DNA from: a virus
Virus record (IMG/VR): IMGVR_UViG_3300027870_000009
Location: 1 to 34,752 of that record
Length of the DNA stretch: 34,752 nt
Reading direction: 5' to 3' (one strand)
The position numbers and the translations under genes were made by a program. Shown here in pieces: positions 1 to 34,752 of the stretch (position 1 is its first letter; each line of letters begins with the position of its first letter). A model generated the notes under the pieces. That model was not told the DNA's origin and made no database searches. It saw only the letters and a program-made list of their open reading frames with translations.

Positions 1-2
1 TA

Positions 3-107
3 GCTGAATTGGTTTTGGATTACTATCAAGACTGTTTTGTAAATATGACAACATGCCAAAAACTAGAAGTGATGAAAGAGTTGGCGGATAAGGTTTTAAC
101 AAAATAG
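3..107 (+). CDS. C-terminal fragment of a small protein (5' end outside window)
   Basis: An open frame enters from the left edge and encodes 34 residues before TAG at 105-107. It contains LVLDYYQDC and ends ELADKVLTK. No start is visible. Its pattern (LVxDxY, then hydrophilic residues, then a helix) fits the C-terminal half of a small exported phage protein family whose N-terminal half (signal peptide, then IMSNRQ) sits at the right edge of this window (34603-34752). I infer that both are pieces of one gene split by the linearisation point. The frame does not join directly: position 1-3 is TAG in the frame of the right-hand piece, so 1 (or 1+3n) bases would have to be missing at the junction, or the gene is truly frameshifted. 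Function unknown. Confidence 0.55.
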   Translation, partial: AELVLDYYQDCFVNMTTCQKLEVMKELADKVLTK

Positions 108-143
108 AAATAACGCTGACTCACGTTACGAGTCCTATGACAT

Positions 144-262
144 CGGCAATCTAGTTTAAATTATTCTTTGCGTAACTTAATTTTTAAGTAGCTAGATTGT
201 CGAGTGTGATAGTGAACTATGGTCAGCTACAACATCGCAGGGATGACACCGCGACACTATCA
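144..262 (+). other. Two consecutive stem-loops upstream of the terminase genes
   Basis: CGGCAATCTAG (144-154) pairs with CTAGATTGTCG (192-202), giving 11 base pairs including one G-T wobble around an AT-rich loop. TGATAGTG (207-214) pairs exactly with CACTATCA (255-262). No T-run follows either stem, so they are not typical intrinsic terminators. The place, between an upstream gene end and the small terminase gene, is where phages often carry a packaging (cos/pac) site or a late leader RNA. Which of these applies cannot be told from the sequence. A weak promoter-like TTGCGT at 168-173 lies inside the first loop without a good -10. Confidence 0.4.
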
Positions 263-289
263 ACTAAATAAACCAATAAGAGAGATGTG

Positions 290-391
290 ATGAACATTCT
301 AGGTGGTTACGAAATGGGTAATATTATCTCGATCGCTAGCTTGGGCGAACCAACAGAACATTTTAAACCTGAATTAAAGTTTGATAGGTGA
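290..391 (+). CDS. Small hypothetical protein, 33 residues
   Basis: ATG at 290 follows a purine-rich AAGAGAG ribosome-binding stretch and opens a 33-codon frame ending TGA at 389-391. The peptide begins MNILGGYEMGNII and has no signal peptide or membrane segment. It sits just before the terminase genes and would be co-transcribed with them. The good spacing of the ribosome-binding site is the main support. It could equally be a chance frame in a structured leader. Not recognised. Confidence 0.35.
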   Translation: MNILGGYEMGNIISIASLGEPTEHFKPELKFDR

Positions 392-435
392 TATATTAAA
401 CCATGAACAAATTAACGGTTAAGCAAGAGGGTTAA

Positions 436-1092
436 ATGGTTGCACCAAAGAAAGTTGACTATGATCGAATTGAAGCAGGGTGGAGAGCTGGCTTATTAAG
501 CCCACAACAGCTTGCGGAATTGTATACAGCCGAAACAGGGGTAAAGGTTTCGCGTACATCTATCATAAAGTACTTTGAAGGTCTTGGTGTACCTAGAGAT
601 TTGGCGGCAAAGATACGCGCTAAATCCGATGATATGTTACTCAAGTCCAAGGTTGCAGCGGACAAGGTTGCAGATAAGGTTGCAACCAAGGATATAATAC
701 GAGATGCCGCCTCTGAAATCACAGATATAAGATTGCATCAGCGCGGCGATATACTAAGATTTAGAAAGCTATCAATTAAGCTACTCGATGAACTTGAACA
801 TCAAACAGAAAACCAAGACTTATATCAACAAATGGGCGAACTGTTACGCGCTGAAACTGATAGCGGAATAGATAAGCTTAATGACTTATATAATCGAGTT
901 ATCAGCACACCATCACGGATTGACAGTAATAAAAAGCTCGCTGAAACATTACGTCATTTAATTGCATTGGAACGCGAAGCCTACAACATCGACAGCAATA
1001 CACGCGAAGAAAAACCAACTATCGCGACAGAATCTATCTCAAGCGAAGATGCGGCGCGTATTTACATGGATATGATTCACGGTTCTAAATAA
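436..1092 (+). CDS. terS: Terminase small subunit
   Basis: A 218-residue protein that would recognise the packaging site on concatemeric phage DNA and recruit the large subunit. The N-terminal residues, about 7-50, form a helix-turn-helix-like stretch ([13 protein letters not shown], then [14 protein letters not shown]). A helical, charged middle (about 60-150) would be the oligomerisation part, and the tail is acidic. The stop codon overlaps the ATG of the large terminase by one base (TAATG), which fixes the assignment by context. ATG at 436 is used; AAGAGGG at 426-431 is the ribosome-binding site. A 10-codon frame (403-435) lies directly upstream in the same frame and ends in TAA touching the start. 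The gene carries three copies of AAGGTTGCA (649-684). Low-level homology to a named terS family was not recognised, so the call rests on position and the HTH. Confidence 0.8.
649..684 (+). repeat. Three direct repeats AAGGTTGCA inside terS
   Basis: AAGGTTGCA occurs at 649-657, 664-672 and 676-684, with start-to-start spacings of 15 and 12 bases, followed by a further CCAAGG. The repeats encode a helical (S)[14 protein letters not shown] segment, so they may just reflect protein repetition. In several headful-packaging phages the pac site lies inside the small terminase gene, so an iteron-like binding array here is a reasonable alternative reading. Confidence 0.4.
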
Positions 1093-2684
1093 TGCCTATT
1101 CCATTTGAGTTTGATTTTACTAAACCAGACTATCAAGTGGCTTTTGATTGGCGCGTTAAAACACTTGCAAGAATAAGAAGTGACCCAAAGCTACTACCAG
1201 CATTCAAGCAATTCTATCGTGATAATCCTGCCCAATTCATTATTGATTGGGGTATGACGTTTGACCCTCGAAATCCAGAGATCGGTTTGCCTTCGTCTAT
1301 TCCGTTTCTGTTGTTTCCAAAGCAAGAAGAGTGGGTGACGTGGTTTATTCAAAACTGGAAAGATAGAAAGCCTGGCATCACAGAAAAGACGCGTGATATG
1401 GGCATGTCATGGCTCACGGTGGCTATGGCTTGCACGTTATGCCTGTTTAATGATGGTCTAGTCGTCGGGTTTGGTTCGCGTAAAGAAGAGTATGTTGATA
1501 AAATTGGCGATCCGAAATGCCTATTTGAAAAAGCACGAATGTTCATGCAGTCATTGCCTGAAGAGTTTCGCGGCGGGTTTGAACGAACAAAACACGCGCC
1601 ACACATGCGGCTATTGTTTCCAGAATCAGGAAGTACGATAGCTGGTGAATCGGGCGATGGGATTGGTCGTGGTGCGCGTACATCGTTTTATATCGTGGAT
1701 GAATCAGCGTTTTTAGAACGACCGCAACTTGTAGACGCGGCATTATCTGCAACGACGAACTGTAGGCAAGACATATCAACACCTAACGGCATGGGTAATT
1801 CATTCGCACAGCGTAGGCATAGCGGCAAGGTTCGGATATTTACTTTTCATTGGCGTGATGATCCGCGTAAAAATATTGATTGGTACAATAAGCAAGTGGC
1901 AGAGCTTGATCCTGTTACAGTGGCACAAGAGATCGATATTAATTACAGCGCGTCAGTTGAAGGCGTGTTGATACCGTCTGAATGGGTGCAGTCTGCTATT
2001 GATGCTCATATCGTGTTAGGTATTGAGCCAAGCGGCGTTAGGTATGGCGCGATGGATGTTGCGGACGAGGGTGCGGACAAAAACGCCTTTGCATCACGTT
2101 TCGGCATTAAGCTGGATTATCTTATAGAGTGGTCGGGGAAAGGTAGCGACATATTCGACAGCGTAGAGAAATCATTCACAATATGCGACGAATTGGACTT
2201 GAATCTATTCAGCTATGATTCGGATGGTCTTGGTTCAGGTGTGCGCGGCGACTCAAGAGTAATCAATGAGCGGCGTGTCGGGCAAGGTCGAGCTAAGGTT
2301 AATACAGAGCCATTTAGGGGATCAGCGGCGGTAGTTAAGCCTGATTCTGAAATGATCCCTAAACGAAAAAACAAAGACTTTTTCTACAACTTGAAAGCTC
2401 AAGCTTGGTGGTCATTGCGGATCAGGTTTCAAAATACACATCGTGCAGTTGAAGCAAAGAAAAATGGACAATTGATTGATGTTGACTTTGATGATATTGT
2501 GTCGTTGTCATCGGAATTACCGATGAGAAATAAATTAATCATGGAATTATCGCAACCGACCTACTCGATCAAAGGTGGCAAGGTTTTAGTTGATAAAGCA
2601 CCAGATGGCACGAAATCGCCAAACTTAGCTGACAGCGTGATGATCGTATACTTTTCAGAGCGCAAACGTTCCTTTTTTGGATAA
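1092..2684 (+). CDS. terL: Terminase large subunit (ATPase and nuclease)
   Basis: At 530 residues it has the usual length for a large terminase, the motor that pumps DNA into the prohead and cuts it. The ATPase half has an atypical Walker [12 protein letters not shown] (97-107; the form with R and G before SW is common in terminases). A Walker B with catalytic glutamate follows, YIVDES (200-205), and then the coupling region [20 protein letters not shown]. The nuclease half opens with [16 protein letters not shown] (about 317-332), carrying the first metal-binding Asp, followed by [12 protein letters not shown]. The start codon overlaps the terS stop by one base, so translation is coupled. 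The portal follows 6 bases downstream, the standard packaging order. Confidence 0.95.
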
Positions 2685-2690
2685 TCTATT

Positions 2691-4160
2691 ATGTTTTGGA
2701 AAAAAAAACCTGAAATTGTTAAGCAAGAGCCTAAAAAGATCAGGTCTTTTTTCAGCACTGATATTCGAGCGCGTGATGTTGATTCGTTCAAATTAGACGA
2801 TATGCTGAATAATCTAGTAGTCGCACAACCAGCTTACGGCACATCGGCGCAAGATGATTCAAGTGATGGTTTCCCATTATTCAAACAGTTCGCATCACAA
2901 CCAGGCAACATGTCCGAAGTTCTTATGCTTTGGTATTCGTCACAATCATTCATCGGTCATCAAATAGCTGGCATATTGGCGCAACATTGGCTTATTCAAA
3001 AAGCATGCGCCATGCCTGCACAAGATGCGATCCGCAAGGGTTTCAATTGCGTGTCTGTTGAAGGTGATGATTTAGAAGATAACGTTTCAAAGATGATCAA
3101 GAAATACGACCGAACAATGAATCTCATGAGTAATCTAAGAGAGTTCATTACGTTTGGGCGCGTGTTTGGTATTCGGATCATGATGTTCAAGGTTGACTCT
3201 ACCGATCCAGATTATTACGAAAACCCGTTCAATATTGACGGCGTGACGAAGGGCAGCTACAAAGGCATGGTTCAGCTTGACCCATACTGGACAGCACCCC
3301 TACTCGATCAAGCTGGATCTTCTAAACCTGACTCGATGCACTTCTATGAGCCAACATGGTGGATGATTAATGGTAAAAAGGTACATCGTTCACATCTTGT
3401 TATATTTCGTCATTCTGAAACTGTGGATATCTTAAAACCACAATATATGTATGGCGGCGTACCATTACCGCAACAGATCATGGAACGTGTCTACGCAGCG
3501 GAACGAACGGCTAATGAAGCCCCACAACTCGCACAGACAAAGCGCACGAACGTATGGTTGACTGATACAGAGGCAGTCTTTGCGAATGCTGATAAGGCAG
3601 TGGAACGATTAAATGAGTGGGCTTATTTCCGTGACAATTACGGCATTAAATTAGGATCAAAAGAGGCGGATGAGTTTCAGCAGTTCGATACATCCCTAGC
3701 CGACCTAGACGCGGTCATCATGACGCAGTATCAGCTTGTCGCAGCCGTGGCAAACGTACCAGCGACCAAGCTACTCGGCACATCCCCTAAAGGTTTTGGC
3801 GCATCAGGCGAGTACGAAGAATCAAGCTATCATGAAACGCTAGAGTCAATCCAGACGCACGACCTAACACCAGTCATCGAACGTCATCACGCTTTAATCA
3901 TTCGATCATTTACCAATGAGAAAGAACTGCAAACGACTGTTTCATGGAATCCGTTAGATACTCCGACCGCTAAAGAATTGGCAGATACGAATCTTGTCAA
4001 AGCTCAAACAGGCGCGGCACTGGTTCAGAGTGGGGCTATTTCAAGCGAGGACGAACGTAAGCGCGTGGCATTGGATAAGTTCAGCGGTTATCACGAACTT
4101 GGTTTAGGTGATGAAGATTTGCCAGATTTGGATGATGACGATGAAAGCGAATCTGAATGA
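2691..4160 (+). CDS. Portal protein, DUF1073 family
   Basis: A 489-residue protein that would form the dodecameric ring at the capsid vertex through which DNA enters and leaves. Family signatures visible: WYSSQSFIGHQIAGILAQHW followed by a PAQDAIRKG segment in the N-terminal third, and PATKLLGTSPKGFGASGEY with YHETLESIQ in the C-terminal half. Both are typical of DUF1073 myophage portals. The C-terminus is strongly acidic (PDLDDDDESESE). It is preceded by the large terminase and followed by, and overlaps, the minor head protein. ATG at 2691 is the first in frame; only a weak ribosome-binding site is seen, so coupling to terL is likely. Confidence 0.93.
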   Translation: MFWKKKPEIVKQEPKKIRSFFSTDIRARDVDSFKLDDMLNNLVVAQPAYGTSAQDDSSDGFPLFKQFASQPGNMSEVLMLWYSSQSFIGHQIAGILAQHWLIQKACAMPAQDAIRKGFNCVSVEGDDLEDNVSKMIKKYDRTMNLMSNLREFITFGRVFGIRIMMFKVDSTDPDYYENPFNIDGVTKGSYKGMVQLDPYWTAPLLDQAGSSKPDSMHFYEPTWWMINGKKVHRSHLVIFRHSETVDILKPQYMYGGVPLPQQIMERVYAAERTANEAPQLAQTKRTNVWLTDTEAVFANADKAVERLNEWAYFRDNYGIKLGSKEADEFQQFDTSLADLDAVIMTQYQLVAAVANVPATKLLGTSPKGFGASGEYEESSYHETLESIQTHDLTPVIERHHALIIRSFTNEKELQTTVSWNPLDTPTAKELADTNLVKAQTGAALVQSGAISSEDERKRVALDKFSGYHELGLGDEDLPDLDDDDESESE

Positions 4161-4968
4161 TCCAAAAAAGCTAGTCGGCAAAACATTAACACCTAACGCT
4201 GGCATCGCACTCGATTACGAGAAATCTATCGTAAACTTGATTGCGGCAATGGCTCGTGATATAAAGCGAGAGTTAGTTATAAGTTTTACTGATATAGAGA
4301 TCGAAGATTCGCCAGAACATGCGATGGATGGATTGAGCATCACGCCACAAGTCAGAATTAAGCTCAATGCTTTACTTGATAAGTGGACAGTAAAGTTTAA
4401 TGATTTATCGAAACGCGCAACTAAGCGCATGATGTGGCGAACAGAGAGAAACGCGGATATTACTCTAGGGATGTCGCTCAAAGAGATTAGCAAAGATTTA
4501 GAGATTGACGTAAGCAAGCCAAGTCCACGGCTTAAAACGGTGATCCAAGCAAGTACAGAGGAGGCGGCTAATTTAATCAAGCTCATTCCTCAAAAGTATT
4601 TAGCGGACGTGCAAGGTCAAGTAATGCGCTCAATAACATCGGGCAACGGCTTACAAGATTTAGTGCCATATCTTACAAAGCAGTACAAAGGTAATGTGAA
4701 TCATGCAAGACTTGTCGCAAGAGATCAGACAAGAAAGGCATACAACAATATTCAAGCGGCAAAGCTACAGGATTTAGGCGCAGAGAGTTTTATATGGGTA
4801 CATCACGCTTCAAAGCATCCACGGAAATTACATGAAGATTTAGATGGTCATGAATTCAGGTATGATGATTTGCCTATTACGAATGAAAGAACAGGCGATA
4901 GAAATATCCCTGGAGTTGAAATAAATTGCAGGTGTACACAAAAGCCCGTATTTAATTGGATGAAATGA
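4141..4968 (+). CDS. Minor head / head morphogenesis protein (SPP1 gp7 / Mu gpF type)
   Basis: The family sits near the portal and is needed for proper head assembly and, in some phages, DNA ejection. The C-terminal 100 residues carry the family pattern: LVARDQTRKAYNNIQ, then W(V)HHASKHPRKLHEDLDG, a conserved Asn/Arg segment, and INCRCTQKP at the end. I chose ATG 4141 (275 residues, MKANLNDPKKL), which overlaps the portal stop by 20 bases. In-frame starts at 4108 (GTG), 4111, 4132 and 4135 are possible but lengthen the overlap and add a Met-rich, unconserved-looking leader. Translation is probably coupled to the portal gene. Confidence 0.9.
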   Translation: MKANLNDPKKLVGKTLTPNAGIALDYEKSIVNLIAAMARDIKRELVISFTDIEIEDSPEHAMDGLSITPQVRIKLNALLDKWTVKFNDLSKRATKRMMWRTERNADITLGMSLKEISKDLEIDVSKPSPRLKTVIQASTEEAANLIKLIPQKYLADVQGQVMRSITSGNGLQDLVPYLTKQYKGNVNHARLVARDQTRKAYNNIQAAKLQDLGAESFIWVHHASKHPRKLHEDLDGHEFRYDDLPITNERTGDRNIPGVEINCRCTQKPVFNWMK

Positions 4969-4969
4969 T

Positions 4970-6544
4970 ATGCCGTTAGAATCTGGCAGTTCCAAAGAGG
5001 TTATTTCTAGTAATATCGCAGAACTCGTAAAGAGCGGACACTCTACGGCTCAAGCAAGTGCAATCGCATATTCAAATGCAAGAAAATCACACGGTATCGA
5101 CAGTCAAGACGAGCTACAGAATCAATCCGCTCCTGTTTTTGGTCAGGTATCATTTATCGCTTTTTCCGATCAAGATAAACTTTTATTCCTAAAGCGCAAC
5201 GATGGCTCATGGGGTTTTGCAGGCGGTCATGTTGAAATTGGCGAAACACCAATGCAGGGCGCAATCCGTGAATCAATCGAAGAAATCCAACACGCGCCAC
5301 AATCGGGATTAAAACTCATTCACAGCGATGCTCGTTGCAGTCTGTACCATTGCGACGATGGCGAGTTTATTCCTGTTCTAAACGATGAGCATAGCGGCTA
5401 TGTGTGGGCAACGATGGAAGACTGCCCTACTCCTTTGTTCCCGACTGCCGAGGCTATGGATAAGCGCGAATACGACACGAACGGCTGGTTTGAGGTAAAG
5501 AGTAATCCTTTATCTAAAGTCGGCGTATATCCGTATTCTGAGCGTTCTGTTGGCATTAGTGACAGCACAGACAAGTTCGTGAATGTATTGCGTCCAGAAG
5601 ATGAGCTATCAAGCAAACAATGTATTGATTCGTTCAAGCTCCTACCGTGGATTGACGATCATAAAATGCTGGGTAGCGAAGAACTCGGCATGACACCTGC
5701 GGAACAAAAAGGCATCCAGGGTGTGATCGGTCAAGACGTTTACTACAAAGACGGCACACTCTACGGGAACATTAAGATATTTAGCGAAGCAATGGCAACG
5801 TCCATTGAACACGGTAAAAAAGAATTGTCAGTCGGCTATCGTTGTCGTTATGAGAAATCGTCGGGTAAATTCGACGGTCAATCATATGACTTCGTGATGC
5901 GTGACATACGCGGCAACCATCTTGCACTTGTGGGGGATGGTCGAATGGGAGCTGAGGTTGCTGTTCTTGACCACTCCGAAATTAACCAAAAGGAAACTGT
6001 TATGTCTGAAAAAGACGATGTTAAAAAAGTGGAAGATGAAGTCGAAAGCGAAATGACTTTATCCGAAGCTACGGCGGCATTAGAGAAAATTATGCCTGTT
6101 GTTACTAAACTGCAAGCGTTGATTGCTGGTCAATCTACCGAAGAGCCCGATGTTGTTACAGACGGCGACGAAGAGAAAGAAGACGGCGATACAGCAAAAG
6201 ATGAAGATGAAAAAGACGACAAAGACGACAAGAAAGAAGCAATGGATATGAATGAAGTCATTGCTCAAGTTCGTGCTTCTTTGGTTGCTGAATCTTCAAC
6301 TAAAGCGAAACTCCATGCACAACTTGCGCCACACATTGGCACGTTTGACCATTCAGAAATGAGCGTTGGTCAAATGGCGCAATACGGCTGCAAACAATTA
6401 GGCATCGAAGCTCCAAAGAGCGGCGGTGTTAGTTTTCTTCAAGCCTTCTTACTGGGTAAAGGCGCACCGTCTGTTGCAATGGACGCTGCACCAACTCGCA
6501 AAGCTGGCAACTTCCTAGACCGTCATATTCAAGGGGCTAAATAA
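4970..6544 (+). CDS. Nudix domain + DUF2213 prohead protease + scaffold polyprotein
   Basis: A 524-residue multidomain protein. Residues 1-42 are a short helical motif starting MPLESGSSKEVI, seen at the front of other phage head proteins. Residues about 55-160 are a Nudix hydrolase with an intact box from G86: GHVEIGETPMQ, then REsIEEI with the catalytic glutamates. Residues about 170-340 match DUF2213, the phage capsid maturation protease (KVGVYPYSERSVG at the front; ELSVGYRCRYE and NHLALVGDGRMGAEV, with the likely catalytic His327, at the back). Residues 345-524 are acidic, Lys/Glu/Asp-rich and helical, as expected of an internal scaffold. ATG at 6002 (residue 345) has its own ribosome-binding site. 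Followed by cement and capsid genes. What the Nudix part does (house-cleaning of nucleotides, ADP-ribose or cap-like substrates) cannot be told. Confidence 0.88.
   Translation: MPLESGSSKEVISSNIAELVKSGHSTAQASAIAYSNARKSHGIDSQDELQNQSAPVFGQVSFIAFSDQDKLLFLKRNDGSWGFAGGHVEIGETPMQGAIRESIEEIQHAPQSGLKLIHSDARCSLYHCDDGEFIPVLNDEHSGYVWATMEDCPTPLFPTAEAMDKREYDTNGWFEVKSNPLSKVGVYPYSERSVGISDSTDKFVNVLRPEDELSSKQCIDSFKLLPWIDDHKMLGSEELGMTPAEQKGIQGVIGQDVYYKDGTLYGNIKIFSEAMATSIEHGKKELSVGYRCRYEKSSGKFDGQSYDFVMRDIRGNHLALVGDGRMGAEVAVLDHSEINQKETVMSEKDDVKKVEDEVESEMTLSEATAALEKIMPVVTKLQALIAGQSTEEPDVVTDGDEEKEDGDTAKDEDEKDDKDDKKEAMDMNEVIAQVRASLVAESSTKAKLHAQLAPHIGTFDHSEMSVGQMAQYGCKQLGIEAPKSGGVSFLQAFLLGKGAPSVAMDAAPTRKAGNFLDRHIQGAK
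6002..6544 (+). CDS. Probable nested scaffold protein (internal in-frame start)
   Basis: ATG at 6002 is in frame with the protease gene and is preceded by AAAAGGA (about 5988-5994) at a spacing of 7 bases, a better ribosome-binding site than that of the full gene. Translation from here gives 180 residues, MSEKDDVKKVEDEVES and onward, lacking the Nudix and protease domains. It holds an acidic run at about 50-75 and a helical C-terminus. The arrangement mirrors lambda C/Nu3, where the scaffold is made from an internal start of the protease gene. Initiation at this codon is inferred from the sequence only. Confidence 0.6.
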   Translation: MSEKDDVKKVEDEVESEMTLSEATAALEKIMPVVTKLQALIAGQSTEEPDVVTDGDEEKEDGDTAKDEDEKDDKDDKKEAMDMNEVIAQVRASLVAESSTKAKLHAQLAPHIGTFDHSEMSVGQMAQYGCKQLGIEAPKSGGVSFLQAFLLGKGAPSVAMDAAPTRKAGNFLDRHIQGAK

Positions 6545-7047
6545 TGACTACTGGAGCATTTCAAAGCGCGGTCAATGTCACATTAGGCTTCGGCGTAATC
6601 GGTGAATTGATTGTTGATGGCCCACAACGTGCCGAACCGTTAATTCTCGATTCAACAGGCGGCACGATTGGTAACTTCTTCACGAAATCCAATTCAACAG
6701 GCGTGGCTACTCAAGGCGGTACGATTGGTGCGGGTATCGTATTAGCTGGTTTCTTGGTCAATCCTAAAGAGTTCGCTTCATTTGGTGGCACATCACCACT
6801 CGATCCGACTTTGACACTCGCTGGCAATAAGCAAGGCGTGTTTCTCACAATGGGTACAGTTGTTGTTTCTGTCACTGGCGCGGCTAACATTGGCGACTTG
6901 GTTCAATACAACACGACTACAGGTGCATTGTCATGTGTTGCACCAGGTGCATCGGCTACAGGTGGTAACGCACTGATTCCGAATTGCGTTGTATATCGCT
7001 ATCCAACTTCTGCGACTGGCTTGATTGCCGTCCGCATTACAAACTAA
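6544..7047 (+). CDS. Structural cement / head decoration protein
   Basis: A 167-residue, Gly/Thr/Val-rich beta protein lying between the protease/scaffold gene and the major capsid gene. That is the usual place of the cement (gp24-like, DUF2190-like) protein that decorates and stabilises the expanded capsid. Visible traits are a repetitive pattern of short beta stretches (TLGFGVIGELIVDGPQ, then GAGIVLAGFLVNPKEF) and a C-terminal AVRITN strand. It has no cysteine-rich or catalytic motif. The ATG overlaps the preceding stop by one base (TAATG), so it should be made in step with the upstream gene. Family assignment by pattern and position. Confidence 0.75.
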   Translation: MTTGAFQSAVNVTLGFGVIGELIVDGPQRAEPLILDSTGGTIGNFFTKSNSTGVATQGGTIGAGIVLAGFLVNPKEFASFGGTSPLDPTLTLAGNKQGVFLTMGTVVVSVTGAANIGDLVQYNTTTGALSCVAPGASATGGNALIPNCVVYRYPTSATGLIAVRITN

Positions 7048-7060
7048 GGGGGCATGAATA

Positions 7061-8170
7061 ATGCGTAAATCAGTTGAACATAGCCATTTTTCTGCTCGTG
7101 ATGTCCGTTCTATTGTGATGACTGCAGAAGATGCGCGTGAATATTCTCTATTGAGTGATGTAGGTATTAACTTGCCTTCACCACTTGTTAAAGCAATGGC
7201 AAACTGGGCGATGGATGACCAACAAGGCGGCATTACTGTTGGCTCAATCAATACACCTGTTCAGTTCTTGCAGAATTGGTTGCCAGGCTTCGTTAAAGTC
7301 ATTACCGCTGCACGTAAGATTGACGACTTGATCGGTATCACAACTTTGGGTTCATGGGAAGATGAAGAAGTCGTTCAGGGTGTGTTAGAGCCAATCGGCA
7401 ATGCAGTACCTTACGCGGATTACTCAAACGTACCACTATCAAGCTGGAATGCGAACTTTGTTCGTCGTACTGTTGTGCGTTTCGAGAAAGGCTTGAAGGT
7501 TGGCAATCTTGAGGCTGCACGCGCTGGACGTATTCGCATTGATACCGCAAGTGAAAAACGTGCGTCTGCTGCAATGTCACTTGAAATTCAACGTAACTTG
7601 GTTGGTTTCAATGGCTACAACGGCGGCAACAACTTGACTTATGGTTTCTTGAATGATCCTGCATTGTCAGCTTACACCACTGTTGCTACTGGTGTTGGCG
7701 GTCTATTGTGGTCACAAAAAACCTTCTTAGAAATCACTGCGGATATTCGTGCGGCGGCTGCTAAGTTGCAAACACAGTCTCAAGATACGATCAATCCAGA
7801 AGATATTGAAATCACATTGGCAGTTCCAACGAACAGCTATCAATATCTGTCTGTAACGTCTATCGGTACGGCTGGCGCGGGTTTCAGTGTTCGCATGTGG
7901 CTTACACAGACCTATCCTAAAATGCGCGTTGTATCAGCTCCACAGCTTAACCTTGCCAACGGTGGCGCAAACGTGTTTTACATGTATGCGGAACATGTTG
8001 ACGACGGTGCAAGCGATGACTCACGAACATGGGTACAAGTTGTACCTGCTAAGTTCCAAGCACTTGGCGTAGAGAAACAAGCTAAAGCGTATGTTGAGGA
8101 TTACACAAACGCGACCGCTGGTGTCATGTTGAAACGTCCATACGCTGTGGTACGTTTTAGCGGTATCTAA
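7061..8170 (+). CDS. Major capsid protein, DUF2184 family
   Basis: A 369-residue protein with the DUF2184 pattern of myophage major capsid proteins: FLQNWLPGFVKVITAARKID near residues 69-88, then GSWEDEEVVQGVLEPIGNA with a following Y(A)DYSN, and a Val/Phe-rich C-terminal part ending KRPYAVVRFSGI. It would form the HK97-fold hexamers and pentamers of the head. A strong ribosome-binding site (AAGGGGGC) precedes ATG 7061. A hairpin without a T-run follows the gene (8178-8205), which may protect the abundant capsid mRNA or lower downstream expression. Upstream neighbours are the cement and protease/scaffold genes. Confidence 0.92.
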   Translation: MRKSVEHSHFSARDVRSIVMTAEDAREYSLLSDVGINLPSPLVKAMANWAMDDQQGGITVGSINTPVQFLQNWLPGFVKVITAARKIDDLIGITTLGSWEDEEVVQGVLEPIGNAVPYADYSNVPLSSWNANFVRRTVVRFEKGLKVGNLEAARAGRIRIDTASEKRASAAMSLEIQRNLVGFNGYNGGNNLTYGFLNDPALSAYTTVATGVGGLLWSQKTFLEITADIRAAAAKLQTQSQDTINPEDIEITLAVPTNSYQYLSVTSIGTAGAGFSVRMWLTQTYPKMRVVSAPQLNLANGGANVFYMYAEHVDDGASDDSRTWVQVVPAKFQALGVEKQAKAYVEDYTNATAGVMLKRPYAVVRFSGI

Positions 8171-8177
8171 GGCTTAA

Positions 8178-8205
8178 ATGACCGCTGGCACATGTCGGCG
8201 GTCAT
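8178..8205 (+). promoter_or_regulatory. Intercistronic hairpin after the capsid gene
   Basis: ATGACCGC (8178-8185) and GCGGTCAT (8198-8205) are exact inverted repeats around a 12-base loop, 8 bases after the capsid stop. No run of T follows, so a full intrinsic terminator is unlikely. An mRNA 3'-end stabiliser or partial attenuator fits the need for high capsid expression. Confidence 0.5.
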
Positions 8206-8230
8206 CCACTTATCACATGAGAGAGGCGTC

Positions 8231-8587
8231 ATGACAAAACATATTTTCAGCACCTTAACGTGCGACCAAGAATACACAAACACGGCACACAATCAAAATG
8301 GTGTGACGAATGAAGCGCCAAGCGTTTTTATCAAAGGCGGCGCGGGGCTTGCCAATGATCGCTTGATTACTCCTTTGGGCATTCATACCGAGGTCAGTGA
8401 TTCAGACTACGAAATCTTGCAAAAGAATCCTGTTTTTAAATTGCATGTAGATAATGGATTTATTCAGGTGCAAAGCAAAGCGGCGGATGCTGAAAAAGTA
8501 GCGGCGGATATGCAGCGTCGAGATAAATCAGCTCCACTCGTTCCACAAGACTTTGCAGAATCAGATCAGCCAAAGACAGGCGCATAA
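8231..8587 (+). CDS. Hypothetical head-region protein
   Basis: A 118-residue soluble protein starting MTKHIFSTLTCDQEY. I use ATG 8231 because GAGAGG at 8221-8226 sits 4 bases upstream. An earlier in-frame start at 8192 lies inside the hairpin and adds 13 unconvincing residues. The segment VFIKGGAGLANDRLITPLG is followed by a VSDSDYEILQKNPVFKLH stretch resembling small phage proteins that follow capsid genes. The C-terminus is helical and charged. Position between the capsid and head-completion genes suggests a virion or head-assembly role, but no function is established. Confidence 0.7.
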   Translation: MTKHIFSTLTCDQEYTNTAHNQNGVTNEAPSVFIKGGAGLANDRLITPLGIHTEVSDSDYEILQKNPVFKLHVDNGFIQVQSKAADAEKVAADMQRRDKSAPLVPQDFAESDQPKTGA

Positions 8588-8590
8588 ACT

Positions 8591-9022
8591 ATGAACTGTA
8601 CCCCATTATTCAATGAAGCTAATTTTCGTGCGTTATATCCAGCGTTCGCGGATGTGACGGCGTTTCCTGCTATTGCATTACAAGCCAATTGGACAATGGG
8701 GACGGTTTATATCAAGGGCGGTTGCGGTTGGTCATGCGATCAGCTGCAAGTCGCCAATGACTTAATGGCGGCGCATTTAACGCTATTGAGTAGCAACATT
8801 GCTAAGGGTATTCCAAACGGTGTTATCACTAGCGCGACAGAGGGAACAGTCTCAATCGGTATCGCTCCACCGCCTACCAAGTCAGCATTTGGTTACTGGC
8901 TATCAAGCACACCATACGGCGCACAATTACGTGCCTTGTTACTCGCTGTTGCTGGTGTAGGCCTATACGTAGGTGGATCGTTTGAACGTGCGTCCTATCG
9001 CAAGGCTGGAGGTGTATTTTGA
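8591..9022 (+). CDS. Head completion / connector protein, DUF4054 family
   Basis: A 143-residue protein with the typical DUF4054 opening (FNEANFRALYPAFADVTAFP) and the helix QVANDLMAAHLTLL, ending GLYVGGSFERASYRKAGGVF. This fold packs as the adaptor ring below the portal in phages with this gene order. It directly precedes a tail-completion type gene and shares its stop with that gene's start (TTGA overlap, 9019-9022). Cysteines in the GGCGWSC segment are unusual but need not be functional. Confidence 0.8.
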   Translation: MNCTPLFNEANFRALYPAFADVTAFPAIALQANWTMGTVYIKGGCGWSCDQLQVANDLMAAHLTLLSSNIAKGIPNGVITSATEGTVSIGIAPPPTKSAFGYWLSSTPYGAQLRALLLAVAGVGLYVGGSFERASYRKAGGVF

Positions 9023-9480
9023 ATTTAGACAAGATCAAGAATGCACTGTCAGGCGTGAACAAACAGTTCAAAGGTAAAGTGGTTCAGATTGGTTTACCGT
9101 CAGGCATTAATTATGAAGACGGAACATCGGTTGCTTATGTTGCGACGATTCATGAGTTTGGCGCACCAGAACAAAACATCCCCCCACGTCCATTTTTTAC
9201 ACCAACGATTGCAGCTCACAAAAAACAATGGTCGGGCATGATTGGTAAAGGTGTGGTTCAGGTTCGCAATGGTAATTTACATGCGGATCAGGTTCTTGAT
9301 GCTGTTGGCACTGTAGCAGTTGCAGATTTACGCGATACGATCAATGGCATGTCATCACCAGCGTTACAACCAGCGACGATTGCGGCTAAGGGATTCTCCG
9401 AGCTACTTGTTGACACAGGTTTGATGATTGCCTCAATTCAAAGCAAGGTCGGTACAGCTGGTGGAGACTTCACAGCATGA
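9019..9480 (+). CDS. Head-tail joining / tail completion protein (gp10-like)
   Basis: A 153-residue protein read from a TTG codon. The TTG overlaps the previous stop (TTGA) and lies 6 bases after a perfect GGAGG (9008-9012), so the rare start is well supported. The central segment VAYVATIHEFGAPEQNIPPR followed by PFFTPTI is the hallmark of phage HK97-gp10-like/minor tail completion proteins. The C-terminus has the L(V)DTGLMIASIQ pattern common in these proteins. It would help join head and tail. The next gene starts in an ATGA overlap, showing tight translational coupling. Confidence 0.8.
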   Translation: MNLDKIKNALSGVNKQFKGKVVQIGLPSGINYEDGTSVAYVATIHEFGAPEQNIPPRPFFTPTIAAHKKQWSGMIGKGVVQVRNGNLHADQVLDAVGTVAVADLRDTINGMSSPALQPATIAAKGFSELLVDTGLMIASIQSKVGTAGGDFTA

Positions 9481-9863
9481 ATCTACGCGGCGCGGCTAAT
9501 GGCATGATCCAAAATATTAATCCCAATCAAACAGGGATTAATTGGATTCAGTCGACAGGTTATACGATTAACGCGGCGGGTAAACAAGTACCGACGACAG
9601 TGACTAAAGTTGTCGAGATTCAAGTTCAAGCCATGAGCGCGGAAACGCTAAAGCATGTTGACGCGCTAAATATTCAAGGCGTTATGCACTCGGTTTACAT
9701 GTACGGCGACATTCAAGGCGTAGTGCGTGCAGATAGCAAAGGCGGCGATATATTGCAATTTGCTGCACGGCCAGAGAACCCAGTGCATAATTGGCTAGTC
9801 GTGGCAGTAATCGAAACATGGAAAGATTGGGCGCATGTTATCGTTCAATTGCAGGTGGGTTAA
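9477..9863 (+). CDS. Hypothetical neck-region protein
   Basis: A 128-residue protein that overlaps both neighbours (ATGA with the upstream stop, TAATG with the downstream start). A predicted beta-rich C-terminal half (HSVYMYGDIQGVVRADSKG, then HNWLVVAVIETWKDWAHVIV) resembles small neck/tail-completion proteins found at this point in similar genomes. No enzymatic motif is present. The overlap on both sides and its place between a gp10-like protein and a neck terminator-like protein make a head-tail junction role likely, but that is context only. Confidence 0.7.
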   Translation: MNLRGAANGMIQNINPNQTGINWIQSTGYTINAAGKQVPTTVTKVVEIQVQAMSAETLKHVDALNIQGVMHSVYMYGDIQGVVRADSKGGDILQFAARPENPVHNWLVVAVIETWKDWAHVIVQLQVG

Positions 9864-10378
9864 TGATTAGCATCGACATAGAGAGCCAGGACGTATTCAC
9901 GGCATTAAGAGCGTTCTTAATAGGTATTTTGCCAGTCAATACGCCTGTTATACAAGGTCAAGTGAATTTAGTATCAATGCCAACAAGCGGTTTTGTGTTG
10001 ATGAATGAAATCTCACAATCGCGCGTGTCCACCAATACGCACAAACACGATTCAAGCGCACAAACGACAGCGATTACAGTACCAACAGAATATAAGATTC
10101 AGGTAGATTTTTACGGCGCGAATGCTCAAGCGTGGTCAATGGAAGTTCAGACCTTGTTTAGAGACAGTTACGCAATAGAAAATATGCCGAAAAACATTGT
10201 GCCATTGTACGCGGATGATCCAATTCAATTGCCTTTGATTAACGCAGAATCACAGTATGAGCAACGATGGAAGGTGGCGGCGGCGATTCAATACGTGCCG
10301 ATCATCACAATCACGCAACAATCAGCTTTGACAGTGAATGTAGCAATTAAAGAAGTAGATACAACGTTCACCCCATAA
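9863..10378 (+). CDS. Neck / tail terminator-like protein (LIC_12616-type)
   Basis: A 171-residue protein. ATG 9863 (MISIDIESQDVFTALRAFL) is chosen because it forms a TAATG junction with the preceding gene and has AGGTGGG upstream. The longer frame from 9791 would overlap the neighbour by 73 bases. The pattern SGFVLMNEISQSRVSTNTH followed by a YKIQVDFYG strand and a C-terminal VPIITITQQSALTVNV fits the phage neck terminator family placed just before the sheath gene in this phage type. It would cap the tail tube and sheath for joining to the head. Family recalled from memory. Confidence 0.7.
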   Translation: MISIDIESQDVFTALRAFLIGILPVNTPVIQGQVNLVSMPTSGFVLMNEISQSRVSTNTHKHDSSAQTTAITVPTEYKIQVDFYGANAQAWSMEVQTLFRDSYAIENMPKNIVPLYADDPIQLPLINAESQYEQRWKVAAAIQYVPIITITQQSALTVNVAIKEVDTTFTP

Positions 10379-10392
10379 ACTAGGAGCAGTTC

Positions 10393-11880
10393 ATGACAAT
10401 CCCTTTTAACCAGACTGTAAGCATTGTACCGTCAGTTCTGTCTGCTGCTGGTTCAGCGGTCGATCTTAACGGTATGCTGTTGAGTCAAAACTCACTTGCG
10501 CCATACGGTCAAGTATTGCCATTCGCAAGCGCGTTAGCAGTTAGCAATTACTTTGGCGCAACTTCAACCGAAGCAACAATGGCTAACATTTATTTCGGCG
10601 GCTACACAGGCTGCACCAAAACGGCTGGCTTGCTGAATATCGCACGTTATCCAGAGGTTGCAATCAGTGGATTCTTACGCAGTGCATCACTTGCAAGCAT
10701 GACATTGACACAGCTTAAAGCCTTGTCGGGTACTTTGATTTTGACTGTAGGTGGTACGCTGTTTACATCAAGCACAATCACACTGACAGCGGCGACAAGT
10801 TTTAGCAATGCGGCGACGATCATTCAAGCGGCGTTCACAACACCGACCTTCACAGTGACTTACGATTCGACTAGCTCGGCGTTTATCTTCACTGTAACGG
10901 CAACAGGCGCAGCGTCAACGATTACCTACGCGACAGGCACACTTTCAACAGGTCTAAGCCTAACAGCGGCGACAGGTGCGGTATTGTCTCAAGGTGCTAT
11001 TGCTGGCGATCCTGCAACGTTCTTGAATATGATTCTCGGTATCAATCGCAACTGGGCGACATTGTTCACCACATGGGAATCAGTGTTGTTAGAAAAACAA
11101 GCCTTTGCGACTTGGGTTAATGCTCAAGGTGAAATGTTTATCTATGCGGCTCAAGATAGCGATATCAACGCGACGATTGCAAACACCACAACGACCTTTG
11201 GCTCATGGTTACAGACCACTAAACCAGAGGGAACGATTGTAGATTATGCGAGCGATGGTACAGGCGTTGCATTGATTGCGGCGTGGGCGGCTTCACTTGA
11301 CTTCACTCGTTTGAATGGTCGCACTACTCTTTGTTTCCGTACACAATCAGGCTTAACGCCAATGGTGACGGATGGCAACTTGGCGGCGATCCTTGCGGCA
11401 AATGGCTATAATTTCTATGGTCAAAACGGCTCAAGCAATCCAAACAATAACCAGAATTGGTTATCCAATGGATCAATCTCTGGCAAGTTCCTATGGGCCG
11501 ATTCATACGCCAATCAGATTTGGCTCAATGCGAATTTGCAGTTATCAATTGTCAACCTGCTTACGTCTATCGGCTCAATCCCTTACAACTCGGCTGGTTA
11601 TTCACTGATTCGTGCGGCGTGCCTTGATCCAATCAATGCGGCGTTAAACTTTGGCGCGATCCGTATCGGTGTGACATTGTCCGATTCACAGAAAGCACAA
11701 ATGCAAAATGCGCTCGGTGTTGATGCATCAACATCACTATTTGCAAACGGTTTCTACTTGCAAATTAATGATGCTGCACCAGCCACACGTATCGCGCGCG
11801 GTAGCCCACCATGCACACTGTATTACACAGATGGTCAGTCTATCCAAAAAATCAATCTTGCTAGTATCGAAATCCAATAA
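10393..11880 (+). CDS. Tail sheath protein, DUF3383 family
   Basis: A 495-residue contractile sheath protein, which makes this a myovirus-type particle. Visible pattern: an N-terminal PFNQTVSIVPSVLSAAG, an AQDSDINATIANTT segment in the middle, and a C-terminal strand LYYTDGQSIQKINLASIEIQ. The protein is rich in Ala, Ser, Thr and Gly, as is usual for the family. GGAGC about 8 bases before ATG is the ribosome-binding site. It is followed by the small tube gene 11 bases later, the universal sheath-tube order in contractile tails. Confidence 0.93.
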   Translation: MTIPFNQTVSIVPSVLSAAGSAVDLNGMLLSQNSLAPYGQVLPFASALAVSNYFGATSTEATMANIYFGGYTGCTKTAGLLNIARYPEVAISGFLRSASLASMTLTQLKALSGTLILTVGGTLFTSSTITLTAATSFSNAATIIQAAFTTPTFTVTYDSTSSAFIFTVTATGAASTITYATGTLSTGLSLTAATGAVLSQGAIAGDPATFLNMILGINRNWATLFTTWESVLLEKQAFATWVNAQGEMFIYAAQDSDINATIANTTTTFGSWLQTTKPEGTIVDYASDGTGVALIAAWAASLDFTRLNGRTTLCFRTQSGLTPMVTDGNLAAILAANGYNFYGQNGSSNPNNNQNWLSNGSISGKFLWADSYANQIWLNANLQLSIVNLLTSIGSIPYNSAGYSLIRAACLDPINAALNFGAIRIGVTLSDSQKAQMQNALGVDASTSLFANGFYLQINDAAPATRIARGSPPCTLYYTDGQSIQKINLASIEIQ

Positions 11881-11891
11881 GGGGATATGAC

Positions 11892-12326
11892 ATGGCTAAA
11901 ACATTAACGACCGCTGATATTTCCTTTGTTCTGTCTATCAATGGGTTGTTCCCAGCGGTAACGATCGAAGGATTTGGCGTAGATGACGCGTTTTCAAATG
12001 AATCAGTGCGTCAAGCTGAGGTTCATCAGGGCGTAGATGGTTTGGTTTCTGCTGGCTTTATTTATAATCTGACAGAAATGACGATTACAATTATGCCAAC
12101 ATCACCAAGCTATCAGATTTTTGAAACATGGCGAGCGCAACAAATTGCCAATAAGAAGATCTTTGGTGCGAGTGGCGTGATTAATTATCCAGGCATTAAC
12201 ATGTCATTTGTTCTTCAAGACGTATTCTTGACAAGTCATCAGGCGATGCCAAACGCAAAGAAAATTGCTCAAGAAATGCCGTACATGTTGACCATTGGTA
12301 AAATCATTGGTACACCTACGGCTTAA
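11892..12326 (+). CDS. Tail tube protein
   Basis: A 144-residue beta-rich protein directly after the sheath gene, the position and size of the inner tail tube subunit (DUF3277-like). It opens AKTLTTADISFVLSINGLFP, has MTITIMPTSPSYQIFETW in the middle and ends MPYMLTIGKIIGTPTA. Strong ribosome-binding site AAGGGGAT precedes the ATG. The following 100 bases carry paired sequences before the chaperone gene. Assignment rests on position, length and strand pattern. Confidence 0.85.
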   Translation: MAKTLTTADISFVLSINGLFPAVTIEGFGVDDAFSNESVRQAEVHQGVDGLVSAGFIYNLTEMTITIMPTSPSYQIFETWRAQQIANKKIFGASGVINYPGINMSFVLQDVFLTSHQAMPNAKKIAQEMPYMLTIGKIIGTPTA

Positions 12327-12339
12327 CGAGAAAACCGAT

Positions 12340-12395
12340 TGACGGCTAGGGTAGCTCCTGAAGTGTGTATTAGCCTCGATGCACACGCGCCGTCA
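12340..12395 (+). promoter_or_regulatory. Structured leader between tube and chaperone genes
   Basis: TGACGGC (12340-12346) pairs with GCCGTCA (12389-12395). Inside, GTGTG (12363-12367) pairs with CACAC (12382-12386), giving a two-part stem in the 100-base gap before the chaperone start at 12427. No T-run follows. It could reduce or time chaperone expression relative to the abundant tube protein. Confidence 0.35.
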
Positions 12396-12426
12396 CCTAC
12401 TTAACTAGAGGCGAGAGGTCTATATT

Positions 12427-12840
12427 ATGCGTAAAGTTCTAAATTTTAAGATTGAAAAAGAAGGGCGCGACAAAGGGAAACTATTTCAAATTAGTGAAAT
12501 GTCAGCGGTGGCTGGTGATCGTTGGTCTACCAAGGCATTATTTGCGATTGCTAAGGGTGACGTGGTTATTCCCGAAAGCATATCTGGCAGCGGCTTTGCA
12601 GGGATTGCGAAACTAGGGCTACAGATGCTCCTACTCGCTCCTTATGATCTATGTGAGCCGCTGCTTATGGATCTGCTGACATGTGTTAAAGTCATCCCTA
12701 ATCCAAAGGATATGAACATTGTCCGCGACTTGATTGATGCAGACATTGAAGAATTTTCAACGTATGCGGATTTGCGCGAACAAGCGTTCAAGTTGCATGT
12801 TGATTTTTTTACACAAGGCGAGCCGTCGACTTCGGCGTAA
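12427..12840 (+). CDS. Tail assembly chaperone, short form (G-like)
   Basis: A 137-residue protein located between tube and tape measure genes, the invariable site of the lambda G/T-type chaperones that coat the tape measure protein during tube assembly. It starts MRKVLNFKIEKEGRDKGKLF and has MSAVAGDRWSTKALFAI, a conserved-looking core. At codons 126-128 the gene reads GAT TTT TTT, and seven T's allow a -1 slip into a second frame. The short form ends TAA at 12838-12840. Confidence 0.88.
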   Translation: MRKVLNFKIEKEGRDKGKLFQISEMSAVAGDRWSTKALFAIAKGDVVIPESISGSGFAGIAKLGLQMLLLAPYDLCEPLLMDLLTCVKVIPNPKDMNIVRDLIDADIEEFSTYADLREQAFKLHVDFFTQGEPSTSA

Positions 12841-13028
12841 GGCCACATAATCGTAAAAGTGGGATTGTGGATTATGTCAATATTTCGCAATCCATTGCTA
12901 CGGTTATATCGTCAAGGCTTGCCACATTGCACGAATTAGGCACTACGCTAGGCACTCAAGATATGTGGGATTTGTTAGAAATTAACGCCATAGATCAGCA
13001 CAACACTTACATCATGAACAGAGATTAA
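12427..13028 (+). CDS. Tail assembly chaperone, frameshifted long form (GT-like)
   Basis: The long form is read as 12427-12810 followed by 12810-13028 in the -1 frame, about 200 residues. The -1 frame opens exactly at 12804, after TGA at 12801-12803, and runs to TAA at 13026-13028. It has no start codon of its own with a ribosome-binding site that would give the conserved part. Its product, VNISQSIATVISSRLATLHE followed by QDMWDLLEI, matches the T-domain pattern of other Gram-negative phages. The slip site is T TTT TTT (12804-12810) in the correct zero-frame register. A possible stimulatory hairpin (GCCG 12822-12825 with CGGC 12833-12836) lies downstream. In this class the long form is made at a low percentage and binds both tube and tape measure. 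Confidence 0.8.
12804..12810 (+). other. Programmed -1 ribosomal frameshift slippery site
   Basis: Seven T's read in the zero frame as (GA)T TTT TTT form a canonical X XXY YYZ heptamer. Both the P-site and A-site tRNA(Phe) keep full pairing after a -1 slip. The downstream -1 frame encodes the conserved T domain, which is otherwise untranslatable. Confidence 0.82.
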
Positions 13029-13030
13029 CT

Positions 13031-14845
13031 ATGCCTACAGTGATCGACAGCCTCCTTATAGAACTTTCGCTCGACTCTACCAAGTTCGATGCGGCTCAAA
13101 AGAAGTCTATCGAATCATTGCGTAAGTTTGACGATGCGAATCAGAAATCATCAAAAGGCGTTCAAGAAAATAGCAAGAAAGCGTCCGAAGGTGTTTTAAA
13201 AACTAAGGACGCAATTGACTCATTAAACAGCACAAACGACGACACAAAAAAGACCACTGAAACGGTTAATCGTACCAACACGTCAATGGGTGTCATGGGT
13301 AAGACTGCTGCAATCGCGGCGGTTGCTATCGCTGGTTTCAAGGTTCTAAAAGACTTCTCGGTTGATTTGATTGATTCAAACGCGCAGCTCGGGCGAATGT
13401 CGGCATTACTTGGCGAAAGTCCGCAACAGATTACAGCGTGGGGAACGGTTCTTAAGGGTGTGGGTGGTACTGCCGACGACTTTACATCGTCTATGCAGAA
13501 CATCGAAGGATCGCTCGCCCGTCTCAAAATGGGCTTTGGTGGCACACAGATATTACGTCCTTTGGGTATGCTAGGTGTGGCGTTAAGTGACGCGGGTAAT
13601 CCTGATAAGATTCAGACGGCATTACAGAAATATTCAAAACTACACGGCGAGCAGCAAGCATTGGTCCTAGCTCAAGAAATGGGGATCAATGGCAATACGT
13701 TCCAAGCCATGATTAATCGCAGTGGTACGCTGAAAAGCCAATATGCTCAAGGCTTAAAATCATCCAACATAAGCACAGCACAAACAGATAAAGCCGAAGA
13801 ACAGCTCCGTAAAATTGCACAGATTAGTTCAGCGGCGGACGGGGCAAAGCAAGTCTTTAAGATGCAACTCGATCCCGCTATTGACAAGACATTAACCGAA
13901 GTTGATAAACTGGGTAATGGGTTTAATGATCTTAACAGCGATATCAAAGGTGTATTAACCACAACGGCAGCGGTTGTCACTGGTTTGGGCGCGGCTGGTT
14001 TGGCAATTAAAGCATTACGTTTGTTAATGCCTGCTGCTACGGTCGCAGGTGGCACAACGGCGGCAGTCACAGCGACAGAAGTTGCAGGTGGCGCGGCGGC
14101 TGGCGGTATGGCGGCACGTATCGCGTTAATGTCGTCACGCCTCGGTTCGGCTGGGCTGGCATTAGGCGGTGGTTATGCGTTAGGAACGGGGATAAATTAC
14201 GGCGTAGAGCATTATGGATTTCACGACAAAGCTAGTATCGGCACTAAATTGTATGACTGGATGCATCCAGATGGCACGACGACACGTAGAACAGGCAACA
14301 TCAAGCAAACTCGCGGCGTTCGTAATAACAATTTAGGCAACATTGAAAAAGGTAGATTTGCAGATAAGTATGGCGCGATAGCTGGCAAAGACTCACGGTT
14401 CGCAACATTTCCAACGCCTGAAGCTGGACATAGGGCAATGGTCGGATTGATTCGAGATGCTTATGGCTCAAAAGGTATTGATACAATATCTGGCATTATC
14501 AATCGTTATGCGCCTTCGTCCGAAAACAATACAGGCGCGTATATCAACGCAGTCTCAAAAGGTACTGGCATCAATCCAAACGTCAAACTTTCATCAGGTC
14601 AATATGATGCAATCGCCATGATGATGGAGCGGCATGAGAGCGGTGTAAACTACCAACAAATGATGGGTTCGGGTATTGCCCAAAGTGGTAAAGCATCAGC
14701 GACAGGTGGCTCAAAAGTTGAAACAAATATTCAAGCAATCAACATCCATACGCAAGCAACAGACGCAAATGGCATTGCTAAATCAGCACGTCAAGCACTA
14801 CACGATCATCAGTTAATCGGCACAGCAACATTAGGGGTTATGTAA
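13031..14845 (+). CDS. Tape measure protein with C-terminal peptidoglycan-hydrolase-like domain
   Basis: A 604-residue protein that would set tail length and be ejected ahead of DNA. The N-terminal 90 residues and the middle are helical and Lys/Asp/Gln-rich. Hydrophobic, Gly/Ala-rich segments lie at about 90-110 and 310-390. Residues about 427-535 carry RGVRNNNLGNI, then DSRFATFPTPEAGHRAM, and RYAPSSENNTGAYINAV, a pattern shared with PRD1 P5-type/virion-associated lytic proteins that open the cell wall during entry. At 604 residues it is short for a tape measure, so a short tail is expected. The start lies 2 bases after the frameshifted chaperone stop. Followed by a TAATG overlap with the Dit-like gene. 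Confidence 0.88.
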   Translation: MPTVIDSLLIELSLDSTKFDAAQKKSIESLRKFDDANQKSSKGVQENSKKASEGVLKTKDAIDSLNSTNDDTKKTTETVNRTNTSMGVMGKTAAIAAVAIAGFKVLKDFSVDLIDSNAQLGRMSALLGESPQQITAWGTVLKGVGGTADDFTSSMQNIEGSLARLKMGFGGTQILRPLGMLGVALSDAGNPDKIQTALQKYSKLHGEQQALVLAQEMGINGNTFQAMINRSGTLKSQYAQGLKSSNISTAQTDKAEEQLRKIAQISSAADGAKQVFKMQLDPAIDKTLTEVDKLGNGFNDLNSDIKGVLTTTAAVVTGLGAAGLAIKALRLLMPAATVAGGTTAAVTATEVAGGAAAGGMAARIALMSSRLGSAGLALGGGYALGTGINYGVEHYGFHDKASIGTKLYDWMHPDGTTTRRTGNIKQTRGVRNNNLGNIEKGRFADKYGAIAGKDSRFATFPTPEAGHRAMVGLIRDAYGSKGIDTISGIINRYAPSSENNTGAYINAVSKGTGINPNVKLSSGQYDAIAMMMERHESGVNYQQMMGSGIAQSGKASATGGSKVETNIQAINIHTQATDANGIAKSARQALHDHQLIGTATLGVM

Positions 14846-15495
14846 TGTCACTAATTCCATTTCCTAAAATCCCAAATGTTTTGGGTTCGCCAATTGTTAA
14901 GCGATTGACTGGATCGAGCGGTATTATTAACAGTTCGCTTGCTAAATTCAGACTGTTAGAATCGGCGGCAATTAGCTTATTTGGCGATCCGTCTAGTCAG
15001 TGGATGATTGCGGATAAGGACAATAAAATAGCGATTCAACCAGATTCTATTTTGTCAGTAGATGCTCGATCAGATTCAAAGGTTGCGACACATCCAGTTG
15101 AGAAGGGGTCATTTGCAGCGTATAACAAAACGCAAATGCCTAACGAAGTTCGTGTTGTAATGACATGCTCTGGCAACGGCGAAAGTACACGCGATTTTTT
15201 CGTTAGCACATTAGAGATAATGAAACAATCTACTAATTTGTACAGCATCACAACGCCTGATAATATCTATTTTGGAATGAGTCTCACTCACTACGATATA
15301 CGCCGTGAAGCGACAAAAGGCGCGATGATGATTATCGTTGAAGCGATATTCGTTGAGATCAGAGAAACAGCCACAGCGACCTACACAAAGACGCAACAGG
15401 CAAGCGGTAGTGACGTAAAGAACAACGGACAACTCACGCCACAAACACCCACAGCGGCGCAAACTAATCCTAATTTGATCGGGGTTGTATCATGA
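14845..15495 (+). CDS. Baseplate Dit-like domain protein
   Basis: A 216-residue protein after the tape measure. It contains ATHPVEKGSFAAYNKTQMPN, then EVRVVMTCSGN and TPDNIYFGMSLTHYDIRREA with a following IIVEAIFVEIRE strand. This is the known Dit-like (distal-tail hub) pattern of myophage baseplates, in which the protein ring connects the tube end to the hub. The C-terminus is a low-complexity Gln/Thr/Asn tail (TKTQQASGSDVK and onward), probably flexible. The ATG overlaps the tape measure stop by one base, and its own stop overlaps the next gene's start (ATGA), so it is part of one translationally coupled baseplate block. Confidence 0.82.
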   Translation: MSLIPFPKIPNVLGSPIVKRLTGSSGIINSSLAKFRLLESAAISLFGDPSSQWMIADKDNKIAIQPDSILSVDARSDSKVATHPVEKGSFAAYNKTQMPNEVRVVMTCSGNGESTRDFFVSTLEIMKQSTNLYSITTPDNIYFGMSLTHYDIRREATKGAMMIIVEAIFVEIRETATATYTKTQQASGSDVKNNGQLTPQTPTAAQTNPNLIGVVS

Positions 15496-15791
15496 AAGTA
15501 ATACCGATTACAGCGGATCAGTCTCAAACGTTTGGCATTCAGTTAGATAATCAAAATTGTCAGATTAATATTTATCAAAAATCCACTGGTTTATATTTGG
15601 ATTTGAAAGTAAATAATGTCAACATTCTAAACAGTCGATTGTGTTTAGACCGCGTTAAATTGGTTGGATTAAAATATCTTGGCCTTAGTGGTGATTTAGT
15701 ATTCTTAGACACACAAGGTTTAAGTGATCCTGAATATACTGGTTTAAACTCACGTTATATTTTCGTGTATTTCTCGGACGGTGAAGTATGA
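15492..15791 (+). CDS. Baseplate plug protein
   Basis: A 99-residue, all-beta small protein starting MKVIPITADQSQTFGIQLDN, with LYLDLKVNNVNIL and a terminal SRYIFVYFSDGEV. This matches the baseplate plug family placed between the Dit-like and hub genes in compact myophages. It would close the inner channel of the hub. It overlaps the upstream stop by four bases (ATGA) and the downstream start likewise, so its dose is tied to the neighbours. No other domain is visible. Confidence 0.8.
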   Translation: MKVIPITADQSQTFGIQLDNQNCQINIYQKSTGLYLDLKVNNVNILNSRLCLDRVKLVGLKYLGLSGDLVFLDTQGLSDPEYTGLNSRYIFVYFSDGEV

Positions 15792-16672
15792 GCTTTGTTA
15801 ATCGTCAAATAGATGTAATCTTTTATGACAATACAAAGGGTCAAAATGAATCACTGACATTAAAAGGTCATCGGGTTGAATGCACTATCACCAATCAAGT
15901 CGGATCGTATTCAGCGGCGCAAATGAATATGCGTATTTTCGGCATGTCGTTAACTGCAATGAATCAATATTCAAGTACAGGCTCAGCGTTAGTATTACAA
16001 GAAGGTGTAGTGTTTGGTGTAACGGTTAATGCTGGCGATGTAGGCGGCGCGATTAATCAAGTTTTCACAGGTGATATATTTTCGGCATATATTGATTTTA
16101 GTAGTGTGCCAGAGGTTTCATTTGTTATTAACGCGATTGTCGGCGTGACTGCGAAGATTAATGCAGTTGCAGCGAAATCATGGAAAGGAAAATTTAACGT
16201 TGCAACTGCGATTGAATCTATCGCCAAAGAGATGGGGTTCGCATTTTTAAATAATGATAATTTGCAGCTTACATTAACAGACCAGTCGGTCGGCGGTTCG
16301 GCAATAGATCAGATATTAACGCTCGCGAGTAATGTTGGGATTCCTGTTACTTTTGAAAATAATACCGTGGCAATTTGGGCGAATGAATCAAGCCGCGATG
16401 ATACGGTTATTAATGTCAATGCTAAATTAGGATTAGTGGGCTACCCTTCATATTGGGATGCAGGCATAACCATTAAAACCATATTTAATCCAAATATATT
16501 TGGCGGTCGTAAAATCAATTTAGAAAGTGAAATACCAAAAGCAAATGGTATATTCAAAGCATTAAGCGCAACGCACGAACTATCAACATTGCTTGCAAAT
16601 GGCGCATGGTTTACGACTGTCCAGTTATTAGGTACAGAAGTTGAAGGGGGCGGATATGTCTCTACAATCTAA
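15788..16672 (+). CDS. Baseplate hub protein (gp27/gpD-like)
   Basis: A 294-residue beta-rich protein starting MSFVNRQIDVIFYD. The pattern VFTGDIFSAYIDFSSVPEVS, a central domain with FNVATAIESIAKEMGFAFLN, then ITIKTIFNPNIFGGRKINLE and a C-terminal ALSATHELSTLLANGAWFTT, fits hub proteins that carry the central spike. It lies between the plug and the spike gene. Its 3' end overlaps the spike gene start by about 17 bases. Role inferred from family pattern and conserved order. Confidence 0.8.
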   Translation: MSFVNRQIDVIFYDNTKGQNESLTLKGHRVECTITNQVGSYSAAQMNMRIFGMSLTAMNQYSSTGSALVLQEGVVFGVTVNAGDVGGAINQVFTGDIFSAYIDFSSVPEVSFVINAIVGVTAKINAVAAKSWKGKFNVATAIESIAKEMGFAFLNNDNLQLTLTDQSVGGSAIDQILTLASNVGIPVTFENNTVAIWANESSRDDTVINVNAKLGLVGYPSYWDAGITIKTIFNPNIFGGRKINLESEIPKANGIFKALSATHELSTLLANGAWFTTVQLLGTEVEGGGYVSTI

Positions 16673-17399
16673 TATTACGCCTTCGCAATTGTCGAATGAT
16701 CTAGCACGTCAAAAATTATTGATTAAAAGTATTTTAACTGGGGTTAGAACGTCATTACCCGTTGAAGTTATCGCTGTTTATAATAACGGCGATATTGCGC
16801 CAATCGGCTATGTTGATATTCAACCATTGGTCAATCAGGTTTCACCAAACGGCACACCAACGCCACACGCGACGATATTCAACGTGCCTTATTTTAGGCT
16901 ACAAGGTGGATCGAATGCGGTTATTATTGACCCTCAAGTGGGCGATATTGGTTTAGCGTCATTTTGTGATCGCGATATAACGGGCGTAAAACAGGCAAAA
17001 GCTAAAGCCATTCCATTATCTACCCGGAAGCATGATATAAGTGACGCTGTTTATACTGGTTCTATTATTGGCGCGGCTCCTATGCAATATGTGCAATTTA
17101 ACGCTGGCGGCATTACAATACATTCACCGTCCAAAGTTACTGTAAATGCACCAGAGATTGACTTAATAGCGTCGAGTAAAGTTGCTATTACAAGCCCATT
17201 GACCACTTGTAGCGGCGCGTTAACTGTTGCAGGCGCAATCACTGGTTCGGGCGGTTTAGTTGTTAGCGGCGGATCGGGTGCGGCGGTTACGGGTGCGATT
17301 ACGGCGACAGGCGAAGTCACTGGCAACGGCAAAGCGTTATCGACACATACACATGGCGGCGTACAGGGTGGCAGTTCTCACACCGCCCCACCAGATTAA
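16656..17399 (+). CDS. Baseplate central spike protein (gpV / Gp138-like)
   Basis: A 247-residue spike. ATG 16656 is preferred because AAGGGGG (16644-16650) is well placed. An in-frame TTG at 16641 is less likely. The N-terminal OB-like domain (LPVEVIAVYNNGDIAPIGYV, then GDIGLASFCDRDI) resembles gpV/phi92 Gp138. The C-terminus is a Gly/Ser/Thr/Val repeat (VAGAITGSGGLVVSG) that would form a triple beta-helix. It ends in STHTHGGVQGGSSHTAPPD, the tip motif with HxH residues known to bind a metal ion in spike tips of this class. The protein would puncture the outer membrane. Confidence 0.88.
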   Translation: MSLQSNITPSQLSNDLARQKLLIKSILTGVRTSLPVEVIAVYNNGDIAPIGYVDIQPLVNQVSPNGTPTPHATIFNVPYFRLQGGSNAVIIDPQVGDIGLASFCDRDITGVKQAKAKAIPLSTRKHDISDAVYTGSIIGAAPMQYVQFNAGGITIHSPSKVTVNAPEIDLIASSKVAITSPLTTCSGALTVAGAITGSGGLVVSGGSGAAVTGAITATGEVTGNGKALSTHTHGGVQGGSSHTAPPD

Positions 17400-17408
17400 A
17401 GGCCGATT

Positions 17409-17768
17409 ATGATTAATCAAACTACGCTCGCATTGGATAGTGGCGCATGGGATTTAGTCTTAGATATAAATGGCAATTGGGCATTAGGTAATGCGCCTTA
17501 TTCTATCGCTCAAGACGTGGCTACGGCGGTCAAGACGATGCTTGGCGAATGTTGGTACGATATAACGCTAGGCTTGCCGTATCAGTCTGTTATATTAGGC
17601 GAAAGTCCGCCATTATCATTGGTGAAACAATTGATTATTACTGAAGCAGTAAAAGTACCTAATGTAGTGACAGCAACAGTTGTATTTGTCGGCGTAGTGG
17701 GTCGGGTGTTATCGGGTCAGATTCAAATTATCGACACAGACGGCAATGAAATAGGGGTTACTTTTTAA
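17409..17768 (+). CDS. Baseplate wedge protein (gp25/gpW-like)
   Basis: A 119-residue protein placed directly before baseplate J, as usual for the gp25/gpW wedge subunit that links sheath and baseplate. Visible pattern: WALGNAPYSIAQDVATAVKT, then GECWYDITLGLPYQS, VKQLIITEAVKVPNVV, and a C-terminal strand GQIQIIDTDGNEIGV. AAAGG precedes ATG. The stop overlaps the J gene start by one base (TAATG). The first initiation of sheath polymerisation is usually on this protein; the role here is inferred from the family. Confidence 0.85.
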   Translation: MINQTTLALDSGAWDLVLDINGNWALGNAPYSIAQDVATAVKTMLGECWYDITLGLPYQSVILGESPPLSLVKQLIITEAVKVPNVVTATVVFVGVVGRVLSGQIQIIDTDGNEIGVTF

Positions 17769-18976
17769 TGACAACCAACGTACCAGCTATTCAGTTCCTA
17801 CCGACAGGTATTGTATTACCGCAAGAGTCAGACGTTTTAACTGGCGTATTGGCAGATATGAACCAAGCGTTCGGTGGCGACATGAATCAGGGACTTACAA
17901 CGCCACAAGGTCAGCTTGCCCAAAGTGAAACGGCTATTATTGGTGATAAAAATAATACAATTGCTTATATTTTAAATCAGATCAATCCTAATTTTGCATC
18001 AGGTATTTGGCAAGATGCTATCGGGGCTATTTACTTTTTAACGCGCCTTCCAGCTGTTCCAACTACTGTCCAATTATTGTGTACAGGTGCGAATGGTACG
18101 TCTATTCCAATTGGCGCAATGGCTCAAGACGCTGGCGGCAATATTTACACATGCACGCAAGCTGGGGTTATTCCAATCGGCGGCAGTATTACCTTATCGT
18201 TCGCGTGTCAGACCGCTGGCGCGATAGTTTGTACAGCAAATACGGTCACTAAAATTTATCAGTCTATTGTCGGCTGGGATACAGTCAACAATCCGACCAA
18301 CGGTGTCACAGGTTCACTTGTAGAATCACGCGCAAACTTTGAAGTTCGTCGTCGTGCATCGGTTGCGCTCAATGCTCATGGATCATTACCGTCAATTCAA
18401 GGCGCAGTATTTAACGTTGCTAATGTGATTGATGTTTATGCGTATGAGAACGTCACAGACGCGACAATCAATGTCGGCGCAACTAATTATCCTTTGTTGC
18501 CTCATTCCGTTTATGTTGGGGTTGTGGGCGGCGCGTCTCAAGATATTGCAAACGCGATTTGGACAAAGAAAAACGAAGGCAGCAACATGAATGGTAATAC
18601 ATCCGTGATTGTTTATGATACTTCGTACTCATTGCCGTATCCGCAATATAATATTACTTATAATGTGCCAACATCGACAACTATTAAGTTTCAGGTGAAT
18701 GTATCAGATGTAAATGGTTTGTCAGGTGATTTGGTGGTGCAGATTCAAAATGCCATTATTGCAGCGATGACAGGCTCAGATGGTGGTGTGCGCGCACGTA
18801 TTGGCTCCACTATATTTGCATCACGTTTTTTTGCTGGTATTCAGGCGATAAATCCACAGTTAACACTCGTTTCATTGTTGTTGGGCACAGTTACACCAAC
18901 ATTAAGTTCTGTTACTATGGGTATTGATCAATATCCTGTTACCTCTGCCTCAGACATCAATGTAACATTGGTTTAA
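17768..18976 (+). CDS. Baseplate J-like protein
   Basis: A 402-residue protein of the Mu gp47/P2 J type, forming the baseplate wedge ring. Family signs: early VLTGVLADMNQAFGGDMN followed by LTTPQGQLAQSETAIIGDKN, then a beta domain with CTGANGTSIPIGAMAQDAGG. A central ESRANFEVRRRASVALNAHG motif is followed by AYENVTDATINVGA. These are very characteristic. Followed 2 bases later by DUF2612. It connects the wedge to the receptor-binding proteins encoded next. Confidence 0.93.
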   Translation: MTTNVPAIQFLPTGIVLPQESDVLTGVLADMNQAFGGDMNQGLTTPQGQLAQSETAIIGDKNNTIAYILNQINPNFASGIWQDAIGAIYFLTRLPAVPTTVQLLCTGANGTSIPIGAMAQDAGGNIYTCTQAGVIPIGGSITLSFACQTAGAIVCTANTVTKIYQSIVGWDTVNNPTNGVTGSLVESRANFEVRRRASVALNAHGSLPSIQGAVFNVANVIDVYAYENVTDATINVGATNYPLLPHSVYVGVVGGASQDIANAIWTKKNEGSNMNGNTSVIVYDTSYSLPYPQYNITYNVPTSTTIKFQVNVSDVNGLSGDLVVQIQNAIIAAMTGSDGGVRARIGSTIFASRFFAGIQAINPQLTLVSLLLGTVTPTLSSVTMGIDQYPVTSASDINVTLV

Positions 18977-18978
18977 TT

Positions 18979-19620
18979 ATGCTAAATCCTGAAAAGACGA
19001 TAGCGTTCCAGTTTGGAAGTAGTCCGACAATAAATTCATTAATTGAATTATTTAATGAGGCTGTCGATCCGACTGTAGATGTTGATAATATTTACTCTTA
19101 TGTCTGGAATGTATTAACTGCTCAAGGATTTGGTTTAGACATTTGGGGCGCAATTGTTAACATTGGTCGCAGCATTAAGGGTAGTAATTTAGAGGATACT
19201 TTCGGATTTAATCAAGATTTTGAGCCATTCAATCAAGCGCCATTTTATGATGCGAGTGTAGATGCTGTTTCATTTGCGTTAGATGATGACACCTATAGAA
19301 TGTTAATTTTGATTAAGGCGTTAGTTAATATATCAGCAACAGATGCTCCAAGTATAAACAAGCTATTAACTAAGTTATTTGAAGGTCGTGGGCGGTGTTA
19401 TTCAATGGATTTGGGTAATATGCAAATGAATTATATTTTTGAGTTTATATTAACGCCATTTGAGAGAGCTATTTTAACTCAAAATGATATTCTTCCCCAT
19501 CCTGCTGGTGTTAAAGTTGGCATATATGAGATACCGCCGACACTATTTGGATTTAAAACGACTGGCAATTATTACCAGCCATTCAATCAAGGCGTATTCT
19601 ACACAAATACAGCGAGCTAA
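18979..19620 (+). CDS. Baseplate/fibre-linking protein, DUF2612
   Basis: A 213-residue protein that lies between baseplate J and the fibre gene. DUF2612 pattern: YSYVWNVLTAQGFGLDIWGA, an IVNIGRSI segment, then DDDTYRMLILIKALVNISAT, and SINKLLTKLFEGRGRCYSMD. It would act like a P2 I-type wedge tip on which fibres are mounted. The internal duplicated wording FNQDFEPFNQAPFYD and, near the end, YYQPFNQGVFYTN is typical of the family. A plain stop is followed 2 bases later by the fibre gene. Confidence 0.85.
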   Translation: MLNPEKTIAFQFGSSPTINSLIELFNEAVDPTVDVDNIYSYVWNVLTAQGFGLDIWGAIVNIGRSIKGSNLEDTFGFNQDFEPFNQAPFYDASVDAVSFALDDDTYRMLILIKALVNISATDAPSINKLLTKLFEGRGRCYSMDLGNMQMNYIFEFILTPFERAILTQNDILPHPAGVKVGIYEIPPTLFGFKTTGNYYQPFNQGVFYTNTAS

Positions 19621-19622
19621 TT

Positions 19623-20762
19623 ATGTCAGTCACTAAGCCTACAAATAACCCGATACCATTTGGACAATCAGGATTAATAAATACTATTCCAGCGACTACC
19701 ATAGTTTCAGGTAAAGCATCATTCATGACTGGATTCCCTGCTATTACGATGGCCCAAAAGGCTCTTGGTGGACTTGCGCCAGATGGCAAGGACATGAACG
19801 GCGTTTTAAACCACATTGATCAACACACAGTATGGCAAACGGCTGGCGGTCAATATCAATATGATTCAGTGTTTGCAACGGAGATTGGTGGTTATCCTAT
19901 TTATTCGGAATTGCAATCAAATGACGGCTTGACGACTTATGTCAGCAACGTAGACGGCAATATGACCAATCCAAACACAGGCGGCGCAGGTTGGCTAGTT
20001 AAGTCAGGCGGCGCGATATCGAGCGGCTTAAGCATTGCGCGGGCTTCTATTTCGTCAGTTTCCAGTGGTTTAAGTGTCGCGACTTCGAGTGTGTCATCAG
20101 TTAGCTCTGGACTAAGCATTGTATCGACAGGACTAAGCAATACAAATAGCTCGGTTTCAAGCATTAGTAGTTCATTGAGCAACAATACAAGCTCTATTTC
20201 TGCGATCAGTTCTGGTTTAAGCACGACGACAAGTTCGGTTTCTGCTGTATCGGGTGGTCTATCAAATACAAATAGTTCAGTATCAGCTATTAGTTCATCT
20301 CTCAGTATTAATACTTCGTCAATATCTGCGATCAGTTCTGGTTTGAGTATTAACACATCGAGCATAAGCGCGATATCAAGCGGTTTAAGTGTTACCAGTT
20401 CGGTTGTATCGTCATTATCTTCAGGTATTGGCTATCGCACAGGACAAGGTGCGGCAGTCACTCAGTTAACCGATAAATCTACCGCCGTCACGATGAACAA
20501 TCTGACGGGTAAGATCACGATGAACAATCAAACTTTAGCGGCAAATGGTCAGGTTGCGTTTACGTTGAATAATTCGCTTATCACTGCAAACGACTTTCCA
20601 GCGGTTAATATTGCAAGCGGTGCGACGGCATTAACTTATGCGGCTTTTATTGGCAGCGTTTCGGCTGGTTCATGCACGATTATTTTACGAAACTTCACAG
20701 GCACAGGGCAATCAGACGCGGTTGTTTTAAACTTCATTTTATTTAAAGGGGCGAACAGTTAA
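19623..20762 (+). CDS. Tail fibre protein with 14-residue serine-rich repeats
   Basis: A 379-residue receptor-binding fibre. Residues 1-130 form an anchor domain (PIPFGQSGLINTIPATT, then GLAPDGKDMNGVLNHIDQH) that is also present at the start of the next gene. Residues 133-265 are about 9.5 tandem copies of a 14-residue unit, consensus SSGLSxxTSSVSAI, coding region 20019-20417, giving a long regular shaft. The period of two heptads suggests a trimeric rod. Residues 266-379 are the tip, with a VTQLTDKSTAVTMNNLTGKI segment common in phage fibre heads. The stop overlaps the tailspike start by one base (TAATG). Confidence 0.88.
   Translation: MSVTKPTNNPIPFGQSGLINTIPATTIVSGKASFMTGFPAITMAQKALGGLAPDGKDMNGVLNHIDQHTVWQTAGGQYQYDSVFATEIGGYPIYSELQSNDGLTTYVSNVDGNMTNPNTGGAGWLVKSGGAISSGLSIARASISSVSSGLSVATSSVSSVSSGLSIVSTGLSNTNSSVSSISSSLSNNTSSISAISSGLSTTTSSVSAVSGGLSNTNSSVSAISSSLSINTSSISAISSGLSINTSSISAISSGLSVTSSVVSSLSSGIGYRTGQGAAVTQLTDKSTAVTMNNLTGKITMNNQTLAANGQVAFTLNNSLITANDFPAVNIASGATALTYAAFIGSVSAGSCTIILRNFTGTGQSDAVVLNFILFKGANS
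20019..20417 (+). repeat. Tandem 42-base coding repeats in the tail fibre
   Basis: About 9.5 units of 42 bases code for the 14-residue motif SSGLS(I/N/T)xTSS(V/I)SA(I/V). The DNA copies have diverged at third positions and between TCN and AGY serine codons, which would limit slippage. One unit is a half-length copy (IVSTGLS). Low-complexity antisense frames here are by-products of this composition. Confidence 0.9.
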
Positions 20763-22987
20763 TGACAGCTACTCAACCAACGTACAACGGCATACCATTT
20801 GGTCAATCTGGGCTAAAAAATACAATCCCGACCACGACTGCTACATTTGGCGCGGCATCATTTACTAACGGATTCCCTAATGAAACAATGCTTGATCCAA
20901 CATCGGGCGGCATTGCCCCCGATGGTAAAGATGTAAATGGTATTTTAAATCAACTCAGTCAGCATCAGGTTTGGTTAAATGCAGGCGGTCAGTATAAATT
21001 TAACGCGGCGCTTGCTACGGTGGTTGGGGGCTATGCGCTCGGTGCCGTGGTTCAATCGGACGACAACACAAAGTCGTATGTGAACACCCTTGCCGGTAAT
21101 ACGTCAAATCCAAACGTTGGTGGTGCGAATTGGTCGCCGTGGGTAAACCCATACTTTACTCAAGCTGGTGCTGGTGCGGTCACGACGACAATTCAAAATA
21201 AAGCACGCCAAATAGTAAGCGTTTTTGATTTTGGCGCAGTCGGTGACGGGGTAGCAGACGACATTTTAGCTTTTGATGACGCTTTAGCTGAATTGGTTAC
21301 TCGCGGTGGCGGTGAATGCGAAGTACCAACGCCAACAGTTAAGTATAGTATTTCACGCGCAATTAAGCTGCCAACCAACTGTCGATTAGTGGGTATAGGT
21401 AGACAACCGATCATTCATAACACCAGCACACCAACAGGCGCGTTTGAACATGACGCGGTTGTTGTGAACAAGAATTTTTACAGTGGTACACGCGATTACA
21501 ATCTAGGTGTGATCAATCTCACTCTAAGAAATCGTTACCAAGACTACCTCTCACCAGTTGGCGCAAGCCCTAACGTTGGCGCGTGTTACGGGGTATTCTT
21601 TTCTGGCGTTACTGGCTTTACCATTCGCGACAACCACATTCTCGACTGCATTGCGGAAGGTATTTATCTAGGCGGCTCTGTTGCAGCGCGCGACTTGTGC
21701 TCTAATTTCGTGGTGGAGGGCAATACTACAGAGAATACGTTCGCTTCAGGTATCGCGGTTACTCACGGCACACGGGGGCGTATCACGGGTAATCTAATTC
21801 TAAACGCCAATGTATTTGGTATTGATGTTGAGCCGAATACAGGGTGCGTAGGTAGTCACTTGACAATCGCCAACAACGTGATTGACGGTGTTCAGGCAAC
21901 GTACTACAAAAACACGACTAGCTACGGGAAATCAAACGCACTGGGTATTTCCGTCAACGCTGGATCATCAGCAAACCAAGCATACGACATTACTATTACG
22001 GGCAACACAGTCCGGGATGTTCAACGATGGACAACCGCTGCTATTGTTGACTTTGGGTCAATCTGTACTATCGGCGCTTTAAATATTGCTATTTCAGGGA
22101 ATACAATTGATGCGTCACAGTCGGGCGGTATCGTAGTTCGAGGGGGTGGGTACGGGGTTTCGGTTACCGGTAACTCCGTAAAGAATATTGATTTTTACGG
22201 AGTATTAGTTTCCGCAGTCACGTCATGCTCGGTTGTTGGTAATAATATTAGCACAACGGGAACCCATTCCATTTTAGTATGGGCGTCTGCGTCAAAATTT
22301 ACGGTGACTGGTAATATAGTTAAAGACGCGACAGGTGTTGGCATCCTAATGCAAGCCTGTACGGTCGGTTCGGTTTCAGGGAATACCGTTTATGACTCAA
22401 GAGTGGGCGGGGCGAGGTTGTGTACTTACGGTATTCAGGTTGGCTCTGGGTGCGCGGACATAACCATAACAGGGAACGCGATTTCCAATACAACCAGCGA
22501 CCCAACCCGCGATGTTGACGGCGCAACGAACGTACTAACGGCAGATAACATTGAGGACGGATTTTGGCGCACACGCGCCACTAACTACCATTTGTTCTCA
22601 GACGGAAATATTTACAAAGTTGGGTTCATTAAACAGACCCCAATGACTGCGGCGAGTGCTGCTACAGTTTCAACGTACGTCAATAGTACAACGGGTATTC
22701 TGAATTTCAAAGATGCCGCTGGCGTATCCAAACCGCTGTATGGCGTTTCTGGGATAGCTTCGTACGACCCACCTTCGATTGCGGCAGGCGGTACAGCTTC
22801 GACTACGGTTACGGTGACAGGGGCAATCGTGACGGATACAGTGGTCGCATCGTTTACCCTGCCGTTAGGTGGTCTATTGATGTTCGCGGAAGTCACGGCA
22901 GCAAACACCGCGACGGTGCGGTTATTTAATCCAACGGGCTCGGCAATTGATATTGCGAGCGGATCATTAACAGTGCGAGTTGTTTAA
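20762..22987 (+). CDS. Tailspike with right-handed beta-helix (candidate capsule depolymerase)
   Basis: A 741-residue protein. Residues 1-130 repeat the anchor domain of the preceding fibre (GIPFGQSGLKNTIPTTT; GIAPDGKDVNGILNQL). At about residue 150 the VFDFGAVGDGVADD signature marks entry into a pectate-lyase-like parallel beta-helix. Many short G-I/V-N turns follow (FTIRDNHILDCIAEGIYLGG; NTTENTFASGIAVTHGTRG; INVS-type coils through about residue 600). The C-terminus has a Thr/Val-rich globular part. Such spikes bind and often cleave capsule or O-antigen. No catalytic residues can be assigned by eye. Confidence 0.88.
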   Translation: MTATQPTYNGIPFGQSGLKNTIPTTTATFGAASFTNGFPNETMLDPTSGGIAPDGKDVNGILNQLSQHQVWLNAGGQYKFNAALATVVGGYALGAVVQSDDNTKSYVNTLAGNTSNPNVGGANWSPWVNPYFTQAGAGAVTTTIQNKARQIVSVFDFGAVGDGVADDILAFDDALAELVTRGGGECEVPTPTVKYSISRAIKLPTNCRLVGIGRQPIIHNTSTPTGAFEHDAVVVNKNFYSGTRDYNLGVINLTLRNRYQDYLSPVGASPNVGACYGVFFSGVTGFTIRDNHILDCIAEGIYLGGSVAARDLCSNFVVEGNTTENTFASGIAVTHGTRGRITGNLILNANVFGIDVEPNTGCVGSHLTIANNVIDGVQATYYKNTTSYGKSNALGISVNAGSSANQAYDITITGNTVRDVQRWTTAAIVDFGSICTIGALNIAISGNTIDASQSGGIVVRGGGYGVSVTGNSVKNIDFYGVLVSAVTSCSVVGNNISTTGTHSILVWASASKFTVTGNIVKDATGVGILMQACTVGSVSGNTVYDSRVGGARLCTYGIQVGSGCADITITGNAISNTTSDPTRDVDGATNVLTADNIEDGFWRTRATNYHLFSDGNIYKVGFIKQTPMTAASAATVSTYVNSTTGILNFKDAAGVSKPLYGVSGIASYDPPSIAAGGTASTTVTVTGAIVTDTVVASFTLPLGGLLMFAEVTAANTATVRLFNPTGSAIDIASGSLTVRVV

Positions 22988-23034
22988 TATGCCATGTAGT
23001 CAATCTAATTTTAATGTTATTGAAAGGATAGGAT

Positions 23035-23403
23035 ATGCCACAGAAATACATCGACGGATTAAGCTGGTTAACTACTATAACTAGCTGGATTGTGGCTCAC
23101 AGCACGATTGTAGGGGTGTTTTTCATGACATTATTTGCAGCAATATTGCGAAGTCATAAAGACGGCAAGGTTGACTTTATTGAGGCGGTTTATTGTGCGC
23201 TGATAGCGGTCGGATTATCAACAGCATTAGTTGCAGTTAATTTACCCGAAGGATTGAGCTGGGTTCTAGCGGTGTTTATTGGGTCTGTTGGATCGCAGTG
23301 GTTTAGAAAAAATTCAACGCGGCTAGTTGAAACGCGAATAAACGAATTAGAGAACAAGGTAAATTCTGTATTACCAAAGGATGATGATAATGCTAACACC
23401 TAA
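23035..23403 (+). CDS. Holin
   Basis: A 122-residue protein with three predicted membrane helices at about 20-38, 48-69 and 73-90, followed by a charged tail (RKNSTRLVETRINELENKVN). This is the layout of a class I holin that makes lesions in the inner membrane for endolysin release. ATG 23035 is preceded by AAAGGATAGGAT. The lysis order is holin, endolysin, spanins, and the endolysin frame begins within its last codons. No lambda-type dual start was seen (no second Met within the first few codons). Confidence 0.85.
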   Translation: MPQKYIDGLSWLTTITSWIVAHSTIVGVFFMTLFAAILRSHKDGKVDFIEAVYCALIAVGLSTALVAVNLPEGLSWVLAVFIGSVGSQWFRKNSTRLVETRINELENKVNSVLPKDDDNANT

Positions 23404-23977
23404 ATTCTTTGATTATGTGCGCGGTCATTTGTTCGGCGGCAAGCTGTTAGGCTCTCAGGTCAAAGGGATTGAAACGCTAGTTGCTGAATGTGTCGCTTAC
23501 GGCATGAGTGACATCAAACAAGTCTCTTACGTGTTAGCGACTGCATATCACGAAACAGCAAAAACCATGATGCCAATTCGTGAGTTCGGCAGCCATGATT
23601 ACTTTATGAATCGTTATGACGTGATCGGTAAAAATCCACAATTGGCGAAAGATTTAGGTAATACGACAGTCGGTGACGGTGCTAATTTCTGTGGCCGTGG
23701 CTTTGTTCAAATAACAGGACGCGCCAATTACGCCAAATTTAAGACGATTCTAAATGTTGATTTAGTGAATCATCCTGATTATGCACTGCTACCTGAAAAT
23801 GCATCACGAATAGCTGTATACGGCATGGCTCAAGGTCGGTTTACTGGCAAAAAGCTATCAGACTACATTAACTGCACAACTTGCAGCTACGCTCAAGCTA
23901 GACGTATTATCAACGGTATGGATAAGGCGGATTTAATTGCGAATTATGCTAAACAATTTGAGTTGGCATTAGGATGA
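23390..23977 (+). CDS. Endolysin, GH19-like muramidase/chitinase-type
   Basis: A 195-residue soluble endolysin with the fold pattern of family 19 glycoside hydrolases. The catalytic Glu lies in LATAYHETAKTMMPIREFG, and NFCGRGFVQITGRANYAKF carries the substrate-binding cleft pattern. It has no signal peptide, consistent with holin-dependent export. ATG 23390 is taken because AAAGG (23376-23380) gives 9-base spacing. Upstream ATGs at 23381 and 23384 are too close to it. It overlaps the holin end by 14 bases, and its stop overlaps the spanin start by four (ATGA). Confidence 0.9.
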   Translation: MLTPKFFDYVRGHLFGGKLLGSQVKGIETLVAECVAYGMSDIKQVSYVLATAYHETAKTMMPIREFGSHDYFMNRYDVIGKNPQLAKDLGNTTVGDGANFCGRGFVQITGRANYAKFKTILNVDLVNHPDYALLPENASRIAVYGMAQGRFTGKKLSDYINCTTCSYAQARRIINGMDKADLIANYAKQFELALG

Positions 23978-24492
23978 TTTACACATGGTTATTTGCACGT
24001 CTGCTAGATTGGCGCACATACGCTGTTACCGCAATGGCTGGCTTACTCTGTACATTGACGTACAAAGTGGAGCAATACGGCTACCAGCGCGGCGCTGCTC
24101 AATCTAGCGGTACGATTTCGGCGTTAAACAAACAAATTAATGATGGACGTGATTTATATGCGCAATCCGTTCTCGATTCATCAAAGATTCAAACCGAATG
24201 GCAAGCGAAAGTTGATAACGCCACACAGGATGCAAACAATGCAAAAGTTAAACTTGAAACTATCTCTGGTGATAATCAGCGTCTTAATGACAGCTTGCGC
24301 TCAGTCACGAGTAAAGCCAATCAGCGCATCAGTTTGCCCGACACTCCCAAAACTAACATTACAGAATACACAACCGCGCTGTCTACAGTGTTTAACGAAT
24401 GCACAAGCGAATATCTCAAGCTGGCAGAACTTGCTCAATCAGACGCGATTGATGCAAAACAAGTAATTGACAGTTATCCACAAAGTAAATAG
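23974..24492 (+). CDS. Rz-like inner-membrane spanin
   Basis: A 172-residue i-spanin. An N-terminal membrane anchor at about residues 14-30 (TYAVTAMAGLLCTL) is followed by a long helical periplasmic region rich in Gln, Asn and Lys (SSKIQTEWQAKVDNATQDAN and beyond). It ends in a short Asn/Pro/Ser-rich tail. It would fuse inner and outer membranes with its partner in the final step of lysis. The partner Rz1 is encoded inside it in another frame (24239-24466), as in lambda. Ends 77 bases before a strong terminator. Confidence 0.88.
   Translation: MIYTWLFARLLDWRTYAVTAMAGLLCTLTYKVEQYGYQRGAAQSSGTISALNKQINDGRDLYAQSVLDSSKIQTEWQAKVDNATQDANNAKVKLETISGDNQRLNDSLRSVTSKANQRISLPDTPKTNITEYTTALSTVFNECTSEYLKLAELAQSDAIDAKQVIDSYPQSK
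24239..24466 (+). CDS. Rz1-like outer-membrane lipoprotein spanin, embedded in Rz
   Basis: In the +1 frame within Rz, ATG 24239 opens a 75-residue protein beginning MQKLNLKLSLVIISVLMTAC. A basic hydrophobic signal is followed by the lipobox LMTAC with Cys20 as the lipidation site. A Cys- and Pro-containing C-terminal region follows. AGGA (24227-24230) at 8 bases supports this start rather than ATG 24140 or 24230 in the same frame. The embedded layout, lipobox and position fit an o-spanin. Real expression is inferred from family knowledge, not shown. Confidence 0.8.
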   Translation: MQKLNLKLSLVIISVLMTACAQSRVKPISASVCPTLPKLTLQNTQPRCLQCLTNAQANISSWQNLLNQTRLMQNK

Positions 24493-24532
24493 TATTGATT
24501 TAGTTCTATGTGCCATGCGTACAAAAGATAAC

Positions 24533-24596
24533 GAGACTGTTTTGCAGTTTCAGCATTAAATGTCCTTAAACCCACCTAAACAGTGGGTTCTTTTTT
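24533..24596 (+). terminator. Rho-independent terminator at the end of the late operon
   Basis: AACCCAC (24569-24575), loop CTAAACA, GTGGGTT (24583-24589), then CTTTTTT (24590-24596) form a standard intrinsic terminator for rightward transcription. A second, weaker stem GAGACTG/CAGTTTC lies just upstream (24533-24551). The other side is a leftward operon ending at 24599, so this is a convergent boundary. On the opposite strand the main stem is not followed by T's, so leftward termination here would rely on the weaker stem, which is followed by GTTATCTTTT on that strand. Confidence 0.85.
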
Positions 24597-24598
24597 GG

Positions 24599-24820
24599 CT
24601 ACTGTTCATCGTCAACACCATCATGGCCGTTTGTTAGTCCAGCCACTGCATATCCAGCGCATTCAATGCAAGCGACCAACCGACCTTTATGATTACCATT
24701 AAGTGCAGCATGGTCAACGTCTACAAAGTGCCACTCTCTAGTAATGTCACGTCCGCACCAAGATAGATTGTTTGTATCTGTTTTCTTGATGCACTTTACC
24801 CATTCAGGTCTATTTTCCAT
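24599..24820 (-). CDS. Small conserved Cys/His protein
   Basis: A 73-residue protein starting MENRPEWVKCIKKTDT. It has four Cys and His/Asp residues (VKC, SWCGRDI, VDVDHAALNG, ACIEC), consistent with a small zinc-bound domain. It resembles from memory a short protein that recurs in early regions of Moraxellaceae phages. It ends the leftward early operon against the late terminator. The function is unknown; nucleic acid or protein binding is a guess. The gap upstream (24821-24901) carries an inverted repeat. Confidence 0.65.
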   Translation of the reverse strand: MENRPEWVKCIKKTDTNNLSWCGRDITREWHFVDVDHAALNGNHKGRLVACIECAGYAVAGLTNGHDGVDDEQ

Positions 24821-24857
24821 AAGTCACCTAATTATCACGTTAAGAAAATCCCAAAAC

Positions 24858-24885
24858 CTGTACACGTCACGCATGATATGTACAG
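24858..24885 (-). promoter_or_regulatory. Inverted repeat CTGTACA-N14-TGTACAG
   Basis: CTGTACA (24858-24864) and TGTACAG (24879-24885) are exact inverted repeats upstream of the 24599-24820 gene, in the 81-base gap after the 24902 gene. It can be an operator for a dimeric repressor or a 7-bp hairpin in the leftward RNA. The spacing is too long for a standard LexA box. No convincing -35/-10 pair was found next to it. Confidence 0.35.
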
Positions 24886-24901
24886 ATAATCGCGTTTTGT
24901 G

Positions 24902-25771
24902 TTATTTCATCAACTCCAAAAGCGCATCAGCATGATTAATTGCATCATCTTTTGTTAGATGGATTAGTCCACGTTCTAAAAATAGATTATCCACATCGTG
25001 ATCAGTCCATTCATCGGTATCATATTTCTTCTTGTCTTGTAAATCCACAACAAAATATTCAGCACCCATCTCAGGCTTCACACTAATCGGCTTATTGATC
25101 GTGTGTGATCCGATTTGGATTGTTTGGGGTTTGAGTCGGAATCGGTACGCTGGATTATTAAAATCTGATAGTGAATGTTGAAAATTAAGATCGAAATACT
25201 CAAAAGCATGCGCCCCACCAATCTGCACATCCTCACCACGCCCAAATGCTTCATAAGCCCATTGATGCAAAAACCTACCTTTACTTGTTTCCACTTTGTT
25301 CTCCCGTTGCCATAGTGTTTTATGAAGAAGTCCAGATGAAACATAGTCGGAATACATGCTGCCATTAGGTGTAGAGGATTCATTAGATTCAGATTGAACA
25401 TCGTCAATCCAAAAAGAATATTCCGATATCGTAAGACCATATTTTCGACCATGCGTGTATTTATCGGCACCATCAGGAACCAATATATAGTCATCCAAAG
25501 GCTGATTCGTCACAACCAACTTAAAGTTTTCGTCCAAGTATTCGCGCGGTTTGGCTAGTTCGCGGAGTTCGGGAAGTGTTATTTCTTTAGCGTCCGCAAC
25601 ATCATTGCCAAATATCATGTATTTATTGGTGTAAAAAACCATCCAATCAAATGGATATGATGTCAGGGATTTTCCGTAAGTTGGGTGCGTGAGACCTAAT
25701 GACAAGCCAATATGTTGAACTTCGTCACGTTCATCTTCATTGTTAACACGAATCTTCAAATTCTCTTTCAT
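24902..25771 (-). CDS. Hypothetical phage protein, 289 residues
   Basis: Soluble, acidic protein starting MKENLKIRVNNEDERDEVQH. It begins with a segment found in several phage early proteins (KIRVNN, DEVQHIGLSLGL, then a DAKEITLPELRELAKP stretch). The C-terminal part (GAEYFVVDLQDKKKYDTDEW, then LERGLIHLTKDDAINHADAL) is of a type seen after WH- or ssDNA-related domains in mobile elements. The central third (residues about 110-190) is Trp/Tyr rich. No catalytic motif is visible. It is the last large gene of the leftward operon, and its ATG overlaps the preceding gene's end, so it is coupled to that gene. Function not recognised. Confidence 0.7.
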   Translation of the reverse strand: MKENLKIRVNNEDERDEVQHIGLSLGLTHPTYGKSLTSYPFDWMVFYTNKYMIFGNDVADAKEITLPELRELAKPREYLDENFKLVVTNQPLDDYILVPDGADKYTHGRKYGLTISEYSFWIDDVQSESNESSTPNGSMYSDYVSSGLLHKTLWQRENKVETSKGRFLHQWAYEAFGRGEDVQIGGAHAFEYFDLNFQHSLSDFNNPAYRFRLKPQTIQIGSHTINKPISVKPEMGAEYFVVDLQDKKKYDTDEWTDHDVDNLFLERGLIHLTKDDAINHADALLELMK

Positions 25772-26067
25772 GGTTTATTCTCCATTAGGTTGCGTAGGGT
25801 TAAAATTGATTGGTATTCCTTGTTTACCAATTTCTCATGATAACGGTCATCATCACCAGCATAGTTTTCTTGAGCCAATTGATCTTTATTAAACTCACGA
25901 ATCGCACTCTCTAAAAGTTCGATGCGCGATTGCTGGGATTTGATTAGTTCAACCGCTGCATCACGATAGACCGCTCCAACTTGAGAAACGTCAATCATAC
26001 TTAAAGCTAGTACAATTTGATCGTCACATATTGGACAATCACCAACTTTCAAATTTTCGTTTGTCAT
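25768..26067 (-). CDS. Hypothetical protein with CPIC motif
   Basis: A 99-residue protein starting MTNENLKVGDCPICDDQIV; an in-frame GTG at 26079 is less likely. A single CxxC lies near the N-terminus and a helical remainder (LIKSQQSRIELLESAIREFN) follows. It overlaps the next gene's start by four bases and begins about 2 bases after the previous gene's stop, so all three are translated together. Short helical proteins with one CxxC pair are common in phage early regions. No function is assigned. Confidence 0.6.
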   Translation of the reverse strand: MTNENLKVGDCPICDDQIVLALSMIDVSQVGAVYRDAAVELIKSQQSRIELLESAIREFNKDQLAQENYAGDDDRYHEKLVNKEYQSILTLRNLMENKP

Positions 26068-26068
26068 T

Positions 26069-26539
26069 TTATTGCTCACTTTTTAGGGTTAACACACCAT
26101 CAACCAAATTAGCGTAGTCGTTGCAGGGTACGGCGCTAGACCACGGATTATTAGAACCATCTATAAAGCACCCATCTTCAAATCGAACAATCAAGCCAAC
26201 AAACGTGCCATTACCTGCCGCACCATCACCATGAACACTCAAGCCGCAAAGCACATGATTCCCTTCATTGAGCAACTTCCGTGTCAAGTCACTCCCTTTC
26301 AACTTAGGCGCTTCAAACTCACATTTATAGAGTGCTTCGAGTAAAGCCTTGTTTTCTAGGGTGGCGTGGAATAAATCAGGCTTCAAGTGATTTACAGATA
26401 TTTTTCCATAAGATGTAAAAGAAACCTTCTTTTCAATAGTCAACGGGTATGCCCGGACTCCAAAATTATCTAATTTATAAACTTTACGCCCAAGATAAGG
26501 ACAATAAACCTCATCCCCAGCTTTAAATTGTTCGTTCAT
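26069..26539 (-). CDS. Hypothetical early protein, 156 residues
   Basis: Soluble protein starting MNEQFKAGDEVYCPYLGRKV. A short N-terminal beta domain (residues 1-50) looks like a KOW/SH3-like barrel, and the C-terminal half (GDGAAGNGTFVGLIVRFEDG, then AVPCNDYANLVDG) is Gly- and Asn-rich. AGGAAAC upstream of ATG acts as ribosome-binding site. It sits between the YqaJ exonuclease and the CPIC protein in the leftward operon. No recognised family; role in recombination or host takeover cannot be separated. Confidence 0.6.
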   Translation of the reverse strand: MNEQFKAGDEVYCPYLGRKVYKLDNFGVRAYPLTIEKKVSFTSYGKISVNHLKPDLFHATLENKALLEALYKCEFEAPKLKGSDLTRKLLNEGNHVLCGLSVHGDGAAGNGTFVGLIVRFEDGCFIDGSNNPWSSAVPCNDYANLVDGVLTLKSEQ

Positions 26540-26575
26540 GATTGTTTCCTTTAATTTAACTGCTTAATTAACTCT

Positions 26576-27208
26576 CTAGCGTATGATTGAGCTAGAGAGG
26601 GTTTGATTTAATTCCGCTAAACGTTCATCAATAATTCGATTAAACGCACGCACATCGTTTTCCATTCCTGCAATATCCAATTCACTCGCTAAAACGCGGA
26701 TAACGACGATTTGCAAGTGTTCAGGTAGTCGAGGATCGAAGCTCACGAAGTCGCACCACAAACGCTTTGTACAAGCAATTTGCCATGTAATTTGCGGAAG
26801 ATATTCGGCTGGAACAGTTTTAGTCAATAACGTGTTGATATGCGTTTCTGATTTAGGGCATTTAACTTCGATCAGACCATCATTACCGACAAGACCGTCA
26901 GGTGACGCGCCTGTCATTTCAATAAACGGATGATCCACCAAGCCAGTACCGACCACGAAAGAGTCTGTTTTAGACTCATAGGCGGCGATTGCGTTAGGCT
27001 CGTTATCAATGCCCCACTGCATATCTTTAGACGTGAAAAACTCATCTTGTACGCCAGTAATGCGCTCGGTTAAGACAGTCAATTGCGTAGCGTTTAATGC
27101 TTTACCTTTGACTGGTTTCGCATTCATTCCGCTGATACGGCTGGCGGTTAATTTGCCAACTCGATCAGAATGCCAATCATCACTCCGCTGTAGTATGTTC
27201 AACTTCAC
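26576..27208 (-). CDS. YqaJ-family recombination exonuclease (lambda Exo type)
   Basis: A 210-residue member of the PD-(D/E)xK superfamily that degrades the 5' strand at a double-strand end so that its RecT partner can coat the 3' strand. Motifs: QRSDDWHSDRVGKLTAS near the N-terminus, WGIDNEPNAIAAYE, the catalytic block GASPDGLVGNDGLIEVKCP (acidic residue, then E-x-K), and a Gln in PQITWQIACT. The length is within the family's range. It overlaps the end of recT by 29 bases, which points to joint translation. It would repair or concatenate phage DNA. Confidence 0.92.
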   Translation of the reverse strand: MKLNILQRSDDWHSDRVGKLTASRISGMNAKPVKGKALNATQLTVLTERITGVQDEFFTSKDMQWGIDNEPNAIAAYESKTDSFVVGTGLVDHPFIEMTGASPDGLVGNDGLIEVKCPKSETHINTLLTKTVPAEYLPQITWQIACTKRLWCDFVSFDPRLPEHLQIVVIRVLASELDIAGMENDVRAFNRIIDERLAELNQTLSSSIIR

Positions 27209-28025
27209 TCTCCTTTTGTTGTTCGTCTGATTGCTGGGCCGCTTCTTTTAATTTGACAGAATGTGTGGCCCAAAATAATGTTTTACACTTTCCAGTCGGT
27301 AATTGCTTATAAGCATCGGCTAGGGCCGCAGTTCCATCAGTGGCGACAGATTGCATATTGACCAAATGCTCATTCTCAAAATCTTCATAGCCTTCAGGCA
27401 ATTCAGAAACAAGCGTAGGTTTAACTTCACGCGCCTGCCCTTCGATGATCCGCTCGGCTTCGTCTTGGTCGTAGATACCAGCAAAGCCAAATGCTAGACG
27501 TGCGCCTTGTATTAAGCACTTATGACGAAGGAAACGCTTTGGGTGAGATTGCCACGGGCCTTCTACAACATAACCTGATTTACTTTTAAACGGTGCGCGA
27601 TACGTTTCATCCAAATACTCACGAACAATGGTCGGTTTTTCGCGGTCTTTGCGGTGAATGACAACTTCGATCCATGCTGGGGCCTTAGATTTTGCGCCAT
27701 CCATTAAAATCATTTCGTCTGAATAATTAAACTCAATGCCGTTTAGGTTTGGGTTTGAGTTAATGATCCGACTCCAACCGTCTACTCCAACCACTGGAAT
27801 AATGCCCTTGTTCTTGTCAGGAAATGCGTAGATTTCCTTTGTCCACGGATTAAGGTTGTACTGTCCCGCAACAATTAGCAATGCAGCCATTTGTTCGTCG
27901 GTGGCTTGCGTTTCTGTCTTAAATGCTGTTTGAACAAGAATCCGTTTTAATTCTTGCGGATCAATGTTTACGAGGCCCATTGACTCGGCTATGTGCTGGA
28001 TTTGTACGGTGACTAGTTGGCTCAT
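27180..28025 (-). CDS. recT: RecT-family single-strand annealing protein
   Basis: A 281-residue annealase starting at ATG 28025 (MSQLVTVQIQHIAESMGL); the longer frame to 28073 adds 16 residues that overlap the upstream gene. Family signs: LNPWTKEIYAFPDKNKGIIP with VVGVDGWSRIIN, a central VEGPWQSHPKRFLRHKCLIQ, and GARLAFGFAGIYDQDEAERI. It pairs with the YqaJ exonuclease downstream, forming a Red-like recombination system. The last 30 residues are charged and disordered-looking. The upstream coiled-coil gene ends 7 bases before it. Confidence 0.92.
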   Translation of the reverse strand: MSQLVTVQIQHIAESMGLVNIDPQELKRILVQTAFKTETQATDEQMAALLIVAGQYNLNPWTKEIYAFPDKNKGIIPVVGVDGWSRIINSNPNLNGIEFNYSDEMILMDGAKSKAPAWIEVVIHRKDREKPTIVREYLDETYRAPFKSKSGYVVEGPWQSHPKRFLRHKCLIQGARLAFGFAGIYDQDEAERIIEGQAREVKPTLVSELPEGYEDFENEHLVNMQSVATDGTAALADAYKQLPTGKCKTLFWATHSVKLKEAAQQSDEQQKESEVEHTTAE

Positions 28026-28032
28026 AATATTC

Positions 28033-29142
28033 TCAGTATTGAATTGAAATGTGTTTGATTGCGTTTTTGGCAATCGCTTTAATCAATTTTTTTGCCTGTT
28101 CATCAGTCAAACCTTGCGCCACAAAATCAGCCATTAAACTTTGATTAATACCGCGCACATGTTCAACATCAGCAAGGCGTTTCTGTTCTGCTTGTTCAGC
28201 CTCAAGGCGTTTCGCTTCAACTTGCTTGCGTTCGGCTTCGATTGCGTCTTTTTGATCCTGTTCGGCTTTGGCTAATGCGGCAACACGATCAGATTCAGCT
28301 TGGCGCAACGTTTCTTTTTGACGTAGTTCAGCGGCTTCATTTTCAGCAACTAAACGCGCTTGTTCACGTTCAGCATTTAACTTGGCTTGTTCAGCTTCAC
28401 GCTTTGCATATTCAGCAGCAGCAATCGCATCAGCTTCACGTTTGGCATCAGCTTGACGTTGTTCATTGGCTTTCTTTTCAGCCTCAAGGCGTGCAGCATT
28501 CGCAGCATCTTCGGCAATCTTACGTTCACGTTCTTGTTGTTCGCGTTCGATTGATTCTTGACGTAAACGTGCAAGTTCGGCTTGTTCGGCTTCGAGTTTG
28601 GTTTGAGCATCAAGTGCAAATTCCAACACTTCAATAGCGGCTTGTTTCGCCACAATTGCCTCGGCTTTAAACTCTTCCCATTCATCGCCAATTACTTGAG
28701 CCTTTGCAGTATTGAGTGCAAATAGAAGTTCACTTGCTGACATGCCTACAGTTTGGCTAATCAGCTTAAAACCTTCGATATTTGCACGATGTTTTTCAAC
28801 GCGTTCTTTTTCCGCATCTTCCCACGCAGTCAACGGCGCACGAATCTCATCACGCAAAGCGTCACAACGATCACGCCATGATTTACGATCATCATCAATT
28901 AGCTTTAGGCGTGCTTTTTCTGCTGATACGAGGTCTTTACCGTGGTCATCAACTAAAACCTTTGCTTTGCTAACCTTATGGGCTTGCGCTGCGATTGCTT
29001 TGCGCCCTTTGTCCGTAGTCAGATCGGGAACGAGGCTTTTAGCTTCTTTTTCCATGCGTGAAAATAGATCATCGAGACCTCCTTTATTTTCAAAGGCTGC
29101 GACGATGTTATTTTGATTGAAAATACTTACTTCGTTTGTCAT
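28033..29142 (-). CDS. Large coiled-coil protein associated with the recT operon
   Basis: A 369-residue protein from ATG 29142 (MTNEVSIFNQNNIVAAF). An N-terminal part (to about 160) has helical, charged stretches (KSLVPDLTTDKGRKAIAAQA, DHGKDLVSAEKARLK), a pattern like DUF1351/host-cell-nuclease-inhibitor-type proteins placed next to RecT in other phages. From about 180 to 330 it is a continuous Glu/Ala/Gln/Arg/Lys-rich coiled coil of TolA-like composition. It ends in a small helical domain (LTDEQAKKLIKAIAKNAI). It has no signal peptide. It may link RecT/exonuclease to DNA or block a host nuclease. Function is inferred from neighbours only. Confidence 0.75.
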   Translation of the reverse strand: MTNEVSIFNQNNIVAAFENKGGLDDLFSRMEKEAKSLVPDLTTDKGRKAIAAQAHKVSKAKVLVDDHGKDLVSAEKARLKLIDDDRKSWRDRCDALRDEIRAPLTAWEDAEKERVEKHRANIEGFKLISQTVGMSASELLFALNTAKAQVIGDEWEEFKAEAIVAKQAAIEVLEFALDAQTKLEAEQAELARLRQESIEREQQERERKIAEDAANAARLEAEKKANEQRQADAKREADAIAAAEYAKREAEQAKLNAEREQARLVAENEAAELRQKETLRQAESDRVAALAKAEQDQKDAIEAERKQVEAKRLEAEQAEQKRLADVEHVRGINQSLMADFVAQGLTDEQAKKLIKAIAKNAIKHISIQY

Positions 29143-29143
29143 G

Positions 29144-29266
29144 TCATTTACTCTGTGTTGTTGTGTGTAAAGGTTTAATCCGCTCATCCGCTGGCTGTGT
29201 TATATAGCATGTGATAAGTAAAGCCATGCCAACGGTGAAAAATATGTAAGGGGCTATTTGGCGCAT
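29144..29266 (-). CDS. Small membrane peptide, 40 residues
   Basis: Read from ATG 29266 (GGTGAG about 6 bases upstream) to a stop at 29144-29146. The peptide MRQIAPYIFFTVGMALLITC continues into a polar tail, so it has one membrane helix. Its ATG overlaps the stop of another tiny membrane peptide (29266-29346) by one base, indicating coupling. The longer frame to 29338 lacks a ribosome-binding site. No function is known. Confidence 0.5.
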   Translation of the reverse strand: MRQIAPYIFFTVGMALLITCYITQPADERIKPLHTTTQSK

Positions 29267-29346
29267 CACATTCTCACCAAAGTAATCGCAATGAAACATG
29301 CGACTAGGCCGACGATGATGACGTGTTTTTCTATCCATGCGTTCAT
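29266..29346 (-). CDS. Tiny membrane peptide, 26 residues
   Basis: ATG 29346 is preceded by CTGGAG at 7 bases. It opens a 26-codon frame, MNAWIEKHVIIVGLVACFIA and a short end, stopping in TGATG with the next peptide's start. The central hydrophobic stretch would span the inner membrane once. It is below the size most gene finders report. Support comes from the ribosome-binding site and the coupling. Confidence 0.45.
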   Translation of the reverse strand: MNAWIEKHVIIVGLVACFIAITLVRM

Positions 29347-29367
29347 ACGTTACTCCAGGTTAAAATA

Positions 29368-29383
29368 CCGCGCTTTCACGCGG
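29368..29383 (-). terminator. Possible weak terminator or attenuator on the leftward strand
   Basis: CCGCG and CGCGG (29368-29372 and 29379-29383) form a 5-bp GC-rich stem with a 6-base loop, followed on the minus strand by TATTTTA. It lies between the 29401-29823 gene and the small membrane peptides. The stem is short and the T-run is broken, so partial termination at most. Confidence 0.35.
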
Positions 29384-29400
29384 CTGGTTGTTCGGTTTAA

Positions 29401-29823
29401 TTAGTCGAATGATGCTTCATAGGCGTCGATAGCAGCTAGGTCGTCAGCTTGCTCTGCTTCATGTTCAGCCTGTTCGGCGATTGCAGCAATGACGCGATTC
29501 AGAACGTCTTGCGGCAGTTCAATTTTACAAACAATATGCGAGCTAAAAACAACGCTTGTAAATTCAACATTCACAGTTGCGGTATATTCAACGCCAATCG
29601 TCACCTCCTGGTCTTGACCGCCTGCATATTGCCAATCAGTAATAGGCTCACGATCCATTGTGATTTTATGGATTACGCCAATATTCGCATCACCAACAGT
29701 CACGTTTGAATATTTATCAGTGTGGCTGTTTACTTCAACGACTAGTTCAGCAAGTGCTTCTGCTTGAATAGCGTCATATTGTTCATTGATGCGCTGTGTT
29801 TCTTGTTCGGTGTAAATTGTCAT
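29401..29823 (-). CDS. Hypothetical first gene of the leftward early operon
   Basis: A 140-residue acidic protein starting MTIYTEQETQRINEQYDAIQ. An N-terminal helix and a Val/Thr-rich beta middle (KYSNVTVGDANIGVIHKITM; VEYTATVNVEFTSVVFSS) are followed by a highly acidic helical end (EQAEHEAEQADDLAAIDAYE). It is transcribed from the operator-covered promoter at about 29876-29881 and is therefore probably under early control. No family was recognised. Acidic composition may suggest DNA-mimic or protein-inhibitor roles, but nothing in the sequence proves it. Confidence 0.6.
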   Translation of the reverse strand: MTIYTEQETQRINEQYDAIQAEALAELVVEVNSHTDKYSNVTVGDANIGVIHKITMDREPITDWQYAGGQDQEVTIGVEYTATVNVEFTSVVFSSHIVCKIELPQDVLNRVIAAIAEQAEHEAEQADDLAAIDAYEASFD

Positions 29824-29867
29824 TTTCTAAAACCTTGTAGTTCGTAAGTGATGCAGCCAATTTAGCA

Positions 29868-29950
29868 CATGTAGAATTATAGTCAAGTTAAATGTAGATT
29901 ATTTTTCTACAAATAAAAGTGTTGCATGTAGATTTAAATTCTACTATAGT
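29868..29950. promoter_or_regulatory. Divergent early promoters with three related operators
   Basis: Operators share GTAGA-N7-TCTAC: exact at 29894-29910 and 29928-29944, degenerate at 29871-29887 (right half TCAAG). On the plus strand TTGCAT (29922-29927), a 17-base spacer and TATAGT (29945-29950) form a good sigma70-type promoter, and the third operator fills its spacer. On the minus strand a perfect TATAAT (29876-29881) is overlaid by the first operator; its -35 is poor. The layout resembles lambda-type switch regions, with the Cro-like gene at 29977 immediately to the right. Binding is inferred from symmetry and position. Confidence 0.75.
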
Positions 29951-29976
29951 GAGCTGGTCAACACAGAGGATTGAAC

Positions 29977-30186
29977 ATGACTTTAGATCAAGCGTTACAA
30001 GTTACTAAAACCAAAAACAAGAACCAGCTTTGCAATTGGCTGGGTAAACAACGATCAACTGCTGGCAAGTGGAATGCTGATGAAATTCCTTTATCGGTTG
30101 AACGTGCCATCAAAGACAAGCTATCAGCACAAAAGCAGGAACGTGCAGAGGCGAAACGATTAAAGGGAGTGCATAAAATTGACTGA
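29977..30186 (+). CDS. Cro-like repressor (small HTH protein)
   Basis: A 69-residue protein from ATG 29977 (AGAGGA six bases upstream); TTG 29971 is the alternative start. It begins MTLDQALQVTKTKNKNQLCN followed by WLGKQRSTAGKWNADEIPLS, a helix-turn-helix of the Cro/YdaS kind with a positively charged recognition helix. It ends in a Lys/Arg/Glu tail. It would bind the three operators left of it and dampen early transcription. There is no larger CI-type partner in the window, so a lysogeny role is not supported. First gene of the rightward operon. Confidence 0.8.
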   Translation: MTLDQALQVTKTKNKNQLCNWLGKQRSTAGKWNADEIPLSVERAIKDKLSAQKQERAEAKRLKGVHKID

Positions 30187-30331
30187 TTCTAATTGTGTCG
30201 ATCATTGTCCGTTTGCTGATGACAATCAAGAATGTGATGGGCAATGCGCTACACGCCCAAAACTCGAAACGCTCGATCAGGTTGATATTGATACCGCGTC
30301 ACATAGCTTAATTGTGCAAGGGGATGAGTGA
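30179..30331 (+). CDS. Cys-rich small protein, 50 residues (TTG start)
   Basis: TTG 30179 lies 9 bases after AAGGGAG (30163-30169) and opens a 50-codon frame ending TGA 30329-30331. Residues 6, 10, 19 and 23 are Cys (CVDHC, then CDGQC), a CX3C-X8-CX3C arrangement that could hold a zinc ion. The start overlaps the Cro-like gene by 8 bases and the stop overlaps the next ATG (TGATG). Function unknown. Confidence 0.5.
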   Translation: MTDSNCVDHCPFADDNQECDGQCATRPKLETLDQVDIDTASHSLIVQGDE

Positions 30332-30399
30332 TGGATATTAACTGGATGTTTGTTTTAATACTTTGCGTGATAGGTTTTATTATCGGGATGAGTAAATGA
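30331..30399 (+). CDS. Tiny membrane peptide, 22 residues
   Basis: ATG 30331 (AAGGGG about 7 bases upstream) opens MDINWMFVLILCVIGFIIGM and a short SK end, stopping at TGA 30397-30399. It is almost entirely one membrane span. It is coupled at both ends: TGATG with the previous gene, and its last codons overlap the ATG at 30396. Comparable to the tiny leftward membrane peptides. No function assigned. Confidence 0.4.
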   Translation: MDINWMFVLILCVIGFIIGMSK

Positions 30400-30485
30400 T
30401 CGACTCTATTCAACCCTGGTTAATTTCCAGCACAACTTTAGTTTTAGTTCCTATTATTTATAGTGAGGTTCAGCGTGGCAAATAA
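30396..30485 (+). CDS. Tiny hydrophobic peptide, 29 residues
   Basis: ATG 30396 overlaps the preceding stop and has GGGATGAG upstream. It encodes MIDSIQPWLISSTTLVLVPI and a short polar end, with TAA at 30483-30485. The central stretch could insert in a membrane. Support comes from coupling and the purine-rich upstream sequence only. Confidence 0.3.
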   Translation: MIDSIQPWLISSTTLVLVPIIYSEVQRGK

Positions 30486-30660
30486 TGCAGCGATAGCCAA
30501 GAAATAACGCGAAGAACTCATCCAGAAAATAGATGAATTTTTCGCTCAAGGAAACGAAGTAAAACAGCTGGGCAATCAAATGAAACCTACTGCAATAAAC
30601 TTCGTTATCAATCCACAAAAGATCAGCGGTGAGAAGTTGCCGCCTAGTTTTAAACGTTAA
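30475..30660 (+). pseudogene. Small early gene interrupted by an in-frame ochre codon
   Basis: A GTG start at 30475 with AGTGAGG upstream reads MANNAAIAKK, then TAA (30505-30507). The same frame continues open for 50 more codons (REELIQKIDEFFAQGNEVKQ and onward) to TAA at 30658-30660. The continuous frame is like the small helical, Lys-rich/Pro-rich phage proteins of about 60 residues that I recall. A single CAA-to-TAA change would explain it, so a nonsense mutation is the simplest reading. Readthrough or a suppressor-dependent gene are alternatives. No obvious restart with a ribosome-binding site follows. Confidence 0.55.
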
Positions 30661-30673
30661 AAGGACAGTAGAA

Positions 30674-33175
30674 ATGGAAAACGCAGATTATCAAGCGTTC
30701 ATTGAAAACAAGATACCAGTGCCAGTCTACGGCGGATTTGATCTTGATTTAAGCGAAGTCAATCCAATGCTCAAGGATCATCAAAAAGCAGCGGTATTGT
30801 GGGCAGTAAAAGGAGGATGCAGGGCGTTATTTGAAGCGTTCGGATTAGGTAAAACCTTTCAACAATTGGAAGTTATCCGTTTAACACTCAAACATGCAGG
30901 TGGTCGTGGTTTGATCATTGCGCCGCTGGGTGTACGTCAAGAATTCAAACGCGATGCTGAAAAGCTAGGTATCGACATCAAGTTCATTCGACGCATTGAA
31001 GAGTGTGGCGATGATGGAATTTACATCACGAACTATGAAACGGTGCGCGATGGCAAGCTCGATCCAAACTTGTTCACGGCGGTTACGTTGGATGAAGCAT
31101 CATGTTTGCGTAGTTATGGCAGTCAAACATATCAGACGTTTTTAACTTTATTTAAAAAGGTTAAATATAAATACGTGGCAACTGCAACTCCAAGTCCAAA
31201 CCGATACAAAGAGCTAATCCATTACGCTGGTTTTCTTGGGATCATGGACACTGGTCAAGCACTTACCCGATGGTTTCAGCGCGATTCTACGCAAGCGAAT
31301 AACTTGACGCTATATCCTCACAAAGAGGTCGAGTTTTGGTTGTGGATTAGTAGCTGGGCTTTATTCCTGCAACGTCCAAGTGATTTGGGCTTTGATGATA
31401 CTGGATATGATTTACCTAAGCTTCACATTCATTATCATGAAGTGCAAACGAAGGTTCGCGAGATCGTTGACCTAGATGGTCAGATATCAATGTTCGCTGA
31501 TGCTGCATTGTCGCTCAAAGATGCATCACGAGAAAAACGCGAATCATTGCATGAGCGCGTGGCTAAGACAGTCGAGATTATCCAATCACAACCAGATGAT
31601 AGTTTCATCCTTTGGCACGATCAGGAAAGCGAAAGGCATGCGCTATGCAAAGCAATACCTGAGGCGAAAGATGTATTTGGATCGCAAGATTTAGATTTAC
31701 GTGAACAGCGGATCATTGATTTTGGTGATGGAAAATATAAGTACCTTGCGACCAAGCCTGTTATCGCTGGATCAGGGTGTAACTTTCAGCGTCACTGCAA
31801 CAATGCGATTTTTGTTGGCATTGGATTTAAGTTCAATGACTTCATTCAGGCGGTGCATCGTATCTATCGCTTCATGCAAGACAAGGAATGTCACATCCAT
31901 TTGATTTACGCAGATACAGAACGTGAAATCCTTAAAACCCTAGAACATAAATGGCAACAACATAACTTAATGGTGGGTAAAATGACTGAAATTATACATA
32001 AACACGGCTTAAATCATTCTGAAATGGCGGACGTGTTAAAGCGCGGATTAGGCACTACACGTCTCGAAGTGAAAGGCGAAAACTTCATAGTCGCGAATAA
32101 TGATTGCGTCAAAGAAACTCGGTTGATGGAAGAAAACAGCGTAGACCTAATCGTCACATCTATTCCATTTAGTAACCATTACGAATACACGCCGCATTAT
32201 TGCGACTTTGGACACACAGATAACAATAATCACTTTTGGGCGCAGATGGATTTTCTTGCACCTGAATTATTGCGCGTTTTAAAGCCTGGTCGATTAGCAT
32301 GTATTCACGTGAAGGATCGTATCCTGTTTGGTAATGTAACAGGTGCAGGCGTTCCGACAGTTTCGCCATTTCATGCAGAAACAATTTTTCATTATCAGAA
32401 ACACGGCTTTGATTACATGGGCATGATTACCGTTGTAACAGACGTGGTACGCGAGAATAATCAGACTTATCGTCTAGGTTGGTCGGAACAATGTAAGGAT
32501 GGCACGAAGATGGGTGTAGGTTCACCTGAGTATATTATTTTGATCCGTAAGCCACAGACGGACCGCACGCGCGGCTATGCTGACGAGCCAGTGACGAAAT
32601 CAAAAGAAGATTACACTCGCGCTCAATGGCAGGTTGATGCTCATGCATTCTGGCGTTCAAGTGGAGATCGCCAATTAACTGCTGACGAAATGGCAAGTCT
32701 ACCGCATGACGTATTGTCTAAAGTCTTCACAAAGTACAGTTTAGATCAGATTTACGATTATGAGCATCACGTCAAGATCGGTGTTGAATTGGATGTGAAG
32801 GGCGCATTACCAAGTACGTTTATGTCACTAGCTCCAGGTTCGCATCATCCCGATGTATGGCACGATGTATTGCGTATGAAAACGTTAAACGGTGAACAAG
32901 CTAAAAGAAATGTTCAATTACATGTTTGTCCGTTCCAGATTGACGTTGTAGAGCGATTAATTACACGCTATAGCAACAAAGGCGACGTTGTGTTCGATCC
33001 GTTCGGCGGCTTGATGACAGTTCCATATTGCGCCGTTAAGCTAGATCGTAAAGGTCGAGCTAGTGAATTAAATACAGGTTACTTTTTCGATGGGGTTAAA
33101 TACCTAGAACAAGCTGAACGTCAAAAAGACATGCCTTCGTTGTTTGATGCTTTGGGTGAGGATGATGTCGCATGA
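30674..33175 (+). CDS. SNF2-like helicase fused to DNA methyltransferase
   Basis: An 833-residue fusion. ATG 30674 follows AAAGGA; the frame to 30629 is unlikely. Residues about 30-425 are a two-domain SF2 ATPase: GLGKT (57-61), DEAS (140-143) as motif II, VATATPS (168-174) as motif III, GSGCNFQ as motif V, and QAVHRIYRF (about 390-398) as motif VI. Residues about 470-830 are an amino-methyltransferase. Motif IV TSIPFSNHYEY (495-505) is a variant of (D/S/T)PPY. Motif I FDPFGG (774-779) lies near the end, so the order is beta-like (motif IV before motif I). It probably methylates phage DNA while moving on it, for restriction evasion or replication/packaging control. The target sequence is unknown. 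A short gene overlaps the stop. Confidence 0.85.
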   Translation: MENADYQAFIENKIPVPVYGGFDLDLSEVNPMLKDHQKAAVLWAVKGGCRALFEAFGLGKTFQQLEVIRLTLKHAGGRGLIIAPLGVRQEFKRDAEKLGIDIKFIRRIEECGDDGIYITNYETVRDGKLDPNLFTAVTLDEASCLRSYGSQTYQTFLTLFKKVKYKYVATATPSPNRYKELIHYAGFLGIMDTGQALTRWFQRDSTQANNLTLYPHKEVEFWLWISSWALFLQRPSDLGFDDTGYDLPKLHIHYHEVQTKVREIVDLDGQISMFADAALSLKDASREKRESLHERVAKTVEIIQSQPDDSFILWHDQESERHALCKAIPEAKDVFGSQDLDLREQRIIDFGDGKYKYLATKPVIAGSGCNFQRHCNNAIFVGIGFKFNDFIQAVHRIYRFMQDKECHIHLIYADTEREILKTLEHKWQQHNLMVGKMTEIIHKHGLNHSEMADVLKRGLGTTRLEVKGENFIVANNDCVKETRLMEENSVDLIVTSIPFSNHYEYTPHYCDFGHTDNNNHFWAQMDFLAPELLRVLKPGRLACIHVKDRILFGNVTGAGVPTVSPFHAETIFHYQKHGFDYMGMITVVTDVVRENNQTYRLGWSEQCKDGTKMGVGSPEYIILIRKPQTDRTRGYADEPVTKSKEDYTRAQWQVDAHAFWRSSGDRQLTADEMASLPHDVLSKVFTKYSLDQIYDYEHHVKIGVELDVKGALPSTFMSLAPGSHHPDVWHDVLRMKTLNGEQAKRNVQLHVCPFQIDVVERLITRYSNKGDVVFDPFGGLMTVPYCAVKLDRKGRASELNTGYFFDGVKYLEQAERQKDMPSLFDALGEDDVA

Positions 33176-33669
33176 AAATGCACATGACAGCCAAATGGGA
33201 GTTGATTAGTTCTGCGGAGCTAATCGACGAACTTTACCCAAACATGCAAGCCCCTGATTCATTCCTTTGCAAGATGTATCAAGGTGCGTTAGTGCCTGCG
33301 GTTTTATCGGGTGCGATTAACCAAGTTCAAAAGTGGGGCGTGACGATTGTCACGACCGCACGCGCTGATAACGGTGATATTCACACTCACGAAGTAAGTT
33401 GGTCAACAGATGAGCCAATGACATTCACAGAGTTTCTACGCGGTAAAAAAGAGTTTAGTTTGAATATTGGCTCAGGCATTCGCGTACCGTGGAAAGGTAT
33501 CAATCAGCAATGGATTAACATTGTCGATGAAGACCTTGCCGACATGACAGCGATTACCGCATGGGCTACGTGCAACTGTTTAGCTGAGGTTAAGACGAAA
33601 GGATTATCACCTTTCAGTATTAAGCAATTGCGGAATAAGTTTGTGAAATTAAATAAGGAGGCGGTATGA
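33172..33669 (+). CDS. Hypothetical protein, 165 residues
   Basis: A soluble protein that overlaps the methyltransferase stop by four bases (ATGA), starting MKMHMTAKWELISSAELIDE. It has KWGVTIVTTARADNGDIHTH in the middle and ends with a Lys-rich helix (LRNKFVKLNKEAV). No cysteine pairs, membrane segments or known catalytic motifs. Overlap with the helicase gene suggests that it is made with it, possibly as a partner, which is inference only. Confidence 0.6.
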   Translation: MKMHMTAKWELISSAELIDELYPNMQAPDSFLCKMYQGALVPAVLSGAINQVQKWGVTIVTTARADNGDIHTHEVSWSTDEPMTFTEFLRGKKEFSLNIGSGIRVPWKGINQQWINIVDEDLADMTAITAWATCNCLAEVKTKGLSPFSIKQLRNKFVKLNKEAV

Positions 33670-33857
33670 AATTAATGAATGATGTGTCTCGATGTGATGG
33701 TCGAATTGATCTGGTGGACGGTAATGAGAATTTATGGCACGAATGCTGGCAATGCGCTAGACGAACTAGCCCACGTCCTGCATTTGTTTGGATGATGACA
33801 GCGCCAAAGGTCATGCCATGCGCTGATAAAATAGAGGTTAAATATGCCACCAATTGA
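33666..33857 (+). CDS. Small zinc-finger-like protein, 63 residues
   Basis: ATG 33666 overlaps the previous stop by four bases and AAGGAGG stands upstream. Four cysteines with a CWQC pair (SRCDGRID; ECWQCARRTS; VMPCADKIE) suggest a small zinc-binding fold. The pattern ARRTSPRPAFVWMM resembles short early proteins of Moraxellaceae phages that I recall. It overlaps the next small acidic gene by 14 bases. Function unknown. Confidence 0.65.
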   Translation: MKLMNDVSRCDGRIDLVDGNENLWHECWQCARRTSPRPAFVWMMTAPKVMPCADKIEVKYATN

Positions 33858-33993
33858 TATGGATTGCGACGATGCAAATTTCTGTCACGAAGTCGAACTA
33901 AACGAACTCACATCAATTTTAATGACCGAAGAATTTAACGACGGTTTAGACAACTTTCTAGCGTTAGACGAAAACGCGGATATTATTTTTTAA
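33844..33993 (+). CDS. Very acidic small protein, 49 residues
   Basis: ATG 33844 follows GAGG at 6 bases and overlaps the preceding gene by 14 bases. It ends TAA 33991-33993. The peptide MPPIDMDCDDANFCHEVELN continues with 8 Asp and 6 Glu in total, one His and no Lys or Arg. It is too short for gene finders that cut at 60 codons. Such highly negative small proteins are typical of DNA mimics and inhibitors of restriction or CRISPR enzymes, though none can be named here. Confidence 0.6.
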   Translation: MPPIDMDCDDANFCHEVELNELTSILMTEEFNDGLDNFLALDENADIIF

Positions 33994-34004
33994 GGATGAT
34001 TAAC

Positions 34005-34589
34005 ATGCAGCAAATACAAATACCAAATGAAATTATAGATCACGCTATGGCTATGGCCGGCGTTGGGCAGACATTAAACGATATCTACGCACAATTACGC
34101 AAAGAAAAGCCAATGACCAAACCAGTTAAAGATGTGATGATAAAAATATTAACTGGTGAAGCGGTAGAAACTCCTAAAGACGAGCCATTAAAAGTTCGTT
34201 CTTCAACTAAAAACTACATGGAGCGGCGTGCAGATATTCTTGGAATTTTAGACAATAATCATTTAAAAGCTAGTGAAATATGCTTGGCAATGGGTATTGA
34301 TGCGTCACAATGCCGTCGGCTGCTATCTGCCATGCACGTTGACGGGTTACTTAATTACGTTGAGCATCATTTGAAATATCGCGTATGGTATATCAAAGGT
34401 CAGCCTGAGCCTCAATTCACTGATTACGGAATTTATAAGAAATTGAGAGCTGAGGCCAAGGAGCTGGGCTTAGTGACCTATCTAGGCAAGCCATGCGAGA
34501 AATGCGGTGGTACTGAAATCTATACAGGCGCGAATAAGTGCAAGCCTTGCTTAACTGCTTATCGTAAAACCTATTTGAAAGATTATTAA
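34005..34589 (+). CDS. Winged-helix / zinc-ribbon protein, candidate late regulator
   Basis: A 194-residue protein from ATG 34005, with AAGGAT nine bases upstream; ATG 33996 overlaps this site and is less likely. The central part (residues about 75-135) reads RRADILGILDNNHLKASEIC and then SQCRRLLSAMHVDGLLNYVE, a winged helix-turn-helix. The C-terminus has CEKC, about 13 residues, then CKPC (about 163-186), a zinc ribbon, and a basic tail. It is the last complete gene of the rightward early operon and precedes the terminase region across the window junction, so it could activate late transcription. That role is inferred from position. Confidence 0.75.
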   Translation: MQQIQIPNEIIDHAMAMAGVGQTLNDIYAQLRKEKPMTKPVKDVMIKILTGEAVETPKDEPLKVRSSTKNYMERRADILGILDNNHLKASEICLAMGIDASQCRRLLSAMHVDGLLNYVEHHLKYRVWYIKGQPEPQFTDYGIYKKLRAEAKELGLVTYLGKPCEKCGGTEIYTGANKCKPCLTAYRKTYLKDY

Positions 34590-34602
34590 GAGAGAAATCA
34601 CA

Positions 34603-34752
34603 ATGAACAAACTAATCCTAATACTCGCAATCACGCTCACAACATCGGTACAGGCAAAAGATAACTGCATATCTCTAGCAGAAATATCCGCCAACATCAT
34701 GAGCAACAGACAGCACGGAACGGATATTACGAAGCTGATTAATCTAATAAAC
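34603..34752 (+). CDS. N-terminal part of an exported small protein (runs off window)
   Basis: ATG 34603 starts MNKLILILAITLTTSVQAKD, a clear signal peptide with a likely cleavage after VQA. NCISLAEISANIMSNRQHG follows. This N-terminal pattern (signal, Cys, then a helix ending IMxNRQ) is familiar in small secreted proteins of phages of this group. The frame is open to the last base of the window. It very probably continues into the 34-residue fragment at 3-107. The function is unknown; periplasmic location is predicted. Confidence 0.7.
   Translation, partial: MNKLILILAITLTTSVQAKDNCISLAEISANIMSNRQHGTDITKLINLIN

Follow-up and report, generated by a model that had tools for sequence, protein, structure and literature searches.

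Coupling of SNF2 ATPases with adenine methylases is widespread among phages, whether the two are fused in a single polypeptide or encoded side by side (Iyer et al. 2017, PMC5512222). Among these, the P1 protein DarB protects P1 DNA in cis (PMC5512222); it is a virion head protein of 2255 aa with a PF02384 methylase first and an SNF2-type motor second. Methylation tied to replication has a precedent on mobile elements: the orphan methyltransferases M.EcoGIX and M.BceJIII (PMC7736820) serve an anti-defence purpose and, unlike the protein described here, are single-strand-specific, plasmid-borne and have no reported fused motor, while PolI, the partner, interacts with the clamp in the authors' account. 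In eukaryotes, a clamp-binding peptide recruits the methyltransferase DNMT1 to new DNA through PCNA (PMC9690074). DNMT1 is a C5-cytosine enzyme that uses a PIP box and has no SNF2 motor in its chain. Finally, type III and single-chain type I restriction enzymes also join an ATP-dependent DNA motor to a methyltransferase, and they carry a nuclease.

Here we report on P0001, a gene on a linear IMG/VR virus contig of 34,752 bases without a completeness estimate; the whole contig is the window that was analysed. P0001 resembles DarB in that motor and DNA methylase are parts of one phage protein, with an anti-restriction use proposed for both, and differs from it in having a PF01555 beta-class enzyme C-terminal to the motor and in being an early gene. 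The mechanism proposed below would share with M.EcoGIX and M.BceJIII the tie between mobile-element orphan methylation and replication, and with DNMT1 the recruitment by a clamp-binding peptide.

Domain structure and family of P0001

By direct reading, the P0001 ORF encodes 833 aa and is free of internal stops (Table 1). Called mechanically, the ORF would start at an in-frame GTG (30629), but alignments with homologues begin at approximately residue 5. The phrog_16 profile spans both domains of the protein, and Pfam places SNF2-rel_dom at residues 36-207 (E 7.5e-7) and N6_N4_Mtase at residues 490-795 (7e-14), both passing the cut-off. Full-length relatives are 46-72% identical to P0001, a resemblance that far exceeds chance. 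Conservation of motifs was judged over 16-48 homologues. The whole-protein model drew on 48 sequences (mean pLDDT 78, pTM 0.67), and a separate one limited to the methyltransferase part drew on 91 (pTM 0.79).

Table 1. Positions in the window of P0001, its predicted domains and motifs, and two recombination genes
Feature	Positions	Strand	Basis or remark
YqaJ exonuclease	26576-27208	-	Pfam YqaJ 1.1e-23
RecT annealing protein, divergent operon	27180-28073	-	Pfam RecT 5.5e-26
AAGGA, ribosome-binding-like, 8 nt before ATG 30674	30661-30665	+	direct reading
Helicase-methyltransferase gene P0001, 833 aa	30674-33175	+	phrog_16 'DNA helicase', residues 28-828, E 2e-139
SNF2 RecA-like lobe 1, residues 30-240	30761-31393	+	Pfam SNF2-rel_dom; model vs PDB
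Walker A, GLGKT 57-61	30842-30856	+	G57, L58, K60 invariant, 48 homologues
Walker B / motif II, DEAS 140-143	31091-31102	+	D140, E141, A142 invariant, 48 homologues
Motif III, TATP 170-173	31181-31192	+	T170, A171, P173 invariant, 48 homologues
RecA-like lobe 2, residues 241-434	31394-31975	+	contains motifs V, VI
Motif V, GSGCNFQ 366-372	31769-31789	+	G366, G368, N370, Q372 invariant, 48 homologues
Motif VI, Q392..R396..R399	31847-31879	+	all three invariant, 48 homologues
Helical junction motor/methyltransferase, residues 435-470	31976-32083	+	conservation lower, 0.47
Beta-class DNA amino-methyltransferase domain, residues 471-811	32084-33106	+	Pfam N6_N4_Mtase + model
Catalytic motif IV TSIPF, 495-499	32156-32170	+	S, P, F invariant, 48 homologues
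Target-recognition-like region, 628-727, between motifs VIII and X	32555-32854	+	mean identity 0.60
Motif X region HVCPFQ 750-755 and SAM-binding motif I DPFGG 775-779	32921-33010	+	
Putative sliding-clamp-binding motif MPSLFD, 820-825	33131-33148	+	conserved island in disordered C-tail

As judged by its motifs and the predicted two-lobed fold, the N-terminal half is an SNF2-type SF2 ATPase. Helicase motifs I, II, III, V and VI, all claimed in the first-pass annotation, can be read directly and are conserved over the homologues, and in a structure search the model matches SNF2 remodellers in the PDB (best E 2.5e-16).

The C-terminal half is, on the same kinds of evidence, a beta-class methyltransferase with the order IV-VIII, target region, X-I-II; it is the position of motif IV ahead of X-I that gives the beta order. 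Its model matches TTHA0409 (2zie, E 9e-15), CcrM (6pbd) and M.PvuII (1boo), which have the beta-class fold in common with P0001 and differ from it in lacking a motor and in their target regions. H750, C752, P753, Q755, D775, F777 and G779 are invariant in 48 homologues, and E798-L is a further conserved methyltransferase motif. The SAM-binding and catalytic residues, for whose loss we looked, are intact and give no ground for rejecting the enzyme. With the ORF intact, both Pfam domains above cut-off and the motifs in place, the original reading of one 833-residue SNF2-like translocase and beta-order methyltransferase stands.

No match to a nuclease domain was obtained for P0001 in Pfam, NCBIfam or PHROGs, and on this ground a reading as a type I/III restriction enzyme was rejected. 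The likeness to single-chain restriction enzymes suggested earlier is not close, since those have a gamma-class methyltransferase with a separate target domain. Searches with PADLOC did not place P0001 in a defence family, the matches being mostly generic MTase_II hits and weak SNF2 ones. The downstream gene at 33172-33669 was rejected as a conserved partner, since the loci from the first two scans of viral contigs (the best 80 contigs per scan) contained nothing homologous to it.

Among 50,697 GenBank phage records, 404 match P0001 and 304 of these matches cover at least 80% of the protein; 16 plasmid records also match, five of them over most of the length. Many family members already bear the annotation 'DNA helicase/methylase'. 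The SNF2-methyltransferase fusion is therefore a large known phage family, and the view that the architecture is unusual has to be given up, the pairing having been described before (Iyer et al. 2017). The products of Arthrobacter Tiff81 gp71 and Mycobacterium Job42 gp69 and those of Pseudomonas PA8 and Rhizobium RR1-A are 52-65% identical to P0001 (tblastn) and share its full-length architecture, motifs, SIPF and tail, with no essential difference. The phrog_16 and actinophage 'DNA helicase/methylase' annotations mention neither the clade split in motif IV nor the clamp-like tail treated below.

Motif IV and the two clades

The first-pass annotation had noted TSIPF in place of xPPY, and this substitution is real: P0001 does not have the canonical motif IV, (D/N/S)PP(Y/F), and reads S-I-P-F. 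In a quick tree of 82 methyltransferase domains, with some long branches, clades A and B form the two sides of one branch (100*); clade A members are all fused, and those of clade B are fused or split into two genes. Counted over non-redundant proteins, motif IV of clade A is SIPF in 97/100 and SVPF in 3/100, a count that leaves out L244, a 51%-identical clade A relative with SIPF, because it does not fit the clade A pattern used. Clade B has SPPF in 62 of 65 and SIPF in the remaining three, at least one of which (L144) sits within clade B in the tree. Based on these sequences, TSIPF is the marker of a monophyletic fused clade and SPPF that of its sister clade. The target-recognition-like region is mostly missing in clade B, and its pLDDT in the model is low in places.

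A decayed active site was considered as an explanation of TSIPF and rejected, since S-[I/V]-P-F is fixed throughout clade A (100/100) and all other catalytic and SAM-binding residues are intact. The two forms occur at the same locus within one phage genus: in Job42 a fused gene with SIPF, and in BobaPhett split genes with SPPF, follow an HNH gene and an ATPase gene of RecA-like or AAA type, and V186 and VK42 (Ficleduovirus) are a second pair with both forms at one place. Together with the clade-wide motif, these pairs indicate that the change from P to I does not preclude persistence, and suggest that one form can stand in for the other. The rRNA amino-methyltransferases ErmC and KsgA carry NIPY/NLPY, which suggests that the second position of motif IV is tolerant.

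Intein-like inserts were seen in the methyltransferase of two members, beside motif IV in L013:7995-11567 and before motif I in Job42 (L025:8983-12495); inteins favour such conserved sites in needed enzymes. In NC_021538, NC_028946 and NC_011287 the RefSeq name of the family gene is 'anaerobic ribonucleoside reductase large subunit', and the matches to the family are split as by an insert; this label probably derives from an intein.

The C-terminal tail

After the last long helix the tail is variable except for one island, x-P-[S/T/D]-L-F-D, and residues 823-833 have pLDDT <50. Identity in the island is 0.88 for P, 0.96 for L823, 1.0 for F824 and 0.77 for D, compared with mostly 0.1-0.35 at the flanking positions. 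The bacterial beta-clamp-binding consensus is QL[S/D]LF or QxxLF, often C-terminal (PMC9690074, PMC12309361), and the conserved tail of the family closely resembles it, which suggests a sliding-clamp-binding peptide.

The tail patterns were picked after inspection of the tails (the Q-type motif itself is published), so that the following comparisons give the size of an effect and are no test of a hypothesis set beforehand: xP.LF occurs in 85/100 tails of clade A, with 0.9 expected from shuffling (maximum 5, 1000 shuffles); PxLF in 97/108 family ORFs against 16/2558 other ORFs, at least four of which are family pieces; Q..[LMI][FWYL] in 27/65 clade B tails against 2.1 in shuffled tails (maximum 10); and the strict form Q.[SDTEA][LM]F in 13/54 clade B tails against 0.16 in shuffled tails, 1/746 other ORF tails and 0/1102 internal windows. 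Q forms in clade A (5/100 against 2.8 shuffled) are by themselves not enriched, and some clade B tails have no recognisable motif. Clade B tails include QADMF, QIDMF, QISLF, QESLF, QKTLF and QDDLF, and some clade A tails read QISLF, QITLF, QKSLF or QPTLF; L244 terminates in QLSLF. QLSLF, QADMF, QISLF and QIDMF are identical to known clamp motifs, QADMF being the one in E. coli DnaE.

P0001 itself, like most of clade A, has M and not Q at the first position, so that MPSLF fits the consensus at positions 4-5 and not at position 1. Changes at position 1 weaken clamp binding in E. coli (PMC12309361), and weak forms of the motif (PLPLF/xLPLF/xxxLF) occur in the polymerases DnaE2/DnaE3 (PMC3919608). 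With M at this position, the predicted binding of P0001 to a clamp would be weaker than that of QxxLF.

The tail persists where the methyltransferase does not: L017 and L018 lack that domain and keep MPTLFDFEEG, and in phage Clown, where only a methyltransferase remnant is left, APSLFD is still there. The former are natural variants, helicases of 457 aa (L017:1700-3073, L018:7998-9371) in which the methyltransferase is missing from the junction onward. The helicases of split clade B pairs (L134:3610-5004, L142:1291-2679) end in another conserved peptide, approximately M-x-[ILV]-P-x-[WF], for example KVSMPRWIG, PMTIPSWL and KMILPEWDEF. Near one family gene, an annotated C5-cytosine methyltransferase (L039:9085-10404) ends in the clamp-like GQLNLFLNECEGMCGV, and L051:8252-8743 ends in GQATLF. 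A regular-expression screen of other phage methyltransferases for clamp tails was uninformative, as it caught only four ORFs, two of them from the P0001 family.

In the titles, abstracts and term counts of the open-access literature, we found no mention of a clamp motif for SNF2 proteins or phage methylases. The clamp-like tail looks new, the architecture being already known; overlooked in the first-pass annotation, it is the strongest clue to how P0001 is deployed.

Genomic setting, proposed mechanism and alternatives

P0001 lies in an early region outside the head genes. (Amid the latter, at 4970-6544 of the window, a NUDIX domain is fused to a DUF2213 domain.) The earlier description of a phage lacking other replication enzymes is unsupported, because the virus contig is linear, without a completeness estimate, and encodes RecT and YqaJ. 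No DnaN was found on the contig, an absence that for the same linear contig says little, and a host clamp must be assumed for P0001. The relatives' setting fits replication/recombination modules: the neighbours are an exonuclease, an ATPase, SSB, DnaN and RusA in Tiff81, DnaN, SSB and primase in RR1-A, and SSB and RdgC in PA8, with a RecA-like ATPase and a replication initiator also among the neighbours in relatives. A phage DnaN is near the family gene in 14 of 119 loci (immediately upstream in L006-L008 and L017-L019), and one DnaN matches 174/50,697 phage records by tblastn; since the two figures were obtained by unlike methods from separate collections, with related phages counted several times, the co-occurrence is suggestive only.

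We regard it as somewhat probable, judging from sequence, that P0001 is tethered to the clamp and, as a translocase-methyltransferase coupled to replication, modifies newly made phage DNA. The motor would move along double-stranded DNA, and the S-I-P-F loop would methylate an exocyclic amino group, either N4 of cytosine or N6 of adenine. The disordered MPSLFD peptide would bind the beta sliding clamp (the host's or, where encoded, the phage's own) at its hydrophobic pocket. Such tethering would let phage DNA be methylated behind the fork just after it has been copied, and the motor may serve the fork or recombination intermediates and/or keep the enzyme moving. The likeliest gain would be progeny DNA modified ahead of host restriction enzymes. 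We infer clamp binding (from the tail sequence), replication coupling and an anti-restriction purpose, the last being probable by analogy. Both roles put forward in the first-pass annotation, processive modification against restriction and replication or recombination remodelling, are retained as candidates.

It is unlikely, though well worth weighing, that the motor is a replication/recombination helicase with the methyltransferase as a loosely linked passenger, the fusion co-delivering independent early functions without tethering or processive methylation. Helicase-only relatives are located in polymerase/VirE replication modules, L017/L018 keep the helicase alone, and clade B often has helicase and methyltransferase as separate adjacent genes, all as expected of a passenger; on the other hand, fused or adjacent forms have been kept across highly diverse phages and replace one another at a single locus, and the tail island is conserved as strongly as the catalytic residues.

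Quite improbable is a DarB-like action in cis, in which the enzyme would use its motor to scan along injected or replicating DNA, methylating it without a clamp, as proposed for such dyads (Iyer et al. 2017). DarB combines the same two activities, protects P1 DNA in cis (PMC5512222) and has an apparent motif IV, NVPF (GNVPF in L200:10469-17236, minus strand), that likewise lacks the double proline of PPY. However, similarity between the two is not significant (BLASTP, E 0.047), which together with the other methylase family and domain order (PF02384 first versus PF01555 second) led us to reject a place for P0001 among the DarB-like proteins, and DarB resides in the virion head whereas P0001 is encoded early, away from the head genes. 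Very improbable, finally, is a tail that docks or dimerises with a non-clamp partner, for although MPSLFD deviates from the consensus at position 1, relatives have QLSLF, QISLF, QITLF, QADMF or QIDMF there, the established clamp-binding form.

The clamp-tethered reading of P0001 may be extended, more tentatively, to hundreds of diverse phages: with the clamp peptide in fused and split versions, and the motor either fused to the methyltransferase or encoded beside it, a translocase-methyltransferase would place an epigenetic mark at the fork. The reason why phages would combine a motor with an orphan methyltransferase has so far been guesswork. If true, a conserved clamp-binding tail would link phage DNA modification to replication, a link hinted at for plasmids by M.EcoGIX and shown in eukaryotes by DNMT1-PCNA, of which a phage fork-marking enzyme would be the bacterial-virus counterpart. 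It would also correct the annotation of many genes, including some named 'anaerobic ribonucleoside reductase', and would be relevant to the escape of some phages from restriction during their first replication round.
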